A stretch of DNA of 64,000 nucleotides, from NCBI RefSeq assembly GCF_016839145.1, contig NZ_CP069302.1, positions 124,001 through 188,000 on the forward strand, in the 5' to 3' direction. The notes below the pieces were generated by a model that saw only the letters and a program-made list of their open reading frames with translations, had not been told where the DNA came from and ran no database searches. This stretch comes from Shinella sp. PSBB067. GTDB taxonomy: Bacteria; Pseudomonadota; Alphaproteobacteria; Rhizobiales; Rhizobiaceae. The position numbers and the translations under genes are program-made. Positions 1 through 64,000 of the stretch are shown here, one piece after another (within the stretch, counting starts at the first letter, position 1; each line of letters starts with the position of its first letter).

Positions 1-1161
1 CAGTGCCAGCGCCACCACCACGCCGGGCAGCGAGCCGATATAATAGTGGCAGGCTTCGAGGAGCCTCTGGAGCCGGCCGGGTGCGCGCACCGAAAGCCAG
101 GCCATGGGAATGGCGGCGAGGGTCGCCAGGATGCCGCCGGCCAGCGCGAGGACGACGGTCTGCAGGACCGCACGCGCCACGCCGCCCGTCCAGATGTCGA
201 GCCCGCCGAGCCAGAGCCAGCGGCAGAGCGTGGTGAGCGGCACGCCGAGCGTCAGGGCGGCAAGGCCGGCCGGCAGCAGCATGACGGGCAGCCTGAGCCG
301 GCCGAGCCTGCGCCGGTCTGTCGGCCTTGCCGCGCCGGAGCCGACGCGGGCATAGCGCTCGTTGCCGCGCAGGAGCACCTCGAGGCCGAGCAGCAGCAGG
401 CAGCCCGTCACCAGCACGCCGCCGATCATGTTGGCGGCCGGGCTGTTGTAGGAGGACTGGAACTGGTCGACGATGGCGGTGGCCAGCGTGTCGAAGCGGA
501 TCATGGCGAAGAGGCCGTATTCCGACAGGAGATGCAGGGCGATCAGCAGCGAGCCGCCGCAGATGGCGATGCGAAGCTGCGGAAGGACCACGCGGAAGAA
601 GACCGCGGCGGGGGCATGGCCGAGCGAGGCGGCGGCGTCCTCCACGGCCGGGTCCAGCCGGCGCAGGGCCGCGGCGACCGGCAGATAGAGAAACGGATAA
701 TAGGCGAGGACGGCGACGAAGACGCCGCTTGCCAGCCCCCGCATGCTCGGCACGAGGCTGATCCACGCATAGCTGTGGACGAAGGCCGGCACGGCCAGCG
801 GCGTTATCGCAAGCCAGGCCCAGAGGCGGGGAAAGGGGATGTCGGTGCGTTCCGTCAGCCAGGCGAGCCCGACGGCGACGGCGATCGACAGCGGGATGGT
901 GAAGATCTCCAGATAGATCGTGCTGAGGACCAGTTCCCCGACGCGGGGGCGGAAGACGAGTGCCCTGACCGTTTCCCAGCCGACGTCGTAGGTCACGAGG
1001 GCGATGAAGCCGAGCGGAACGAGGCTGAACAGCGCCACCAGCATGGCCAGCGCCACGACGGGCGCATAGGGGATGCGGGCGGTGCGCCGCCTGCGCGCCG
1101 CCGGCCAGGCCCCGTTGAGGGTTTGCGCTGTATTTTCCTGCAACAAGGCTCGTGCCTTCAT
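1..1161 (-). CDS. Ferric-iron-type ABC transporter permease, C-terminus cut by window edge
   Basis: Predicted inner-membrane permease of an iron(III)/FbpB-type ABC importer. From the ATG at 1161 the frame stays open for 387 codons to the window edge, so the stop codon lies outside. The translation alternates hydrophobic segments with short loops and shows a cytoplasmic EAA-like loop, [16 protein letters not shown], near residues 169-184, as in binding-protein-dependent permeases. FbpB-family proteins are tandem-duplicated permeases of roughly 550 residues; what is visible covers the first half and the beginning of the second. No good ribosome binding site precedes the start, so the start is tentative. 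The divergent gene at 1418 encodes a matching periplasmic binding protein, which supports the iron assignment; thiamine or phosphonate-type import is the main alternative. Confidence 0.82.
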
Positions 1162-1417
1162 GCCATGACAAGGAGGCGGCCCCCATCGTCCCGGTGACGA
1201 CAGGCGGCCTGACCCTGCCCTAAGGATTTCTTGAGTAAAACGCAATGGTTTGTGATGCCGCACGCGTTTTCGGTGACTTGCGGCGGCGAAATCGCGCGCC
1301 GCGCAGGGGACTCGTCCGGACCGGCGTGCTATAAGTGGAGTATGAATGGATAGTTTTTCGGCCCCGCCGATTCTGGTAGCGACGGGCGATACGGCACATC
1401 TCGTGAAGGAGAAGAAC

Positions 1418-2425
1418 ATGACCAAGTCGATCCCGATGGTGTTGGCGGCGCTCTCGCTCGCGGCGTCCATGTCCCTTGCGCCCGTCGCCCGCGCGCAGGG
1501 GGCGGAGGAGCTGGTGGTCTACAACGCCCAGCACGAAGCGCTCGGCAATGCCTGGATCGAGGCTTTCACGAAGGAGACGGGCATAAAGGTCGTTGTGCGC
1601 AAGGGCAGCGACATGCAGCTCGCCAACCTGATCCTGGAAGAGGGCGACCTCTCTCCCGCCGATGTCTTCCTGACGGAGAATTCCCCGGCGATGGTGCTGC
1701 TCGACGAGGCCGGCCATTTCGCCCCCGTCGAGAAGGAGACGCTCGACCAGGTGCCGGCGGAGTACCGTCCGGCGGACGGCATGTGGACCGGCATCGCCGC
1801 CCGCTCCACGGTCTTCGCCTATGACAGGACGAAGCTCACCGAGGACAAGCTGCCGAAGTCGCTGCTCGACCTCGCCGATCCCGCCTGGAAGGGCCGCTGG
1901 GGCGCCTCGCCGGCCGGCGCGGACTTCCAGGCCATCATGGGCGCGCTGCTGCAGTTGAAGGGCGAGGAGACGACGGCGAACTGGCTCGGCGCGATGAAGG
2001 AAAACGCAACGCCCTACAAGGGCAACAGCATCGCCATGAAGGCGGTCAATGCCGGCGAGATCGAAGGCGCGGTGATCTATCATTACTATTGGTTCGGCGA
2101 CCAGGCCAAGACGGGCGAAAACAGCGGCAACGTCGCCCTGCATTACTTCAGGAACCAGGATCCGGGCGCATTCGTCAGCATTTCGGGCGGCGGCGTTTTG
2201 AAGTCCGGCAAGCACCAGAACGAGGCGCAGGCCTTCCTGAAGTGGATCGCGGGCAAGGGCGGCCAGTCCATCCTGCGCGATGGCGGTTCCTATGAATATG
2301 CTGTTGCCGGCGAGTCCAACCCCAAGCTCGTACCGCTGAAGGACCTCGGTGCGCCGAAGGTGGAGGCCTCCACGCTCGACAACAAGAAGGTCGTGGAACT
2401 GATGACGGCCGCCGGCCTGCTTTGA
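1418..2425 (+). CDS. Iron(III)-type ABC transporter substrate-binding protein
   Basis: Periplasmic solute-binding protein of 335 residues, family 1/FbpA-like. The N-terminus is a signal peptide: MTKSIP, then a hydrophobic stretch ending in an ARAQG-type cleavage site near residue 27. The mature protein begins [20 protein letters not shown], typical of iron-binding FbpA/FutA relatives, and later has a HYYWFGDQ segment with the tyrosines expected for metal-anion binding. An upstream ATG at 1346 is in frame, but the ATG at 1418 has an AAGGAG element six bases before it and begins exactly at the signal peptide, so I chose 1418. It is transcribed away from the permease at 1161, and the 256-bp gap between them must hold both promoters. 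I recognise no Fur or Irr box there. Confidence 0.88.
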
Positions 2426-2492
2426 GGCCTGACGCTGCGCGGCGCAGTCCGCGCAGCTTCCCCGCGGCCGGTCGGTGGAATAGCACGCATAT

Positions 2493-2518
2493 ATAATTTG
2501 AATTGCAAATCAAATTAT
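2493..2518. promoter_or_regulatory. Palindromic operator upstream of marR-FUSC operon
   Basis: Perfect inverted repeat: arms ATAATTTGA (2493-2501) and TCAAATTAT (2510-2518) around an 8-base AT-rich spacer. It ends 19 bases before the MarR start codon, in the only AT-rich patch of this region. Size, symmetry and position are what is expected for autorepression by a MarR/SlyA-type dimer. Binding by the adjacent regulator is an inference. Confidence 0.75.
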
Positions 2519-2537
2519 CCTGTGGTTTACTCCGCCC

Positions 2538-3011
2538 ATGACCTCCATATCCTCCTCGCCGCGCGCCCGTTTCGGGATCCGCTTCTCCTTGCTCGCCCGC
2601 CGCTGGCGGAAGGCGCTCGACGAGCGTCTTGCCGAAGCGGGCCTTTCGGACGCCACCTGGGCGCCGCTGATCCATCTCCAGGAAACCGGCGGCGGCGTGA
2701 CCCAGAAGGAGCTGGCCGCGCTGGTCGGCATCGATGGCTCCAGCCTGGTGCGCCTGCTCGACATCCTCTGCCGGCAGGGGCTCGCCGAACGCCGCGTCGA
2801 CGAGAGCGACAGCCGCGCGAGGCTGATCTACCTCACCGCCGATGGCGAGCAGCGGGTCGCCGCCATTCGCCGGGAGCTGGCGAAGGGCGAGGAAGAGATG
2901 CTGGCGGACATCACGGACGCCGACCTTGCCGCCATGCTTCGCCATTTCGACAGGATCGAGGAGCGGCTTTCCGCCATGCAGGCGCGCCGCCGCGAGGAAA
3001 AATCCCGATGA
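2538..3011 (+). CDS. MarR-family transcriptional regulator
   Basis: 157-residue winged-helix regulator. The helix-turn-helix core is around residues 50-95 (VTQKELAALVGIDGSSLVRLLDIL, then a wing with DESDSRARLIYLT, the classic MarR wing signature). The N- and C-terminal helices for dimerisation are present, and the C-terminus is charged. It probably senses a small aromatic or phenolic compound and represses itself and the following exporter. The stop codon overlaps the start of the FUSC gene by four bases (ATGA), so the two are translationally coupled. A 26-bp palindrome sits just upstream of the start. The ligand is unknown. Confidence 0.9.
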   Translation: MTSISSSPRARFGIRFSLLARRWRKALDERLAEAGLSDATWAPLIHLQETGGGVTQKELAALVGIDGSSLVRLLDILCRQGLAERRVDESDSRARLIYLTADGEQRVAAIRRELAKGEEEMLADITDADLAAMLRHFDRIEERLSAMQARRREEKSR

Positions 3012-4126
3012 CTGTCGAGGACGTATCGATCCCGGCGCGCCGCATCGACGCCACCCGCTATCTTCTGCGTCCGCGGCAGTTGCGCGAGAGCATGGCGCTG
3101 TCGGGCCAGCCGTCCCTGCGCAATTCCGCGCTGGCGGGATTGCAGGCGGCGCTGACGGCACTCATCGCTCTTCCGCTCGTTCATCTCTCGCCCTGGCCGC
3201 ATCTCATCGGCTTTGCCTCGCTGGGTTCGCTGGTGGCCCTGTTCGGCCGTTTTGCGCCGCGGGGCGGGCGGAGCCGGATCGTGCTGCAATGCGCGCTGTG
3301 GCAGACCGCCGGCGTCCTCGCCATGTCCGTTGCGGCCTGGTCCGGGGTAGCCGACATCGTCCAGCTCCTTCTGCTGGCAATGGCGTCCGGGCTGTTCTTC
3401 TTCGTCGTCGCCACCGGCCGGTTCGGCCTGCCCGGTGCGCTCATCTTCGTCTTCGCCGCGGGCGCCCCGATGGGACATGCCGTCCCGGGAGAGGAGGTCA
3501 TGGAACGCGCCCTTGCGACCGCGGCCGTCGCCCTGCTCGCCTGGCTGGTTTGCAGCGCCACGGAGAGATTCCGCCACAAGGCGGACGGGGAGGGCGGCTT
3601 TCCCGCCGAGCCCTTGCGGCCGGCGAGCCATCGCATCGCCGCGGCCCTCCGCATCGCCTTCGGTTCGGCCGTCGCGGCCCTTGCTGCCCACGCCCTCGGC
3701 GCGCCCCATCCTGCCTGGGCCGTGCTCGGGGCGATGGCCGTGATGCAGGGCACGCATCTGCATATCAGCATGAACCGGGCGTTGCAGCGAACGCTCGGAA
3801 CCGTCGCCGGGGCCATCCTCGTCTGGCTGATCCTGCAGCAGGCGCCATCGGTCTGGACGGTGATCGCGCTCCTGGCCGTCCTGCAATTTGCGACTGAGAT
3901 GATCATCGGCTCGAACTACGGCCTCGGCCAGGTCCTGGTGACGCCGATGGCGCTTCTCATGAGCTATCTTGCCGCGCCCCACGCCGCCGGGATGGCGATG
4001 GTCCCGGAGCGCGTCCTCGATACCCTGCTCGGCGCGGGCATCGGCATCGTCCTTGCCGTTCTTTGCTCGACCCTCGACGACCGGCAGTACCTTCTCCGCC
4101 GCCATGCCGGGCCACCGGTGGCGTAG
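3008..4126 (+). CDS. FUSC-family membrane protein (aromatic-acid exporter type)
   Basis: 372-residue inner-membrane protein with two blocks of hydrophobic segments: roughly residues 40-170 (about five or six helices) and 220-350 (the FUSC_2-like block containing HPAWAVLGAMAVMQGTHLH and a GTVAGAILVW segment). A charged linker (ATERFRHKADGEGG) separates them. Members of the fusaric-acid-resistance family export aromatic carboxylic acids and similar compounds. The start at 3008 is set by the ATGA overlap with marR; the frame is open further upstream but only as a shadow of marR. With a MarR regulator in the same operon, drug- or phenolic-inducible efflux is the natural reading. The substrate cannot be inferred from sequence. 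Confidence 0.82.
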   Translation: MTVEDVSIPARRIDATRYLLRPRQLRESMALSGQPSLRNSALAGLQAALTALIALPLVHLSPWPHLIGFASLGSLVALFGRFAPRGGRSRIVLQCALWQTAGVLAMSVAAWSGVADIVQLLLLAMASGLFFFVVATGRFGLPGALIFVFAAGAPMGHAVPGEEVMERALATAAVALLAWLVCSATERFRHKADGEGGFPAEPLRPASHRIAAALRIAFGSAVAALAAHALGAPHPAWAVLGAMAVMQGTHLHISMNRALQRTLGTVAGAILVWLILQQAPSVWTVIALLAVLQFATEMIIGSNYGLGQVLVTPMALLMSYLAAPHAAGMAMVPERVLDTLLGAGIGIVLAVLCSTLDDRQYLLRRHAGPPVA

Positions 4127-4149
4127 CCCCGTCCCCGCCCGGCGCGTGG

Positions 4150-4665
4150 CTAGCCCCCGAGGCTTTCGCGCCAGAGGGAAACGAGCGGGCCGCCGGTGCC
4201 GTAGAGCGGGTCGCTCTTCGGAATGGGCAGGGTTGCGATGACCTGGAGCTCGCCTGGCGTGGCCGCCGCCGTTTCGATGTCGGCATGCTGGCCGGGCGGA
4301 TAGCCGCCGACGACGAGAAAATCCCCGCTGGCGGAAATCCGCATGTGGCCCGTGCCGGCGGGCAGCACGAGGCAATCGCCGGACCGCACGTCGAGGCTTT
4401 TGCCGCCCGGCCCGCCGATCAGGAGTTCCGCCTTGCCGGCGGCAATGCCGAGCACTTCGTGCGCGCCGACATGATAGTGCTGGTAGGAGAAGACGCCGTT
4501 GCGCCAGAGCCCCTGCCATCCCGCATCGTGGAAAAGTTGCTCGAAGGCGCGGGCCGGGTCCTTCTCCCCGCCGTCGAACACGTCACGGTAGACGAGGACC
4601 GGCAGGAAGGGATGGTTCGGCACCCATTCGCTTGGGGGAAGGAAAAGGGTTTCCGGCTGTTTCAT
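4150..4665 (-). CDS. Cupin protein, YjlB-like
   Basis: 171-residue single-domain cupin. Motif 1 is visible as YQHYHVGAHEVLGIAAGKAELLIGG (about residues 60-85) and motif 2 as GDCLVLPAGTGHMRIS (about 96-112), with the histidines and glutamate that usually hold a divalent metal. The overall pattern resembles the YjlB family of cupins of unknown function. It is the last gene of a tight three-gene operon after the flavodoxin-fold protein and DUF3175 gene: the gap to the previous stop codon is only seven bases and a GAGG element precedes the ATG. No catalytic role should be assumed. Confidence 0.85.
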   Translation of the reverse strand: MKQPETLFLPPSEWVPNHPFLPVLVYRDVFDGGEKDPARAFEQLFHDAGWQGLWRNGVFSYQHYHVGAHEVLGIAAGKAELLIGGPGGKSLDVRSGDCLVLPAGTGHMRISASGDFLVVGGYPPGQHADIETAAATPGELQVIATLPIPKSDPLYGTGGPLVSLWRESLGG

Positions 4666-4672
4666 TACGCCC

Positions 4673-4969
4673 TCACTTGCCGTGTTTCGGCGTCTTGCCG
4701 AAATCCTTGCGCAATTCGTCCTTGGCCTTTTCCAGCATCTGGCGGCGCTTGCCGGAGAGCTGGTCGCCGGCCCGGTTGATGTAGAATGTCAGCATGGACA
4801 TGGCCGATCGGAAAGGGCTCGATTTGCGCCGTTGGCTGCTCTCGGCCGACTTCTTGAGGGAATCGGCGATCTTCTTCGCGCTATCCTGCTTGAAGACGCC
4901 TTCCTTGAGGTCCATGGCATCGCTGTTCTCGGTCACATCCTGCGACCACTTCTCCTTCTTCCTGGCCAT
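4673..4969 (-). CDS. DUF3175 small basic protein
   Basis: 98-residue lysine-rich protein beginning MARKKEKWSQDVTE, with a central SAKKIADSLKKSAE segment and a conserved middle (FRSAMSMLTFYINRAG), matching the DUF3175 family found in many Proteobacteria. The function is unknown. Two starts are possible: GTG/ATG-type at 4975, overlapping the previous stop codon, or ATG at 4969. I prefer 4969 because AAGGAG lies seven bases before it. It lies between the flavodoxin-fold reductase and the cupin gene in one operon. The composition suggests a soluble, possibly nucleic-acid- or membrane-surface-associated protein, but that is conjecture. Confidence 0.85.
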   Translation of the reverse strand: MARKKEKWSQDVTENSDAMDLKEGVFKQDSAKKIADSLKKSAESSQRRKSSPFRSAMSMLTFYINRAGDQLSGKRRQMLEKAKDELRKDFGKTPKHGK

Positions 4970-4971
4970 CG

Positions 4972-5589
4972 TCATTCTCCTTCGCCGGGATAGGCCTTGT
5001 TGCTGAGGAGGCGCGCGACATGCACCGTGTTGCGCGCAACGAGGTCGAGCGTCGATCGAACCACCTCGGGGATTTCTTCGAGGTCGACGAAATTGACCGA
5101 CCCCATCGCCTCGCCGACCCAGTAGGTCACGGCATTGGCCGGTATGGTGAAGCCGACGTCGTTCAGCGCCTGGAAGAGCTCCGCCGAGACATGGTGCGCG
5201 CCGTCCTCGTTGCCGACGACAGCAACGGCGGCGACCCGGCCGTAGGAGACCATGCGGCCCTTGTCGTCCTTCTCCTCCAGGAAGGCATCCATCCGCTCCA
5301 GCGCCCGCTTGCAGACGCTCGACGGCTGGCCCATCCAGATCGGCGTGCCCAGGACGAGGATGTCGGCATCGAGGATCTTCTGCCGGATGCCCGGCCATGC
5401 GTCGCCTTCGCCCTCGTCGGACGTGACGCCCGGCTTGATGTCGTGGTCGGCGAGCTGGATGAATTGCGTCGTCACGCCGTGCTGTTCCATCTCCGTCGCG
5501 AGAAGCTTCAGCATGCGGTCGGTCGAGGAAGGATCCTTCGCGGTTCCGGTCTTGAGGGTGCAGTTGAGCGCCAGTGCGGTCAGGGTCAT
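4972..5589 (-). CDS. Flavodoxin-fold NAD(P)H-dependent oxidoreductase
   Basis: 205 residues with the flavodoxin/NADPH-dependent FMN reductase pattern. The phosphate-binding loop is at LNCTLKTGTAKDPSSTDRM (about 8-26), a strand at ADILVLGTPIWMGQPSS (about 75-91) carries the GTPIW flavin-contact motif, and VAAVAVVGNEDGAHH (about 119-133) forms the second flavin loop. Such proteins reduce quinones or flavins with NAD(P)H. It is the first gene of an operon with DUF3175 and a cupin. The start at 5589 is the only methionine before the first beta strand. Quinone reductase versus general FMN reductase cannot be settled here. Confidence 0.85.
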   Translation of the reverse strand: MTLTALALNCTLKTGTAKDPSSTDRMLKLLATEMEQHGVTTQFIQLADHDIKPGVTSDEGEGDAWPGIRQKILDADILVLGTPIWMGQPSSVCKRALERMDAFLEEKDDKGRMVSYGRVAAVAVVGNEDGAHHVSAELFQALNDVGFTIPANAVTYWVGEAMGSVNFVDLEEIPEVVRSTLDLVARNTVHVARLLSNKAYPGEGE

Positions 5590-5706
5590 CGTTCGCCTCT
5601 CCTTGTCGGTTCCCGAACCGAACCGCCTTGCCTGCCGAATGTTCCGGGAACTCCCTGCGAGATGCCGCATTAGAGGTGTGAACGCGTTCCCCGGAGGTTT
5701 CGTCCC

Positions 5707-5928
5707 ATGGACAACAAGGATCGGCTGATACTGGCGCTGGCGGCGCTGCTGCGTGCCGAGCGCCAGACCCGCGGCGCCCTGATCGAGGTGCTGGAGGATG
5801 ATTCCATTTCGCGCGAGGCGCTCCTCGCCATCCTTTCCGACCCCATCCCCATCGTCACGCAGGAGGACATCGCGTTCGCCGAGCGTTTCGCCATGTCGAA
5901 GCATCTGCCGATCGAGGAGAAAGGCTGA
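5707..5928 (+). CDS. Small protein translationally coupled to ku
   Basis: 73-residue acidic protein (MDNKDRLILALAALLRAERQ, ending in HLPIEEKG) that I do not recognise. It looks like a small bundle of amphipathic helices with no signal peptide or membrane segment. Codon use fits the neighbours, and its TGA stop overlaps the ATG of ku by one base, so the two are probably translated together. The coupling suggests a role linked to the NHEJ Ku protein or merely shared expression; nothing in the sequence shows DNA binding or catalysis. Confidence 0.7.
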   Translation: MDNKDRLILALAALLRAERQTRGALIEVLEDDSISREALLAILSDPIPIVTQEDIAFAERFAMSKHLPIEEKG

Positions 5929-6725
5929 TGGCGCCGCGCGCCTTCTGGAAGGGCTATCTGAAGCTCTCGCTGGTCACCTGCCCGGTGGCGATGTCGCCGG
6001 CCATCTCGCAGGAGGACAAGGTCCGCTTCCGCACGCTCAACAGCAAGACCGGCAATCCGGTCGTCAGCCGCTATGTCGATGCCGTGACCGGGAAGGCAGT
6101 CAACGAGGACGACGAGGTGAAGGGCTATCCGCGCGGCGAGGACGACTACGTGATCCTGGAGGACGAGGAGATCGAGGCGGTGGCGCTGGAAAGCACGCGC
6201 ACCATCGACATCGAGACCTTCGTGCCGCGCGAATCCATCGAATGGATCTGGTACGATTCCCCGCATTTCCTCGTGCCCAACGACGCCGTCGGCGAGGAGG
6301 CGTTCTCCGTCATCCGCGAAGCCATGGCCGCGACCGGGACGGTCGGCATCTCCCGGCTCGTGCTCTATCGCCGCGAGCGCGCGGTGATGCTGGAGCCGCG
6401 CGGCAAGGGCATCGTGCTGTGGACGTTGCGCTACGGCGACGAGGTGCGCGCGCAGGACGATTATTTCGCGGGGCTCGAAGAGGCAAAGCCCGAATCCAGA
6501 GCCCTGTCGCTGGTCAAGACGCTGATCCGCGAGCGAACGAAGGCATGGGACCCGAAGATGGCGAACGATCCGGTGCAGGATCGCCTGCTCGACATCATCG
6601 CCGCGAAGAAGAAGGGCCGCAAGCGCCCCGCCAAGGCCAAGACGCCGCCGCCCACGTCCGGCAATGTCATCAATATCATGGACGCCCTGCGCAAGAGCAT
6701 CAAGGCGGAAGGCAAGGGCAAGTAG
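5928..6725 (+). CDS. ku: Non-homologous end-joining protein Ku (copy 1)
   Basis: 265-residue bacterial Ku. It forms a homodimeric ring on DNA double-strand ends and recruits LigD. The characteristic start MAPRAFWKGYLKLSLVTCPV is present, followed by the beta-barrel core (RFRTLNSKTGNPV, EVKGYPRGEDDYVILEDEEIEAV, residues about 30-90) and a lysine-rich C-terminal tail (AAKKKGRKRPAKAKTPPP, about 225-245) of the kind that modulates DNA threading and LigD contact. It is coupled to a 73-aa ORF upstream. It converges on ligD with no base between the two stop codons. A second ku lies on the other side of ligD. Confidence 0.96.
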   Translation: MAPRAFWKGYLKLSLVTCPVAMSPAISQEDKVRFRTLNSKTGNPVVSRYVDAVTGKAVNEDDEVKGYPRGEDDYVILEDEEIEAVALESTRTIDIETFVPRESIEWIWYDSPHFLVPNDAVGEEAFSVIREAMAATGTVGISRLVLYRRERAVMLEPRGKGIVLWTLRYGDEVRAQDDYFAGLEEAKPESRALSLVKTLIRERTKAWDPKMANDPVQDRLLDIIAAKKKGRKRPAKAKTPPPTSGNVINIMDALRKSIKAEGKGK

Positions 6726-9269
6726 TCAGCCCTTCGCCTTCAGCGGCTTGGCGGCCTCGGCGAAATTCGCCCACGGGTCGGCGTCCAGCGCCTGAAGGCG
6801 CGTCGGCGTGTTCTTCACGGTGAAATAGGCGGGGCCGATGTCCGCATTGAGCTCGCTCCAGGCGAGCGGCATGGACACGGCCGCGCCGGGGCGCGCCCGG
6901 GTGGAATAGGGCGCCACCGCCGTCATGCCGCGCTGGTTGCGCAGGTAGTCGATGAGGATCTTGCCGCGCCGCTTCGACTTGGTGATGGTCGAGACATATT
7001 TGTCGGGGCTGTCCTTGGCCATCGCGTCGGCGATCCCCTTGCAGAAGGCCTTGACCGCCGGCCAGCGCGCGGAGGGCTTGAGCGGCGCGCAGACATGCAG
7101 GCCCTTGCCGCCGGATGTCTTGACGAAGGCGTTGAGCCCCGCGCCTTCGAGGCGCTTGCGGGTCTCCTCCGCCGCGTCGATGACGGCCTGCCAGTCGACG
7201 CCGTCGCCGGGGTCGAGGTCCATGATGATCCGGTCCGGCCGTTCCCAGTCGGCAAGCGTCGAGCCCCAGGGATGGATTTCCAGCGTGCCCGATTGCACCA
7301 GTCCCATCAGCCCGTCGAAATCGTTGATCGCGACATAGGGCTCGTCGTCCTTCTCGGCGGGGTCCTGCACCTCGACGATATTGGCGTTGATGCCCTTCCA
7401 GGCGTGCTTCTGGAAGAAGGTCTGGCCGTCGATGCCACCGGGCGCGCGCAGGAGCGCGAGTGGCCGGCCGACGATATGCGGCGCGATGTAGCGCCAGACC
7501 TCGGTATAATAATCCGCCAGTCCTTCCTTGGTGACGCCCTCGTCGGGCCAGTAGACCCGGTCGGGATGGGTGAGGCGCACGGTGCGGCGCTGCGGCTTTT
7601 CGGCCTTGGGGGTTGCAGTTGCTTTCGACCTTGGCACTTCGGCGACGACCTCCGTTGCGGGCTTGTCTTCCCTCAGGCCCCGGAAGGAAGCATGGCGCAG
7701 GTGCCCGTCCGCCGTCCAGGCCCGGAATTCCACTTCCGCCACCAGTTCCGGCCGCACGTAGCGCGCCTGCCGGGCCTCCTCGGCCGTCAGCTTGCGCCCG
7801 AACGGGCTTTCGTCCGTGCGCATGCGGTTCAGCTTGCGGAAGAGATCGGCGGCGACGGTTGCGCTGAAGCCGGTGCCGACGCGGCCGACGGGATCGAGCT
7901 TGCCGTTGCGGTAGACGCCGAGCACGAGCGAGCCGATCGCCTGGCGCGAGACGGTGGAGGGCACGTAGCCGCCGATGACGAATTCCTGCCGGGCCGAGCA
8001 CTTCGACTTGATCCAGCTCTTGCTGCGTCCGGCCCGATAGGGTGCGTCGCGCAGTTTCGAGACCACGCCTTCCAGGCTGAGGCGGCAGGCGTGGCGCAGC
8101 ACCAGCGCGCCGTTCTCGTCGAAATGCTGGCTGTAGCGCAGGATGCCGCCGTCCGTGCCCGGCACGAGCTTTTCGAGCAGCGCCTTGCGCGCCTCCAGCG
8201 GCAGGGGGGTGAGATCGTAGCCGTCGAGGTAGAGAAGGTCGAAGACATAGAAGACGAACCGGTCGTCGCGCCCGGCGCTGAGATCAGCCTGGAGGGCGGA
8301 GAAGTCGGATGCGCCCGCGCCGCTTTCGACAACCAGCTCGCCGTCGATCAGCGCCGTGCCGACCGGAAGGTCCCGCAAGGCCGAAACCACGGCCTTGCCG
8401 AACTTCTTCGTCCAGTCCAGCCCGCTGCGGGTGAGGAGCTTGACCCGGCCGGCCTCGATGCGCGCCTGGAGACGGTAACCGTCGAACTTGATCTCGTGCA
8501 GCCAGCGCCCGCCCGGCGGCGGGGCGGCGGCGAGGGTCGCCAGCGTCGGCGGCAGGAAGTCCGGCAGTTTTGCCTTGCGCGCGCCCTTGAGACTTGCGGG
8601 ATCCGGCTCGGTCGCCGTCGTCGCCTCGGGCTCCGCCGCCTTCGCCTTGGCCTTGCTGCCCGACTTGCAGATGCGGCCGGTCCTGGAGGACCAGCCGGGG
8701 CTTTCGCCGGTGACATCATCGATCGTTCGCCCGGTCTTCACCGATTCCGGCCGCTCGTCGAGAAGGTCGTCCTCGCCCTCCGGCACGGCGAATTCGTCGT
8801 CGCCCTTGATCAGCAGCCAGTTCTCGCGCTTTTCGCCGGGCCTGCCGTGCATGCGTACCAGATGCCAGCGGCCGTGCAGCTTCTCCCCGTCGAGCTCGAA
8901 TTCGAGATGACCCTTGGCATAGGCCTTGTGCGCGTCGCCGATGGGGCTCCAGGTGCCGCGATCCCAGACGATCACCGTGCCACCGCCATATTCGCCCTTG
9001 GGGATCGTGCCCTCGAAGTCGCCGTAGTCGAGCGGATGGTCCTCCACATGCACGGCAAGACGCTTCTCGCTCGGCACCAGGCTCGGCCCGCGCGTCACCG
9101 CCCAGCTCTTCAGGACGCCGTCCATTTCGAGGCGGAAATCGTAGTGCAGCCGCGTGGCGTCGTGCTTCTGGATGACGAAGCTGTGGCCGGACTTGCGGCC
9201 CTTCCTGCCCTTCGGCTCGGAGGTCGCCTTGAAGTCGCGCTTCTGCCGGTAGACGTCCAGCGTCGCCAT
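6726..9269 (-). CDS. ligD: Multifunctional DNA ligase D (phosphoesterase-ligase-polymerase)
   Basis: 847-residue NHEJ ligase with all three modules in the order PE, LIG, POL. The N-terminal 3'-phosphoesterase has the HDATRLHYDFRLEMDG signature (about residues 36-51). The ATP-dependent ligase core has the nucleotidyl-lysine at K261 in HEIKFDGYR, then SLEGVVSKLRDAPYR and SWIKSKC. The C-terminal archaeo-eukaryotic primase-type polymerase has the metal-binding DLDPGDG aspartates at 684 and 686 and the KTSGGKGLHV motif. Together they process, fill and seal broken ends with Ku. A GTG at 9275 overlapping the second ku is an alternative start; I prefer the ATG at 9269, two bases after the ku stop. 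It is probably co-transcribed with that ku. Confidence 0.95.
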   Translation of the reverse strand: MATLDVYRQKRDFKATSEPKGRKGRKSGHSFVIQKHDATRLHYDFRLEMDGVLKSWAVTRGPSLVPSEKRLAVHVEDHPLDYGDFEGTIPKGEYGGGTVIVWDRGTWSPIGDAHKAYAKGHLEFELDGEKLHGRWHLVRMHGRPGEKRENWLLIKGDDEFAVPEGEDDLLDERPESVKTGRTIDDVTGESPGWSSRTGRICKSGSKAKAKAAEPEATTATEPDPASLKGARKAKLPDFLPPTLATLAAAPPPGGRWLHEIKFDGYRLQARIEAGRVKLLTRSGLDWTKKFGKAVVSALRDLPVGTALIDGELVVESGAGASDFSALQADLSAGRDDRFVFYVFDLLYLDGYDLTPLPLEARKALLEKLVPGTDGGILRYSQHFDENGALVLRHACRLSLEGVVSKLRDAPYRAGRSKSWIKSKCSARQEFVIGGYVPSTVSRQAIGSLVLGVYRNGKLDPVGRVGTGFSATVAADLFRKLNRMRTDESPFGRKLTAEEARQARYVRPELVAEVEFRAWTADGHLRHASFRGLREDKPATEVVAEVPRSKATATPKAEKPQRRTVRLTHPDRVYWPDEGVTKEGLADYYTEVWRYIAPHIVGRPLALLRAPGGIDGQTFFQKHAWKGINANIVEVQDPAEKDDEPYVAINDFDGLMGLVQSGTLEIHPWGSTLADWERPDRIIMDLDPGDGVDWQAVIDAAEETRKRLEGAGLNAFVKTSGGKGLHVCAPLKPSARWPAVKAFCKGIADAMAKDSPDKYVSTITKSKRRGKILIDYLRNQRGMTAVAPYSTRARPGAAVSMPLAWSELNADIGPAYFTVKNTPTRLQALDADPWANFAEAAKPLKAKG

Positions 9270-9271
9270 CG

Positions 9272-10126
9272 TCACCCTGCCTTCCGCCGGCTAGCCGCGG
9301 GCTTGCGCGCGGGTGCGGCCTTCTTCGCGCTGGCACTCTTCTTTGGCTTGGCGTCCTTGCCGGCGCTCTGGCGCAGCGCTTCCATGAGGTCGACGACCTT
9401 GCCTTCGGCCTTCGGCCTGACCGGCTTGATCTTGCGGCCCTCTATCTTCGCCTTGACCACCTCGGCGAGCGCGGCATCGTAGCGGTCATCGAAAGCCTTG
9501 GGATCAAAGCTGCCGCTCTTCGTGCCGATGATGTGCTCGGCAAGCTCCAGCATCTCGCCCTTGAGCTTGATGGCGGGAATGTCGGCAAAGGCCTTGTCGG
9601 CCGAGCGCACCTCGTAGTCGTAATTGAGCGTGGTCGCGACGAGGCCCTCGCCATGCGGGCGGATGATGAGCGTGCGGACGCGGCGGAACAACACCGTCTC
9701 GGCCAGCGCCGCAACGTTCCGAGCCTTCATGCCCTCGCGGATCAGCACGAAGGCCTCCTGCCCGTGGCGGTCGGACGGAGCGAGATAATAGGGCTTGTCG
9801 AAATAGAGGTCGTCGATCTCGCCGCAGGCGATGAAGGCGGCAATGTCCATCGTCTTGTCGCTCTCCGGTACTGCCGAGGCGACCTCCTCGGCATCGAGCA
9901 CGATATAGTCGTTCTCGCCGGCCTCGTAGCCCTTCACCTGGTCCTCGCGCTCCACCACCTTGCCCGTCTCGCTGTCGACGAATTCCCGGTGCAGCCGGTG
10001 GCCGGTGCGGCGGTTGAGCATGTGGAAGGAGATGCGCTCGCTCGTCGAGGCGGCGGTATAGAGCGCGACCGGGCACACCACTTCGCCCACCTTCAGGAAA
10101 CCTTTCCAGTTCGCTCTCGGCGCCAC
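9272..10126 (-). CDS. ku: Non-homologous end-joining protein Ku (copy 2)
   Basis: 284-residue Ku paralogue, read with a GTG start at 10126. This start begins at the conserved VAPRANWKGFLKVGEVVCPV terminus and has GGGAG seven to eight bases upstream. An ATG at 10165 would add 13 residues that Ku proteins lack and has no ribosome binding site. The core motifs (RISFHMLNRRTGHRLH, QVKGYEAGENDYIVLDAEEV) are intact. The tail (KDAKPKKSASAKKAAPARKPAASRRKAG) is long and very basic, more so than copy 1. It forms an operon with ligD downstream, so it is the likely main LigD partner. Divergence from copy 1 suggests the two could form heterodimers or act under different conditions. Confidence 0.94.
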   Translation of the reverse strand: MAPRANWKGFLKVGEVVCPVALYTAASTSERISFHMLNRRTGHRLHREFVDSETGKVVEREDQVKGYEAGENDYIVLDAEEVASAVPESDKTMDIAAFIACGEIDDLYFDKPYYLAPSDRHGQEAFVLIREGMKARNVAALAETVLFRRVRTLIIRPHGEGLVATTLNYDYEVRSADKAFADIPAIKLKGEMLELAEHIIGTKSGSFDPKAFDDRYDAALAEVVKAKIEGRKIKPVRPKAEGKVVDLMEALRQSAGKDAKPKKSASAKKAAPARKPAASRRKAG

Positions 10127-10207
10127 CGTCACACTCCCGTTCGAATGCGGGAGGAATGCCGGCATGACAGGTTTGTTCCGGCGAACCCGGCATCCACCGT
10201 TCGCGCG

Positions 10208-11605
10208 TCAGGGCGTCGCCTTCATGGCTCTTGCAAGAACCTCGTAGACCCGCGGCTCCAGCATGTGGGCGACGTTGAAGCGCATGAAACCGGCGGCGCC
10301 CTGCGAAAGGCTGAAGACATTGCCGGGGGCGAGAACTACGCCTTCGGAAACGGCGGCCTGTGCGACGAGCGCCGAATCGAGCCCCTCCGGCAGCCGGCAC
10401 CAGAGATTGAAGCCGCCGCGCGGCAGCAGCCACGGCTCGATGCCGAGCCTGTGCAGCCGCTCCACCGTCTCGCGCCGCGTGCGGACGAGCCGGCGCCGCA
10501 GCTCCTCCATGTGCTTGCGGTAGCCCCCGCCGGACAGCATATGCGCGATGATCTCGGCGGAGATGGGGTTCGGGCCGCCGAAATTGGTGGCGATCTGCAG
10601 GTCCACCAGCCCCTCGATCCAGTCCGGCCGGGCGGCGATGTAGCCGCAGCGCGCCGAGGCGGAGAGCGTCTTGGAATAGCTGCCGATGCGGATGACGCGG
10701 CAAAGCCCGTCGAGCGCGGCGAGCCTTGTGGAGGGCTCCGGTTCGAAATCGGCGACGATCTCGTCCTCGACGATGGTCATGTCGCTGCCCGCGGCGGCGT
10801 TCAGCAACCGGTGGGCCACCTGCGGCGAGATCGTCGCGCCGGTCGGGTTGTGGATCGCCGAATTGGTGATGTAAAGCCGCGGACGCTGCGCGCCGAGCAC
10901 GGCCTCGAAGGCGGCGACGTCGGGGCCGGACGGGCTGTACGGCACGCCGACCATGGTCACCTGGTGCGCCTTCAGGAGGGCCTGGAAATTGAAATAGCAG
11001 GGGTCGTCGACCAGCACCGTATCGCCCGGCCGCAGCAGGAAGCGGCAGATCAGGTCGAGCGCCTGCGTGCCCGTATTGGTCAGCATGAGGTTGTCCGGCC
11101 CCGCCTCGATGCCGTCCTCGGCCAGCCGGCCGAGCAGCAGGCGGCGAAGGGCGGGCGAACCGCGCGTGCTGCCGTAATAGGCAAGGACGTCGCTGTCGCT
11201 GCGGGCGAGGCTGCGGATGGCGCGGCGCAGCGCCTCGTCCGGCATCCAGTCCGCCGGCAGCCAGCCGCAGCCGGGCTTGAGCACGGCTTCGTCCGCATCG
11301 AGCGCCTGGCGCGACACCCAGAACGGATCGACCGCCCGCGCCTTCGGCGTTTCCGCCGAAAGCTTCAAGGGCGGCTTTGCGGCATTGGCGACGTAGAAGC
11401 CGGAGCCGCGCTGCGCCCGGATCAGCCCCTCCGCGGCGAGACGGTCATAGGCCTCGACGACCGTCGAGGGCGAAACGTCCATCGTGGCGGCGAAGCGCCG
11501 GATCGAGGGAAGCCGGTCGCCCGGCGCAAGGGCGCGGCCGGCGATCCGGCCGCGGATGGCCGCCATGACGTCGAGGGTCCGGCTGCCGGCGGTGTGCACG
11601 GTCAT
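10208..11605 (-). CDS. MocR-type (GntR + aminotransferase) transcriptional regulator
   Basis: 465 residues. An N-terminal winged helix of the GntR family (residues about 10-75, with PGDRLPSIRRFAATMDVSPS and STVVEAYDRLAAEGLI) is fused to a fold-type I aminotransferase-like domain (about 110-465). The PLP-binding lysine is expected at K312 in SYSKTLSASARCGY, and NPTG and DEI motifs are present. MocR proteins bind PLP or PLP-amino-acid adducts and regulate an adjacent gene. The ATG at 11605 follows GGAG nine bases upstream; 11620 is an alternative. It is divergent from a DMT permease at 11706, with a shared inverted repeat between them, so regulation of that permease is likely. Confidence 0.9.
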   Translation of the reverse strand: MTVHTAGSRTLDVMAAIRGRIAGRALAPGDRLPSIRRFAATMDVSPSTVVEAYDRLAAEGLIRAQRGSGFYVANAAKPPLKLSAETPKARAVDPFWVSRQALDADEAVLKPGCGWLPADWMPDEALRRAIRSLARSDSDVLAYYGSTRGSPALRRLLLGRLAEDGIEAGPDNLMLTNTGTQALDLICRFLLRPGDTVLVDDPCYFNFQALLKAHQVTMVGVPYSPSGPDVAAFEAVLGAQRPRLYITNSAIHNPTGATISPQVAHRLLNAAAGSDMTIVEDEIVADFEPEPSTRLAALDGLCRVIRIGSYSKTLSASARCGYIAARPDWIEGLVDLQIATNFGGPNPISAEIIAHMLSGGGYRKHMEELRRRLVRTRRETVERLHRLGIEPWLLPRGGFNLWCRLPEGLDSALVAQAAVSEGVVLAPGNVFSLSQGAAGFMRFNVAHMLEPRVYEVLARAMKATP

Positions 11606-11616
11606 TGTACGGCTCT

Positions 11617-11648
11617 CCATACCAATACAGTTCGCCGCAATTGTATGG
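11617..11648. promoter_or_regulatory. Candidate MocR operator in divergent intergenic region
   Basis: Imperfect inverted repeat: CCATACCAAT at 11617-11626 faces CAATTGTATGG at 11638-11648. The outer six bases (CCATAC and GTATGG) are perfectly symmetric. It lies between the MocR gene and the DMT permease gene and overlaps the most AT-rich part of the gap, matching MocR operators that usually lie in the divergent promoter region. Binding is inferred. Confidence 0.6.
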
Positions 11649-11705
11649 TTTTGTTCCTGCCGCCGCCAGCCCCCCGGATGTATCGGAAGGGGAATGCGAG
11701 GTATC

Positions 11706-12569
11706 ATGAAAACATCGACGGACGGTTGGGGCAGCGGGCTGCTCGGGGTCATCATCTTCAGCGGCTCGCTGCCGGCGACGCGCATCGCGGTATCGGGCTT
11801 CTCACCGATGTTCCTGACATCGGCGCGGGCGGTCATCGCCGCGCTGCTCGGTGCGGCCCTGCTGCTCGCGCTGCGCCAGCCGAAGCCCTCGCGTGACGAT
11901 CTCTTCTCGCTCGCCGTCATCGCGCTCGGCGTCGTCGTCGGCTTTCCGCTGCTGACGGCGATCGCGCTGCAATACATCACGTCCGCCCATTCCATCGTCT
12001 TCATCGGCCTCCTGCCGCTTTCGACCGCGATCTTCGGCGTGCTGCGCGGCGGGGAGCGGCCGAAGCCGCTCTTCTGGCTCTTTTCCGTCCTCGGCAGCGC
12101 GACGGTGGTGGGCTTCGCGCTGAATTCCGGCGCCGAGGTCTCGCTCGTCGGCGATCTCCTGATGGTCGCCGCCGTCATCGTCTGCGGCCTCGGCTATGCG
12201 GAGGGCGCCAAGCTCTCGCGCCGGCTGGGCGGCTGGCAGGTCATCTCCTGGGCGCTCGTGCTGTCGCTGCCGGCAATGGCGCTGATCGCGCTCGTCTCGC
12301 TTCCCGATACCTGGGCCGGCATTGCAGGCGATGCCTGGGCGGGGCTTGCCTATGTCTCCGTGTTCAGCATGCTGATCGGCTTCATCTTCTGGTATCGCGG
12401 CCTTGCGCTCGGCGGCATCGCGGCGGTCGGCCAGCTGCAGCTTCTCCAGCCCTTCTTCGGCCTCGTGCTCGCCGCCGGCCTGCTGCACGAGAAGGTCAGC
12501 CCGCTGATGGTCTTCACGACGCTCGCCATCGTGCTGTGCGTAGCCGGCGCGCGGAAGTTCGCGCGCTAG
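11706..12569 (+). CDS. EamA-family DMT permease
   Basis: 287-residue inner-membrane transporter of the drug/metabolite family. Ten hydrophobic helices fall in two EamA repeats (about residues 8-135 and 140-285), seen for example in GVIIFSGSLPATRIAVSGF, SAHSIVFIGLLPLSTAIFG and GLAYVSVFSMLIGFIFWYRG. Such proteins export amino acids or metabolites. The start is ambiguous between the ATG at 11694 (closest to GGAAGGGG) and 11706; the shorter protein begins close to the first helix. It is the divergent partner of the MocR regulator, which hints at a substrate related to amino acids or vitamin B6. A GC-rich hairpin terminates it. Confidence 0.85.
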   Translation: MKTSTDGWGSGLLGVIIFSGSLPATRIAVSGFSPMFLTSARAVIAALLGAALLLALRQPKPSRDDLFSLAVIALGVVVGFPLLTAIALQYITSAHSIVFIGLLPLSTAIFGVLRGGERPKPLFWLFSVLGSATVVGFALNSGAEVSLVGDLLMVAAVIVCGLGYAEGAKLSRRLGGWQVISWALVLSLPAMALIALVSLPDTWAGIAGDAWAGLAYVSVFSMLIGFIFWYRGLALGGIAAVGQLQLLQPFFGLVLAAGLLHEKVSPLMVFTTLAIVLCVAGARKFAR

Positions 12570-12576
12570 CATGGAT

Positions 12577-12598
12577 CCCCGCGGCCTCGGCCGCGGGG
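12577..12598. terminator. Bidirectional GC-rich hairpin
   Basis: Perfect 10-bp stem CCCCGCGGCC / GGCCGCGGGG around TC (12577-12586 and 12589-12598), eight bases after the DMT permease stop and before the end of the convergent autotransporter gene. It has no T-run, so factor-independent strength is uncertain, but position and stability fit a shared terminator. Confidence 0.65.
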
Positions 12599-12613
12599 AC
12601 AGCGCTATCGGCT

Positions 12614-14782
12614 TCAGCCGCAACGGGCGACGAAGGTGCCGGCGCCGATTTCCTTGCCGTTCACGATGAAGACCGAGCCGCCGGGCTGGGCGATCGAACC
12701 GCTGAGGCCGCCGTTCCATGACGGATCGGACTTGCAATCGCGCGGCGTGTTCCTGACCGTGACGCTGCCGGAAATGTCTTCCGACGGCCCCATGAAATAG
12801 AGGCCCGCCGTTCCGGCATTGTCGATCGCAACGTTATCGAAGGAGATGTCGCTGACGGGGCCAGACCAGCTCGAGCCGTAGAAGAACATGCCGTATGTGC
12901 CGGCATTGGTGATCGTCACGTTCTTCAGGTCGATGCCGGAGACCGGGTTGAAGAAGATGCCGGCATTGGTCGTGCCGTCGATCTTCAGGCCGTCCACGCT
13001 GACATTCGTCGTCTGCGATTCGTCCGGCAGCGTGGAGGCGGTGACGAGCATCAGGCCGTTGATGCCGCCCTTCAGCGACATGTCGGTGATCCGGACATTC
13101 GACGTGCCCTGCAGCACGACGAGGTCCATGTCGCGATCCTGCTTCGTGTTGTCGATCGTCACCCTGTTCATCGTCACGTCGTCGGCGGCAACGAGGAGGA
13201 TGCCCTCGCGGCGCGAGCGGGCGATCGTCACGTTGTCGATGACGATATTGCTGGCAAGGTCGGTGATCACGGGCGGCCAGTCGCTGTCGTCGATCGCGCT
13301 TCCGGCGAAGATGCCGTAGGTGACGTTGTCGATCGCGGTGTCGCGGACGGTGAGGTTCTTCGTGCCATGCGCGCTGATGGCGGCGTAGGGCGCCCGATTG
13401 GGATCACCGATGACGGTGAATTCACAGGTCGTGTTGTTCGTGCAGATGTAGAGGTCGTGGATCGCGCTGTTTTCGACGACGGCGCCGTCGACGCGCGTCA
13501 GGCGGATGCCGTCATGCGCGGTTTGGAACACGTCGACCCGGTCGATGGTGAGGCCGGACGTATCCGTGCTGCCGATGCCGGCAAGGCCGCCTGTGATGGC
13601 GAGCGAAGAGAGCATGCTGTTCGAGGCCATCGTTACGACGTCCTGCGCGGGATCGTAGCCGGTCAGCGTCGTCGCCGCCCCGGCATTCGTGAACGTGCCG
13701 CGGCCGCCGCTGGTGGCGCCGCGCAGGGCGAGCGTCCCGCCGCCACCGAGCAGCGCCTGGCCTTCGCCCAGCATGAGCGAGCCGTCAAGGCCGAGAGCGC
13801 CGTCTGCCAGCACGAGCGCGCCGTTTCCGGCGCCGGCGAGCATGGCGTTGATGGCGGCCGCATCGCCGCTTGCAGCCGATACGTTCAGCACCGTGCCGGC
13901 GGCCCGCCCGTTGAAGGCGAAGATGGCATCCTCCAGCGCGCCGCTCGCCGCGACCTCGGTCCGGATAGCCGCATTGCGGCGGACGGACTGCGTGGCGGCA
14001 TCGAACGGATCGACCGTTCCGCCGGCGGGAACGCCGAACGGGATGCGAAGCCGCGCGATGATGCCGCCGGTGATCTTGTCTTCGTTGTCGTAGGCGGCGC
14101 TTGCGCCGAAGGAGAGCGTGGACCCGGAGGGAAGGCCGGCGACGTTGGCGACCGTGAGTTCCGCGCGGAGCCTGCCGCCGAACATGTCGCTGACATTGCG
14201 GCCTTCGTACCAGTAGCTTCCGGCATAGAGCTTGAGCTGCGCGTTGCCGTCTTCCGAGATGCCGGGGACCTTGACGCCGATTTCCGCATCGGCGCCCGTG
14301 CGGGCCTCCTCGCGCCCCTCGCGGAACTTGAGGGTTCCGCCGCTGACCACGCCACGGCCCGCGCCGTCCGCCGCCCTGCTGCCGTGCTGCGGCAGGTAGA
14401 TGTTGGCCCGCGTCTCGAAGAGAGGACCGATGGCCTCCGCGCCGAGCGAAAGCTGATGGAAGTCGTTGCCGTAACCGGACTTCAGATAATCGTAATAGCC
14501 GTAGACGCCGAATGTCCAAGGGTTCTGCGCGCCGAAGCGATAGCCGGCGCCGAGCGATCCCTGCCGGATGCCGCCTTCGACGAATGCCCCGCTGAGGTCG
14601 AGAAAGAACGACTGGCTGTCATCGAGGCGGAACGGCAGCATGACGCCGAGCTGGCCCGCCGCCTCTCCTCCCAGCCATCGACCTTCAAACTCGGTAAAGC
14701 CCCGGATTTCCGCGGCGTTGGCATGCGCGACCCCCACGGCCACCGCTGCTAGCGGCCCGGCTAACCCCTTAACAATGTTCAT
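12614..14782 (-). CDS. Predicted inverse autotransporter: barrel plus right-handed beta-helix
   Basis: 722-residue secreted outer-membrane protein. Residues 1-24 are a signal peptide (MNIVKGLAGPLAAVAVGV, then AHANAAE). Residues about 25-265 alternate aromatic and glycine strands like the intimin/invasin inverse autotransporter barrel: GAGYRFG, FGVYGYYDYLKSGYGNDFHQ, LSLGAEAIGPLFETRANIYLP. From about 300 onward comes a glycine-rich linker and then many repeated parallel-beta units (NVTIDN, LTVRDTAIDNVTYGIF, NVSVDGLKIDGT) typical of a right-handed beta-helix passenger. Cysteines occur in the CTNNTTCE loop and near the C-terminus (DCKSD, ARCG), possibly disulfides. The start at 14782 has GGAG six bases upstream; a GTG at 14794 is less likely. 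Adhesin, carbohydrate-binding or enzyme activity is unknown; no lyase-type catalytic motif was recognised. Confidence 0.8.
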   Translation of the reverse strand: MNIVKGLAGPLAAVAVGVAHANAAEIRGFTEFEGRWLGGEAAGQLGVMLPFRLDDSQSFFLDLSGAFVEGGIRQGSLGAGYRFGAQNPWTFGVYGYYDYLKSGYGNDFHQLSLGAEAIGPLFETRANIYLPQHGSRAADGAGRGVVSGGTLKFREGREEARTGADAEIGVKVPGISEDGNAQLKLYAGSYWYEGRNVSDMFGGRLRAELTVANVAGLPSGSTLSFGASAAYDNEDKITGGIIARLRIPFGVPAGGTVDPFDAATQSVRRNAAIRTEVAASGALEDAIFAFNGRAAGTVLNVSAASGDAAAINAMLAGAGNGALVLADGALGLDGSLMLGEGQALLGGGGTLALRGATSGGRGTFTNAGAATTLTGYDPAQDVVTMASNSMLSSLAITGGLAGIGSTDTSGLTIDRVDVFQTAHDGIRLTRVDGAVVENSAIHDLYICTNNTTCEFTVIGDPNRAPYAAISAHGTKNLTVRDTAIDNVTYGIFAGSAIDDSDWPPVITDLASNIVIDNVTIARSRREGILLVAADDVTMNRVTIDNTKQDRDMDLVVLQGTSNVRITDMSLKGGINGLMLVTASTLPDESQTTNVSVDGLKIDGTTNAGIFFNPVSGIDLKNVTITNAGTYGMFFYGSSWSGPVSDISFDNVAIDNAGTAGLYFMGPSEDISGSVTVRNTPRDCKSDPSWNGGLSGSIAQPGGSVFIVNGKEIGAGTFVARCG

Positions 14783-14828
14783 AAATATCTCCACTTCAAC
14801 AATCCGCAGGGCGGATGTGATTGGCGAT

Positions 14829-14852
14829 ATTATACATGACTGTAAGAGTCAA
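14829..14852 (-). promoter_or_regulatory. AT-rich promoter-like site with inverted repeat upstream of autotransporter
   Basis: On the minus strand TTGACT (14852-14847) is followed after 12 bases by TATAAT (14834-14829); the individual boxes match sigma70 consensus but the spacing is too short. The same stretch holds a perfect inverted repeat TGACT-CTTAC-AGTCA (14837-14851), so TTGACT overlaps an operator-like element. With 17-base spacing the -10 would be the weaker TATCGC. It lies 47 to 70 bases upstream of the start codon at 14782. The gap 14783-15040 has no convincing gene. Confidence 0.45.
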
Positions 14853-15040
14853 CTTTAAGGATTCAATGGCAGGCAGGGCCCGGCATGGCGGCAAGCAGGG
14901 GCATTTTTTTAAACGATTCTCAAGTGGGTTTTGCCGGGCCTGCAAAAGCCTGCGAAAGCAGCCGTTAACCACAACGCAAGCGGACGACCGCCCGCCGGGG
15001 CTTCGGCGGGGGTCATTCTGATAGCGACAAAATGGCGCAG

Positions 15041-15262
15041 TCAGGACATCGGGCGGGCAGTCCGGCCCGTGTCGTCCCGGTGCGACTTTCCGGGCGGTTC
15101 GTCGGGGGGCGCCGCGATCCCTGCGGCCTGTTCGCAAACTTCGACATGTCGCGCCAGCGCCTGGTTGGAAAGGATGGCGCTGATGGTGGTGATGTCACGC
15201 CCCTGGTACTTGGGCATCCGCTGGGCTGCTTTGAGCCTCTCCAGAAGTGCTAATCGGGTCAT
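15041..15262 (-). CDS. Small hypothetical protein upstream of the min region
   Basis: 73-residue protein (MTRLALLERLKAAQRMPKYQ...). I do not recognise it. The N-terminal half reads as amphipathic helices; the C-terminal 25 residues (APPDEPPGKSHRDDTGRT) look disordered. Support for being real: an almost ideal AAGGAGG five bases before the ATG at 15262 and codon use like the neighbours. It lies downstream of minE on the same strand, separated by 130 bases, so it may be read with the min genes or from its own promoter. It has no signal peptide or membrane helix. Confidence 0.6.
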   Translation of the reverse strand: MTRLALLERLKAAQRMPKYQGRDITTISAILSNQALARHVEVCEQAAGIAAPPDEPPGKSHRDDTGRTARPMS

Positions 15263-15392
15263 GGCATCCTCCTTGGGACAGACGTTGAACTGGGTATCGG
15301 CCGCAAGGGGCCGGTGGCGGTGCGCTTGTCCTTCAAACGTGCGGGATCGGTGCCGGGCATCCGCCTGGCGCGCGGCGAGGGGAAGGCGGCTG

Positions 15393-15656
15393 TCAGGCCG
15401 CCTTCTTCGTCGGGTCGAACGGGATCTCGATGTCGACGGCGAGCGTCGAGACCTGCGCGCCGCGCTCCATCTTGATGGAGACCTTCTCGTCGTCGACCTG
15501 CATGTGCTTGGAAATCGCCTTCAGGATTTCGTCGCGCAGCTTGTTGACGAGGTCCGAGTCGCCGGTGGCGGCGCGTTCGTGGGCGAGCAGCACCTGCAGG
15601 CGTTCGCGCGCTGCGGGGGCCGACTGGCCGCGGGAGAAGAAACGGAACGGGTTCAT
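15393..15656 (-). CDS. minE: Cell division topological specificity factor MinE
   Basis: 87 residues, the normal MinE length. MinE stimulates the ATPase of membrane-bound MinD and drives the Min oscillation that keeps the division site at midcell. Visible features: N-terminal membrane-contact segment [10 protein letters not shown], the anti-MinCD helix region with [13 protein letters not shown] (about 18-30), then the topological-specificity domain ([25 protein letters not shown], about 41-65). The start overlaps the minD stop by four bases. It is the last gene of minCDE. Confidence 0.97.
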
Positions 15657-16468
15657 GCCGCTTTCCTTCCGAAGATCTTGCCGAGGAAGCTGCGCTTGTC
15701 CCCGGGAATGGTGACCGGCAGGGTCTCGCCCTTGAGGCGGCGCGTCGCCTCGAAATAGGCGAGCGCCGGGGCGCTGCGGCCGTCGGCCAGCGTTACGGGC
15801 GCGCCGACATTCGAGGCGCGCAGCACGTCCATGCTTTCCGGGATGATGCCGAGCAACGGGATCGAGAGGATCTCCAGCACGTCGTCGACCTTCAGCATGT
15901 CGCCGCGCTCGGCGCGCATGGCGTCGTAGCGGGTGAGCAGCAGGTGCTTTTCGATGCGCTCGCCGTTCTCGGCCTTCAGCGTCTTGGAATCGAGAAGGCC
16001 GATGATGCGGTCCGAGTCGCGGACCGAGGAGACTTCCGGGTTGGTGACGACGATGGCGATGTCCGCATGGCGCATGGCCAGCGTCGCGCCGCGCTCGATG
16101 CCGGCGGGGCTGTCGCAGATCACCCAGTCGAAGGCGTTCTTCAGGGCCGCGATGACCTTCTCCACGCCCTCGGGCGTCAGGTTGTCCTTGTCGCGGGTCT
16201 GGGAGGCCGGCAGCAGGTAGAGCGTCTCGACGCGCTTGTCGCGGATCAGCGCCTGCGTGAGCTTGGCCTCGCCCTGGATGACGTTGACGAGGTCGTAGAC
16301 GACGCGGCGCTCGGCGCCCATCACGAGGTCGAGATTGCGCAGGCCGACGTCGAAGTCCACGACCACGACCTTCTCGCCGTTCTGCGCCAGCGCGGCGCCC
16401 AATGCGGCCGACGACGTCGTCTTGCCGACGCCGCCCTTGCCCGATGTGACAACGATTACCTTGCCCAT
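15653..16468 (-). CDS. minD: Septum-site determining ATPase MinD
   Basis: 271-residue deviant-Walker-A ATPase of the ParA/MinD family. Motif KGGVGKTT occurs at residues 11-18 with the signature lysine; the Walker B-type [17 protein letters not shown] is near 35-51. The C-terminus ([12 protein letters not shown]) is the amphipathic membrane-targeting helix. It dimerises with ATP on the membrane, recruits MinC, and is displaced by MinE. It overlaps minE by four bases and begins 25 bases after the minC stop, so the three genes form one operon. Confidence 0.97.
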
Positions 16469-16493
16469 ATGTGTCTCCAGTGCGTTGGATTCG

Positions 16494-17237
16494 TCAGCCG
16501 AGTGTCGCGGCCTTGATTGTTTCGCCTTCGAGCCAGATCTGCGCGGGCTTGCCGCGCAGGTCCGGATCCATGTCGTCAGCCGTCTTGTAGAAGCCGTCGA
16601 TCGCGATCAGCTCCGCTTCAAGCTTGCGGCAGAAGATGCGCGCTCCGGCATTGCCCGCCGAACCCGCCAGCGCCCGGCCGCGCAGGGGGCCGTAGACGTG
16701 GATGGAACCGCCCGCGACGATCTCCGCGCCCGAGGCGACCGAGCCGATGATGGTGACGTCCCCCTCCGGGAAGAAGATCGACTGGCCCGAGCGTACGGGC
16801 CGCGAGACGACCAGCGACGGGGTCGACGGGACCTGTGCGACGGCGACGGGCGCCGCAGCCTTCACCGGCCTTGCCGTTTCCATCGGCTCCGCCGGCTCGT
16901 CCGCCGGCGCCTCGATGTCGGCCGCCGGGCGTCCGTCGGTCATGGCCGGCGGCATGTCGGGACCGAGCAGGGAGGAGCGGGCGCCCTCGATTCCCATGAC
17001 CCGCACGTTGCGCGCATTGAGCTGGTCGACGAGCTCGCGAAGCTCCGCGCGGTCGATGTCCAGCCCCTCGACGTCCAGCACCACCGGCCGGCGAAGGAAG
17101 AAGCCGGCCGAACGGGCGGCGAGATCGTCGAGCCGCCGCAGCCAGTCCGCAAAGGGCAGCTCCGGGGTCAGCGCAAGCGCGAGGAAGGACCGCCCCTTGA
17201 GGCGGATCGGCCGGGGTTGAGTTAACACGTCAGTCAT
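16494..17237 (-). CDS. minC: Septum-site determining protein MinC
   Basis: 247-residue inhibitor of FtsZ assembly. The N-terminal MinC_N domain (residues about 10-105) contains IRLKGRSFLALALTPELPFADWL; a proline/alanine-rich linker (PAADIEAPADEPAEPMETARP) follows; the C-terminal beta-helix domain (about 150-247) has the hallmark GDVTIIGSVASGAEIVAGGSIHVYGPLRGRALAG. An in-frame ATG at 17285 would add 16 residues that are not MinC-like, so I chose 17237 (MTDVLTQPRP). The Shine-Dalgarno is weak. A CtrA-type box lies about 40 bases upstream, suggesting cell-cycle control of the operon. Confidence 0.95.
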   Translation of the reverse strand: MTDVLTQPRPIRLKGRSFLALALTPELPFADWLRRLDDLAARSAGFFLRRPVVLDVEGLDIDRAELRELVDQLNARNVRVMGIEGARSSLLGPDMPPAMTDGRPAADIEAPADEPAEPMETARPVKAAAPVAVAQVPSTPSLVVSRPVRSGQSIFFPEGDVTIIGSVASGAEIVAGGSIHVYGPLRGRALAGSAGNAGARIFCRKLEAELIAIDGFYKTADDMDPDLRGKPAQIWLEGETIKAATLG

Positions 17238-17276
17238 CTTGGTTAATTTTCGGTAGCTCCGGTGTAGCGGTGAAAT

Positions 17277-17293
17277 GGTTAACAAATGGTTAA
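17277..17293 (-). promoter_or_regulatory. CtrA-type box upstream of minCDE
   Basis: On the minus strand the sequence TTAACCATTTGTTAACC matches the CtrA consensus TTAA-N7-TTAAC exactly, about 40 bases upstream of the minC start. Another TTAACC half-site lies at 17243-17248. CtrA is the alphaproteobacterial cell-cycle master regulator and is known to act on Min genes in Sinorhizobium. Whether CtrA binds here is inferred from the consensus match and position. Confidence 0.7.
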
Positions 17294-17481
17294 TTTGCAG
17301 GTGAGGCTGGCGCGAGGCATGCCTTGTCGATGCGGATGGCGGCGATCCGGCTGCGGGAGGAAACGCTGAGGTAGACGCGCCTTATTTGCCGCGCCCGGGG
17401 TGGGTGGCGGAGGCGGATTTTGCGAGGGTGATGTGGGGTGATTCGGTGGTGGAAAGGTGAGGGTGTCGCATGTGGGATTGC

Positions 17482-17765
17482 CCCTCACCCTGGCTCTCTC
17501 CCCGCAGGCCGGTGAGGGAGATATTGAAGGCAGGAGGAAGCCAAAGGAGGGCACCCGGCCCCCATCCACCCTTCGGGCCAGCTTCTCCCGAGGGGAGAAG
17601 GGGCGGGCGGCAGCGTCGAATTCATATGCGATTGCCCTGCGGCAAGGCGGAAGGGACGCATCGCTTAGGCGCATGGGGAAGGAAACCAGCGTGGCATAGC
17701 CCCTTCGCCCCGCCTGCGGGGAGAAGGTGGCCGGCAGGCCGGATGAGGGGCCTCATGCCCGCGGG
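17482..17765. repeat. Cluster of Rhizobium-type intergenic mosaic palindromes
   Basis: The gap between minC and putA (17294-17801) holds no gene but several GC-rich palindromic units. Examples are stem CTTCTCCC/GGGAGAAG (17582-17600) and CCTTCGCCCCGC/GCGGGGAGAAGG (17702-17727), the latter followed by GGCCGGCAGGCCGGATGAGGGG. The flanks repeat CCCCTCACCC and CCCCATCC-type blocks. These resemble the intergenic mosaic elements (RIME-like) of rhizobial genomes; a related copy is at 22374-22540. One hairpin may end putA transcription. Confidence 0.65.
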
Positions 17766-17801
17766 AAGGATAGTCGCGGCGCAATCCGCCGCGACTGCCT
17801 G

Positions 17802-20800
17802 TCAGCCGATCGCCATCAGGCTGGCATTGCCGCCGGCGGCGGCCGTGTTGATGGAGGTGGAGACCTCCTCCAGCAGCCAGTTGAGGCAATATGCTTCCGG
17901 ATCGCCCGAAAGTTCCGCGGTGGTTGCTGCTTGCACCAGCACGAGCGGGCCGGGAAGGCCGGCGATCTTGCGGTTGGCGCTTTCGACGTCCTCCGCCTCA
18001 CCCTCGACGAGCGCGCCGGCAAAGGGGCCGTCCTTCGCCCAGTCGGCCGTCCATGTCAGGCGGGCGGCGACGGAGGCCGGAAGGTCCGCCAGAGCCGGCT
18101 TCAGCGCCTCGACGCTGTCGATGGCGATCTGGTTGCCGGTCGCGAGCGCGGCTGCGATCTGGCGCAGGAGGCCGGCCTCCGTCTTCGGCACGAGGAGGAT
18201 GCGGCCGCGCGGATGCAGCGCATAAATGTTACGCTCGCCGACCGGGCCGGACAGCTCCCGCTCCAGGCCGAGCGCGGAGCGGTTGGCGAAGCTGCGCGCC
18301 GTCTCGCCTTCGGCGGCCTTGCCCTTGCGGTCGAGCCAGGTGATGAAGTCGCGCAATGCCGGGTCGGTATGCACCGAATCCTGCTGCGGCGGGACCGGGG
18401 CCTTCTGCACGAGGCGGCCGATATAGAGCGGGCCGCCCGCCTTGGGACCGGTGCCGGACAGGCCGCGTCCGCCGAAGGGCTGCACGCCGACGACCGCGCC
18501 GATGATGTTGCGGTTGACGTAGATGTTGCCGACCTTGATGCGGCTGACGACATGGGCGATCGTCTCGTCGAGGCGCGTGTGCAGGCCGAAGGTCAGGCCG
18601 TAGCCGGAGGCGTTGATGTCGTCGATCAGCCGGTCGAGATCGGCGCGGCGGAAGCGGATGACATGCAGCACGGGGCCGAAGACCTCGCGCTTGAGGTCGG
18701 AGAGCGTCTTCAGCTCGATGATCGTCGGCGGCACGAAGGTGCCGTTCTCCGTGCCGGCCGGCAGCGGGAGCTGCTCGACCTTGTTGCCGAGCTCGCGCAT
18801 GCGCTCGATATGCTTGATAATACCGTCGCGGGCTTCTGCCGTGATGACCGGGCCGATATCGACATTGAGGCTGTCGGTGCGGCCGAGCGTCAGTTCCTTC
18901 AGCGCACCCTTCAGCATGGTCAGGGTCCGGTCTGCGACGTCGTCCTGCAGGCACAGCACGCGCAGCGCCGAGCAGCGCTGGCCGGCGCTGTCGAAGGCCG
19001 AGGCGATGACGTCGCCGACGACCTGCTCGGCAAGCGCCGAGGAATCGACGATCATGCCGTTCTGGCCGCCGGTCTCGGCGATCAGCGGGATTGGCTTGCC
19101 GCTTTCCGAAAGGCGCTCGGCAAGCTGCGCCTGGATGAGGCGGGCGACTTCCGTCGAGCCGGTGAACATGACGCCGGCCGTCTTGGAGGCGCCGACAAGC
19201 GCCGCGCCGACGCGGCCCGCGCCGGGCACGAATTGCAGCGCACCGGCTGGAACGCCGGCTTCGTGCAGGATCTTCACGCTCTCATGCGCGATAACAGGCG
19301 TTTCCTCGGCGGGCTTCGCCAGCACGGCATTGCCGGCGACGAGGGCGGCGGCGACCTGTCCGGTGAAGATGGCGAGCGGGAAGTTCCACGGGCTGATGCA
19401 GACGATCGGGCCGAGCGGCAGGTGGGAGGGCCCGAGCGTGCGGCGCGCCTGTTCGGCATAGTAGCGCAGGAAATCGACGGCCTCGCGCACCTCGCCGATG
19501 GCATTGGCCGCCGACTTGCCGGCCTCGCGCATGATGATGCCCATCAGCGGCTCGATGCGGGCTTCCATGAGGTCTGCCGCGCGGTCGAGGCAGGCGGCGC
19601 GCTCGGCGGGGGCGGTCGCGGCCCAGGCGGCGACGCTGTCCGCCGCCATGCCGACGATGCGCTCGGCGTCTTCCGCCCTGATCTCGGTGACGCGGCCGAC
19701 GACGTCGCGGTGGTCGGCGGGGTTGACGACGTCGCTGGTCTCGCCGGCCGTGGAGCCGTCCGCCAGAAGCGGGGCGGCGTGCCATTCTCCGGCGGCGCTG
19801 CCGGCAAGCTCGCCGGCCAGTTCGGCAAGCGTCGTCTCGTTGGAGAGGTCGAGGCCCCTGGAGTTCTCGCGGCTCTTGCCGAAGAGGTCGACGGGCAGGG
19901 CGATCTGGTCGTGCTGCGCGCCGAGGACGGGCATGGCGGCGACGATGTCGACCGGATCGGCGATCAGCGATTCCACCGAGACCTTGGGATCGGAGATGCG
20001 GTTGACGAAGGAGGAGTTCGCGCCGTTTTCGAGGAGGCGGCGGACGAGATAGGCGAGCAGCGTCTCATGCGTGCCGACGGGGGCGTAGACGCGGCACGGC
20101 CGGTCCAGCTTGTCCTTGCCGACCACCTCGTCGTAAAGCGGCTCGCCCATGCCGTGCAGGCACTGGAATTCGTACTTGCAGACGGCGAATTCCGGGCCTG
20201 CGAGCTGATAGATCGTCGCGAGGCTCTGCGCGTTGTGCGTGGCGAATTGCGGGAAGACGGCGTCCGGCGCGGCGAGCAGCTTGCGGGCGCAGGCGACATA
20301 GGCGACGTCCGTATAGATCTTGCGTGTATAGACCGGGAAGCCTTCGAGGCCGTCGAGCTGCGCGCGCTTGATCTCGGCGTCCCAATAAGCGCCCTTGACG
20401 AGGCGCACCATGACGCGCCGGCCGGAGCGGCGGGCGAGGTCGATGATGAAGTCGAGCACGAAGGGGCAGCGCTTGCCATAGGCCTGCACCACGAAGCCGA
20501 GGCCGTTCCAGCCCTTGAGGTCCTCTTCGAAGCAGAGGCTTTCGAGGAGGTCGAGCGAGAGTTCCAGCCGGTCGGCCTCCTCGGCGTCGATGTTGAGGCC
20601 GATATCGTAGCTCCTGGCGATGGCGGCGAGCGCCTTCACCTTCGGCAGCAGCTCGCCCATGACCCGCCCGGCCTGCGCGCGGACATAGCGCGGATGCAGC
20701 GCCGAGAGCTTGATGGAGATGCCGGGGCCTTCATAGATGCCGCGGCCGGCCGAGGCCTTGCCGATGGCATGGATGGCGGCCTCGTAGTCGCGGTAGTAGC

Positions 20801-21464
20801 GTTCGGCGTCGGCGGCGGTCGTCGCGGCTTCGCCCAGCATGTCGTAGGAATAGCGGAAGCCGCGCGCTTCGAGCGGCTTTGAGCGCTTCAGCGCCTCCTC
20901 GATGGTCTCGCCGGTGACGAACTGCTCGCCCATCATGCGCATCGCCATGTCGACGCCGCGGCGGATGACCGGTTCGCCGGCCCGCGCGATGAGGCGCGTC
21001 AGCGCGGCGGAAAGGCCGCGGTCGTTGACGGTGGAGGTGAGCTTGCCGGTGACGACGAGGCCCCAGGTGGCGGCATTGACGAACATCGACTTGCCGCCGC
21101 CGATATGGGAGGTCCAGTCGCCCTCGGCGATCTTGTCGCGGATCAGCGCGTCGCGCGTGTCGGTGTCGGGGATGCGCAGCAGCGCCTCGGCAAGGCACAT
21201 CAGCGCCACGCCTTCCTGGCTCGACAGCGAATATTCCTGCACCAGGCCCTCGACGCCGGTGCCCTTGTGCTTGGCGCGCAGCGCCTCGATCAGCGTGCGG
21301 GCGGTGCTGCGGATATCGTAGCGCTGCGTGTCGGTGACGCGTGCGGCCGCGACGAGGGGCGGCAGGCACTCGGTCTCGGGGCGGCGATAGGCGGCGGTGA
21401 TCGCCTGGCGAAGCTCGCTCTGCGGGCGGATCGGCGGCGCGAAATTGGCAAAGGGTTTCTGCAT
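17802..21464 (-). CDS. putA: Bifunctional proline dehydrogenase / glutamate semialdehyde dehydrogenase PutA
   Basis: 1220-residue peripheral membrane flavoenzyme oxidising proline to glutamate. It lacks the N-terminal ribbon-helix-helix of enterobacterial PutA, so it is enzymatic only. Order: helical arm (about 20-130), FAD-binding proline dehydrogenase barrel (about 190-490, with RVMVRLVKGAYWDAEIKRAQ and RLLENGANSSFVNR), aldehyde dehydrogenase (about 560-1000, with ISPWNFPLAIFTGQ and catalytic cysteine C831 in GQRCSALRV), then a C-terminal domain of about 200 residues as in long type B PutA. It ends in MAIG. A divergent Lrp-type regulator lies upstream, as for rhizobial putR-putA. A 68-aa ORF sits 35 bases before the start. 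Confidence 0.97.
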   Translation of the reverse strand: MQKPFANFAPPIRPQSELRQAITAAYRRPETECLPPLVAAARVTDTQRYDIRSTARTLIEALRAKHKGTGVEGLVQEYSLSSQEGVALMCLAEALLRIPDTDTRDALIRDKIAEGDWTSHIGGGKSMFVNAATWGLVVTGKLTSTVNDRGLSAALTRLIARAGEPVIRRGVDMAMRMMGEQFVTGETIEEALKRSKPLEARGFRYSYDMLGEAATTAADAERYYRDYEAAIHAIGKASAGRGIYEGPGISIKLSALHPRYVRAQAGRVMGELLPKVKALAAIARSYDIGLNIDAEEADRLELSLDLLESLCFEEDLKGWNGLGFVVQAYGKRCPFVLDFIIDLARRSGRRVMVRLVKGAYWDAEIKRAQLDGLEGFPVYTRKIYTDVAYVACARKLLAAPDAVFPQFATHNAQSLATIYQLAGPEFAVCKYEFQCLHGMGEPLYDEVVGKDKLDRPCRVYAPVGTHETLLAYLVRRLLENGANSSFVNRISDPKVSVESLIADPVDIVAAMPVLGAQHDQIALPVDLFGKSRENSRGLDLSNETTLAELAGELAGSAAGEWHAAPLLADGSTAGETSDVVNPADHRDVVGRVTEIRAEDAERIVGMAADSVAAWAATAPAERAACLDRAADLMEARIEPLMGIIMREAGKSAANAIGEVREAVDFLRYYAEQARRTLGPSHLPLGPIVCISPWNFPLAIFTGQVAAALVAGNAVLAKPAEETPVIAHESVKILHEAGVPAGALQFVPGAGRVGAALVGASKTAGVMFTGSTEVARLIQAQLAERLSESGKPIPLIAETGGQNGMIVDSSALAEQVVGDVIASAFDSAGQRCSALRVLCLQDDVADRTLTMLKGALKELTLGRTDSLNVDIGPVITAEARDGIIKHIERMRELGNKVEQLPLPAGTENGTFVPPTIIELKTLSDLKREVFGPVLHVIRFRRADLDRLIDDINASGYGLTFGLHTRLDETIAHVVSRIKVGNIYVNRNIIGAVVGVQPFGGRGLSGTGPKAGGPLYIGRLVQKAPVPPQQDSVHTDPALRDFITWLDRKGKAAEGETARSFANRSALGLERELSGPVGERNIYALHPRGRILLVPKTEAGLLRQIAAALATGNQIAIDSVEALKPALADLPASVAARLTWTADWAKDGPFAGALVEGEAEDVESANRKIAGLPGPLVLVQAATTAELSGDPEAYCLNWLLEEVSTSINTAAAGGNASLMAIG

Positions 21465-21499
21465 GGCGGGACCTGTGGGAAGCGAGGTTCGGTAGGAAA

Positions 21500-21706
21500 T
21501 CAGCGGATGAAGGTGACGGCAGGCTCGTCCCGGTCGGGGACGTCATGGAACTCCGGGGCGTGATGGAGCCGGATGGCCGGCGCACCGCGCGCGGACCGCT
21601 CCGCCCTGATGCTGCAGGCCGCGACCAGCGCCCTTATGCCGAGCGGCTTGTAGTGGCCGAGAAGGTCCGGCCGCATGCTATCATCGAAGCTCTTGTCGTG
21701 CACCAT
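21500..21706 (-). CDS. Small hypothetical protein directly upstream of putA
   Basis: 68-residue protein (MVHDKSFDDSMRPDLLGHYKPLGIRAL..., ending VTFIR). I do not recognise a family. It is probably real: third codon positions are almost all G or C as in neighbours, it fills the space between putR and putA on the putA strand, and AGGGG precedes the ATG (a second ATG at 21709 is possible). The stop is 35 bases from the putA start, so the two are likely co-transcribed. It has no membrane segment. It could also act as a translated leader; this is speculation. Confidence 0.5.
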   Translation of the reverse strand: MVHDKSFDDSMRPDLLGHYKPLGIRALVAACSIRAERSARGAPAIRLHHAPEFHDVPDRDEPAVTFIR

Positions 21707-21885
21707 CATCCCCTGTTCGCGGTAAAGGTTCGCCGCTTGCGCCGGCCGCGTCGAGGGCGGCCGGATGTCGCTTGGGCGATCCGGGAAACTGGTGCGGACA
21801 ATATCATGATGCTAAAAAACAAATGGACTTCAAATTGCCTTCGATTAGGCTGATTGTATCTATTTTTCGCAGATTGGAGGGTGAT

Positions 21886-22356
21886 TTGCCCGATATTTCC
21901 CACGCTGATGGGTCGCTGGATGCCTTCGACCGGAAAATCCTCGAGGAACTCACGGAAAACGGCCGCATCCCCGTCGCGGAGCTGGCCGAGAAGGTGGGCC
22001 TGTCCAAGACGCCCTGCCAGAACCGCTTCAAGCGGCTGATCGCCGAAGGCTTCATCCAGGGCTTCAAGGCGATCCTCAACCCTTCGAAGATGAACCTCGA
22101 CCACATCGCCTTCGCGGAGGTGAAGCTGACCAACACCCACGAAGAGGCGCTGAACAGCTTCAACGCGGCGGTCAAGAAGATCAAGGAAGTCGAGGAGTGC
22201 CACATGATCGCCGGCCGCTTCGATTATCTCCTGAAGATCCGCACTCGAGACATCAAGAAGTACCGGCTTGTGCTCGGCGAGCGCATCTCGAACCTGCCCT
22301 ATGTCGCCAATACCTCGACCAATGTGGCGATGGAAACGGTGAAGGAGCGGGGGTGA
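21886..22356 (+). CDS. Lrp/AsnC-family regulator of putA (PutR-like)
   Basis: 156-residue Lrp-type regulator. The winged helix is around residues 10-60 (LDAFDRKILEELTENGRIPVAELAEKVGLSKTPCQNRFKRL), followed by the RAM ligand-binding domain (about 70-150, LDHIAFAEVKLTNTH and VEECHMIAGRFDYLLKIR). Start choice: GGAGG stands five bases before a TTG at 21886 and this gives the usual Lrp length; longer in-frame ATG starts at 21772 and 21823 lack a Shine-Dalgarno and add atypical residues. It is transcribed away from putA, the arrangement of proline-responsive PutR, so it probably activates putA with proline. The symbol is left blank because the assignment is contextual. Confidence 0.85.
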   Translation: MPDISHADGSLDAFDRKILEELTENGRIPVAELAEKVGLSKTPCQNRFKRLIAEGFIQGFKAILNPSKMNLDHIAFAEVKLTNTHEEALNSFNAAVKKIKEVEECHMIAGRFDYLLKIRTRDIKKYRLVLGERISNLPYVANTSTNVAMETVKERG

Positions 22357-22373
22357 CTGCTCTCAGCACGGAA

Positions 22374-22540
22374 TCGCCGGGCGATCCGGGTGGAGCCTGC
22401 CCCTCGCCTTGACCTCTGCCCGCACGCGGGGAGAGGAGAGCTGCCCCACGCGCGGTTGTTGGCTGGGGAAGCCGGCGGGCATATCCCCTTCGCCCCGCAG
22501 CCAAGGAGAAGGAGGCCGGCCGGCCGGACGCGGGGCGAGC
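22374..22540. repeat. Rhizobium-type mosaic palindromic repeat
   Basis: GC-rich intergenic block between putR and the DUF3008 gene with elements like those at 17482-17765: GCCCGCACGCGGGGAGAG, and CCCCTTCGCCCCGCAGCC followed by AAGGAGAAGGAGGCCGGC. Palindromic halves face each other, and the GGCCGGC tail is shared. It is consistent with RIME-like noncoding elements that fold as hairpins; no gene is visible. Confidence 0.6.
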
Positions 22541-22612
22541 CTCCGCATGCGCCTCCCCCGGAACATCGCACGGCGGCCCGCGTTTGCGCTCCATTCGACA
22601 AAGGAGGCTGTC

Positions 22613-22804
22613 ATGCCGGCAAAATCGAAAGCGCAGCAGAAGGCCGCCGGTGCGGCCCTTGCCGCCAAGCGCGGCGACATGAAGAAGAGCGAGCTCAAGG
22701 GCGCCTCGAAGGGCATGGAGAAATCCATGTCGGAAAAGGAGCTGGAGGAAATGGCTTCCACCAAGCGTAAGGGCAAGCCGGAGCACAAGTCGAAAGCCGA
22801 CTGA
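22613..22804 (+). CDS. DUF3008 small lysine-rich protein
   Basis: 63-residue, highly charged protein MPAKSKAQQKAAGAALAAKRGD... with a repeated Lys/Ser/Glu pattern and a KGKPEHKSKAD tail, matching the DUF3008 family common in Rhizobiales. It is predicted largely disordered or helical and soluble. The start is firm: AAGGAGG five bases before the ATG. DUF3008 proteins often accompany general stress genes, but nothing here proves regulation. It stands alone behind the mosaic repeat. Confidence 0.88.
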   Translation: MPAKSKAQQKAAGAALAAKRGDMKKSELKGASKGMEKSMSEKELEEMASTKRKGKPEHKSKAD

Positions 22805-22906
22805 CGCTCGCCCCCCGCAGGTGCGTGCTTCAATCCCGCGAAGGCGGCTTGACCGGCCGCCATTGTCCGTCGCGAAGATTGCTTCCCTCCTGCGACACGG
22901 AAACGG

Positions 22907-23209
22907 CTAAATTCCCGATCCGTCGAGTTGCTGGGCATCGTCGCCCTGCCATGGTGCGGGCGCGGCGCGGCCGAAATTGGCCGAAGGCATCGGCATCCAG
23001 CATTTCAGCTCCGGCTCGGCATATTCGATGACGCAGCCGGGCGCGGAATCGGAGGCGCGCCAGCCTTCCCCGCCGAACCGATCGCCATGCGACCAGTAGG
23101 CGACGTCGACTTCCGCCGGTCCCTGCTCGGAGGAGCGTACCGTGACGAGGATTCGGCTACCGTCCTTCGGCGCGCTTGCCATCTGGCGCCAGCGTTCAGG
23201 TTCGTCCAT
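22907..23209 (-). CDS. Hypothetical protein with APKDG-type N-terminal motif
   Basis: 100 residues. The start (MDEPERWRQMASAPKDGSRILVTVR) has the W-x-MASAPKDG-x-x-ILV pattern seen in short phage-like and DUF551-like proteins, followed by DVAYWSHGDRFGGEGWRASD. Tryptophans and glycines suggest a small beta-rich domain. GAGGAGA precedes the ATG at 23209; an ATG at 23227 is less well placed. It is monocistronic and convergent with the DUF3008 gene. The function is unknown. Confidence 0.72.
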   Translation of the reverse strand: MDEPERWRQMASAPKDGSRILVTVRSSEQGPAEVDVAYWSHGDRFGGEGWRASDSAPGCVIEYAEPELKCWMPMPSANFGRAAPAPWQGDDAQQLDGSGI

Positions 23210-23380
23210 CGTTTCTCCTCCCGTCAAGTGTGGAGCGAAGTGTCACCTCGCCGGCAAAACGGGTCAACCCAAACTTTGCCAAACCTCTCCTCTTTCGAGT
23301 GGCATGGCCTTTCACGAAGGCTCACGGCTGGAAAACAGCAGCAGATCCTTGCCCAGCGCCAAGCCGAAGGCCTGAAATGA

Positions 23381-23416
23381 CGAAGGGCGCTCGACCCTTT
23401 CGGGGAGCGCCCTTCG
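23381..23416. other. Perfect 12-bp stem-loop in a 458-bp gene-free gap
   Basis: Between 23210 and 23667 there is no convincing gene. Its most visible structure is a perfect inverted repeat CGAAGGGCGCTC (23381-23392) / GAGCGCCCTTCG (23405-23416) with a 12-base loop that itself contains CCC and GGG. There is no T-run on either strand, so a factor-independent terminator is not proved; a small RNA or processing hairpin is possible. A weaker dyad ACCATCACTGTGGT lies near 23624-23637, just before the next gene. Confidence 0.5.
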
Positions 23417-23667
23417 AGCCCGGACAACTACGAACGCGCGACAGGGGACCATCGCTGCAGGCAGTCGTCGAGAACGGGCAGTGAGCGAGAGATGGGGAGG
23501 GGACGACAGGAATTCAAGAGCGCCGATGTCGCCGCTACCGAAGAACCGCGGCAAACGACCGGCGCGGCGAAACAACACGATGCGTTCGGTCGTTGGGCGG
23601 ATACGCCACCTGCCTGTGATCCACCATCACTGTGGTAGGATGTAGCCGGGTATCAGGAGGCGAAGCG

Positions 23668-24132
23668 ATGACAGGGGACGACCGGTTCGAGCTTTCCCGC
23701 TTCGTTGCGGCACAGGACCCTGTCTTCGCCACGGTCCTGGCGGAACTGCGGGCGGGCCGCAAGGAAAGCCACTGGATGTGGTTCGTTTTCCCGCAATTGC
23801 GCGCGCTGGGGCGATCTCCTACCGCGAAATTCTATGGCATCGGTTCGCTCGACGAGGCCAGGGCCTATCTCGAACATCCCGTGCTTGCCGGAAGGCTGGC
23901 CGAGGCGGTCGATGCGGTGCTCGCCGTGCAGGGCGGTTCCGTCCATGACATCTTCGGCTCGCCCGACGACCTGAAATTCCGCTCCTCGATGACCCTGTTC
24001 GACGTGGCGGCAGAGGGCAGGGAGAGACGCTTCCGGCTTGCGCTGGAGCGGTTCTTTGCCGGCGAGCCCGACCGGCATACGCTGGAGTTCATCCATGATG
24101 GCAGCGCCGTCGATCCTGCGGGACGGCGATGA
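23668..24132 (+). CDS. DUF1810 family protein
   Basis: 154-residue soluble protein: DDRFELSRFVAAQDPVFATVLAELRAGRKESHWMWFVFPQL, then a PTAKFYGIGSLDEARAYLEHPVLAGRL block, characteristic of DUF1810, whose biochemical role is not known to me. AGGAGG stands seven bases before the ATG at 23668, and a longer in-frame start at 23632 has no such site. Its end overlaps the following DUF488 gene by four bases, so the two are co-translated. The tail ending DPAGRR is unremarkable. Confidence 0.88.
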   Translation: MTGDDRFELSRFVAAQDPVFATVLAELRAGRKESHWMWFVFPQLRALGRSPTAKFYGIGSLDEARAYLEHPVLAGRLAEAVDAVLAVQGGSVHDIFGSPDDLKFRSSMTLFDVAAEGRERRFRLALERFFAGEPDRHTLEFIHDGSAVDPAGRR

Positions 24133-24686
24133 CGCAGCCGTTTTTCACCATCGGCCATTCCAACCGCAGTCTCGCGGAGTTTGTCGCCCTTCTGCGTTCC
24201 GCGCGCATCGAACGGGTCGTCGATATTCGAAAGATGCCGATGTCGCGCGCCAATCCGCAGTTCAACCACGACGCGTTGTCCACCGCGCTGGCCGAGGTGC
24301 AGATAGCCTATGAACATGTCGCGGCACTCGGCGGGCTTCGCGGCCGCAGGCCGGCCTTGCCGCCACAGATCAATGGCCTTTGGCAAAACAGGAGCTTCCA
24401 TAACTACGCCGACTATGCGCTGTCCGATGCCTTCCATGCGGGCCTGGAACATCTTCGCACGGAGGGGCATCGGTGGCGTTGCGCGATGATGTGCGCCGAG
24501 GCAGTCTGGTGGCGCTGTCACCGCCGCATCGTTTCCGATTACCTCATCGCGCAGGGCGAAAGCGTCTTCCACATCATGGGCGAAGGCCGGATCGAGGAGG
24601 CGCACCTGACTCCCGGCGCCGAGCCGCAAGCGGACGGAACGGTGGTCTATCCCGCCCTCGGTGAGCCGCGTCTGCCTGATGGATAA
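24129..24686 (+). CDS. DUF488 family protein
   Basis: 185 residues. The N-terminal GHSNRSLAEFVALLRSARIERVVDIRKMPMSRANPQF is the DUF488 signature, with the conserved arginine; further along are LGGLRGRR and CAEAVWWRCHRRIVSDYL, with the cysteine-glutamate and HR pair conserved in the family. DUF488 proteins are predicted enzymes, but their reaction is unknown. The start overlaps the DUF1810 stop (ATGA). A gene-free 219-bp gap with nothing recognisable follows (24687-24905). Confidence 0.9.
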   Translation: MTQPFFTIGHSNRSLAEFVALLRSARIERVVDIRKMPMSRANPQFNHDALSTALAEVQIAYEHVAALGGLRGRRPALPPQINGLWQNRSFHNYADYALSDAFHAGLEHLRTEGHRWRCAMMCAEAVWWRCHRRIVSDYLIAQGESVFHIMGEGRIEEAHLTPGAEPQADGTVVYPALGEPRLPDG

Positions 24687-24905
24687 TGTCGTGCTCGATG
24701 AGACCTGCCGTTCCCGCGGTGTGAGTTCGGCAGGAACCCCTTTCCGCGAAGTCCGGGGAATGTGCTTTTCCTGCAAGAATGCCGGACCATGGAGATCGCT
24801 CGCGGGAGCCGGCCGTCGCGTTGCATATCGCGAGTCCAGATCGGATGGGCCACCGGCAGGGTGTCTGGCGGCGCGCTATTACGGTGGACGGATGTTCCGA
24901 TCCCA

Positions 24906-25364
24906 TCACTCACGGGACGATCGCAAGGGCATCGCGCCCGGCAGTTTCGCCTCGATCGCCGCAAGGCCGGCCTCCAGTTGCTCAAGGGCGCCGGCGCCGA
25001 GGAGTTGCGCCATTTCCCGCTCGTAGGCGTGCGCGAGTTCGATCATCTCGGTGAAGATGCGCCGGCCGGCCGGGGTCAGGTCCAGATGCTCGAAGCGGCG
25101 GTCGTCGGCGTCCTCGCTGCGCTTCAGCCAGCGCTTTTCCTCCAGCGCCCGGACGGCGCGGGAAACCTTCGTCTTGTGCATGCTGGAATTGGCGCCGATC
25201 TCCGTCGCCGTCATGCGGCCGTAGGCGCCGAGGGCGGCGAGCGCCCGCCATTCCGGCCGGGTCATCCGGTAGCGCGTCCGGTACTGCGCGGCAAAGCGCT
25301 GGCTTACGCGCTCGGCCGCCTGGTTCAGCCGGTAGGGCAGGAAGGTTTCGAGCTTGAAGTCCAT
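24906..25364 (-). CDS. MarR-family regulator divergent from hmgA
   Basis: 152-residue winged-helix regulator. The recognition region is at MTATEIGANSSMHKTKVSRAVRALEEKRWL (about residues 50-80), followed by the wing RSEDADDRRFEHLDLT. The helices at both ends dimerise. It is transcribed away from hmgA with an 81-bp gap that contains two GGTTACAT repeats and a perfect GTTACA-TC-TGTAAC dyad. This layout matches homogentisate-responsive MarR repressors next to hmgA in other bacteria, so it likely represses hmgA and itself. The ligand (homogentisate) is inferred. Confidence 0.85.
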   Translation of the reverse strand: MDFKLETFLPYRLNQAAERVSQRFAAQYRTRYRMTRPEWRALAALGAYGRMTATEIGANSSMHKTKVSRAVRALEEKRWLKRSEDADDRRFEHLDLTPAGRRIFTEMIELAHAYEREMAQLLGAGALEQLEAGLAAIEAKLPGAMPLRSSRE

Positions 25365-25380
25365 GGCCGGCCGCCTTGAT

Positions 25381-25410
25381 GGTTACATAATGGACGGTTA
25401 CATCTGTAAC
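25381..25410. promoter_or_regulatory. Operator candidate: tandem GGTTACAT with dyad
   Basis: GGTTACAT occurs at 25381-25388 and again at 25396-25403, a 15-base period; the second copy is half of the perfect palindrome GTTACA-TC-TGTAAC (25397-25410). It lies midway between the divergent MarR gene (start 25364) and hmgA (start 25446). A MarR dimer site is the natural explanation. Confidence 0.72.
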
Positions 25411-25445
25411 TATCTGATAAAGAGCCTTGCGGAGGAGGGCAAGCC

Positions 25446-26774
25446 ATGGCTGACAGCACCAACAGCCTGAAATACATGCCGGGCTTCGGCAACGATTTCG
25501 AGACGGAATCCCTGCCCGGTGCCCTGCCGCAGGGCCAGAACAGCCCGCAGAAGTGCAATTACGGCCTCTACGCCGAGCAGCTCTCGGGCTCGCCCTTCAC
25601 CGCCCCGCGCGGCACCAACGAGCGCTCCTGGCTCTACCGCATCCGCCCGAGCGTGCGCCACACGCGCCGCTTCTCCCATGCGAGCTACCCGCACTGGAAG
25701 ACCGCGCCCTGCCTCGACGATCATTCCCTGCCGCTCGGCCAGCTCCGCTGGAACCCGCTGCCCGCGCCGAAGGAGGCGTTGAACTTCCTCGAAGGCATCC
25801 GCACCATGACGACGGCGGGGGACGTGCTGACCCAGGTCGGCATGGCCGCGCATGCCTATACGTTCAACACCGACATGGTGGACGACTATTTCTTCGATGC
25901 AGACGGCGAGCTGCTGGTCGTGCCGCAACTGGGCGCGATCCGCATCTTCACCGAAATGGGCATCATGGATGTCGAGCCGCTGGAAATCGCGCTCATCCCG
26001 CGCGGCATGATGTTCAAGGTCTCGCGCATCGGCGAGGGCGACGTCTGGCGCGGCTATGTATGCGAGAACTACGGCGCGAAGTTCACCCTGCCGGATCGCG
26101 GGCCGATCGGTGCGAACTGCCTCGCCAATCCGCGCGACTTCAAGACGCCCGTCGCCGCCTACGAGGACAAGGAGACGCCCTGCCGCGTCCACGTTAAATG
26201 GTGCGGCAAGTTCTACGTCACGGAGATCGGCCATTCGCCGCTCGACGTCGTCGCCTGGCACGGCAACTACGCGCCGTTCAAATACGACCTTCGCACCTAT
26301 TCGCCCGTCGGCGCGATCCTCTTCGACCATCCCGATCCGTCGATCTTCACGGTGCTGACGGCCCCGACCGAGGAGGCCGGCACGGCAAATATCGACTTCG
26401 TCATCTTCCCGCCGCGCTGGCTGGTCGCCGAGCATACTTTCCGCCCGCCCTGGTATCACCGCAACATCATGAGCGAGTTCATGGGCCTCATCCACGGCCA
26501 GTACGATGCCAAGGAGGAGGGCTTCGTGCCCGGCGGCATGAGCCTGCACAACATGATGCTGCCGCACGGCCCCGATGCCACCGGCTTCGACAAGGCCTCC
26601 AACAGCGAGCTGAAGCCCGTCAAGCTCGACCACACCATGGCCTTCATGTTCGAGACACGCTTTCCGCAGCAGCTCACGAAATTCGCGGCCGAGCTGGAGA
26701 CGCTGCAGGACAACTATCTCGACTGCTGGGACGGGCTGGAGCGCCGGTTCGACGGCACGCCGGGGATCAAGTGA
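25446..26774 (+). CDS. hmgA: Homogentisate 1,2-dioxygenase
   Basis: 442-residue non-haem iron dioxygenase that opens the ring of homogentisate to maleylacetoacetate in tyrosine/phenylalanine breakdown. It starts [21 protein letters not shown], the typical N-terminus. Iron ligands are visible in [15 protein letters not shown] (His and Glu) and in [12 protein letters not shown] (second His). GGAGGAGGG lies upstream of the ATG. It is followed by a fumarylacetoacetate hydrolase-family gene and maiA, with a convergently placed DUF2585 gene in between, so hmgA is probably monocistronic while the other two are a separate unit. Confidence 0.97.
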
Positions 26775-26776
26775 AT

Positions 26777-27337
26777 TCAGCCACCCTGCCAGGCTTTTAC
26801 AGCTTCGATCGGCCAGACAAGCATCAGGATGTTCAGCGCCAGCCCGTCGCGGATGAGGTAGGTGGTCGTCGCCTCGAAAATCACGATGAGCGCGACGCTT
26901 GCCCAGACGGGCAGGCGCGAGGCGAGGAAGAAGCCGACGACCATCGCGAGGATATCCGCGCTGGAATTGATCACGCTGTCGCCGAAATAATCGAGCGAGA
27001 CTGTCGATTCGCGGTAGCGGTTGATCACCATGTCGGTGTTTTCGAGGATTTCCCAGGCGCATTCCACGACGAGCGCGAGGGCGAGGCGCACGTTTATGCT
27101 CGCCTTTTTCAGGATCAGCGTGAAGAAGCCGAAGAACAGGATGCCGTGGATGATGTGGCTCGGCGTGTACCAGTCGCTAAGGTGCTGCGAGTTTTCGGAG
27201 GAAACCACCACGCCATGCCACAGTTTCACATATCCGCACTTGCAGATGAGCGGCTGACCCATCGTATAAAGGATGGCGGCCGTCACGGCGATAAAGCCGG
27301 CGGCGATCAGCAGGGAATTTCGGACCGTGCGGTTCAA
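26777..27337 (-). CDS. DUF2585 (UPF0314) membrane protein
   Basis: About 186-residue membrane protein with four or five hydrophobic segments: NSLLIAAGFIAVTAAILYTMG near the N-terminus, HIIHGILFFGFFTLIL, VRLALALVVECAWEILENTD, SSADILAMVVGFFLASRL and WASVALIVIFEATTTYLI. The ECAWE...NTDMVINRYR and DYFGDSVINS motifs fit DUF2585. The function is unknown. Start uncertain: I use the TTG at 27337 (AAGGA about nine bases upstream); the frame is open to 27466, but that would overlap the divergent fumarylacetoacetate hydrolase-family gene. It sits inside the homogentisate block on the opposite strand and ends two bases from the hmgA stop. Confidence 0.78.
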   Translation of the reverse strand: MNRTVRNSLLIAAGFIAVTAAILYTMGQPLICKCGYVKLWHGVVVSSENSQHLSDWYTPSHIIHGILFFGFFTLILKKASINVRLALALVVECAWEILENTDMVINRYRESTVSLDYFGDSVINSSADILAMVVGFFLASRLPVWASVALIVIFEATTTYLIRDGLALNILMLVWPIEAVKAWQGG

Positions 27338-27450
27338 GCGGGATTTCCTTGGAGAGGCGATGCGGCGCGGACGCGGCGCATGCGGGTGGAGACAGGCGGC
27401 CGGAAGATGACACGATCCGCCGACCGGAAACAAGATCGGGAGCGACACGC

Positions 27451-28467
27451 ATGAAACTTGCGACATTGAAGGATTCCACCCGCGACGGCCGCCTGGTCGT
27501 CGTCTCGCGCGACCTGACGCGCTGCTCGGAAGTGGGCCATATCGCCCGCAGCCTGCAGGCGGCGCTTGACGATTGGGCGCATGTCGCGCCGCGGCTGGAA
27601 CGGGTCGCCGAGGGGCTGGAGACCGGCTCGCAGCCGACGACGCGCTTCCACGAGCACGACGCGGCTTCCCCGCTGCCGCGCGCCTATCAGTGGGCGGACG
27701 GCTCGGCCTATGTCAACCATGTCGAACTCGTCCGCAAGGCCCGCAATGCCGAAATGCCCGAGAGCTTCTGGACCGATCCGCTGATGTACCAGGGCGGCTC
27801 CGACAGCTTCCTCGGCCCGCGCGACCCGATCCTTGCATCCGACGAGGCCTGGGGCATCGACATGGAAGGCGAGATCGCCGTCATCGTCGACGATGTGCCG
27901 ATGGGTGCGAGCGTGGAGGAGGCGCGCGATGCGATCCGCCTCGTCATGCTCGTCAACGACGTCTCGTTGCGCGGCCTCATTCCGGGCGAACTTGCCAAGG
28001 GCTTCGGCTTCTTCCAGTCGAAACCCTCCTCTGCCTTCTCTCCCGTTGCCGTCACGCCCGACGAACTGGGCGATGCCTGGAAGGGCGGCAAGCTGCACCT
28101 GCCGCTCCTCGTCTCGCTCAACGGCACGCCCTTCGGCAAGGCCGATGCCGGCGTGGACATGACCTTCGACTTCGGCCAGCTCGTCGCCCATGCGGCAAAG
28201 ACCCGCCCGCTCGTCGCCGGCTCGATCATCGGCTCGGGCACCGTCTCCAACAAGCTCGACGGCGGTCCCGGCAAGCCGGTCTCCGAGGGCGGCGCCGGCT
28301 ATTCCTGCATCGCCGAGGTCCGCACCATCGAGACGATCGCCACCGGTGCGCCGAAGACGCCCTTCATGAAGTTCGGCGATGTCGTGCGCATAGAGATGAA
28401 GGACAAGGCGGGCCATTCGATCTTCGGCGCCATCGAGCAGACCGTGACGCGCTACGGGAAGGAGTGA
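27451..28467 (+). CDS. Fumarylacetoacetate hydrolase family protein
   Basis: 338-residue FAA hydrolase-fold protein. In this pathway it would cleave fumarylacetoacetate to fumarate and acetoacetate, the last step of tyrosine degradation. Metal ligands are expected in EAWGIDMEGEIAVIVDDVP (about residues 130-148); further conserved parts are YQWADGSAYVNHVELVRKAR, LVAGSIIGSGTVSN and GDVVRIEMKDKAGHSIFG. The ATG at 27451 follows GGGAG by eight bases; a longer frame to 27349 is not FAH-like. It is four bases from maiA, so the two are co-transcribed. Related FAA hydrolases act on other substrates, but the neighbours make this assignment strong. Confidence 0.9.
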   Translation: MKLATLKDSTRDGRLVVVSRDLTRCSEVGHIARSLQAALDDWAHVAPRLERVAEGLETGSQPTTRFHEHDAASPLPRAYQWADGSAYVNHVELVRKARNAEMPESFWTDPLMYQGGSDSFLGPRDPILASDEAWGIDMEGEIAVIVDDVPMGASVEEARDAIRLVMLVNDVSLRGLIPGELAKGFGFFQSKPSSAFSPVAVTPDELGDAWKGGKLHLPLLVSLNGTPFGKADAGVDMTFDFGQLVAHAAKTRPLVAGSIIGSGTVSNKLDGGPGKPVSEGGAGYSCIAEVRTIETIATGAPKTPFMKFGDVVRIEMKDKAGHSIFGAIEQTVTRYGKE

Positions 28468-28471
28468 CCCG

Positions 28472-29116
28472 ATGAGCGAGGAGATCGTCCTCTACGATTA
28501 CTGGCGCTCCTCCGCCAGCTACCGCGTGCGCATTGTGCTCGAAAGCCTCGGCCTCGCCTACCGGCGGGTCTCCGTCGATCTCCTTGCCGGCGAGCAGCGC
28601 GCGCCAGAACACCGCGCCCGCAACCCCCAGGGTCTCGTACCGGCACTGGTGATCGACGGTCAGACGCTGACGCAATCCCTCGCCATCATCGAATACCTCT
28701 GCGAAACGCGCCCCGCGGCGCGTTTCCTCCCCGCCGATCCGCTCGGCCGGCAGCGCGTGCGCACGCTCTCCTACGCCATCGCCATGGAGATCCACGCGGT
28801 CTGCAATACGGGCGTCGTGGGCCATGTCATGGAGATCACCGGCGGCGGAGAGGGTGTCCGGGCCGACTGGATGAAGAAGTTCATCGGCGAAGGCCTTGCC
28901 GCCGTCGAGGCTCTACTCGACAACCCCGCCACCGGCGCCTTCTGCCACGGCGAAACCCCTACGATGGCCGACTTCTGCCTCGTCCCGCAGATCTACAACG
29001 CCGAACGCTGGGGCGCCGACCTTTCCGGCCTGACGCAGATGCGGCGGATCGCCGAGGCCTGCCGGATGCTTCCGGCCTTCAAGGCGGCGCATCCAGAGAC
29101 GGTGAAGGCGGCTTGA
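28472..29116 (+). CDS. maiA: Maleylacetoacetate isomerase
   Basis: 214-residue zeta-class glutathione transferase that converts maleylacetoacetate to fumarylacetoacetate using glutathione. The N-terminal thioredoxin fold starts VLYDYWRSSASYRVRIVLES, with the zeta-class SSxSxRVR motif; NPQGLVPALVIDGQTLTQSLAIIEYL contains the cis-proline and the SxAI motif; and the helical C-terminal domain has the PTMADFCLVPQIYNAERWG signature. It begins four bases after the fumarylacetoacetate hydrolase gene. It is a complete, ordinary member. Confidence 0.95.
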   Translation: MSEEIVLYDYWRSSASYRVRIVLESLGLAYRRVSVDLLAGEQRAPEHRARNPQGLVPALVIDGQTLTQSLAIIEYLCETRPAARFLPADPLGRQRVRTLSYAIAMEIHAVCNTGVVGHVMEITGGGEGVRADWMKKFIGEGLAAVEALLDNPATGAFCHGETPTMADFCLVPQIYNAERWGADLSGLTQMRRIAEACRMLPAFKAAHPETVKAA

Positions 29117-29173
29117 GCTTTGAAAGCCGCGTGCCGCATGTTATATATACCCCGGACTACGAAAGGATATACC

Positions 29174-29413
29174 ATGCCGCTCTACGTCAAGGATCAGGAA
29201 GTCGACCGGCTTGCCGAGCGGCTGTCCGCGCTCCTCAAGGTCAGCAAGACCGAGGCGGTGCGGCAGGCGCTGGCGCGTGAGCTGGAACGGGTGGAAAGCG
29301 AGCCGACATTGGCGGACCGGGCCAAAGCCTTCGTCCGCGATCTCGATGCGAAATACCCCAAGGTCGGCCCGCCCGCCGACAAGGCTTTCATCGATAGTCT
29401 CTACGAGGACTGA
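29174..29413 (+). CDS. vapB: VapB-type antitoxin
   Basis: 79-residue antitoxin. The N-terminus MPLYVKDQEVDRLAERLSALLKVSKTEAVRQAL is a ribbon-helix-helix-like DNA-binding region of the PSK/VapB type; the C-terminal part (ADRAKAFVRDLDAKYPKVGPPADKAFIDSLYED) wraps the toxin. The ATG at 29174 follows GAAAGGATATACC; a longer in-frame start at 29120 is unlikely. Two ATATACC repeats (29145-29151 and 29167-29173) and a TATATA box in the short leader are candidates for an autoregulatory operator. The toxin gene begins three bases after the stop. Confidence 0.88.
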   Translation: MPLYVKDQEVDRLAERLSALLKVSKTEAVRQALARELERVESEPTLADRAKAFVRDLDAKYPKVGPPADKAFIDSLYED

Positions 29414-29416
29414 TCG

Positions 29417-29812
29417 ATGTTCGTCGACGCCTCGGCGTTCGTAGCAATCCTGGCGTCCGAAGAGGGGGCTGACGCGCTCCTCGGGAGGCTCCAGCGGGCT
29501 GAAATACGCTTTACGTCGCCCATGGCCATCTGGGAGACGTCGCTTGCGGTGGGGCGCCAGAGGCAGATCGCGCCGACGGATGCCTTTGCCCTCGTCACGG
29601 ATTTCCTGAAGCTGCTTTCGGTCAAGGTCGAGCCGGTCGATCCCGGTACGGGCGAATTGGCCGTCATCGCCTATCAGCGTTTCGGCAAGGGCCGGCATCC
29701 GGCGGGCCTGAACTTTGGCGACTGCTTCGCCTATGCCTGTGCCCGGCATCTCAACATGCCGCTGCTCTACAAGGGCGACGATTTCTCCAGGACGGATATC
29801 GAAGCCGCATAG
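29417..29812 (+). CDS. vapC: VapC-type PIN-domain ribonuclease toxin
   Basis: 131-residue PIN-domain protein. Acidic residues that coordinate Mg2+ are D4 (MFVDASAF), E40 (AIWETS), D102 (NFGDCFAYA) and D121 (KGDDF), the full catalytic set. VapC toxins cleave tRNA or rRNA and are neutralised by VapB. It is cotranscribed with the antitoxin and ends in a strong hairpin. Solitary metabolic stability modules of this kind are frequent in rhizobia; the target RNA cannot be inferred. Confidence 0.9.
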   Translation: MFVDASAFVAILASEEGADALLGRLQRAEIRFTSPMAIWETSLAVGRQRQIAPTDAFALVTDFLKLLSVKVEPVDPGTGELAVIAYQRFGKGRHPAGLNFGDCFAYACARHLNMPLLYKGDDFSRTDIEAA

Positions 29813-29814
29813 GA

Positions 29815-29838
29815 ACCGCCCCGCCGAAGCGGGGCGGT
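29815..29838. terminator. Strong hairpin after vapC
   Basis: Perfect 10-bp stem ACCGCCCCGC (29815-29824) / GCGGGGCGGT (29829-29838) with a CGAA tetraloop, two bases after the vapC stop and just before the end of convergent gabD. It probably terminates both strands; followed by CGTGTCGT rather than a pure T-run. Confidence 0.75.
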
Positions 29839-29845
29839 CGTGTCG

Positions 29846-31327
29846 TCAGGCCACATCGCCCATGCAGATATATTTCAGCTCCAGATAGTCGTCCGCGCCG
29901 TGGGCGGAGCCTTCGCGGCCGAGGCCGGACTGCTTGATGCCGCCGAAGGGGGCGGCTTCGGAGGAGATGAGGCCGGTATTGACGCCGACCATGCCGTATT
30001 CGAGCGCTTCGGCCACCTTCCAGACCTTCTTGAGGTCGCCGGCGAAGAAATAGGCTGCGAGGCCGAATTCGGTGTCGTTGGCTTGTTCGATCACGTCCCC
30101 GACCGTGTCGAAGCGGAAGAGCGGAGCGACGGGGCCGAAGGTCTCTTCCCTCGCCACCGTCATGCCGCGCGCGACGCCCTTCAGCACCGTCGGCTGGAAG
30201 AAGGTGCCGTTGCCCTCGATGCGCTTGCCGCCGGCAAGGACCGTCGCGCCCTTGGAGACGGCGTCGGCGATATGGGCCTCGACCTTGGCGATGGCGGCCT
30301 CCTCGATCAGCGGGCCGATGGTCGTGCCCTTGTCGAAGCCGTTGCCGACGGAGAGCTCGGCGACCTTCTTCGCAAGCTTCTCGGCGAAGGCGTCATAGAC
30401 CCCCGACTGCACGTAGAGACGATTGGCGCACACGCAGGTCTGGCCGGCATTGCGGTATTTCGAGGCCATGGCGCCCTCGACGGCGGCGTCGAGATTGGCG
30501 TCGTCGAAGACGATGAAGGGCGCGTTGCCGCCGAGCTCCAGGCTGACCTTCTTGATCTGGTCGGAGCACTGGCGCATCAGGATGCGGCCGACTTCCGTCG
30601 AGCCGGTGAAGGAGATCTTCCGCACCTTCGGATTGAAGCACAGCTCCTTGCCGATGGCCGGGCCGTCCGTGCCGAGGATGACGTTGAAGACGCCGGCGGG
30701 GATGCCGGCCTTTTCCGCCAGCACGGCAAGTGCGATGGCCGAGAGCGGCGTCTGCTCGGCCGGCTTGGAAACCACCGTGCAGCCGACGGCGAGCGCCGGG
30801 GCGACCTTGCGGGCGATCATCGCGGCCGGGAAATTCCACGGCGTGATCGTGCCGACGACGCCGACCGGCTGCTTGATGACGAGCATCCGCTTGTCGACGG
30901 AGGGAGCGGGGATCGTCTCGCCGTTGATGCGCTTGGCCTCTTCCGCGTACCACTCGACATAGGAGGCGGCGTAGAGGATTTCGCCGCGCGCTTCCGGCAG
31001 GGGCTTGCCCATTTCGGCGGTGAGGATGGCGGCCAGTTCGTCGGCATTGGCGACGATCAGGTCGTTCCACTTGCGCAGCAGGATGCTGCGGTCCTTGGCG
31101 GGGCGGGCGGCCCATGCGCCTTGCGCCTTGTGGGCGGCGTCGATGGCGGCGGCGGTCTCGCTCGCGCCCATCTCGGGCAGCGTCGCCAGCTTTTCGCCGG
31201 TCGCGGGATTGAAGACATCGAAGGTCGCGGCGCCGTTGCCGCCGATCCAGTTGCCGTTGACATAGCCTGCATCGCGCAGGAAATCGGTCGACTTCAGGTG
31301 CCTGGTGAGAGCATCGTGGAAGGCCAT
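29846..31327 (-). CDS. gabD: Succinate-semialdehyde dehydrogenase (NADP-type)
   Basis: 493-residue aldehyde dehydrogenase oxidising succinate semialdehyde to succinate, the second step of GABA degradation. Catalytic residues: E264 in VSLELGG and C298 in NAGQTCVCANR, with the QTCVC motif typical of GabD; nucleotide-binding motifs TPWNFPAAM (about 162-170) and SFTGSTEVG (about 239-247). It follows gabT on the same strand after 95 bases that include a small CACCCGG/CCGGGTG hairpin (31360-31382). The ATG at 31327 has AAAGGA upstream; the longer frame is a shadow. Substrate assignment rests on family motifs and the gabT neighbour. Confidence 0.93.
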   Translation of the reverse strand: MAFHDALTRHLKSTDFLRDAGYVNGNWIGGNGAATFDVFNPATGEKLATLPEMGASETAAAIDAAHKAQGAWAARPAKDRSILLRKWNDLIVANADELAAILTAEMGKPLPEARGEILYAASYVEWYAEEAKRINGETIPAPSVDKRMLVIKQPVGVVGTITPWNFPAAMIARKVAPALAVGCTVVSKPAEQTPLSAIALAVLAEKAGIPAGVFNVILGTDGPAIGKELCFNPKVRKISFTGSTEVGRILMRQCSDQIKKVSLELGGNAPFIVFDDANLDAAVEGAMASKYRNAGQTCVCANRLYVQSGVYDAFAEKLAKKVAELSVGNGFDKGTTIGPLIEEAAIAKVEAHIADAVSKGATVLAGGKRIEGNGTFFQPTVLKGVARGMTVAREETFGPVAPLFRFDTVGDVIEQANDTEFGLAAYFFAGDLKKVWKVAEALEYGMVGVNTGLISSEAAPFGGIKQSGLGREGSAHGADDYLELKYICMGDVA

Positions 31328-31422
31328 GATTGCATTCCTTTCGGACAGGAAAGGCCGTTCACCCGGAGCCATGCCCCGGGTGTCGCCTTGGGAGGATGTG
31401 GTTCGTTCGCTTGCGGCGCCGA

Positions 31423-32700
31423 TCAGGCGCTGCGGGCCTCGACCATGGAGGCTTCGAGGATGTCGAGCGCTTCGGCGAAGACCTCGTCCTGGATGGTGAT
31501 CGGCGCGAGGAAGCGGATGACGTTGCCGTGCACGCCGCAGGTGAGCAGGATCAGGCCCTTGTCGAGGGCTTTCAGGCGCACCTTGTTGGCGAAGTCGGCG
31601 CTCGGCTGCTTCGTGGCGACGTCGTTGAACTCGACGGCGTTCATGAAGCCCGGGCCGCGGATGTCGACGATCTCGGGAACCTTGTCCTGCAGCGAGGCGA
31701 GGCGCTGCTTGAGGCGCGCACCGAGGTTCTCGGCGCGGTTGCACAGGTCCTCGTCCTTGATGACGTCGAGCACGGCATGGGCCGCCGCAACGCCGATCGG
31801 GCTGCCGGCATAGGTGCCGCCGAGGCCGCCGGGGCCGGGCGCGTCCATGATCTCGGCGCGGCCGGTGACGGCGGCGATCGGGAAGCCGCCGCCGAGACCC
31901 TTGGCCATGGTCATCAGGTCGGCCGCGATGCCGTAGTGCTCCATGGCGAACATCTTGCCGGTGCGGGCAAAGCCGGTCTGCACCTCGTCGGCGATGAGAA
32001 GGATGCCGTGCTGGTCGCAGATCTCGCGCAGCGCCTTCATGAAGGCGACCGGGACGGGATAGAAGCCGCCTTCGCCCTGCACCGGCTCGACGATGATCGC
32101 GGCGACGCGGTTCGGGTCGACATCGGCGGCGAAGAGCTTCTTCAGCACGTTCAGCGACTGCTCGACCGTCGTGCCATGGGCCTCGATCGGGAAGGGCGCG
32201 TGGAAGACGTCGCCCGGCATGGCGCCGAAGCCGACCTTGTAGGGCACGACCTTGCCGGTCAGCGCCATGCCCATGAAGGTACGGCCGTGGAAGCCGCCCG
32301 AAAAGGCGATGACGGCCTGGCGGCCGGTGGCGGCGCGGGCGATCTTCACGGCGTTCTCGACGGCTTCCGCGCCGGTCGTCACGAAGATCGTCTTCTTGGC
32401 GAAGTTGCCGGGGGTGATGGCGTTGAGGCGCTCGGCAAGCTCGACATAGTTCTCGTAAGGAACGACCTGGTGGCAGGTATGCGTGAAGCGGTCGAGCTGC
32501 TTCTTGACGGCCTCGATGACACGCGGATGGCGGTGGCCGGTGTTGACCACGGCGATGCCGGCGGCGAAATCGATGTAGCGGTTGCCTTCCTTGTCCCAGA
32601 TTTCCGCATTCTCCGCACGGTCGGCGTAGATCTGCGTGGTCATGCCGACGCCGCGGGAAATGGCGGCGTTCTTGCGGTCTGTCAGAGGCGTGGCGGTCAT
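31423..32700 (-). CDS. gabT: 4-aminobutyrate aminotransferase
   Basis: 425-residue class III PLP aminotransferase. It moves the amino group of GABA to 2-oxoglutarate, giving succinate semialdehyde. D238 (IADEVQTG) holds the pyridine nitrogen and K267 (MTMAKGLGGGFP) forms the Schiff base; the TGAEAVENAVKIAR and GGFHGRT motifs of the family are present. Its divergent neighbour is a MerR-XRE-cupin regulator, and two identical 18-bp repeats occupy the promoter. gabD follows in the same direction. Some close relatives use other omega-amino acids such as 5-aminovalerate or beta-alanine. Confidence 0.94.
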   Translation of the reverse strand: MTATPLTDRKNAAISRGVGMTTQIYADRAENAEIWDKEGNRYIDFAAGIAVVNTGHRHPRVIEAVKKQLDRFTHTCHQVVPYENYVELAERLNAITPGNFAKKTIFVTTGAEAVENAVKIARAATGRQAVIAFSGGFHGRTFMGMALTGKVVPYKVGFGAMPGDVFHAPFPIEAHGTTVEQSLNVLKKLFAADVDPNRVAAIIVEPVQGEGGFYPVPVAFMKALREICDQHGILLIADEVQTGFARTGKMFAMEHYGIAADLMTMAKGLGGGFPIAAVTGRAEIMDAPGPGGLGGTYAGSPIGVAAAHAVLDVIKDEDLCNRAENLGARLKQRLASLQDKVPEIVDIRGPGFMNAVEFNDVATKQPSADFANKVRLKALDKGLILLTCGVHGNVIRFLAPITIQDEVFAEALDILEASMVEARSA

Positions 32701-32749
32701 GGCGCTGTTCCTGGATCTGGAGGCTTCGTTTCGTCGGCTTGCATTAACT

Positions 32750-32800
32750 TACATTTTTTCTGCAAGACTTGTGTGGAATTCCTACATTTTTTCTGCAAGA
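32750..32800. promoter_or_regulatory. Two identical 18-bp direct repeats between gabT and its regulator
   Basis: TACATTTTTTCTGCAAGA occurs at 32750-32767 and again, perfectly, at 32783-32800; the 33-bp period is about three helical turns, placing both copies on the same DNA face. They sit about 50-100 bases upstream of gabT (start 32700) and about 100 bases upstream of the regulator (start 32902). AATGC-AATG-GCATT adjoins the second copy. This looks like a cooperative binding site of the divergent regulator. Confidence 0.75.
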
Positions 32801-32901
32801 ATGCAATGGCATTTTAAGAGCGCAATGCGACGGATTTCAAACCCGAGCGGCTGCTCCGGGGATGCTATAGAACGATCATACAGAATCAGGGATTTGGCGC
32901 G

Positions 32902-33717
32902 ATGGGTTCCGGGGAGCCGGTGCATTACAAGGTGGCGGAGGCCGCGCGGCTTGCCGGCGTTTCGGCCTCCACGCTGAGGCTCTGGGAGGCGCAGGGTCTC
33001 GTCGTGCCCGGCCGCTCGGAGACGGGGCATCGCCAGTACAGCGCCGACGACGTGGTGCGATTGAAGCGCATCGCCTGGTATCGCACGGAGCGGGGCCTCA
33101 ACCCGGCCGCTATCCGCGAGGCGCTGGAGGCAGAAGAGCCTGCCGCCGACAGCAGCGCATCCGAGGGCGATGCGCCGCAGGGCATAGGCCGCAAGCTGCG
33201 CAGCCTGCGCCACGCGGCAGGCAGGACGCTGGAGCAGGTCGCCGGCGACATCGGCATCGCGACGTCGGTGCTTTCCACCTTCGAGCGCACCTCGCAGGGC
33301 GTGACCTTCCGCGTGCTGCACGATCTCGCCGACTATTACGGCACGACCGTCTCCAAGCTTTCCGGCGAGGAGGAAGAGGACAACCGCGCCGTCGTTAGGG
33401 CCGGGGAATGGAAGTTCTGGCCCGAGACATCGCCCGGCGTCACCGTGCAGGTGCTGGCGGACGGGCGCAACATGATGGACTGCCACCGTTTCGTGCTCGC
33501 CCCCGGCGCCTCCAGCGACGGCGCCTACATGCATGACGGCGAGGAATTCGTGCATGTGCTTTCCGGCCAGGTGGAAATCGTGCTCGACGGCCACGAGTTC
33601 CACGATCTCGGCCCCGGCGACAGCCTCTATTTCGAAAGCTGCCGCCGCCATGCCTGGCGCAACCGCCACGACGGGGAGACGATCCTGATCTGGATCAACA
33701 CGCCCCCGACGTTCTGA
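32902..33717 (+). CDS. MerR-XRE-cupin fusion transcriptional regulator
   Basis: 271-residue fusion of three modules. Residues 7-75 form a MerR-type winged helix (YKVAEAARLAGVSASTLRLWEAQGLV, then GHRQYSADDVVRLKRI). Residues 93-152 are a Xre-type helix-turn-helix (GRKLRSLRHAAGRTLEQVAGDIGIATSVLSTFERTSQ). Residues about 185-265 are a small cupin (GAYMHDGEEFVHVLSGQVEIVLDG, then GPGDSLYFES and HAWRN). XRE-cupin regulators of the PuuR kind control polyamine and GABA catabolism; the additional MerR domain is less usual. Divergence from gabT plus the 18-bp direct repeats suggest it controls gabTD in response to a small amine or acid. The inducer is not known. Confidence 0.87.
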   Translation: MGSGEPVHYKVAEAARLAGVSASTLRLWEAQGLVVPGRSETGHRQYSADDVVRLKRIAWYRTERGLNPAAIREALEAEEPAADSSASEGDAPQGIGRKLRSLRHAAGRTLEQVAGDIGIATSVLSTFERTSQGVTFRVLHDLADYYGTTVSKLSGEEEEDNRAVVRAGEWKFWPETSPGVTVQVLADGRNMMDCHRFVLAPGASSDGAYMHDGEEFVHVLSGQVEIVLDGHEFHDLGPGDSLYFESCRRHAWRNRHDGETILIWINTPPTF

Positions 33718-33807
33718 TCTTGACGCGCCGCCCTCTACGGGCATTTCGCCGTGTCGACCACCGATCCCGATGGCTAAAGATCGAGGGCCTGCAGCGGCAC
33801 GGCCGTT

Positions 33808-34716
33808 TCAGATAGGCCGGGCGCGCCGCTTCAACTGCTGCTCGCGGAAGAAGATGAAGAGGCCGGAGGCGACGATGAAGCCGGCGCCGACAAGCATGGC
33901 CGAGCGCGGCACGTCGCCGAAGAAGAACCAGCCGAACACCACCGCCCAGAGCAGCATCGTATATTGCAGCGGCACGACGGTCGCCGCATCCGCCAGCTTC
34001 AGCGAGCGGTTCACCAGCATGTGCGCGCCCATGGCGACGATGCCGAGAAGGCTGAGCAGGCCGAAGTCGAGGGGGCGGAGTGGCGCCCAGCCGGCGGGAT
34101 CGGCAAGACACCAGATGCCGGCGACGACGGCCGCGCCGGCGATCTGCCAGAAGACGAGCGTCGTGTCGGGCGCCGCGCGCAGCGACCGGCCGAGCACCAT
34201 GGCAAGGCCGAAGGCCAGGCTGCCGGCAAGCGCGATCAGCGCCGGCAGCGTGAACGTGTCCTTCGAGGGCGAGAGCGCGATGATGACGCCGACGAAGCCG
34301 ATGACGATGGCCGTCCAGCGTCGCCAGCCGACCTTCTCGCCGAGCATCAGCGGCGAGAGCGCGGCAACGTAGATGGGGGCGGCGAGCCAGTAGGTCATGG
34401 CATCGGCAAGCGGCATGTAGGCGACGGCGAAGTAGAAGCCGCAGGCTTCCACGGCGAACAGCGCCGCACGAAGCAGATGCAGCCTCGGCCGGTCGACGTC
34501 GACCAGCCGCCGCCAGCCCACACGCCAGAAGAAGGGGGAGAGCACGACGAGCGCGGCAAGGCTGCGGATCAGCATGAGCTGGCCGACGGAATAGGTCGCC
34601 ACCAGCCATTTGCCGAGCACGTCGTTCAGCGAGAACATGACCATGCCGAGCAGCATCAGGAGCACGCCGAGACGGGCGGAGCCCGCGGCGGGCGAGGAGG
34701 CGGCGATGTCGGTCAT
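33808..34716 (-). CDS. EamA-family DMT permease
   Basis: 302-residue membrane transporter with ten predicted helices in two EamA repeats (ARLGVLLMLLGMVMFSLNDVLGK at the start, PLQYTMLLWAVVFGWFFFGDVPRSAMLVGAGFIVASG near the end). Family members export small metabolites, often carnitine, amino acids or nucleosides. The ATG at 34716 follows only a weak Shine-Dalgarno. It lies between the gab regulator (convergent) and the divergent dehydratase gene; a link to either is unproved. The C-terminus KRRARPI is a short cytoplasmic tail. Confidence 0.85.
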   Translation of the reverse strand: MTDIAASSPAAGSARLGVLLMLLGMVMFSLNDVLGKWLVATYSVGQLMLIRSLAALVVLSPFFWRVGWRRLVDVDRPRLHLLRAALFAVEACGFYFAVAYMPLADAMTYWLAAPIYVAALSPLMLGEKVGWRRWTAIVIGFVGVIIALSPSKDTFTLPALIALAGSLAFGLAMVLGRSLRAAPDTTLVFWQIAGAAVVAGIWCLADPAGWAPLRPLDFGLLSLLGIVAMGAHMLVNRSLKLADAATVVPLQYTMLLWAVVFGWFFFGDVPRSAMLVGAGFIVASGLFIFFREQQLKRRARPI

Positions 34717-34880
34717 GGCGAAAACCCGGGTCTTGGACCGGAGGGCTGTGACACATTCCGGCGAGCCGATCCAGTCAGCATTTTTGATGGCTGCATAAGC
34801 GGCGCGCCGGGCAATCCCGCGGTTGATCCGGCCGCGCTGCGGTGGAAGACTGCGCCGGACATCTGCACGAGGCTCATTCG

Positions 34881-36665
34881 ATGACGGAAGACACGACAGG
34901 CAAACGCCGGCTGCGCTCGCAGGACTGGTTCGACAACCGCGACCATGTCGACATGGCGGCGATCTATCTCGAGCGCTTCATGAACTACGGCATCACGCCG
35001 GAGGAGCTGCGCTCGGGAAAGCCGGTGATCGGCATCGCGCAGAGCGGCAGCGACCTCACCCCCTGCAATCGCCATCACATCGATCTCGCGAGACGCGTGC
35101 GTGACGGCATCCGCGATGCGGGCGGCATTCCCATCGAATTCCCCACCCATCCGATCTTCGAGAACTGCAAGCGGCCGACCGCCGCGCTCGACCGGAACCT
35201 TGCCTATCTCGGCCTCGTCGAGATCCTCTACGGCTATCCGCTCGACGGCGTCGTGCTGACGACGGGCTGCGACAAGACCACGCCGTCCGCGCTGATGGCC
35301 GCCTCGACGGTCGACATTCCCGCCATCGTGCTGTCCGGCGGGCCGATGCTCGACGGCTGGCACGAAGGCGAGCTGGCCGGCTCCGGCACGGTCATCTGGC
35401 GCTCGCGTCGCAAGCTGGCGGCGGGCGCCATCGACGAGGAAGAGTTCCTTGAGGCCGCGATGGATTCCGCGCCCTCCATCGGCCATTGCAACACGATGGG
35501 CACGGCCTCGACCATGAATGCCCTGGCCGAGGCGCTCGGCATGTCGCTGACGGGTTGCGCCGCCATTCCGGCGGCCTATCGCGAGCGCGGCCAGATGGCC
35601 TACCGCACCGGCCGGCGCGCGGTGGAGCTCGTCCTGCAGGATGTCCGCCCCTCGCATATCCTGACGCGGGAGGCCTTCCTCAATGCCGTCCGCGTCAACT
35701 CGGCCATCGGCGGGTCCACCAATGCGCAGCCGCACCTTATGGCGATGGCGCGGCATGCCGGCGTGGAATTGAAGCCGGAGGACTGGCAGGTGTACGGCTA
35801 CGACATTCCGCTGCTCGCCGACGTGCAGCCCGCCGGCCGCTTCCTCGGCGAGCGCTTCCACAGGGCCGGCGGCGTGCCGGCCATCATGCGCGAGCTGCTC
35901 GATGCCGGAAAACTCGACGGGTCCTGTCCCACCGTCACGGGCCGCACCGTGGCGGAGAACCTCGATGGCCGCGAGGCGGTCGATCGCGAGGTCATCCGCC
36001 CCTATGACGCACCGCTGAAGGAGCGGGCGGGCTTCCTCGTGCTCAGGGGCAACCTCTTCGACTTCGCGATCATGAAGACCTCGGCGATCTCGGAAGAGTT
36101 CCACCGGCGCTATCTCGGAACGCCCGGCCACGAAGGCGTCTTCGAGGGGAGGGCGGTCGTCTTCGACGGTTCGGAGGACTATCACCGTCGCATCAACGAT
36201 CCGGCGCTCGGCATCGACGAGCGCACCATCCTTGTCATCCGCGGCGCGGGGCCGCTCGGCTGGCCGGGCTCGGCGGAGGTCGTCAACATGCAGCCGCCGG
36301 ACCACCTTCTCAAGCGCGGCATCACCAGCCTGCCGACCATCGGCGACGGGCGGCAGTCCGGCACGGCCGACAGCCCCTCGATCCTCAACGCCTCGCCGGA
36401 AAGCGCCGCCGGAGGCGGTCTCGCCTGGCTCCGGACCGGCGACGTGATCCGCATCGACCTCGAAGGGGGCCGCTGCGACATGCTGGTGGAGGACGCGGAG
36501 ATCGAGCGGCGCAAGGCCGACGGCATTCCGCCGGTGCCCGCGGACGCGACGCCGTGGCAGCGGATCTACCGCCGGACCGTCACCCAGCTTTCGGACGGCG
36601 CTGTCATCGAGGGGGCAGCCGATTTCCGCGGGATCGCGCGAATGCCGCCCCGCCACAACCATTGA
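34881..36665 (+). CDS. IlvD/Edd-family sugar-acid dehydratase, D-xylonate type
   Basis: 594-residue iron-sulfur dehydratase. Its sequence is very close in pattern to Caulobacter D-xylonate dehydratase XylD: RSQDWFDNRDHVDMAAIYLERFMNYGITPEEL, LTTGCDKTTPSALMAA, AVVFDGSEDYHRRINDPAL. Fe-S ligand cysteines are expected in TPCNRHH, TGCDKTT and GHCNTMGTASTMNALAE. It would convert a sugar acid such as D-xylonate or L-arabinonate to its 2-keto-3-deoxy acid in an oxidative pentose pathway. The other pathway genes (xylose dehydrogenase, lactonase) are not in the window. The start at 34881 was chosen because the 13 preceding residues are atypical; GAGG precedes it. Confidence 0.83.
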   Translation: MTEDTTGKRRLRSQDWFDNRDHVDMAAIYLERFMNYGITPEELRSGKPVIGIAQSGSDLTPCNRHHIDLARRVRDGIRDAGGIPIEFPTHPIFENCKRPTAALDRNLAYLGLVEILYGYPLDGVVLTTGCDKTTPSALMAASTVDIPAIVLSGGPMLDGWHEGELAGSGTVIWRSRRKLAAGAIDEEEFLEAAMDSAPSIGHCNTMGTASTMNALAEALGMSLTGCAAIPAAYRERGQMAYRTGRRAVELVLQDVRPSHILTREAFLNAVRVNSAIGGSTNAQPHLMAMARHAGVELKPEDWQVYGYDIPLLADVQPAGRFLGERFHRAGGVPAIMRELLDAGKLDGSCPTVTGRTVAENLDGREAVDREVIRPYDAPLKERAGFLVLRGNLFDFAIMKTSAISEEFHRRYLGTPGHEGVFEGRAVVFDGSEDYHRRINDPALGIDERTILVIRGAGPLGWPGSAEVVNMQPPDHLLKRGITSLPTIGDGRQSGTADSPSILNASPESAAGGGLAWLRTGDVIRIDLEGGRCDMLVEDAEIERRKADGIPPVPADATPWQRIYRRTVTQLSDGAVIEGAADFRGIARMPPRHNH

Positions 36666-36671
36666 GGGGCG

Positions 36672-37550
36672 TCATCCCCTGCGGGCGACGAGGATGCCGA
36701 GCAGGACGATCGCACCGCCGACAGCTTGGGTCATGCCGACCGGCTCGGCGAGCAGGACCCAGGCGAGGATGGCGGCGACGACCGGCTGGAGCAGCAGCGT
36801 CAGCGAGGAGAAGGCCGTCGGCAGGTAGGCGAGCGCATAGGTCACGAGGCCCTGTCCGCCGACATGGCTGATGAAGGCGAGGCCGAAGAGCATGGACCAG
36901 CCGAAAAGCGTTGCCGGCAGCATGCTGCCTTCCAGGAAGAAGGCGGCGGGCAGCATGCAGACGGCAGCCGAGAGGGTCGTCCAGACCATGATGCGCAGCG
37001 TGGAGAAGCGCGCGCGCACATGCCCGAGCGAGAGCATGTAGCAGGCATAGAAGAAGGCCGCGACGATCGCCGTGGCGTCGCCCGCGAGCTGCCCGCCGCT
37101 TATGGCCGCCGGCCCGCCCTTCAGGACGATGACGCCGGCAAGCGCCAGCGCAAGCCCGCTGAGGAAGATCGGGGTGATGCGCGTGCGGAAGACCAGCCAG
37201 GAGCCGAGCGTGACGAAGACGGGCGCGAGGTTGGCGAGCAGCGTCGCATTGGCGACGGAGGTCATGTGCAGCGACAGGTGCCAGGCGGCAAGGTCGAGCG
37301 CCAGGAACACGCCCGGCAGCAGCAGCAGGAGATGGTCGCGCAGGCCGGCCGGCGTCTCGTCGCCCTGCCGTGCCATCCGCGACATCAGGAAGAAGGGCAG
37401 CAGCGCGAGCGAGACGCGCCAGAAGGCCGTGGCCATCGGGCCCACCTCGGAAAGACGCACGAAGATCGGCGATCCGCCGATGGCGACGCCTCCCGCCAGA
37501 AGGGCGATGAGGGCAAGGCGGGCATGACGGGAGGCGGCAATTGGGGACAC
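36672..37550 (-). CDS. EamA-family DMT permease
   Basis: About 292-residue DMT-type transporter with ten hydrophobic helices; visible pieces are ALIALLAGGVAIGGSPIFVRLSEVG, LLLLLPGVFLALDLAAWHLSL and PVVAAILAWVLLAEPVGMTQAVGGAIVLLGI. It converges with the dehydratase gene, six bases separating the stops. The start is uncertain: I use GTG at 37550 just before the first charged residues; the frame is open for 76 more codons, running into the mosaic repeat region, which is not DMT-like. Function: export of an unidentified metabolite. Confidence 0.78.
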   Translation of the reverse strand: MSPIAASRHARLALIALLAGGVAIGGSPIFVRLSEVGPMATAFWRVSLALLPFFLMSRMARQGDETPAGLRDHLLLLLPGVFLALDLAAWHLSLHMTSVANATLLANLAPVFVTLGSWLVFRTRITPIFLSGLALALAGVIVLKGGPAAISGGQLAGDATAIVAAFFYACYMLSLGHVRARFSTLRIMVWTTLSAAVCMLPAAFFLEGSMLPATLFGWSMLFGLAFISHVGGQGLVTYALAYLPTAFSSLTLLLQPVVAAILAWVLLAEPVGMTQAVGGAIVLLGILVARRG

Positions 37551-37679
37551 GGCATCAGTCCGAATGGGGGCGTGCCAGCGAGCTATCAGACCCTGCCGGT
37601 TTGAACCAGATGGAGGATGCCGATTTAGGCGGAATCTTTCCATCCGGCGGGATTTGCTGAAGACGGTCCCCGCACTCTC

Positions 37680-37765
37680 CGTCATCCTCGGCCTTGAGCC
37701 GAGGATCTGCCGACGCATCGTGAACCGAGACGCCGCAGATGCTCGGGACAGGCCCGAGCATGACG
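37680..37765. repeat. Mosaic palindromes GTCATCCTCGG-type
   Basis: Two inverted repeats in the 272-bp gap between the DMT permease and aldehyde dehydrogenase genes: GTCATCCTCGG...CCGAGGATC (37681-37707) and ATGCTCGGGACAGGCCCGAGCATGAC (part 37738-37763). The same core, GTCATCCTCGG-N-CCGAGGA, occurs at 42771-43018. It is a dispersed repeat of the kind common in alphaproteobacteria and occurs here as mirror-image pairs facing each other. No gene is visible. Confidence 0.65.
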
Positions 37766-37822
37766 AAAGAGAAGGCATCGGATGGCCACAGCGCTCTTTC
37801 GAGCGCCATCGTCAACCCCAGC

Positions 37823-39256
37823 TCAGGCCGCGTCGGGCCGGTGCACGGTCTTCACTTCGAGGAAATCCTCAAGGCCGAAAAGGCCGCCCTCGCGGCCGTT
37901 GCCGGACTGCTTGAAGCCGCCGAAGGGGCTGCCGTAGCGGTGCGGGCCGCCGTTGATATGCACCATGCCGGCGCGAAGGCGGGCGGCGACGCGCTCGGCG
38001 CGGTCGGGATTGCCGGTCTGCACATAGGCGGCAAGGCCGTAGGCGGTGTCGTTGGCGATCGCGATCGCTTCCTCCTCGGTGTCGAAGGGGATGATCGAGA
38101 GGACCGGGCCGAACACTTCCTCGCGGGCGATGCGCATGTCGTTGTTGACGTCGGCGAAGATCGTCGGCTTGACGAAATAGCCGGTCTCGAAACCATCGGG
38201 CTTGCCCGGGCCGCCGACGAGAAGCCGTGCGCCTTCGGCGACGCCGGCCTCGATCAGCGCCTGCACGCGGCCGAACTGGATATGCGAGACGAGCGGGCCG
38301 ATATGGCCGCCTTCCTCCTCCGGGTTGCCGACCTTGGCTTCCTTGCCGGTGCGCTCGGCGATCTCGACCACCTTGTCGTAGACGGAGCGCTCGACCAGCA
38401 TGCGGGTCGGCGCGTCGCAGGACTGGCCGGAATTGTTGAAGCATTCGGCGATGCTGCCGGCGACGCGGTCTTCCAGGTCCGCATCGGCGAAGACGATGTT
38501 CGGCGACTTGCCGCCGAGTTCCAGCGTCACGCGCTTGACCGTGTCAGCCGCATCCTTGCTGACGGCGATGCCGGCGCGGGTGGAGCCGGTAAACGACATC
38601 ATGTCGACGTCCTTGTGCCGGGAGAGCGCCGCGCCGCATTCGATGCCGTCGCCGTTGACGAGGTTGAAGGTGCCCGCCGGGAAGCCGGCCTCGTCCACCA
38701 TCTCGGCATAGAGCATGGCGTTGAGCGGGGTGAATTCGGAGGGCTTGAGCACGCAGGTCGAGCCCGTCGCCAGCGCCGGCACGACTTTCAGCGCGATCTG
38801 GTTGATCGGCCAGTTCCAAGGCGTGATGAGGCCGCAGACGCCGATGGGCTCGCGGCGCACGACGTCGCCGTTCGGCAGGACTTCGCGGCTCTTGAGGCGC
38901 TTCAGCGCGTCGATGAAGCCCTGCAGATGGCCGACGCCGACATCCGCCTGCTGCTCGGTGCTCATGGAGATCGGCGCGCCGAGCTCCTGCGTGATGGTGC
39001 GGGCCATCTCGTCATAGCGGCGCTTGTAGATCGCCAGCAGCTTTTCGAGGAGGGCGAGGCGCTCCTCCACGCTGGTCTGGCTATAGGTCGCAAACGCCTT
39101 CCTGGCGGCGGCGACGGCGCGGTCGATATCGGCGGCGGTGCCCATGGAGATGACCGCGATCGGCTTTTCCGTGGCCGGATTGATCACCTGGAGGTCGTTG
39201 GCCTTCAGCGGATCGACCCACTGGCCGTCGATGTAGAACTTGCGCTTGTCGAGCAT
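37823..39256 (-). CDS. NAD-type aldehyde dehydrogenase
   Basis: 477-residue aldehyde dehydrogenase. Catalytic residues are E246 (VTLELGG) and C280 (NNSGQSCDAPTR); the coenzyme motif TPWNWPINQIA (about 145-155) and SFTGSTRAG (about 221-229) are intact. It is the last gene of the amine-type importer operon after the metallo-hydrolase (12-base gap). That position suggests oxidation of an aldehyde made from the imported amine, but the sequence alone does not give the substrate; betaine-aldehyde- or aminobutyraldehyde-like substrates would fit. Confidence 0.9.
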   Translation of the reverse strand: MLDKRKFYIDGQWVDPLKANDLQVINPATEKPIAVISMGTAADIDRAVAAARKAFATYSQTSVEERLALLEKLLAIYKRRYDEMARTITQELGAPISMSTEQQADVGVGHLQGFIDALKRLKSREVLPNGDVVRREPIGVCGLITPWNWPINQIALKVVPALATGSTCVLKPSEFTPLNAMLYAEMVDEAGFPAGTFNLVNGDGIECGAALSRHKDVDMMSFTGSTRAGIAVSKDAADTVKRVTLELGGKSPNIVFADADLEDRVAGSIAECFNNSGQSCDAPTRMLVERSVYDKVVEIAERTGKEAKVGNPEEEGGHIGPLVSHIQFGRVQALIEAGVAEGARLLVGGPGKPDGFETGYFVKPTIFADVNNDMRIAREEVFGPVLSIIPFDTEEEAIAIANDTAYGLAAYVQTGNPDRAERVAARLRAGMVHINGGPHRYGSPFGGFKQSGNGREGGLFGLEDFLEVKTVHRPDAA

Positions 39257-39268
39257 GCTTTTCTCCCG

Positions 39269-39997
39269 TCACTTCTGTTTTTCGTCGAGCCAGCCCCGGA
39301 TGAGCTGGCGATAGCGTTCCCCGCCGAAACTTGGAAAATGGCCGCCATGCACCAGCCGCACGGGCAGGGTCAGGAGCCGTTCCATGGAGGCAATATAATG
39401 TGTCAGGTCGGAATGATAGGTGTCCTCGATCAGCGGGCCGTCGTAGACGATATCGCCCGAGAAGAGAATTTCGGTCGCCTTCTCGTAGAGCGCAATACCC
39501 CCCGGGGAGTGGCCCGGCGTGTGGACGACCTCGAACTGCCGGTCGCCGAGGTCGATGACGTCGCCGTCTTCGAGGATGCGCGTCGCCGGGGCCTTCTTCA
39601 CCGCGTAGCATTTCGAGCAATAGGGCTCGGGCGGCAGCGCGTCGAATATCTCGTCGGTGACGTAGGGATCGGCCAGCGTGTTCTGCCGCGTCGGGTTGGA
39701 GAGAAGATCGGCCTCGGCGGAATGCACCGCACGGCACTCGAATTCGTGGTGGCAGCCGATATGGTCGAAATGCGTGTGGCTCGCCACCGCGATCAGATCG
39801 CGCTCCGTAACGAGCGGCACCCATTCCCTGAGCGAGACCACGCCCATGCCGCTGTCGACAAGCATGTCGCGGTCGCGCCCGCGGATGTGCCAGATATTGC
39901 AGCGGTAGAATTCCTGGATATAGGGCTCGGAAATAGCGGTCACGTCGTCGTCGAGGCGACGAACGCTGTACCAATCCTCCGGGCGGATGCGCTGCAT
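39269..39997 (-). CDS. Metallo-beta-lactamase-fold hydrolase
   Basis: 242-residue MBL-fold protein. The first metal motif is H74-T-H76-F-D78-H79 in VASHTHFDHIG; further metal residues are expected in HTPGHSPGG, FSGDIVYDG and VHGGHF. An unusual PYCSKCYAVKK segment (CxxC-like, about residues 122-132) could bind an extra metal or form a disulfide. MBL-fold enzymes hydrolyse thioesters, lactones or phosphodiesters; none can be chosen. It begins five bases after the ATPase gene stop and is followed by the aldehyde dehydrogenase, so it is part of the importer operon. Confidence 0.85.
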   Translation of the reverse strand: MQRIRPEDWYSVRRLDDDVTAISEPYIQEFYRCNIWHIRGRDRDMLVDSGMGVVSLREWVPLVTERDLIAVASHTHFDHIGCHHEFECRAVHSAEADLLSNPTRQNTLADPYVTDEIFDALPPEPYCSKCYAVKKAPATRILEDGDVIDLGDRQFEVVHTPGHSPGGIALYEKATEILFSGDIVYDGPLIEDTYHSDLTHYIASMERLLTLPVRLVHGGHFPSFGGERYRQLIRGWLDEKQK

Positions 39998-40002
39998 TGA
40001 CC

Positions 40003-41088
40003 CTAAACTCCCGCTCCGTCCTGAAGCACCACGATGCTATCCGCCTTCAGCCGAAGGTCAAGCTCGGCGCCGACGTCCGGCGTCTCGGTCTGCGGCAAGT
40101 GGGCGGTGAGCACCGTTCCGTTCGCCTCGATATGGCAGCGGTGATGGGTGCCGAAGAAGGCGCTGCCGGTGATGCGTCCGCGGCCGAGCGAGACGGTAGG
40201 CTCATCCGCATGGGTGGAGCGGAAATGCTCCGGGCGGATGCAGAGCGTGACCGCCCGTCCGGGGGCGGGCAGGCCTGAAACGAAGGCGGCGGCTGGAAGG
40301 ACGGCGCGGCCGAGCGCCGTTTCCACCTCCGCTTCGTCGCCAGCGGTGCGGCTTACCTTCGCGAGCAGGAAATTGGCCTCGCCCATGAAGCCGGCCGAAA
40401 ACAGCGAGCGCGGGCGCATGTAGATCGAGGCCGGCGTGCCGACATCCTCGATATGGCCCTTGTTCATCACGACGATGCGGTCGGCGATCGCCATCGCCTC
40501 CTCCTGGTCGTGGGTGACATGGACGAACGTGGTGCCGACGCGCTTCTGGATCGCCTTCAATTCGTCCTGCATCTGCCGGCGCAGCTTCAGGTCCAGCGCG
40601 CCGAGCGGCTCGTCGAGCAGCAGCACGTCGGGATCGACCGCGAGCGCCCGGGCGAGGGCCACGCGCTGGCGCTGGCCGCCCGAAAGTTCATGTGGCTTCC
40701 TGGCGGAGGAGGCCCTGAGGCCGACGAGATCGAGATAGGAGAAGGCCTTCTCGTAGCGCTCCTTCTTGCCCATGCCGCGCATGCGCAGGCCGAAGCCGAC
40801 ATTGTCGCGCAGGCACATATGCGGAAAGAGCGCATAGTCCTGGAACATGGTGGTGGTCGGCCGCTTGGCTGGCGAGACGTGCGTCATGTCGCGCCCGCCG
40901 ATGGCGATCGTACCCGAGGTCGGCTCGATGAAGCCGCCGAGGATGGAGAGGAGGGTCGTCTTGCCGCAGCCGGAGGGGCCGAGCAACACGATGAACTCGC
41001 CCGCCGCGATATCGAGCGAGACGTCGTCCAGCGCCCGGAACGCGCCGAAGTCCTTGGTGGCGTTCTTGATGGAAACGTCGGCGGTCAT
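40003..41088 (-). CDS. PotA-like ABC transporter ATPase
   Basis: 361-residue ATPase energising an importer. Walker [10 protein letters not shown] at about 37-45, Q-loop FQDYALFPHM, signature [15 protein letters not shown], Walker [13 protein letters not shown] and the switch histidine [10 protein letters not shown]-terminal TOBE-type regulatory domain (about 280-361, with RPEHFRS) is present, typical of spermidine/putrescine and iron importers. ATGA overlap at 41085-41088 with the upstream permease stop. Part of the operon binding protein - permease - permease - ATPase - metallo-hydrolase - aldehyde dehydrogenase. Confidence 0.93.
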   Translation of the reverse strand: MTADVSIKNATKDFGAFRALDDVSLDIAAGEFIVLLGPSGCGKTTLLSILGGFIEPTSGTIAIGGRDMTHVSPAKRPTTTMFQDYALFPHMCLRDNVGFGLRMRGMGKKERYEKAFSYLDLVGLRASSARKPHELSGGQRQRVALARALAVDPDVLLLDEPLGALDLKLRRQMQDELKAIQKRVGTTFVHVTHDQEEAMAIADRIVVMNKGHIEDVGTPASIYMRPRSLFSAGFMGEANFLLAKVSRTAGDEAEVETALGRAVLPAAAFVSGLPAPGRAVTLCIRPEHFRSTHADEPTVSLGRGRITGSAFFGTHHRCHIEANGTVLTAHLPQTETPDVGAELDLRLKADSIVVLQDGAGV

Positions 41089-41873
41089 GAGGATTTCCCG
41101 GTTTTTCTGAAGACCGTGAGTTCCATGAGGATGAGGAACACGACGGAGATGAGGAAGACGACGCTGCCGATGGCGTTGGTCTTGGGATCGAGGCCGGAGC
41201 GCAGCATGCTCCAGATCTCGACCGGCAGCGTCACGTCGAAGCGCGACAGCAGGAAGGCGACGATGAACTCGTCCCAGCTGAAAGTGACGGAGAGGAAGAA
41301 GGCGGCGAGGATCGAGGGTAGCAGCATGGGCGCGGTGACAAGCAGCATGACCTGCCAGTCCTTCGCCCCCAGATCGCGCGCCGCCCGTTCGATGTTCACC
41401 TGATGCCCGCCCATCGAGGCATAGATGATGGCGAAGCAGAGCGGCAGGTTGATCACCACATGGCCGATGCCGACCGTGAGAAGCGAAAGCCGCATGCCCG
41501 TCACGTTCAGCATGGAAAGGAGGCCAAGGCCGATGATCAGTGTGCTGACCGTCATCGGCGCGACGATGAGGCCGCGCAGGAGGGCGGAGGCCGGCAGCGT
41601 GTAGCGGGCGAAGGCGTAGGCGGCAAGGAAGCCGAGGACGCACGCGACGGCCGAGGAGATAACCGCCACCAGCAGCGAATTGCCGAGCGCGGCCATCAGC
41701 TTGCCGTCGGAAAAGACCGCCTCGTACCAGCGCAGCGTCAGCCCGTTCAGCGGTGGCACCGGCAGCGTGCCGTCCTGGAAGGAGAACAGCACCAGCACGA
41801 CGACGGGCAGGAAGATGAAGAGATAGATGAGGCCGGCATAGAGCGCGGCAACGACGGTGGAAAGCTGCCGCAT
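41085..41873 (-). CDS. PotC-like ABC transporter permease
   Basis: About 262-residue inner-membrane permease with six helices and the EAA loop ERAARDLGAKDWQVMLLVTAPML (about residues 163-185), the contact for the ATPase. The N-terminus is MRQLSTVVAALYAGLIYLFIFLPVVVLVLF; the overall pattern matches PotC of spermidine/putrescine transporters. Start: ATG at 41873, two bases after the upstream permease stop and seven after AAGGA; an ATG at 41879 overlapping that stop is the alternative. The stop overlaps the ATPase start. Confidence 0.92.
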   Translation of the reverse strand: MRQLSTVVAALYAGLIYLFIFLPVVVLVLFSFQDGTLPVPPLNGLTLRWYEAVFSDGKLMAALGNSLLVAVISSAVACVLGFLAAYAFARYTLPASALLRGLIVAPMTVSTLIIGLGLLSMLNVTGMRLSLLTVGIGHVVINLPLCFAIIYASMGGHQVNIERAARDLGAKDWQVMLLVTAPMLLPSILAAFFLSVTFSWDEFIVAFLLSRFDVTLPVEIWSMLRSGLDPKTNAIGSVVFLISVVFLILMELTVFRKTGKSS

Positions 41874-41875
41874 GG

Positions 41876-42739
41876 TCATGTCCTTTCCATCTTCAGCCAG
41901 CGCGCGCAGGCGATATAGGCGAGCGTCACCACCGCCATCAGCACCAGCGAGAGCGCCGCCGCCATCGGGAAGTCCGCCCGCCGACCGAGCTGCAGCATGA
42001 TGACCTGCGGCAGCACCAGCTCGTTGTTGCCGCCGAGGATCTGCGGGGTGATGTAGTCGCCGATGCACAGGACGAAGGTCAGGAACGCGCCGACCATGAT
42101 GCCCGGCAGCGTCAGCGGCAGCACGACATGCCAGAAGGTCTGGAAGGCGTTCGCCCCGAGATCCGCCGCCGCGCGGCGGTAGTTCGGCGAGAGCTGGATC
42201 AGGTTGGCGTAGATCGTCAACGTCAGCAGCATGACGAAGAAATGCACGAAGCCGATGACGGTGCCGGTGCGGTTGGCAGAGAGCGCCAGCGGCTCGGAGA
42301 TGACGCCGATCGAGAGCAGCGCCTGGTTGACGACGCTGCCCTTGGACAGCACCAGCAGCCAGGAATAGGAGCGCACCACATAGGAGGTCCAGAAGGGCAG
42401 GATCGCCATGATGAGGGCGAAGCGCTGCCATTTCTTCGGCACCCGCTCGGCGATGATCCAGGCGAGGGGATAGGCGAGCAATACGGAGATGACGGTGACG
42501 GTCGCCGTGATCTCCAGCGAGACCACCAGCCCCTTGAAGAAATGCGCCTTCTCGAATAAGGCGACATAGTTGTCCAGCGTCCACGTTGCGACGATCTCGC
42601 GCCCCTGCCGCGTCCAGAAGCTGATCGCGGCCATATAGGCGAAGGGCACGAGGAAGAAGAGGGCGGTCCAGAGTAGCCCCGGCAGGGCAAAGGCCCATGC
42701 CTTGCGGCGCTCCGCGCGTTCGAGGGCTGTGGCGGTCAT
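41876..42739 (-). CDS. PotB-like ABC transporter permease
   Basis: 287-residue permease with six membrane helices. It starts MTATALERAERRKAWAFALPGLLWTALFFLVPFAYMAAISFW, with the long first helix typical of PotB, and has the EAA loop YRRAAADLGANAFQTFWHVVLPL (about 195-217). The longer open frame to 42925 runs into the intergenic repeats and is not real. It is separated from the binding-protein gene by a 293-bp spacer with two mosaic palindromes, but is on the same strand and almost certainly in the same operon. Confidence 0.92.
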   Translation of the reverse strand: MTATALERAERRKAWAFALPGLLWTALFFLVPFAYMAAISFWTRQGREIVATWTLDNYVALFEKAHFFKGLVVSLEITATVTVISVLLAYPLAWIIAERVPKKWQRFALIMAILPFWTSYVVRSYSWLLVLSKGSVVNQALLSIGVISEPLALSANRTGTVIGFVHFFVMLLTLTIYANLIQLSPNYRRAAADLGANAFQTFWHVVLPLTLPGIMVGAFLTFVLCIGDYITPQILGGNNELVLPQVIMLQLGRRADFPMAAALSLVLMAVVTLAYIACARWLKMERT

Positions 42740-42770
42740 CGTCTTGGGGCCTCGTTGGTGGCGCTCAGGG

Positions 42771-43018
42771 CGTGGATCCTCGGGTCGAGCCCGAGGATGA
42801 CGAAAGAGGGGAGGAGCGGGGACTGAAGCAGCGGCGGCACATGCCGCGCCTTTCGATGGGGCGGAAATGCATCTTTCCCACTGTTCGGTGCCGAAAGACG
42901 CTTCATACGATGCGAGGGGCAGCATTCGCCGCCGACCGGCACCTCACGACGCGCCGTCGATGGGGTGGAAACCTCCTCCTCCCCACCGTCATCCTCGGGC
43001 TAGACCCGAGGACCCACG
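42771..43018. repeat. Pair of facing mosaic palindromes between binding-protein and permease genes
   Basis: The gap 42740-43032 carries two related copies in opposite orientation: GGATCCTCGGG...CCCGAGGATGACG (42774-42802) and CGTCATCCTCGGG...CCCGAGGACC (42987-43014). Between them are two similar CGATGGGG(C/T)GGAAA blocks. The left and right copies are complementary, so the RNA could fold into one long hairpin. It belongs to the same family as 37680-37765. Placed after the binding-protein gene, it may stabilise that message or attenuate downstream transcription. Confidence 0.7.
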
Positions 43019-43032
43019 CTTCCCCACAAACC

Positions 43033-44109
43033 TTACTGCTGCAGCATCTCCGTCCAGATATCCTGCATTGCCGCATCCATGTCGGCATCGGCCACCGGGT
43101 AGAGCTGCGAATTCTTCAGATATTCCGGCTGCCTGTCCCAGCGCAGCGCCGTTTTCTGCGGATCGGTCAGGTGCTCGCCGGCCTTGGCGTTCGCCGGCAT
43201 CGCCCAGTAGCAGGAGGACGTCGCAAGCCGCGCCTGCCCCTCGGGGCTGACGATATATTGCACGAATTTCAGCGCCAGATCCTGCTTTTCCGAATTCTTG
43301 AAGACGCCGATCGACTGCGCCCAGCGCAGCGCGCCCTGCTTGGGGATCGTCCAGTCGAGATTCGGCTTTTCCGCCGAGAGCCCGGCCGTCAGCCACTCGC
43401 CGCCACCGACGACGATGTCCACCTCGCCGGTCGCCAGCGCCGTCTGCGAGGCGACGACGTCGCTCACCTGGCGGGAGACCTTCTTCATCTCGAAGAGCTT
43501 TTCCTTGATCGCCGGCAGGTCCTCCTGCGTGAGGTCGGCGGTCTTCTTGCCGATGGCGACGCCCGTCAGGCCGACCATCGGAAGGTAGTAGTCATAGAGC
43601 GCGATATGGCCCTTGTACTTGTCCGACCACATGACCGTGAGGTCTTCCATGTCGGCCGGGTCGACCTTGGTCTTGTCGTAGGAGATCGTATTGTAGCCGA
43701 ATTTTTCCGTGACGGCATAGACCTTGCCGTCGCGGGTGGTCGTCTCGTCCATACGCACTTCGGGGAAGAGGTCGCCGAGCGGCAGCTTGTCGGCCGGCAT
43801 TTCGCCGAGGATGTCCATGTCGATGGCGCGCGGCACGTCGACGGCATCGATGACCAGCACGTCCCAGTCGCCGGGACGGGACTGCTCGATGATCGAGATC
43901 GCCGCGCCCGTGCCCTCGTATTCCTTGAGGTTCACCTTGACGTTGTTGGCCTTCTCGAAAGGCTCGACCAGCGCCGGGTCGGTATGGTCGCACCAGACGA
44001 GGGCGTTCAGTTCGTCCTGCGCCATCGCGCCGGCGGGAGCAAGGGCAATGGTGGCTGCGGTGGCAAGAAGCATGCGGCGGGCAAGGCCGCCGGAAACGGT
44101 TTTCGTCAT
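43033..44109 (-). CDS. PotD-like ABC transporter substrate-binding protein
   Basis: 358-residue periplasmic binding protein of the family 1/PotD type. A basic N-terminus and hydrophobic stretch (GGLARRMLLATAATIALAPAGAMAQDE) form a signal peptide, cleaved after about residue 31. The mature part begins ELNALVWCDHTDPALVEPFEKANNVKVNL, and FGYNTISYDKTKVDP and KYKGHIALYDYYLPMVGL look like ligand pocket segments. Start at 44109: GAGGG is about seven bases upstream, while the longer frame to 44160 adds an atypical extension. It is the first gene of an operon with importer, metallo-hydrolase and aldehyde dehydrogenase genes. The substrate is likely a cationic or amine compound. Confidence 0.9.
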   Translation of the reverse strand: MTKTVSGGLARRMLLATAATIALAPAGAMAQDELNALVWCDHTDPALVEPFEKANNVKVNLKEYEGTGAAISIIEQSRPGDWDVLVIDAVDVPRAIDMDILGEMPADKLPLGDLFPEVRMDETTTRDGKVYAVTEKFGYNTISYDKTKVDPADMEDLTVMWSDKYKGHIALYDYYLPMVGLTGVAIGKKTADLTQEDLPAIKEKLFEMKKVSRQVSDVVASQTALATGEVDIVVGGGEWLTAGLSAEKPNLDWTIPKQGALRWAQSIGVFKNSEKQDLALKFVQYIVSPEGQARLATSSCYWAMPANAKAGEHLTDPQKTALRWDRQPEYLKNSQLYPVADADMDAAMQDIWTEMLQQ

Positions 44110-44176
44110 CGTCTTTCCCTCTGGCTGAAGGCGCGTGGCCTTTCGGATGGCGCTCGTCATGGCGCCTTGAGAAAAA

Positions 44177-44206
44177 GATTGAACGAGTTCATTTTTTAAG
44201 TCAATC
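44177..44206. promoter_or_regulatory. Inverted repeat between TetR and importer operon
   Basis: GATTGA (44177-44182) and TCAATC (44201-44206) are perfect mirror arms around an AT-rich 18-base centre; a TCATTTTT repeat overlaps the right side (44188-44195, 44207-44214). This is the only AT-rich part of the gap (44110-44237) separating the TetR gene and the importer operon. Probable TetR operator; inference. Confidence 0.6.
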
Positions 44207-44237
44207 TCATTTTTGAAGAGATTCAGTGGAGGGGTCT

Positions 44238-44864
44238 ATGGCCGGATTGCGGGCGAAACAGAAGGCGGACAAGACGCGCCGCATCCTCGATGCCGCCGCC
44301 ACGCTGTTCCGCCGCGAGGGCTACGACAGCGCCCGCATCGAGGCCATCGCCGAGATGGCCGAGGTCTCCGTCGGAACGCTCTACAACTACTACCAGAACA
44401 AGGGCGACATCCTCGTCGCCACCGTTGCGATGGAGGTGACCGAGGTGCTGGAGGGCGGGGCACGCATCGTCGCCAATCCGCCGCTCAACGTTGCCGAGGC
44501 GCTGCGCACGCTGATCGCGCAATATTACGACCATTCGCTCGTCTATCTCTCCAAGGAGATGTGGCGTACGGCGATGGCGATCTCCATCCAGCAGCCCGAA
44601 ACCCCGCTCTCCCGTCGCTATACCGAGCTCGACGGCCAGCTTTCCGCCCAGGTGGTGCGGCTCGTCGAGACGTTGCAGGCGCGCGGCGTCGTGCATGCGG
44701 GCGTCGATGCCAGGGCCATCGGCGAGGTCTTCTTCAACAATCTCAACATGATGTTCATCGAGTTCTGCAAGGTGGACGCCATGCCGCTCGAAGAGCTGAA
44801 GGCGCGCGTCGAGGCGCAGCATGCGCCCATCGCGAGGCTCATCAGCACCGTCAAGATCGTCTGA
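44238..44864 (+). CDS. TetR-family regulator
   Basis: 208-residue repressor. The HTH is at residues about 12-58 (KADKTRRILDAAATLFRREGYDSARIEAIAEMAEVSVGTLYNYYQNKGDIL), a classic TetR_N pattern; the helical ligand-binding domain follows (LRTLIAQYYDHSLVYLSKEMWRTAMAISIQQ). GGAGG stands five bases before the ATG. It is divergent from the importer/aldehyde dehydrogenase operon, so it probably represses that operon. The ligand is unknown. It is followed by a small SnoaL-like gene 13 bases downstream. Confidence 0.9.
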   Translation: MAGLRAKQKADKTRRILDAAATLFRREGYDSARIEAIAEMAEVSVGTLYNYYQNKGDILVATVAMEVTEVLEGGARIVANPPLNVAEALRTLIAQYYDHSLVYLSKEMWRTAMAISIQQPETPLSRRYTELDGQLSAQVVRLVETLQARGVVHAGVDARAIGEVFFNNLNMMFIEFCKVDAMPLEELKARVEAQHAPIARLISTVKIV

Positions 44865-44877
44865 CCCCGGGAAAAGC

Positions 44878-45270
44878 ATGACCGATACGCAAGCCGCCGT
44901 CCTCTCCGCCGCCGATGCCCTGGTCGCCGCCTTCGCCCGGCACGACCGCGACGCCTATTTTTCCGCCTTCGCCCCGCAGGCGACCTTCCTCTTTTATAAT
45001 CTCGATCGCCCGCTCGACGGCCGCGCCGCCTACGAGGCTGAATGGGCGCTGTGGGAGGAACGCGACGGTTTTCGCATTCACGCCTGCCGCTCGACGGACC
45101 GCCGCGTCCAGCTCCTCGGCGACGTCGCCGTCTTCACCCATGCCGTCGAGACCGAGCTTTCGGTGGGCGGCGAGAGGCTGACGAACAACGAGCGCGAGAC
45201 CATCGTCTTTTCCCGCGATCCCGCCGGCCGCTGGCTTGCCGTGCACGAGCATCTTTCCGCGGCGGCCTAG
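44878..45270 (+). CDS. SnoaL/NTF2-like protein
   Basis: 130-residue single alpha-plus-beta barrel of the NTF2/SnoaL superfamily: AADALVAAFARHDRDAYFSAFAPQATFLFYNLDRPLDGRAAYEAEW, then a beta-sheet region ending DPAGRWLAVHEHLS. The conserved aromatic pocket is visible. Members are isomerases, dehydratases or ligand-binding proteins. The start ATG at 44878 is 13 bases after the TetR stop, so the two are probably one operon. Its last bases overlap the convergent cueR stop by four bases. Could process a product of the importer operon; no motif proves a reaction. Confidence 0.82.
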   Translation: MTDTQAAVLSAADALVAAFARHDRDAYFSAFAPQATFLFYNLDRPLDGRAAYEAEWALWEERDGFRIHACRSTDRRVQLLGDVAVFTHAVETELSVGGERLTNNERETIVFSRDPAGRWLAVHEHLSAAA

Positions 45271-45676
45271 CAGCAACCCTCTTTGCCGGGCCCGCTCGCA
45301 AGCTGTTCGAGGATCGGACAGTCAGGCCGGTCGTCGCCATGGCAATGGGCGGAAAGGTGTTCCAGCGTGTGCACCATCTCCTGAAGCAGCGCCATCTTGG
45401 CCTTCATCTCATCGATATGCTCGCTGGCGATGCGCTTGACGTCGGAAGAGGCGCGGGCGCGGTCCTGCCAGAGGGTGAGGAGGTCGCGGATCTGGGCGAT
45501 GGAAAAGCCGAGGTCGCGGGCTCTTCGGATGAAGGAGAGCGTCGAGAGGTCCTTCGGGCCGTAGACGCGGTAGCCGGAGCCGGTGCGGCCGGCCTCGGGA
45601 ATGAGGCCGATCTGCTCGTAGTGCCGGATCATCTTGGCGGTGACGCCCGTCGCCTCCGCCGCTTCGCCGATATTCA

Positions 45677-45680
<4 letters not shown>
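45267..45680 (-). CDS. cueR: Copper-responsive MerR-family regulator CueR
   Basis: 137-residue MerR-type activator. HTH at about 3-70 ([26 protein letters not shown]). Two cysteines at C113 and C121, in [12 protein letters not shown], are at the Cu(I)-binding loop positions of CueR, and the protein ends in a further CC. It senses copper(I) and activates copA and copZ by untwisting the spaced promoter. The gene overlaps the copA stop by four bases and so is the second gene of that operon; a convergent SnoaL-like gene overlaps its end. Confidence 0.93.
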
Positions 45681-48145
<2,465 letters not shown>

Positions 48146-48180
48146 GGTGCACCTTTCATCCTAAGTCGGATAGATCGTGC

Positions 48181-48204
48181 ACCTTCCCATCATGTTAAGG
48201 TCAA
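48181..48204 (-). promoter_or_regulatory. CueR operator and promoter of copA
   Basis: On the minus strand TTGACC (-35, 48204-48199) begins a 19-base spacer; within it the dyad ACCTT-N11-AAGGT occupies 48201-48181. The long 19-base spacing and this dyad are hallmarks of MerR/CueR-controlled promoters. The -10 (CACGAT) is weak. It drives copA. Confidence 0.85.
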
Positions 48205-48220
48205 GCGCCTTTTTGACGCA

Positions 48221-48433
48221 TCAGGCATCGACCGGCGAATAGCCCTCGGCCGCGATGACGGAAGCGACGGCCGCGCGGTTGCCGGCATTCTCGACGGAGA
48301 CGCGCTTTGCGGCAAGATCGATGTCGACCCTGGCGGCAGGGTAGGCGGCCAGCACCGCGCCGGTGATCGTCCTGGCGCAGTGCCCGCAGGTCATGTCTTC
48401 AACGGTGAAGGCGAAGGTCTTGTCGTCGCTCAT
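48221..48433 (-). CDS. copZ: Copper chaperone CopZ-like heavy-metal-associated protein
   Basis: 70-residue single HMA domain. The metal motif is GHCARTI in TVEDMTCGHCART (CxxC at about residues 16-19), with a typical beta-alpha-beta fold ending GYSPVDA. It delivers Cu(I) to CopA. GGAG is seven bases before the ATG at 48433. It has its own CueR operator (48464-48484) and lies just upstream of copA, with the copA promoter in the short gap after its stop. Confidence 0.93.
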   Translation of the reverse strand: MSDDKTFAFTVEDMTCGHCARTITGAVLAAYPAARVDIDLAAKRVSVENAGNRAAVASVIAAEGYSPVDA

Positions 48434-48463
48434 GGGAATCTCCTGATGTTTGCGCGATGCTGA

Positions 48464-48487
48464 ACCCTTCCCCCGTGGGAAGGTCAA
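48464..48487 (-). promoter_or_regulatory. CueR operator and promoter of copZ
   Basis: Minus-strand TTGACC (48487-48482) overlaps the dyad ACCTTCCC-N5-GGGAAGGGT (48484-48464), in a 19-base spacer followed by CAGCAT as -10. The same architecture as the copA site, with a closer match to known CueR boxes. Confidence 0.87.
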
Positions 48488-48508
48488 GGCCGATTTCCCC
48501 GAACCGTC

Positions 48509-49675
48509 TCAACGAAAATTCGCGAGGCGCTCCTCTATTCGCGAAATGGTCTCGACATCCGCATTGGCGAAGGCGAAGCGCAGGTAGCCCTCCTGCCGCT
48601 CGCCGAAATAGCTGCCCGGCAGGCAGAGGATGCCGGCCTCCTTGGCGAGCCTTTCCGCGACGCGCGCGGAGGGCGTGCCGTCGAACGGATGGCCGATGAA
48701 GGCGAAATAGGCCCCGACCGCGCCGACGCGCCAGGCCGGAACGCCCGCCATGGTCGCCCGCAGCGCCTCGACGCGCCGGGCGATCTCGCGGCGGTTCTCC
48801 TCGCGCCAGTCGGCCAGCAGCGGCAGGGCGGTGGCGACGGCGGCCTGGGCGGAGCGGGGCGGGCAGATCTGGAGATTGTCCATGATCTTCGCCACCTGTT
48901 CCACCACGGCGGGGCCGGCGGTGATGGCGCCGAGGCGGTGGCCGGGAATGCAGAAGGATTTCGAGAAGCTGTAGAGGCCGATCAGCGTCTCCTCCCAGCC
49001 CTCGCGGGAGAAGAGATCATGCGGCCGGCCGGCGCCGACGGGCAGGAAATCGCGATAGGTCTCGTCGAGGACCAGCCAGATGCCGCGCGCCACGCAGAGG
49101 TCGTAGATCGCCGCGATCAGCTCCGGCGGATAGACCGCGCCCGTCGGGTTGTTCGGCGAGACGAGCGCGATGGCCCTGACATCCGGCGTGATGGCGGCGG
49201 CGAGCGTCTCGACGTCGGGCAGGAAGCCGTTCGCCGGGTCGCAGGGCGCAAAGCGCGTCCTCACACCGAGCATGGCGAGCGTGGTCTCCTGGTTGAAGTA
49301 ATAGGGATCGGTCATCAGCACGGCGTCGCCCGCTCCGGCAATCGCCATGGCGGCGCAGATGAAGGCCTGGTTGCAGCCGGCGGTGACATGGACGTTGCCG
49401 GCGGCGAGAACGGTGCCATAGGTCTCGGACAGATGCGCGGCATAGGCCTTGCGCAGGCTGTCCTCGCCCTCGATGGGGCCGTAGCCGGTATAGGCGCGCG
49501 AGGCAGCGTTCTCGCCGAGCAGGCGCAGCATCTCGGCATGCGGCGGATAGCCGGGCACGGCCTGCGACAGGTCGATCATCGGCCCGCTGCGGCCGTCATA
49601 GGCGGAGGCCCAGGCGAAGACCGAGGGGATCGGCGGGGCGGAAAGGTTTGCGACGAGCGGGTTGAAACGGGGCAT
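48509..49675 (-). CDS. Class I/II PLP aminotransferase
   Basis: 388-residue fold-type I aminotransferase. PLP lysine K239 in LYSFSKSFCIPGHRLGAI; D204 in LVLDETYRDF; SPNNPTGAV at about 173-181; the carboxylate-binding arginine is expected near the C-terminus. The N-terminus MPRFNPLVANLSAPPIPSVFAWAS is unlike AspC and closer to the broad-specificity family with MalY/aspartate-like members. It runs towards copZ and lies just downstream of the LysR gene on the same strand (15 bases), so the two may be one transcript. Amino-donor unknown. Confidence 0.88.
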   Translation of the reverse strand: MPRFNPLVANLSAPPIPSVFAWASAYDGRSGPMIDLSQAVPGYPPHAEMLRLLGENAASRAYTGYGPIEGEDSLRKAYAAHLSETYGTVLAAGNVHVTAGCNQAFICAAMAIAGAGDAVLMTDPYYFNQETTLAMLGVRTRFAPCDPANGFLPDVETLAAAITPDVRAIALVSPNNPTGAVYPPELIAAIYDLCVARGIWLVLDETYRDFLPVGAGRPHDLFSREGWEETLIGLYSFSKSFCIPGHRLGAITAGPAVVEQVAKIMDNLQICPPRSAQAAVATALPLLADWREENRREIARRVEALRATMAGVPAWRVGAVGAYFAFIGHPFDGTPSARVAERLAKEAGILCLPGSYFGERQEGYLRFAFANADVETISRIEERLANFR

Positions 49676-49690
49676 GGTCTTCTCTGGCGG

Positions 49691-50707
49691 TCAGGCGCGG
49701 GTCTTGCGCGGTTGGCTTGAAGCGGGCCGGCGCGGGGCCGGGGCCGAAAGGGGGCGGTGGGCATCGGCCGCCCGGCCGCCGCGCCCGCGCAGCAGCATGC
49801 GGGCGGAAGCCTGCGGTTCGGGCAGGGTCTCCTCTAGCGCGGCGAAGAGCCAGTCGATGAAGACCTTGACGATGGGTGTCTGGCGCGCGGCGTGCCGGCA
49901 GGCGACGTGGAAGGCGTGGTTGGCCGGCACCGTCAGGTCGAAGGGCACGACCAGTTCGCCGCGGGCGATCAGGTTGCTGGCGGTGATCGTGTCGCCGAGC
50001 GCAATGCCCTGTCCGTGCAGCGCGGCCTCGGTGGAAAGGCGCGCATCGCTCATGAAATGCTGGCGGCCGGGCGCCATGCCGATCGCGTCGGCGGCGGAAA
50101 GCCATGTATTCCACTCGCTGCCGTCGTCGCCGTGGAACAGCGTGTGGTCCGCAAGGTCGCGCAGGGAGCGGAGCGGCCGGCTGTTGAGCAGCGTGGGGCT
50201 GGCGACCGGGAAGAGCGAGAGGTGCGACCAGAGCCGCGTCCAGCAGTCCGGCCAGTTGCCGTCGCCGTAGAGGACGCAGACGTCCGTATCGAGCGAGCGC
50301 AGGTTCTCCGGGTCGTTGGAGGCGATCAGCGTGACGCGCACGCCGGGATAATGCTCGGTGAAGCTGCCGAGGCGCGGGATCAGCCAGAGCGACAGAAGCG
50401 CCGGAACGCAGGTGACGGTGATTTCGCCGCGGGTTTCCGGCTGCTTCATCAGCGCGGTCGCCGCCGCGATCTCGCCGAAGGCATTGGTGACGGCCGGCAG
50501 CAGCAGCGCGCCCTGCGGCGTCAGCTTCAGACGCTTGCCGCCGCGCTCGAACAGCGCGGTGCCGAGCGCCTGCTCCAGGGCACGGATCTGGTGGCTGATC
50601 GCCCCGTGCGTGACGTTCAGCTCACGCGCCGCGGCGGAGACGGAGCCCCGGCGGACGGTGGCCTCGAAGGCGCGAAGGGGATTGAGCGGGGGCAGGCGCG
50701 AAGCCAT
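49691..50707 (-). CDS. LysR-family transcriptional regulator, GcvA-like
   Basis: 338-residue LTTR. HTH at residues 5-65 (LPPLNPLRAFEATVRRGSVSAAARELNVTHGAISHQIRALEQALGTALFERGGKRLKLT); periplasmic-binding-like effector domain at about 95-300. The HTH pattern (LNPLRAFEA, SVSAAARELNVTHGAISHQI) is of the GcvA/AmpR subgroup. A C-terminal arginine/proline-rich tail (RMLLRGRGGRAADAHRPLSAPAPRRPAS) is unusual. It is divergent from the importer operon at 51014 and next to the aminotransferase, so it is a strong candidate to control both. The start ATG at 50707 has little Shine-Dalgarno; the longer frame upstream is noise. Confidence 0.87.
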   Translation of the reverse strand: MASRLPPLNPLRAFEATVRRGSVSAAARELNVTHGAISHQIRALEQALGTALFERGGKRLKLTPQGALLLPAVTNAFGEIAAATALMKQPETRGEITVTCVPALLSLWLIPRLGSFTEHYPGVRVTLIASNDPENLRSLDTDVCVLYGDGNWPDCWTRLWSHLSLFPVASPTLLNSRPLRSLRDLADHTLFHGDDGSEWNTWLSAADAIGMAPGRQHFMSDARLSTEAALHGQGIALGDTITASNLIARGELVVPFDLTVPANHAFHVACRHAARQTPIVKVFIDWLFAALEETLPEPQASARMLLRGRGGRAADAHRPLSAPAPRRPASSQPRKTRA

Positions 50708-51013
50708 GAAACGGAAACCTGGGGCGTGAGTTTTTCTCACGGCAAACGCTATAACAATGACAATTGCTTTTCCAAGCGTTTTATAACGATACTGTGAAAA
50801 ACGAGGGCGAAGCCCTGGGGAACGTTCAGGAGGCTCCGGCCCGTCAGCAATGCGCTGCGATGCACCGCGCGCGCCCGCTGCAGGTTTCTTCGCGAAAATC
50901 CGACCCCGACGGCTTTCGGCCCTTCCGTGGCGCCGACGGCCTGACATAGAATGACGACAACGGGAACACTCCCGGCCGGATCCACCGGCCGGCCTCAAAG
51001 GAGAAAGACGACC
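50708..51013. promoter_or_regulatory. Divergent LysR / importer intergenic region
   Basis: 306-bp gap without a convincing gene. Its left part is AT-rich with two TATAAC words (50749-50754 and 50782-50787) and an AACGC (50744-50748) / GCGTT (50777-50781) facing pair. LysR-type T-N11-A sites are expected here, but I cannot single one out. The right part (50800-51013) is ordinary GC-rich leader with no visible terminator. Confidence 0.4.
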
Positions 51014-52102
51014 ATGCGTGACATCCTCAAGACCAATGTCAGCCGCCGCGCCGTGCTGGGTGCGGGCGTTGCCGGCGCCTCGCTGCTCGCCATGCCGGCA
51101 GTCATGCGCGCGCAGGACAAGTCACTGAAGGTCGGCGTCTACGGCGGCTACTTCAAGGATTCCTTCGACAAGAACATCTTCGCGGACTTCACCAAGGAAA
51201 CGGGCATCGCCGTGGAATCGGTCGCCGAGCCGACCGGCGAAGCCTGGCTCGTCCAGCTCGAACAGGCCGCCCGCGCCGGCCAGGCCCCGGCCGACGTCTC
51301 GATGATGTCGCAGGTCGCCATGCTCAAGGGCCAGTCGACGGAGCTCTGGGCGCCGCTCGACGTGTCGAAGATCCCGAACGCGTCGAACCTCATCGACCAT
51401 TTCGTCAACAAGTATCCGGACGGCCGCGTCGCCGGCATCGGGGCCGTTGCCTGGTACATCACGCTCGTCACCAACACCAATGTCTATCCCGAGCCGCCGA
51501 CATCCTGGGCCGCGCTCTGGGATCCGGCGAATGCCGACAAGCTGGGCCTGCTGGCGCTCGTCTCCAACTCCTTCCTGCTGGAAGTGACGGCCAAGACCCA
51601 TTTCGGCGGCACGAACGCGCTCGATACCGAGGAAGGTCTCCTCAAGGCCTTCGAGAAGCTCGCCGAGGTGAAGCCGAACGTCCGCCTCTGGTATCGCGAC
51701 GAGGCGCAGTTCGAGCAGTCGCTGAAGTCCGGCGAAATCCCGATGGGCCAGTACTACCACGACGTGACGGGTCTTGCCGCCAAGGACGGCCAGCCGGTCC
51801 GCTCCACCTTCCCGAAGGAAGGCGGCATCATGGATTCGGGCTGCTGGGCGCTGTCGCGCGCTTCGAGCAAGGTCGAGGAGGCGCACACCTTCATCAACTA
51901 CATGAGCCAGCCGTCGATCCAGGCGCTGCTGTCGCGCAAGGTCGGCACCGCGCCGACCGTCAAGCGCGACCTGCTCGACCTGACGGCCGAGGAGTTCGCC
52001 GCCGTCTCCTCCGACATCGAGCCGATCATCCCGCGCTACGATCTCTACACCTCGAAGGCTGACTGGCTGAACCAGAAGTGGACGGAAATGATCGCGGGCT
52101 GA
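51014..52102 (+). CDS. PotD-like ABC transporter substrate-binding protein with Tat signal
   Basis: 362-residue periplasmic binding protein. The N-terminus has twin arginines in NVSRRAVLGAGVAGASLLAMP (RR at 11-12), a Tat-type signal with a cleavage site after AVMRAQ. Mature part: LKVGVYGGYFKDSFDKNIFADFTKETGIAVESV, then WYITLVTNTNVYPEPPTSWAALW and MGQYYHDVTG, with the aspartate/aromatic pattern of amine-binding PotD/PotF proteins. AAAGGAG precedes the ATG. It is the first gene of an operon with ATPase, two permeases and a nitrilase-family amidase; a 39-base hairpin follows it. Confidence 0.88.
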   Translation: MRDILKTNVSRRAVLGAGVAGASLLAMPAVMRAQDKSLKVGVYGGYFKDSFDKNIFADFTKETGIAVESVAEPTGEAWLVQLEQAARAGQAPADVSMMSQVAMLKGQSTELWAPLDVSKIPNASNLIDHFVNKYPDGRVAGIGAVAWYITLVTNTNVYPEPPTSWAALWDPANADKLGLLALVSNSFLLEVTAKTHFGGTNALDTEEGLLKAFEKLAEVKPNVRLWYRDEAQFEQSLKSGEIPMGQYYHDVTGLAAKDGQPVRSTFPKEGGIMDSGCWALSRASSKVEEAHTFINYMSQPSIQALLSRKVGTAPTVKRDLLDLTAEEFAAVSSDIEPIIPRYDLYTSKADWLNQKWTEMIAG

Positions 52103-52124
52103 TAAGAGCCTTCCGATAGAATCC

Positions 52125-52163
52125 CGCTCGGCCGCCGGCATGGGATATGCCAGCGGCCGAGCG
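52125..52163. other. Intercistronic hairpin after binding-protein gene
   Basis: Perfect 11-bp stem CGCTCGGCCGC (52125-52135) / GCGGCCGAGCG (52153-52163), extended inward by a GGCAT/ATGCC stem after one mismatch, 23 bases past the binding-protein stop and before the ATPase start at 52190. It probably caps or attenuates the message, giving more binding protein than transporter. Confidence 0.75.
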
Positions 52164-52189
52164 CCAGAAACGCGCCGAGCGGAGAACCA

Positions 52190-53224
52190 ATGTCCGGACT
52201 GACCCTCCAGAACGTCACCAAGCAATTCGGCACGTTTACGGCTGTCAGGAACGTGCAGCTCACGGTGCCGCACGGCACCTTCGTCTGCCTGCTCGGCCCC
52301 TCCGGCTGCGGCAAGACCACGCTGATGCGCATGGTCGCCGGCCTCGACCTGCCGACGAGCGGCGAGATCCGGCTCGACGACAAGGACATCACCCACGTCC
52401 CGACGCACAAGCGCGACCTCGGCATGGTCTTCCAGTCGCTGGCGCTCTTCCCGCATCTGACGGTCGGCGAGAACATCGCCTATTCGCTGCGCATCCGTGG
52501 CATCGGCAAGGAGGAGCAGAAGAAGCGCGTCGACGAACTGCTCTCGATGATCCATCTCATGGGCTACGCCGACCGCCCCGTCGCGAAGCTCTCCGGCGGC
52601 CAGCGCCAGCGCGTCGCCATTGCCCGTGCGCTCGCCATCTCGCCGAAGCTCTTCCTGCTCGACGAGCCGCTTTCGGCGCTCGACGCCAAGCTGCGCGAGG
52701 CCATGCAGGTGGAATTGCGCCAGCTCCAGCAGCGCCTCGGCATCACCACCATCGTCGTCACCCACGACCAGCGCGAGGCGATGACCATGGCCGACACCGT
52801 GGTCGTGATGAACGGCGGCGAGATCCGCCAGGCCGCCCCGCCGGTCGAGATCTACCGCCGCCCGGCCGATACCTTCGTCGCCGACTTCATCGGGATGACG
52901 AACCTCATCGATTTTTCCGCGGACGCCTCCGGTGCCTCGGTTCTCGGCAGCCCCGTCACCGGCCTTGCCATTCCGCCCGGCCTCAAGGCCGGCGTCCTCT
53001 CGGTGCGCCCGGAGGACGTACACCTCGCGGCGCCCGGAAACGGCGCGATCACCGGAAAGGTCACGTTCATTCGCGATCTCGGCGGCACGATCGAGACCTT
53101 CGTGGAGGCCGGCGGCAGGCAGATCGTCGCCGTTTCCATGCCGAATGCGCGGCCGGACGTTTCCGTCGGGCAGGAGGTCGGCCTCAAGCTGAACCCCGCA
53201 GACTGCGTGGTGCTGAAGTCATGA
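52190..53224 (+). CDS. PotA-like ABC transporter ATPase
   Basis: 344-residue import ATPase. Walker [10 protein letters not shown] at 36-44, Q-loop FQSLALFPHL, LSGGQRQRVAIARAL, Walker [16 protein letters not shown] and VTHDQREA. C-terminal TOBE-like domain (SVRPEDVHLA, about 270-340). Start at 52190 behind GGAG, the first methionine of a normal ABC N-terminus (MSGLTLQNVTKQFGTFTAV). ATGA overlap with the next permease at 53221-53224. Second of five genes in the operon. Confidence 0.93.
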   Translation: MSGLTLQNVTKQFGTFTAVRNVQLTVPHGTFVCLLGPSGCGKTTLMRMVAGLDLPTSGEIRLDDKDITHVPTHKRDLGMVFQSLALFPHLTVGENIAYSLRIRGIGKEEQKKRVDELLSMIHLMGYADRPVAKLSGGQRQRVAIARALAISPKLFLLDEPLSALDAKLREAMQVELRQLQQRLGITTIVVTHDQREAMTMADTVVVMNGGEIRQAAPPVEIYRRPADTFVADFIGMTNLIDFSADASGASVLGSPVTGLAIPPGLKAGVLSVRPEDVHLAAPGNGAITGKVTFIRDLGGTIETFVEAGGRQIVAVSMPNARPDVSVGQEVGLKLNPADCVVLKS

Positions 53225-54075
53225 GGCGCGAAGCCCCGCAGAAGCTTTCCGACTACGGCCCGCTGGTCTTCCCGGCGGGCATGCTGATCGTCTTCTTCGT
53301 CGTGCCCTTCGCGACGATGATCGCCGTCTCCTTCTTCAAGCGCGATCCGGCCGGCTTCTATTCGGCCGATTTCGTCTTCGACAATTACGCCCGCTTCCTC
53401 AGCCTGTTCTTCGGCAAGGTGCTCGGCTTCTCGCTGTTCCTCGCGATCGCCGTCGCCATCTGCTGCGTCGTTCTCGCGGTTCCCTTCACCTATCTCCTCT
53501 CGCGCGCCGGGCGGCGCGCGCAGGTGCTCTGGCTGGTGGCGCTGCTCTCGGTGCTGTCGCTGTCGGAGGTCATCATCGGCTTTGCCTGGTCGACGCTCTT
53601 CTCGCGCACCGCCGGCATCACCAACATCCTCGCCGCGCTCGGCATCCTGAAGGAGGCGGTGGCGCTGAACCCGAGCTTCGGCGCGGTGCTGACCGCGATG
53701 GTCTACCAGGCGCTGCCCTATACGGTGCTGGTGCTCTATCCCGCCCTCGTGCGGCTCGACCCGACGCTGACGGAGGCGGCGCGCACGCTCGGCGCCTCGC
53801 CGGTCAAGGCCTTCTTCACCGTCGTCGTGCCGGCGCTGCGCAACACCATCGTCGCGACCTTGATCATGGTCTTCATCTTCGCGCTCGGCTCCTACCTGCT
53901 GCCGCAGATCCTCGGCCGGCCGCAGCACTGGACGCTCTCGGTGCTCATCACCGACCAGGCGATCTACCAGTCGAACATGCCCTTCGCCGCCGCCATGGCC
54001 GTCTTCCTCGTGCTCGTCACGCTCGGCCTCGTCGCGCTCACCGTCTATGCCGGCCGCAAGGGGGAAGCCGCATGA
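53221..54075 (+). CDS. PotB-like ABC transporter permease
   Basis: 284-residue six-helix inner-membrane permease with the EAA loop EAARTLGASPVKAFFTVVVPALR (about residues 185-207). The hydrophobic segments begin at LVFPAGMLIVFFVVPFATMIAVSFF and end ALTVYAGRKGEAA. Translation is coupled to the ATPase (ATGA overlap) and its stop overlaps the next permease by four bases (54072-54075). It pairs with the PotC-like subunit to form the channel for the binding protein at 51014. Confidence 0.92.
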   Translation: MRREAPQKLSDYGPLVFPAGMLIVFFVVPFATMIAVSFFKRDPAGFYSADFVFDNYARFLSLFFGKVLGFSLFLAIAVAICCVVLAVPFTYLLSRAGRRAQVLWLVALLSVLSLSEVIIGFAWSTLFSRTAGITNILAALGILKEAVALNPSFGAVLTAMVYQALPYTVLVLYPALVRLDPTLTEAARTLGASPVKAFFTVVVPALRNTIVATLIMVFIFALGSYLLPQILGRPQHWTLSVLITDQAIYQSNMPFAAAMAVFLVLVTLGLVALTVYAGRKGEAA

Positions 54076-54869
54076 ACACGCTGCTGCAACGGCTCTATTT
54101 CTGCCTGATCGGCCTGTTCCTTTCGCTGCCGATCATCGTCGTCGCCGGCGTCTCGGTGAACGAGAAGCAGACGCTCGCCTTCCCGCCGCAGGGTTTTTCG
54201 CTCGGCTGGTACGGCGAGATCTTCGCCAATGTCGAATGGCGCAACGCCCTTTTCGCCTCGATCACGCTCGCCGCGCTCTCCGCCGCCGTGGCGCTCCTGA
54301 TTGCGCTTCCGCTCGCCTGGTTCCTCTGGCGGCGCGATGCGCCCTGGGCGAGCATCTTCCAGCTGCTCGGCATCGCGCCCTTCACGCTGCCGCCGGTCAT
54401 CACCGCGCTCGGCCTCCTCACCTTCTGGGCGACGACGGGCTTCTACGGCCAGCCGGCGACCGCCGTCATCAGCCATGCCATCTTCTTCGTGACGCTGCCG
54501 CTGGTGACGCTCTCGCTTGGCTTCTCCTCCATCGACCGCTCGCTGGTGGAGGCGGCCGCGACGATGGGGGCGGACGACCGCACGATCTTCCGCACGGTGG
54601 TCCTGCCGCTGATCCTGCCCTATCTCATCTCCGGCTATGCCTTCGCCTTCGTCCTGTCGCTCAACGAATATATCGTGGCCTACATGACGATCGGCTTCAC
54701 GATGGAGACGCTGCCGATCAAGATCTTCAACGCTCTGCGTTACGGCTATACGCCGACGATGGCCTCGGTCACGATCCTCTTCGTGGCGATCGCCGCCGTC
54801 ATCTTCGGCCTCGTCGCGCGCTTCGGCGACCTGCCGAAGCTGCTCGGCGCCATGTCGTCGCGGGATTGA
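54072..54869 (+). CDS. PotC-like ABC transporter permease
   Basis: 265-residue permease with six helices; EAA loop VEAAATMGADDRTIFRTVVLPLI (about residues 158-180). The N-terminus NTLLQRLYFCLIGLFLSLPIIVVAGVSVNEKQTLAFPPQGFS includes the conserved phenylalanine-proline pair found in PotC-type proteins. Overlaps the preceding permease by four bases. The last transporter gene; a nitrilase-family gene starts 45 bases later. Confidence 0.92.
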   Translation: MNTLLQRLYFCLIGLFLSLPIIVVAGVSVNEKQTLAFPPQGFSLGWYGEIFANVEWRNALFASITLAALSAAVALLIALPLAWFLWRRDAPWASIFQLLGIAPFTLPPVITALGLLTFWATTGFYGQPATAVISHAIFFVTLPLVTLSLGFSSIDRSLVEAAATMGADDRTIFRTVVLPLILPYLISGYAFAFVLSLNEYIVAYMTIGFTMETLPIKIFNALRYGYTPTMASVTILFVAIAAVIFGLVARFGDLPKLLGAMSSRD

Positions 54870-54913
54870 GAGCGCTCCGGTCTGCGGAGCTGCAAGGGAG
54901 AACAGGAAAAGAC

Positions 54914-55696
54914 ATGCGGATCGCTGCCCTTCAGATGCATGCAATCGCCGGCGACGGCGAGGCCAATCTCCAGCGCATCGCCGCCGCGGCCGTCGATGCG
55001 GCCTCGGCCGGCGCAAAGCTGCTGATCGTTCCGGAACTGGCCGTCACCGGTTACGGCGCCGGCGAGGATGCCCTGACGAGGCTCGCCTCGCCCGCGACCG
55101 GCGACGTGCCGGCGCGCCTCAGCGCCATCGCCAGGGACAACAAGCTCGCCATCGTCGCGGGGTTCGCCGAGCAGGAGGGCACGCTGATATACAACAGCGC
55201 GCTCTTCACCGACGGCATCGGCACGAACGCGGTCTATCGCAAGTCCCATCTTTATGGCGACTACGAGCGGAATGTTTTCCGGCCCGGCGTTCCCGCCTCC
55301 GTCCTGGTGGAACTGGGCGGTATCCGGCTCGGCATGCTGATCTGCTACGATGTCGAGTTCCCGGAAAACGTCCGGCGCCTCGCACTGGCCGGCGCCGATC
55401 TCGTCGTCGTTCCGACCGCGCTGCCGAAGGGGTCTTCCGGCACCTTCATCGCCAACCACATGATCCAGGTCCGCGCCTTCGAGAACCAGGTCTTCGTCGC
55501 CTATATCGACCATTGTGGCGCCGACGACCGTTTCACCTATGCCGGCTTCTCGCGCATCGCAGCGCCCGACGGCACGCTTCTCGCCGAGGCGCCCGCAGAG
55601 GGCGAGACCCTGCTCTTTGCGGAAATCCGGCCCGAGGACTATGCGAAATCGCGGTCGGAAAACACCTATCTCGCCGATCTCGGCCGCCCGGCCTGA
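54914..55696 (+). CDS. Carbon-nitrogen (nitrilase-superfamily) hydrolase
   Basis: 260-residue nitrilase-superfamily amidase. The catalytic triad is visible: E41 (VPELAVTGYG), K110 (YRKSHLYGDYE) and C144 (LICYDVEFPE). The fold and length match amidases of the NAD synthase/aliphatic-amidase type. Its position after the PotABCD-like genes suggests it cleaves an imported amide or N-carbamoyl compound to a free amine. It ends at a hairpin that separates it from the convergent amidohydrolase gene. The exact substrate is open. Confidence 0.9.
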   Translation: MRIAALQMHAIAGDGEANLQRIAAAAVDAASAGAKLLIVPELAVTGYGAGEDALTRLASPATGDVPARLSAIARDNKLAIVAGFAEQEGTLIYNSALFTDGIGTNAVYRKSHLYGDYERNVFRPGVPASVLVELGGIRLGMLICYDVEFPENVRRLALAGADLVVVPTALPKGSSGTFIANHMIQVRAFENQVFVAYIDHCGADDRFTYAGFSRIAAPDGTLLAEAPAEGETLLFAEIRPEDYAKSRSENTYLADLGRPA

Positions 55697-55697
55697 C

Positions 55698-55728
55698 CAT
55701 CCGACGCCGCGCGTCGCGGCGGCGGATG
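55698..55728. terminator. Hairpin between convergent operons
   Basis: CATCCG (55698-55703) pairs with CGGATG (55723-55728), with an inner GCCGC / GCGGC stem (55706-55710, 55716-55720) after a two-base internal bulge. It lies between the nitrilase stop (55696) and the amidohydrolase stop (55732) and can end both. No T-tract. Confidence 0.65.
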
Positions 55729-55731
55729 ACG

Positions 55732-57402
55732 TCATGCCTGGTAGGTGATCCGGCCGTCGCAGATCGTGGTCACGGGGCGGATCTGCGCAAGGTCCGCGAC
55801 GTCGGCCGCTTCCACATCCGCCGAAAGCACGACGATGTCGGCGAGGTAGCCGGGTTTCAGCACGCCCTTACGGTCCTCCATGAACTCGACCCAGGCGCTG
55901 GTCCGCGTATAGGCGGCCAGCGTTTCGTGCAGCGACAGCCGTTCGTCCTTCATGCCGTCCTTCCAGGCGGTGCGCGTCATGGCGCACTGGATGCAATGCA
56001 TCGGATCGAGCGGGGAGACCGGCCAGTCGGTGGCGAAGACGATCGGCGCGCCGGCATCCACCAGCGTGCGCCAGGCGAATGCGTAGGGCCAGCGGCTTTC
56101 GCCGATATAGGAGAGGTAGGGCTCCAGCGGCAGGCCGGCGCTGCCGGGCGGATGGGTCGGCTGCATGGAGGCGACGGTGCCGAGCGCCTTGAAGCGCGGG
56201 ATGTCGTCGGGATGCACGACCTCGATATGCTCGACGCGGTTGCGGCTGTCGCGCGTGCCGTTGGCCCTGATGGCCGCCTCGTAGCCGTTCAGTACCATGC
56301 GCACCGCGCCGTCGCCGATGGCGTGCACGGCGACCGGCAGGCCGAGGCGGTCGGCGGCGATGGCGATCTCGTCGAAATGCGCCTGCGAGAACAGCGGCTC
56401 GCCCTTCCAGCCGGGCTGGTGGCTGTAGTCGTCGACGAAGACGGCGGTGCCCGATTCCGTCACGCCGTCCATGAAGAGCTTGACGAAATCCGAGCGCAGG
56501 CGGTCCGTGTCGAAGCGTTCGCGCCAGGCGGCAGCCTTGGTCTGAAGGTCCGAGAGCGGCATGAAGTTCTTCATGTGGAAGGGCATGCGCACGCGCACGG
56601 GAAGGCCTGTCGTCTTCTCGATCTCGTCCAGCATTTCGAGCTGGTAGAGGCTGCCGTCCATGTTCTGCAGCGAGGTGATGCCGAGCGAGGCGACATAGGC
56701 GAGACCCTCCTTGAGGATATCGATGTCGCCGGCGCGCTCCTCCGCCGTCACATGGTCCGGATCGCCGCCGGTGCCGACGCCGAGCATCTCGCGCCCGCCC
56801 GTCTCGCCGAGCGCGGAGACGGGGCGGATGGCGTTGCTCTCGCGCAGTTCCCCGGTGGCAAGGCCGTCCTCGCCCATGACGATCTCGTTGCCGACGCCGA
56901 CATCGCGGCCTTCCAGGATGCCACCCAGTTCGAGCGCAAGCGTGTTGGCCCAGGCGGTGTGATGGTCGGGCGCGAAGATCAGCACCGCGCGATCCGGCAG
57001 GATGCGGTCGAGGTGATGGCGCGTCACGCGCTCGTCGTCGGAGAGGATCGTGTAGTCGGCGTGCTGGGCGATCAGCAGCCGGCGTTCGGGATATTGCGCC
57101 GCATAGTCCTGCAAGGCCCTTTCCAGCGCACTGAAGCCCTTGAGGCCCATCAGCGAGAGCTCGCGCAGTTCGGCCGAGCCGCCGAAGATGTGCATGTGCG
57201 CCTCGTTGAAGCCGGGCAGGACGGTGCCGCCCCTCGCGTCGATGACATGGGTGTCGGGGCCTGAATAGGCGTCGATCTGCGCCTCGGAACCGACGGCCAG
57301 GATGCGGTTGCCGGCGATGGCGACCGCGCCGGCACGCGGGTTCGCCTCATCCATCGTCAGCACCCGCGCGTTGCGGATGATGAAGCTCGCTTCGGTCTGC
57401 AT
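55732..57402 (-). CDS. Amidohydrolase family 3 protein (YtcJ-like)
   Basis: 556-residue amidohydrolase. Metal ligands H69 and H71 in GFNEAHMHIFGG, the middle histidine in HAIGDGAVR, and the FATDWPV aspartate are present; the family pattern is that of the YtcJ-like periplasm- or cytosol-localised hydrolases that cleave amides, formamides or guanidine-type groups. The ATG at 57402 follows GGGG by about eight bases; the longer frame is noise. It is the last gene of the unit starting at 62555, after a serine hydrolase gene. The substrate is unknown but probably delivered by the adjacent importer. Confidence 0.88.
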   Translation of the reverse strand: MQTEASFIIRNARVLTMDEANPRAGAVAIAGNRILAVGSEAQIDAYSGPDTHVIDARGGTVLPGFNEAHMHIFGGSAELRELSLMGLKGFSALERALQDYAAQYPERRLLIAQHADYTILSDDERVTRHHLDRILPDRAVLIFAPDHHTAWANTLALELGGILEGRDVGVGNEIVMGEDGLATGELRESNAIRPVSALGETGGREMLGVGTGGDPDHVTAEERAGDIDILKEGLAYVASLGITSLQNMDGSLYQLEMLDEIEKTTGLPVRVRMPFHMKNFMPLSDLQTKAAAWRERFDTDRLRSDFVKLFMDGVTESGTAVFVDDYSHQPGWKGEPLFSQAHFDEIAIAADRLGLPVAVHAIGDGAVRMVLNGYEAAIRANGTRDSRNRVEHIEVVHPDDIPRFKALGTVASMQPTHPPGSAGLPLEPYLSYIGESRWPYAFAWRTLVDAGAPIVFATDWPVSPLDPMHCIQCAMTRTAWKDGMKDERLSLHETLAAYTRTSAWVEFMEDRKGVLKPGYLADIVVLSADVEAADVADLAQIRPVTTICDGRITYQA

Positions 57403-57418
57403 CTGCGTTTCCCCGCTT

Positions 57419-58600
57419 TCAGATCGCCCGGCGGCAGAGCGCGCGGAAGAAGGTGAACATGTCCTGGTTCTCCTCGTCGCCGAGCGGCTCGGGCTGGGAG
57501 GAGAGCTTGACGATGACGGTCTCGGTGCTCGGATCGACATAGAGCCACTGGCCGTGGATACCGATGGCGCAGAACGCGCCGTCGGCTTCGCCCGACTGGT
57601 ACCACTGGCTGCGATAGCGCCCGTTCGGCAGGTCGACATTGCGGCCCTGCTGCCAGGCCTCCCGGTCGCCGTTCTCCTGCATGTCGCGGATCCAGCCTTC
57701 CGGAACGATCTGCCGGCCGTTGCGCACACCGTGGTTGCGCAGGAGCTCGCCAAGGCGGGCAAGGTCGCGGGCGGTCACGGAAACGCCGCCGGCGGTGCGC
57801 GGCGTGCCGATGGCGTCCACCGTGATGTCGGCATTGCCCCTGGCACCCATCGGCTTCCAGAGGAGGTCGGAGGCAAGGTCCGCGAGGCGGGCACCCGTCA
57901 CGCGCTCGATGACGACGCCGATGAGGTCGGCGTTCGGCGAGGCGTAATAGAACGGCCCGCCATGCGGCCGCTCGGCCTTCTTCAGGGTCAGCAGGAAGGA
58001 GGCGAGCGTCTCGGGCTCGGCGTCCTTCAACGGCGGGTTCCACAGCATGGCGCGGCGGTAGCGCGCGAAGGCGCCGTGGGGGTCGAGATAGGCTTCCTCG
58101 AAATCGAGGCTGACGCGCATGTCCAGCACGTCGCGGTAGGTGCAGTCGCCATAGACGCTGCCCTTCGCCTCCGGGAGGTAGCCGGTAACGGGCCGGTCGG
58201 GATCGATGAGGCCTTCCGCCTCCAGGATGCCGGAGATGACAGCGGTCAGCGACTTGGAGATGGAGAAGACGAGATGCGGCGCGTTCGGATCGGCATGCGG
58301 GGCATAGTATTCCGCCGCGATCTCGCCCCGCCGCATCAGCACGAAGGCGTCGGTATGGGCGAATTCGAGGAAGGCGCGGGCGTTCGGCGCGCCGGCAAGG
58401 CCGGTCTCCATCGCCGCGTCGAAGAAGGCGTCGCTGGCAAGCGGCGCCTCCGCCACCGGGGCTTCTGCGGCGATCACCGCCGTCGGCACGAGGTCGCGCA
58501 CGTTCTGGAAGGTCCAGCGGCTGTAGGGGGCGATGCGCCAGTTGGCGAGGGTGACGTCGGCGCGGGCAAAGCCGTGCCTGTCCTTGAAGGTCCTGATCAT
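57419..58600 (-). CDS. Serine hydrolase of the beta-lactamase/esterase fold
   Basis: 393-residue class C-like serine hydrolase. S113-x-x-K116 in VFSISKSLTA is the nucleophile motif and YYASPNAD (about residues 218-225) the second active-site motif. No signal peptide is visible, so it is probably cytosolic. It may be an esterase, amidase or transacylase rather than a resistance enzyme. It follows the binding-protein gene after a hairpin and is 16 bases before the amidohydrolase gene, so both hydrolases probably act on the imported compound. Confidence 0.87.
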   Translation of the reverse strand: MIRTFKDRHGFARADVTLANWRIAPYSRWTFQNVRDLVPTAVIAAEAPVAEAPLASDAFFDAAMETGLAGAPNARAFLEFAHTDAFVLMRRGEIAAEYYAPHADPNAPHLVFSISKSLTAVISGILEAEGLIDPDRPVTGYLPEAKGSVYGDCTYRDVLDMRVSLDFEEAYLDPHGAFARYRRAMLWNPPLKDAEPETLASFLLTLKKAERPHGGPFYYASPNADLIGVVIERVTGARLADLASDLLWKPMGARGNADITVDAIGTPRTAGGVSVTARDLARLGELLRNHGVRNGRQIVPEGWIRDMQENGDREAWQQGRNVDLPNGRYRSQWYQSGEADGAFCAIGIHGQWLYVDPSTETVIVKLSSQPEPLGDEENQDMFTFFRALCRRAI

Positions 58601-58617
58601 GAAAAATCCAGCCGAAG

Positions 58618-58644
58618 CGCGGGAAGGCGCATGGCCTTCCCGCG
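58618..58644. other. Intercistronic hairpin after binding-protein gene
   Basis: Perfect 11-bp stem CGCGGGAAGGC (58618-58628) / GCCTTCCCGCG (58634-58644) with a five-base loop, between the binding-protein stop (58678) and the serine hydrolase start (58600) on the minus strand. It is a further case of a strong hairpin placed after an importer binding-protein gene in this window. Confidence 0.72.
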
Positions 58645-58677
58645 TCGGGCTGTCCTCGTATTACGCGGCCATGCCGC

Positions 58678-59718
58678 TTACTTCTGCAGTTCGGTCCAGA
58701 TCTTGGTGTAGAGCTGCTGCACCTCCGGCTCGCAGCTCGCGAGGAATTCGCCCGCCGACTGGAATTCCGCCGGAACGACCAGCTCGGGCGCCGACTGCAT
58801 TTCGGCCGGCAGGAACTTTTCCGAGCCCTTGATGCCGTTGGCATATTTGGCGAAGGCCGAGATCAGCGCGGCGTTTTCCGGGTCCATGATGAAGTTCATG
58901 AACAGCTTGGCGTTCTCGGTGTTCTTGGCATCCTTCAGGATCGCGATGCTGTCCATGAAGTAGGGGAAGCCTTCCTTCGGATAGCCGAACTTGATGTCGG
59001 GGTTCTTCAGACGCGAGCGCATGATGGCGCCGTTCCAGTAATAGACCCCGGCATAGTCGCCGGCAGGCAGCTTCTCCGTCACGCTGTAGTCCATGGCGAG
59101 CCACTTCGACTTCGCCTCGACCAGCTTGTCGCGGACCTTGCGCAGCACCTCCTTGTCCATGGTGCACCATTCGCCGCCGAAATACTTGATCGTGGCGAAG
59201 AGGACGTCGTTCATTTCCGGCGCGACGTTGATCTTGCCGACGAGTTCTTCCGGCGGATCGAGGAAGATGGCGGAGGTGTTGATGTCGCCCTTGTAGACCG
59301 AGCTGTTGACGCCGATGCCCGTCAGGCCCCACTGCCACGGAACGGTATAGTGGCGGCCCGGATCCCAGGGAACGTCAACCCAGCGCTCGTCGACATTCTT
59401 GAAATTCTCCATCTGGTCGGGGCGGGCTTCCTGCAGGAGGCCTTCCTTGACCCATATCTGGACGTAGTTGGCCGAGGGCACGACGATGTCGAAGCCGTGG
59501 CCGCCGGCGCGAACCTTGGCGAGGGCGGTGTCGTTGGAATCGTAGTCGGTGACGGTCACCTTGACGTCGAACTTCTGTTCGAACTTCTTGACGAGCTCGG
59601 GGTTGGTATAGTCACCCCAGTTGAAGATGTTGAGCTCGCCGGCGGCCGATGCGGCGTTCGCGAATGCCAGCGCGGCGATCGCCGTCGTGGCCGTCGTTAT
59701 CATCCATTTCGTTTTCAT
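58678..59718 (-). CDS. PotD/PotF-like polyamine-type substrate-binding protein
   Basis: 346-residue periplasmic binding protein. Residues 1-26 are a signal peptide (MKTKWMITTATTAIAALAFANAASAAG). Mature protein begins ELNIFNWGDYTNPELVKKFEQKFDVKV, a hallmark of PotD/PotF, and has DIVVPSANYVQIWVKEGLL and VPWQWGLTGIGVNSSVYKGD. The conserved aspartate/tryptophan residues of the amine pocket are present. It follows the permease gene by three bases, then a strong hairpin separates it from two hydrolase genes. Polyamine or related amine likely, but not proved. Confidence 0.92.
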   Translation of the reverse strand: MKTKWMITTATTAIAALAFANAASAAGELNIFNWGDYTNPELVKKFEQKFDVKVTVTDYDSNDTALAKVRAGGHGFDIVVPSANYVQIWVKEGLLQEARPDQMENFKNVDERWVDVPWDPGRHYTVPWQWGLTGIGVNSSVYKGDINTSAIFLDPPEELVGKINVAPEMNDVLFATIKYFGGEWCTMDKEVLRKVRDKLVEAKSKWLAMDYSVTEKLPAGDYAGVYYWNGAIMRSRLKNPDIKFGYPKEGFPYFMDSIAILKDAKNTENAKLFMNFIMDPENAALISAFAKYANGIKGSEKFLPAEMQSAPELVVPAEFQSAGEFLASCEPEVQQLYTKIWTELQK

Positions 59719-59720
59719 TC

Positions 59721-60536
59721 TCAGTTCCTCTCTGTGGCCTGTTTTCTGTTGATGAAGAAGAAGATCACGACGAGCGCGGTCGAAAGCGCAAGGAAGACCG
59801 TGGCGATGGCGTTGATCTCGGGCGAGGTCTCGCGCCGGAGCTGCCCGAGCATGTAGGTCGGCAGGGTGTCCTGCCCGCCGGACTTCACGAATTCCGTGAT
59901 GACGACGTCATCGAGCGAAATGACGAAGGCGAGCATGAAGCCCGCGATGACCGCCGGGCGCAGCAGCGGCAGCGTCACATGGCGGAAAGTCATCCAGGGC
60001 GTGGCGTAGAGGTCGGCGGCCGCCCGCTCCAGCGTCAGGTCCATGCTTTCGAGGCGGGCGCGGATCGGCAGATACGCGAAGGGGATGCAGAAGGCGGTGT
60101 GGGCGGCGATCAGGTAGCCGAGGCCGGAATAGCCGGTCCAGACCTTGATCCGCGAGAAGACGATCAGGAGCGCGACGGCCGTCACGATTTCCGGCACCAT
60201 CAGCGGCTGGTTGATGAGCGCATATTTGAAGGTGAGGCCACGATAGGGCTCGGTGCGCGTCGTCGCGAGCGCCGCCATCGTGGCCGCGACCGTTGCCAGG
60301 AACGCGGCCCATATCGCGATGATCAGCGAGCGCATCGCCGCATCCTGGACAGCCGCGTTCTGCCAGGCCGTGACGAACCAGCGCGTCGAGAAGCCGTCCC
60401 ACCGCGAGAGCGAATCGGCGCCGTTGAAGGAATAGATGACCAGCGCGCCGATCGGCAGGTAGAGCGCGAAGAAGGTGAAGAGGGTGACGAGCCCGAAGCC
60501 GGGCTGGGCGCGGACGTCGAAGCGCGATCTAAGCAT
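59721..60536 (-). CDS. PotC-like ABC transporter permease
   Basis: 271-residue permease with six helices. The N-terminus LRSRFDVRAQPGFGLVTLFTFFALYLPIGALVIYSF and the EAA loop ERAAADLYATPWMTFRHVTLPLL (about residues 166-188) identify the PotC type. Start 60536 with GGAGG seven bases upstream; a longer start at 60569 is less likely. Its start overlaps the end of the previous permease by eight bases. Followed by the binding-protein gene. Confidence 0.92.
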   Translation of the reverse strand: MLRSRFDVRAQPGFGLVTLFTFFALYLPIGALVIYSFNGADSLSRWDGFSTRWFVTAWQNAAVQDAAMRSLIIAIWAAFLATVAATMAALATTRTEPYRGLTFKYALINQPLMVPEIVTAVALLIVFSRIKVWTGYSGLGYLIAAHTAFCIPFAYLPIRARLESMDLTLERAAADLYATPWMTFRHVTLPLLRPAVIAGFMLAFVISLDDVVITEFVKSGGQDTLPTYMLGQLRRETSPEINAIATVFLALSTALVVIFFFINRKQATERN

Positions 60537-61452
60537 GGCCGGCGCCTCCCCGCGAGGCGTTGCGCACATAGACGATCAGCGCCACCATCACCAGCGCCAT
60601 CAGCGTGATCGACATCGCGGCCCCGAGCGGCCAGTTGCGGCCCGACCCGAACTGCATCTCGATGAGGTTGCCGAGCATCATGTTCTTGCCCCCGCCGAGG
60701 ACGCGCGGAATGACATAGGCGCCGAGCGAGGGGATGAAGACGAGGATCGAGCCGGCGACGAGGCCAGGCTTGACCAGCGGGATGACGATGCGCCGCAGAA
60801 CCTGGAAGCGCGTCGCGTAAAGGTCGTACCCGGCCTCCACCAGGCGGAAATCCAGCTTCTCGATCGAGGCATAGAGCGGCAGCACCATGAGCGGCAGATA
60901 GACATAGGTCATGCCGAGGAGGTTGGCGGTGTCGGTATACATGATCTGCAAGGGGCTTTTTATCACGCCGAGCCAGATCAGCGCGTTGTTGAGCAGGCCC
61001 TCGTTGCGGATGACCTGCTGCATCGCGAAGGTGCGGATGAGCAGATTGGTCCAGAACGGGATCGTGACCAGGAAGACCCAGATCTCGCGGGTATGCGGCG
61101 GGCGGGTCGCGATGAAATAGGCGGTCGGAAAGCCGAGAAGAAGCGTAAGAAGGGTCGTGAAGAACGAAAGCTGGATCGAGCGCCAGATGATCGACAGGTG
61201 CGCATCGGCAAAGCCCAGCGTGTCGTCGAATATGTCGCGCTGGAAGAACACCGAGGTCCAGCCGTCCAGCGAGAATTCCCCGAACCGAACGTCGCCATAG
61301 TCGCCCTTCGCCATGAAGGAATAGAGCAGCATGACGAAAAGCGGCCCGACCGCCGCGAAGAAGATGATGGCAAGGGCCGGCGTGCTCAGCAGCCAGCGGG
61401 AGCGTATGTCCTTTTTCCGCGCCGCCAGGGCGGCCTGCTGGGCGCCGTTCAT
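60529..61452 (-). CDS. PotB-like ABC transporter permease
   Basis: 307-residue six-helix permease. It starts MNGAQQAALAARKKDIRSRWLLSTPALAIIFFAAVGPLFVMLLYSF; the EAA loop is VEAGYDLYATRFQVLRRIVIPLV (about 210-232). It begins two bases after the ATPase stop and overlaps the next permease by eight bases. The residues TNLLIRTFAMQQVI and TYVYLPLMVLPLYA match PotB. Part of the amine-type importer whose other genes are the ATPase, the PotC-like permease and the binding protein. Confidence 0.92.
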   Translation of the reverse strand: MNGAQQAALAARKKDIRSRWLLSTPALAIIFFAAVGPLFVMLLYSFMAKGDYGDVRFGEFSLDGWTSVFFQRDIFDDTLGFADAHLSIIWRSIQLSFFTTLLTLLLGFPTAYFIATRPPHTREIWVFLVTIPFWTNLLIRTFAMQQVIRNEGLLNNALIWLGVIKSPLQIMYTDTANLLGMTYVYLPLMVLPLYASIEKLDFRLVEAGYDLYATRFQVLRRIVIPLVKPGLVAGSILVFIPSLGAYVIPRVLGGGKNMMLGNLIEMQFGSGRNWPLGAAMSITLMALVMVALIVYVRNASRGGAGHA

Positions 61453-61454
61453 CG

Positions 61455-62555
61455 TCAGTCCCTCAGAATCTGGGCGACGTCGTCGCTGAAGTCGATGCCG
61501 ACCGCGTCGTCCTTGGAGAAGCCGCAATGGCCGCTGCGGGCGTTCTGCTGGCGGACCATGAAGGCCTTGCCGTCGTCGAGGCGGATGTGGAGATGCGTAT
61601 CGGTGCCGAGGTAGACGATCTCGTGGACGGTGCCGTTCAGGACCGAGCCGGGCGAGGGCGCGCCGACGCGGGCATGCTCGGGGCGCACGACGATGGTGAC
61701 CTTGCCGTCCGGCTTGAGGTCGGCGGGGTAGGTCGCGGAGATCTCCGCGCCCGAGGAAAGCCGCACGCGGGCTGTGTTTCCGGAGACGGACACGACGTCG
61801 GCCTCCAGGAAATTCGTCTCGCCGATGAAATCGGCGACGAAGCGTTCGGCCGGGCGGTCGTAGATGTCCCAGGGCGAGCCGACTTGACGGACCGTGCCCG
61901 TCGACATGACGGCGATGCGGTCGGACATGGTGAGAGCTTCTTCCTGGTCGTGCGTGACGAAGACGAAGGTGATGCCGGTTTCGAGCTGCAGGCGCTTGAG
62001 TTCCATCTGCATGGACTTGCGCAGCTTGAGGTCGAGTGCGGAAAGCGGCTCGTCGAGCAGCAGCACCTTCGGCCGGGGCGCCAGCGCCCGGGCGAGGGCC
62101 ACGCGCTGCTGCTGCCCGCCGGAAAGCTGCGTCACCGGATTGTCGCCGCGCCCTTCGAGGTGCACGAGCTTCAGCATGTCCCTGACGACGGACTCGATAT
62201 CCGCTTTCGCCTTGCCCAGCATCTTCAGGCCGAAGCCGATATTCTCGGCGACCGTCAGATGCGGGAACAGGGCATAGTTCTGGAAGACCGTATTGACCGG
62301 CCGCTGGTTCGGCAGCAGGCGGGAAATGTCCGTTCCGTCGAGGAGGACCTGCCCTTCCGTAGGCAGCTCGAAACCGGCGATCATCCTGAGGAGGGTGGTC
62401 TTTCCGCAGCCCGACGGGCCGAGGAGGGTGAAGAATTCGTTCGGGCGAATATCCAGCGTGACATCGTCGACGGCCTGGAAGTTGCCGAACCATTTCTTGA
62501 TGCCATGCATGCCGATGGCGCCGCCATGGGCCGCGGTCGTGCGCGTCTCAGTCAT
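61455..62555 (-). CDS. PotA-like ABC transporter ATPase
   Basis: 366-residue ATPase with Walker [10 protein letters not shown] at 46-54, Q-loop [25 protein letters not shown], Walker [16 protein letters not shown] and [10 protein letters not shown]-terminal TOBE domain ([12 protein letters not shown], about 275-360) is typical of PotA. First gene of the operon (62555 to 55732). The start with [10 protein letters not shown] follows GGGGAACCG; the longer frame upstream is noise. Likely regulated by the divergent GntR protein through the palindromes at 62661-62692. Confidence 0.94.
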
Positions 62556-62660
62556 CGGTTCCCCGTTGTTCGACCGGCGCCCGAGCTTCCTCCGCCCGGA
62601 CCGCCGGCTATCCTCTGTCCGGCCGCTGGTCACGGCTCTCATGTGATAGGCTTGACTTGC

Positions 62661-62692
62661 TTATGATCACAACAAATCATAATTTGATCAAA
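62661..62692. promoter_or_regulatory. Two adjacent palindromes between GntR gene and importer operon
   Basis: TTATGAT (62661-62667) / ATCATAA (62676-62682) around eight bases, immediately followed by the perfect palindrome TTTGATCAAA (62683-62692). They lie in an AT-rich patch within the 256-bp gap (62556-62811) and overlap plausible promoter elements on both strands (for example TTGACT at 62652-62657). FadR-type GntR regulators bind such short dyads; binding is inferred. Confidence 0.7.
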
Positions 62693-62811
62693 TCTGTAAA
62701 GGGCGATTTTGGGCTTTGGGGATTTATCCGTCCTGGGTGCAAATACCCGGAAATTCAGCCCTGGGACGATAAGCCCGCGCAGGAGCGGGAGAGCACGGGG
62801 AGGATTTCAGC

Positions 62812-63498
62812 ATGCTGGTCGCGGCCGGCCGGGAGGCCTTTGAATCCGCCAAGCAATGGGTCTATCGCGTCCTGCGGCACGCGATCATGACGGGCCAGTT
62901 CGAGCCGGGCGATCCGGTGACGATCAACGGCCTTGCCGAGGCGCTGGGGGTCAGCGCCATGCCGGTGCGCGAGGCCCTGCACCGTCTCGTCGCCGAGGGC
63001 GCGCTGGAACTGCTGGACAATCGCCGGGTGCGCGTGCCCGATCTCGACCCGCAGAGCTTCGAGGAGGTGCTGGAGGCGCGCGTGGCGCTGGAGACGCGCG
63101 CCGCCGAGCGCGCCATGCCCTTCGTCGACGAGATGCGGCTTGCCCGCATGCGTGCCTTCGACCAGCAGGCGGACCAGGCTCTGGCGGCCGGGGATTTCGG
63201 GCGCTTGGTGGAGGCGAATTTCAACTTTCACCGCTGTCTCTACGAGGCGCGGCCCGGCACCGTCATGCTGCCGCTCATCGAATCGCTGTGGCTGCGCCTC
63301 GGTCCCTTCATGCGCCGGGCCGGCGAGACATTGTCGGAGACCTACCAGGTCGACCGCCATGCCGAGGCGCTTGCCGCCATCGCCCGGCGCGATGCCGAGG
63401 CGCTGAAGGCGGCGATCGCGGCCGATATCCGCGACGGCACGGGCCACCTCGGCCGGGGCCATTTCGAGCGGGTCGCCGCGCTTGCCGCCGGCGCCTAG
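62812..63498 (+). CDS. GntR-family (FadR/FCD) transcriptional regulator
   Basis: 228-residue regulator. The winged helix is at about residues 12-80 (VYRVLRHAIMTGQFEPGDPVTINGLAEALGVSAMPVREALHRLVAEGALEL, the classic GntR pattern), followed by an FCD effector domain (about 85-215) with aspartate/histidine residues expected to hold a metal (FNFHRCLYEA, DRHAEALAAI). Divergent from the amine-type importer operon with two palindromes between them, so it is its probable repressor. Effector unknown. Complete gene. Confidence 0.9.
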   Translation: MLVAAGREAFESAKQWVYRVLRHAIMTGQFEPGDPVTINGLAEALGVSAMPVREALHRLVAEGALELLDNRRVRVPDLDPQSFEEVLEARVALETRAAERAMPFVDEMRLARMRAFDQQADQALAAGDFGRLVEANFNFHRCLYEARPGTVMLPLIESLWLRLGPFMRRAGETLSETYQVDRHAEALAAIARRDAEALKAAIAADIRDGTGHLGRGHFERVAALAAGA

Positions 63499-63512
63499 CC
63501 CGGAGCGTGCCG

Positions 63513-64000
63513 TCAGGCGCGATGGCTGCTCGGCGAGTAGCCGTAGCGCTTCTTGAAGGCATTCGAGAAATACTGGCTCGAATTGAAACCGCAGCTCAGC
63601 GCGATCTCGGTGACGCTGGTATTGCGCGGCTCCTGCAGGAGGCGCGAGGCGTGCTCCAGCCGCAGGTGCTGGAGATACTGGCGCGGCGCCATGTTGGTGA
63701 GCTTCTTGCAATAGTCGGAAAAGCGGGTTCGCGAGAGCCCGCATTCCTCGGCCATGCCTTCCAGCGACCAGTCCTCCTCCAGCGCATGGGCAAGCCGCCG
63801 CAGGAAGATCGCGACGGTGTGCTGCGAGGTCGAAAGATCGGGATCGAGCGTCGGCGCCTGCTCGCCCATCCGGTCGATCAGGCTCAGCATCATGGCGTTG
63901 ATCGCGACCTTCAGGCGCGTCTCGCCATCCTCCGGGCTGCGCTCGAGCAGGATGGAGGGAATGGCCTCGAAGGCGCGGCAGAGCTCGGTGCCGCCGTCCC
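63513..64000 (-). CDS. AraC-family transcriptional regulator, N-terminus cut by window edge
   Basis: The C-terminal part of an AraC/XylS regulator enters from beyond 64000; the visible 162 codons end at 63513. The double HTH is intact (LEEDWSLEGMAEECGLSRTRFSDYCKKLTNMAPRQYLQHLRLEHASRLLQEPRNTSVTEIALSCGFNSSQYFSNAFKKRYGYSP). The preceding visible part (GTELCRAFEAIPSILLERSPEDGETRLKVAINAMMLSLIDRMG) belongs to the effector domain. Translation must start outside the window. Which operon it controls cannot be judged from here. Confidence 0.88.
   Translation of the reverse strand, partial: DGGTELCRAFEAIPSILLERSPEDGETRLKVAINAMMLSLIDRMGEQAPTLDPDLSTSQHTVAIFLRRLAHALEEDWSLEGMAEECGLSRTRFSDYCKKLTNMAPRQYLQHLRLEHASRLLQEPRNTSVTEIALSCGFNSSQYFSNAFKKRYGYSPSSHRA

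Follow-up and report, generated by a model that had tools for sequence, protein, structure and literature searches.

A MerR-XRE-cupin regulator and conserved palindromes at the gabT locus of Shinella sp. PSBB067 and its relatives

The window analysed here, a 64,000-nucleotide stretch of DNA from Shinella sp. PSBB067, contains a regulator open reading frame that is divergent from gabT, which is followed on its own strand by a succinate-semialdehyde dehydrogenase gene. As two identical repeats lie between the regulator and gabT, this locus raises the question of whether the regulator acts on gabT through these repeats, and how a chain carrying two helix-turn-helix modules would do so. In our view, the features described below are probably best explained by a dedicated local repressor of gabTD, of the XRE-cupin type, with GABA or a related metabolite as the presumed inducer. 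The genes and domains concerned are as follows.

32902..33717, forward strand: MerR-XRE-cupin regulator, 271 aa (open reading frame and Pfam domains)
32926..33132, forward strand: MerR_1 winged-helix module, residues 9-77 (PF13411, 71.6 bits, cutoff 21.6)
33187..33351, forward strand: XRE/HTH_31 module, residues 96-150 (PF13560, 57.5 bits, cutoff 27)
33487..33696, forward strand: Cupin_2 sensor domain, residues 196-265 (PF07883, 64.2 bits, cutoff 27.2)
31423..32700, reverse strand: gabT, 4-aminobutyrate--2-oxoglutarate transaminase, presumed target (NF005692, 858.6 bits, cutoff 724)
29846..31330, reverse strand: gabD, succinate-semialdehyde dehydrogenase, presumed co-transcribed (TIGR01780, 729.8 bits, cutoff 646)

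The gabD start was placed at an internal ATG within a longer listed open reading frame, and the protein does not reach the cutoff of the corresponding equivalog family, NF008415 (828).

Regulator protein and gene neighbourhood

The original prediction described a 271-aa protein joining MerR, XRE and cupin domains, and each of the three is indeed found above its Pfam cutoff. PF00376 exceeds its cutoff in addition to PF13411, as expected of a MerR winged helix-turn-helix, and PF13560 followed by a C-terminal PF07883 is the arrangement of an XRE-cupin protein. Together with the gabT neighbour, these domains support the earlier description of a PuuR-like XRE-cupin regulator adjoining gabT. In an alignment of 35 sequences, cupin residues Y209, H211, G213, E214, E215, H250 and N254 are invariant, as are four residues in the MerR module (S23, T24, R26 and W28), which indicates that the latter module is no relic.

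An AlphaFold2 model of the monomer, built from the same number of aligned sequences, shows three separate domains (mean pLDDT 80.3, pTM 0.48). In MerR family members proper, an antiparallel dimerisation helix follows the helix-turn-helix. Such a helix is absent from the predicted monomer of the Shinella regulator, in which helix 68-78 closes the MerR fold and a disordered linker (residues 79-92, pLDDT < 50) comes after it, so that the module is not predicted to form a dimerisation helix itself. A match between the XRE-cupin part and the PuuR equivalog model NF007408 counts for a repressor, although the score of 51.7 bits is below the cutoff of 211. The matches listed include 25 NCBIfam families, all below their own cutoffs, and the aminotransferase-like sensor domain of MocR/GabR proteins is not among the 14 Pfam families listed for the regulator. 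Because the PuuR cutoff is not reached and no MerR dimerisation helix is predicted, the protein is most aptly classed among the XRE-cupin regulators, as a variant extended at the N-terminus by a MerR module. Foldseek ranks 1y9q first, a Vibrio cholerae regulator of the HTH_3 family (TM 0.70 when normalised to target length and 0.49 to query length), and the nearest named protein relative is from Shinella zoogloeoides PQ7 (95%). The Shinella genome itself holds one full-length match to the regulator and five others that are partial and weak.

In a set of 73 loci, in which some genomes are represented twice and from which a 52-residue MerR-only match (L079) was excluded, the regulator adjoins gabT divergently in 71 (exceptions L013 and L028), and this linkage counts for a repressor of gabTD. 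At L019/H15 (NZ_CP044012.1), the regulator was matched in pieces only, as if frameshifted or misassembled, and both operators there score 17/17.

Palindromic sites between gabT and the regulator

The 18-mer TACATTTTTTCTGCAAGA occurs in two identical copies, at 32750-32767 and 32783-32800, which are 33 bp apart from start to start, so that the repeat pair originally noted in the gabT-regulator intergenic region stands as described. With as many as three mismatches allowed, the window contains no further match, and none of 100 shuffles yielded two. Each copy encloses a 17-bp imperfect palindrome that reads YTRCA-GAAAAAA-TRYAR (5-7-5) on the gabT strand, giving two putative operators.

32782..32798, reverse strand: upstream (regulator-side) putative operator, TTGCA-GAAAAAA-TGTAG on the gabT strand, imperfect palindrome
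32749..32765, reverse strand: downstream (gabT-side) putative operator, TTGCA-GAAAAAA-TGTAA on the gabT strand, imperfect palindrome

As every repeat contains a complete palindrome, the pair represents two whole operators and not two half-sites. In order to follow these sites through relatives, a site was defined as at least 15 of the 17 consensus positions, and 66 distinct intergenic regions were collected by removing identical sequences from 74 (71 of the 73 loci plus L088, L100 and L101). All 66 regions contain a site compared to 4 of 3300 dinucleotide shuffles; since the consensus was learned from the same regions, this comparison shows the strength of the signal and is not an independent prediction. 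No site at this threshold was found on the opposite strand in any of the 66.

These regions hold 89 sites, in which positions 2, 4, 5, 6, 8, 10, 13 and 16 are invariant and the degeneracy is symmetric in the pairs Y1/R17 and R3/Y15. Position 14 is variable (A in 11/89), while its mirror position 4 is constant. Perfectly complementary arms occur in 37 sites, the window's two not included, and the imperfection of the other 52 counts against the repressor reading, as does the one-way orientation of the asymmetric spacer, which is unexpected for a purely symmetric XRE dimer site.

Two sites are present in 23 of the 66 regions, 33 bp apart in 16 and 32 bp apart in 7, a distance of three helical turns that agrees with the in-phase spacing proposed earlier. 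The remaining 43 regions have one site, showing that the pair is not essential. This, along with the full dyad in each repeat, led us to reject the proposal that the two modules of one protomer read two half-sites. Identical 18-mer copies are confined to the window's genome (1/23 two-site regions), and the conserved feature is therefore the palindrome inside each copy; the suggested test of whether the 18-bp repeat is conserved came out positive for this palindrome (66/66 regions) and negative for perfect identity. Three of the single-site regions hold an extra 14/17 match, at 31 bp in L100 and at 36 bp in L070 and L072, and degenerate second palindromes are seen in L011 and L012. Mapped onto a 68-protein tree, the two-site state corresponds to one change (support 90/83, under the tool's mark for strong support), the single-upstream state to four and the single-downstream state to three. 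In 11 single-site Ensifer/Sinorhizobium regions, TTGCA lies at exactly -41, where a lost upstream site would be flanked, and the right arm TGTAC of that site is in place in 11/11; these remnants suggest decay of the upstream site in that group. Beside the upstream site of the window, at about 32801-32817, lies an AT-rich stretch resembling TTGCAAATCAAATTTGGTGATC. It is clearer in Ensifer and Rhizobium loci and is alike in the two groups despite the decayed adjoining site in Ensifer.

With start codons extrapolated from alignments, 22-95 nt separate the gabT start from the end of its nearest site, and 50-497 nt lie between the regulator start and the site closest to it. These distances point to gabT as the target in most loci, while loci with a short distance to the regulator may also be autoregulated. 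In eight loci of the Rhizobium group (L015, L049, L052, L053, L057, L060, L064 and L065), a small gene separates the gabT-side operator from the regulator; the one copy tested, from L053, is a RelB antitoxin by Pfam (61.9 bits). The sites remain with gabT rather than with the regulator in all eight, which counts for repression of gabTD. The idea that the sites serve mainly for autoregulation is weakened by these eight loci and by L013, where the best score is 11/17.

The original prediction had called for a search of relatives, and the architecture and the site do prove to be conserved together, in the 66 intergenic regions and across whole genomes. Among 151 genomes of the family, the regulator (called at E <= 1e-40) is present in 23 and the exact pattern YTRYATTTTTTCTGYAR in 19, with 17 in common. 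The exact motif is thus found in 17/23 regulator-positive compared to 2/128 regulator-negative genomes (Fisher p = 1.3e-15, kinship ignored), and vertical inheritance accounts for part of this co-occurrence. Both genomes with the motif and no regulator have many chance matches (37 in G111 and 69 in G126 at up to two mismatches, 11 and 47 for a control pattern); G111 has no gabT match at E <= 1e-100, and the exact site in G126 is far from gabT. The exact motif is missing from six genomes that do encode the regulator. Four of these carry one-base variants (L011, L012, L016 and L026), and a fifth, G105, has a regulator 40% identical and no gabT match at E <= 1e-100.

The sixth, G106, has a spacer variant instead. 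Its regulator (L013) has no adjoining gabT, with a best score of 11/17 in 600 upstream bases, and TTGCAGTAATTCTGCAA lies about 140 bases upstream of gabT on a contig other than that of the regulator. This is one of three TTGCA-N7-TGCAA palindromes in the 6.5-Mb genome, a rarity that counts for a repressor acting at gabT; its different spacer and its scores of 13/17 on the gabT strand and 14 on the other count against. Upstream of gabT in the regulator-negative genomes G073, G126 and G047, the best scores are 13, 13 and 12, and by this measure the G106 palindrome is hardly above regulator-free regions, distinguished by its intact arms alone. Before the 58% identical gabT of G047 (L120), the end of a cupin-like protein was read on the same strand, possibly another regulator.

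The chance that the palindromes belong to some other gabT-controlling factor, linked to the regulator by gene neighbourhood only, is very small in our estimation. Vertical inheritance of both neighbourhood and site would produce such a picture, but the exact motif is missing from 126/128 regulator-negative genomes, no site above 13/17 precedes gabT in the three genomes of this kind that were examined, and a palindrome is present at the unlinked gabT of G106. Nor was a wide regulon seen: the window's two sites are the only exact matches in the Shinella genome, where sites with two mismatches number 7 compared to 2 for a control pattern.

Candidate gabT promoter and mode of control

The placement of the operators relative to the gabT promoter depends on two candidate elements.

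32801..32806, reverse strand: putative gabT -35 box, TTGCAT (TTG at two expected offsets in 62/66 regions)
32779..32784, reverse strand: putative gabT -10 box, TAGGAA, after a 16-bp spacer (TA at the first two positions in 57/65 regions)

In 51 regions, TTG starts 8 bases ahead of the upstream site. Another 11 have it in the corresponding position and in 3 it is displaced by one base, leaving only L018 without it; as six offsets were allowed, single cases may be due to chance. The constancy of its position suggests an overlap between the upstream operator and the gabT promoter, in which case the downstream operator would span roughly +8 to +24 of gabT. The TA count is high in part because the -10 box overlaps an operator arm. 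A consensus promoter scan preferred another place (32840-32811, 10/12 match), and a weight-matrix scan found no single preferred place across the 66 regions, both of which count against this arrangement. In S. meliloti, the sigma-70 -10 box is described as poorly conserved, with one promoter group keeping TTG only (excerpt of PMC3616915), so that a weak gabT -10 box is no strong objection.

If the regulator is a repressor, its XRE-cupin part would mediate dimerisation, and the paired XRE domains would dock on the 17-bp palindrome (5-bp arms, 7-bp A-tract spacer), which would overlap the core promoter of gabT. The Shinella/Mycoplana lineage would add another dimer, bound three turns of the helix further downstream and close to the start of transcription. 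Binding of GABA or a neighbouring metabolite (succinic semialdehyde or a putrescine-derived compound) by the cupin would then release the DNA, such that GABA catabolism would be switched on when substrate is present, and the MerR module may supply an extra contact to DNA or polymerase. Prell et al. (2002) reportedly found gabT to be induced by GABA.

In MerR family systems proper, the dyad lies within a promoter spacer of 19-20 bp. An activator of this type, whose MerR module would bind a dyad between the -35 and -10 boxes and untwist an over-long spacer to activate gabT, is distinctly unlikely here. The dyad does sit between TTGCAW and an AT-rich stretch, and a 20-bp spacer gives a good -10 box in some regions, namely TTGCCA-20-TAATAT in L059 and TTGCAA-20-TAAAAT in L025. 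However, the model has the disordered linker where the MerR dimerisation helix belongs, the 16-bp spacer is the one that yields TA in 57/65 regions, and the 11 single-site regions noted above retain TTGCA and the right arm with the rest of the intervening dyad lost. We give a somewhat better, though still low, chance to a composite operator, in which each chain would offer two kinds of contact, its XRE domain (as a dimer) to the palindrome and its MerR module to the flanking TTGCAW, forming a polarised complex of about 25 bp. Such a complex could still repress, with TTGCAW doubling as the gabT -35 box, and, if real, would explain the single orientation of a symmetric site and let one protein cover both an operator and a promoter element. 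TTG at the two expected offsets in 62/66 regions, the lack of any opposite-strand site in the 66 and the strong conservation of MerR-module residues all speak for it, but a -35 box explains TTGCAW equally well, and 0/23 downstream sites of pairs have TTG there.

Known systems and distribution of relatives

The presumed repressor of gabTD resembles PauR, PsdR and ErfA of Pseudomonas and PuuR of E. coli in its XRE domain and C-terminal cupin (excerpt of PMC7901475). Those proteins exert local control of amine and amino-acid catabolism from a palindrome at a core promoter, and the Pseudomonas XRE-cupin regulators are described there as local repressors with palindromic sites mostly in core promoters; the core-promoter overlap at gabT is a placement we infer. 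Unlike them, the Shinella regulator carries an additional MerR winged-helix module, about 70 aa long, at its N-terminus, and the one-way orientation of its palindromes differs from the Pseudomonas picture as excerpted, while the other measured features agree. The nearest MerR-family regulators by profile or PDB sequence are HspR, CarH, TipA and GlnR/TnrA, which share the N-terminal MerR_1 fold; unlike these, the Shinella protein is modelled without a dimerisation helix. Regulators named GabR elsewhere are likewise linked to control of GABA utilisation, but their architectures differ, being of the MocR type in Bacillus subtilis, the sigma-54 type in B. thuringiensis and the PucR type in Corynebacterium according to the abstracts listed, in contrast to the MerR-XRE-cupin chain described here.

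The suggestion of an undescribed regulator class holds in a weak sense at most. The triple architecture is not described in the literature matches listed from keyword searches (titles and abstract beginnings), but relatives are already in databases, annotated as 'MerR family transcriptional regulator', and gabDTR is mentioned for R. leguminosarum; the Shinella protein is a testable variant of a known repressor type, and not wholly new. In pea bacteroids of R. leguminosarum, gabD, gabT and gabR are up about 80-, 65- and 7-fold (excerpt of PMC6421345), which counts for the repressor interpretation. This gabR is named along with gabD and gabT, as at the Shinella locus, and may belong to the same family as the Shinella regulator; a protein with 76% identity (P0036) is present in that species. 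The S. meliloti 1021 plasmid pSymB has a 96.6% identical DNA match to the S. meliloti 4H41 locus (NC_003078, 936535-937663), and a defined regulator and operator would make the control of GABA catabolism testable in this model symbiont. SMb21187 was rejected as the S. meliloti regulator gene, being given as LacI family (excerpt of PMC11387232).

Within the genus, the intergenic DNA as a whole was matched in 21/21 genomes searched, the window's own included. At the order level, 27/249 genomes match the regulator at E <= 1e-20, with a full-chain match in 12 (own genome counted), and 8/299 match it at the phylum level. Sites extend to a different family of the same order (CTACATTTTTTCTGTAG, L088) and to a genome related by class only (TTGCAGTTTTCCTGCAA, L101). 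In one genome (L089, G240), a 46% identical MerR-XRE-cupin protein was read as divergent from an apparent ABC-transporter solute-binding protein gene, not gabT.

Finally, a chain with two helix-turn-helix modules lends itself well to studying what an XRE-cupin switch gains from a second DNA-binding module, and some relatives of this chain have an enzyme domain fused to them. Seven of the 12 full-chain order-level matches (L090-L096) have open frames of 629-721 codons, and in the three tested by Pfam (L091, L092 and L095) the MerR-XRE-cupin part is followed by a proline racemase domain (PF05544). By reading, the second-cysteine motif DRSPCGTG is kept in L090 and L091, and DRSPGV(T/A)(G/A) stands in its place in L092-L096, which suggests that a decayed enzyme may be used as a sensor there.
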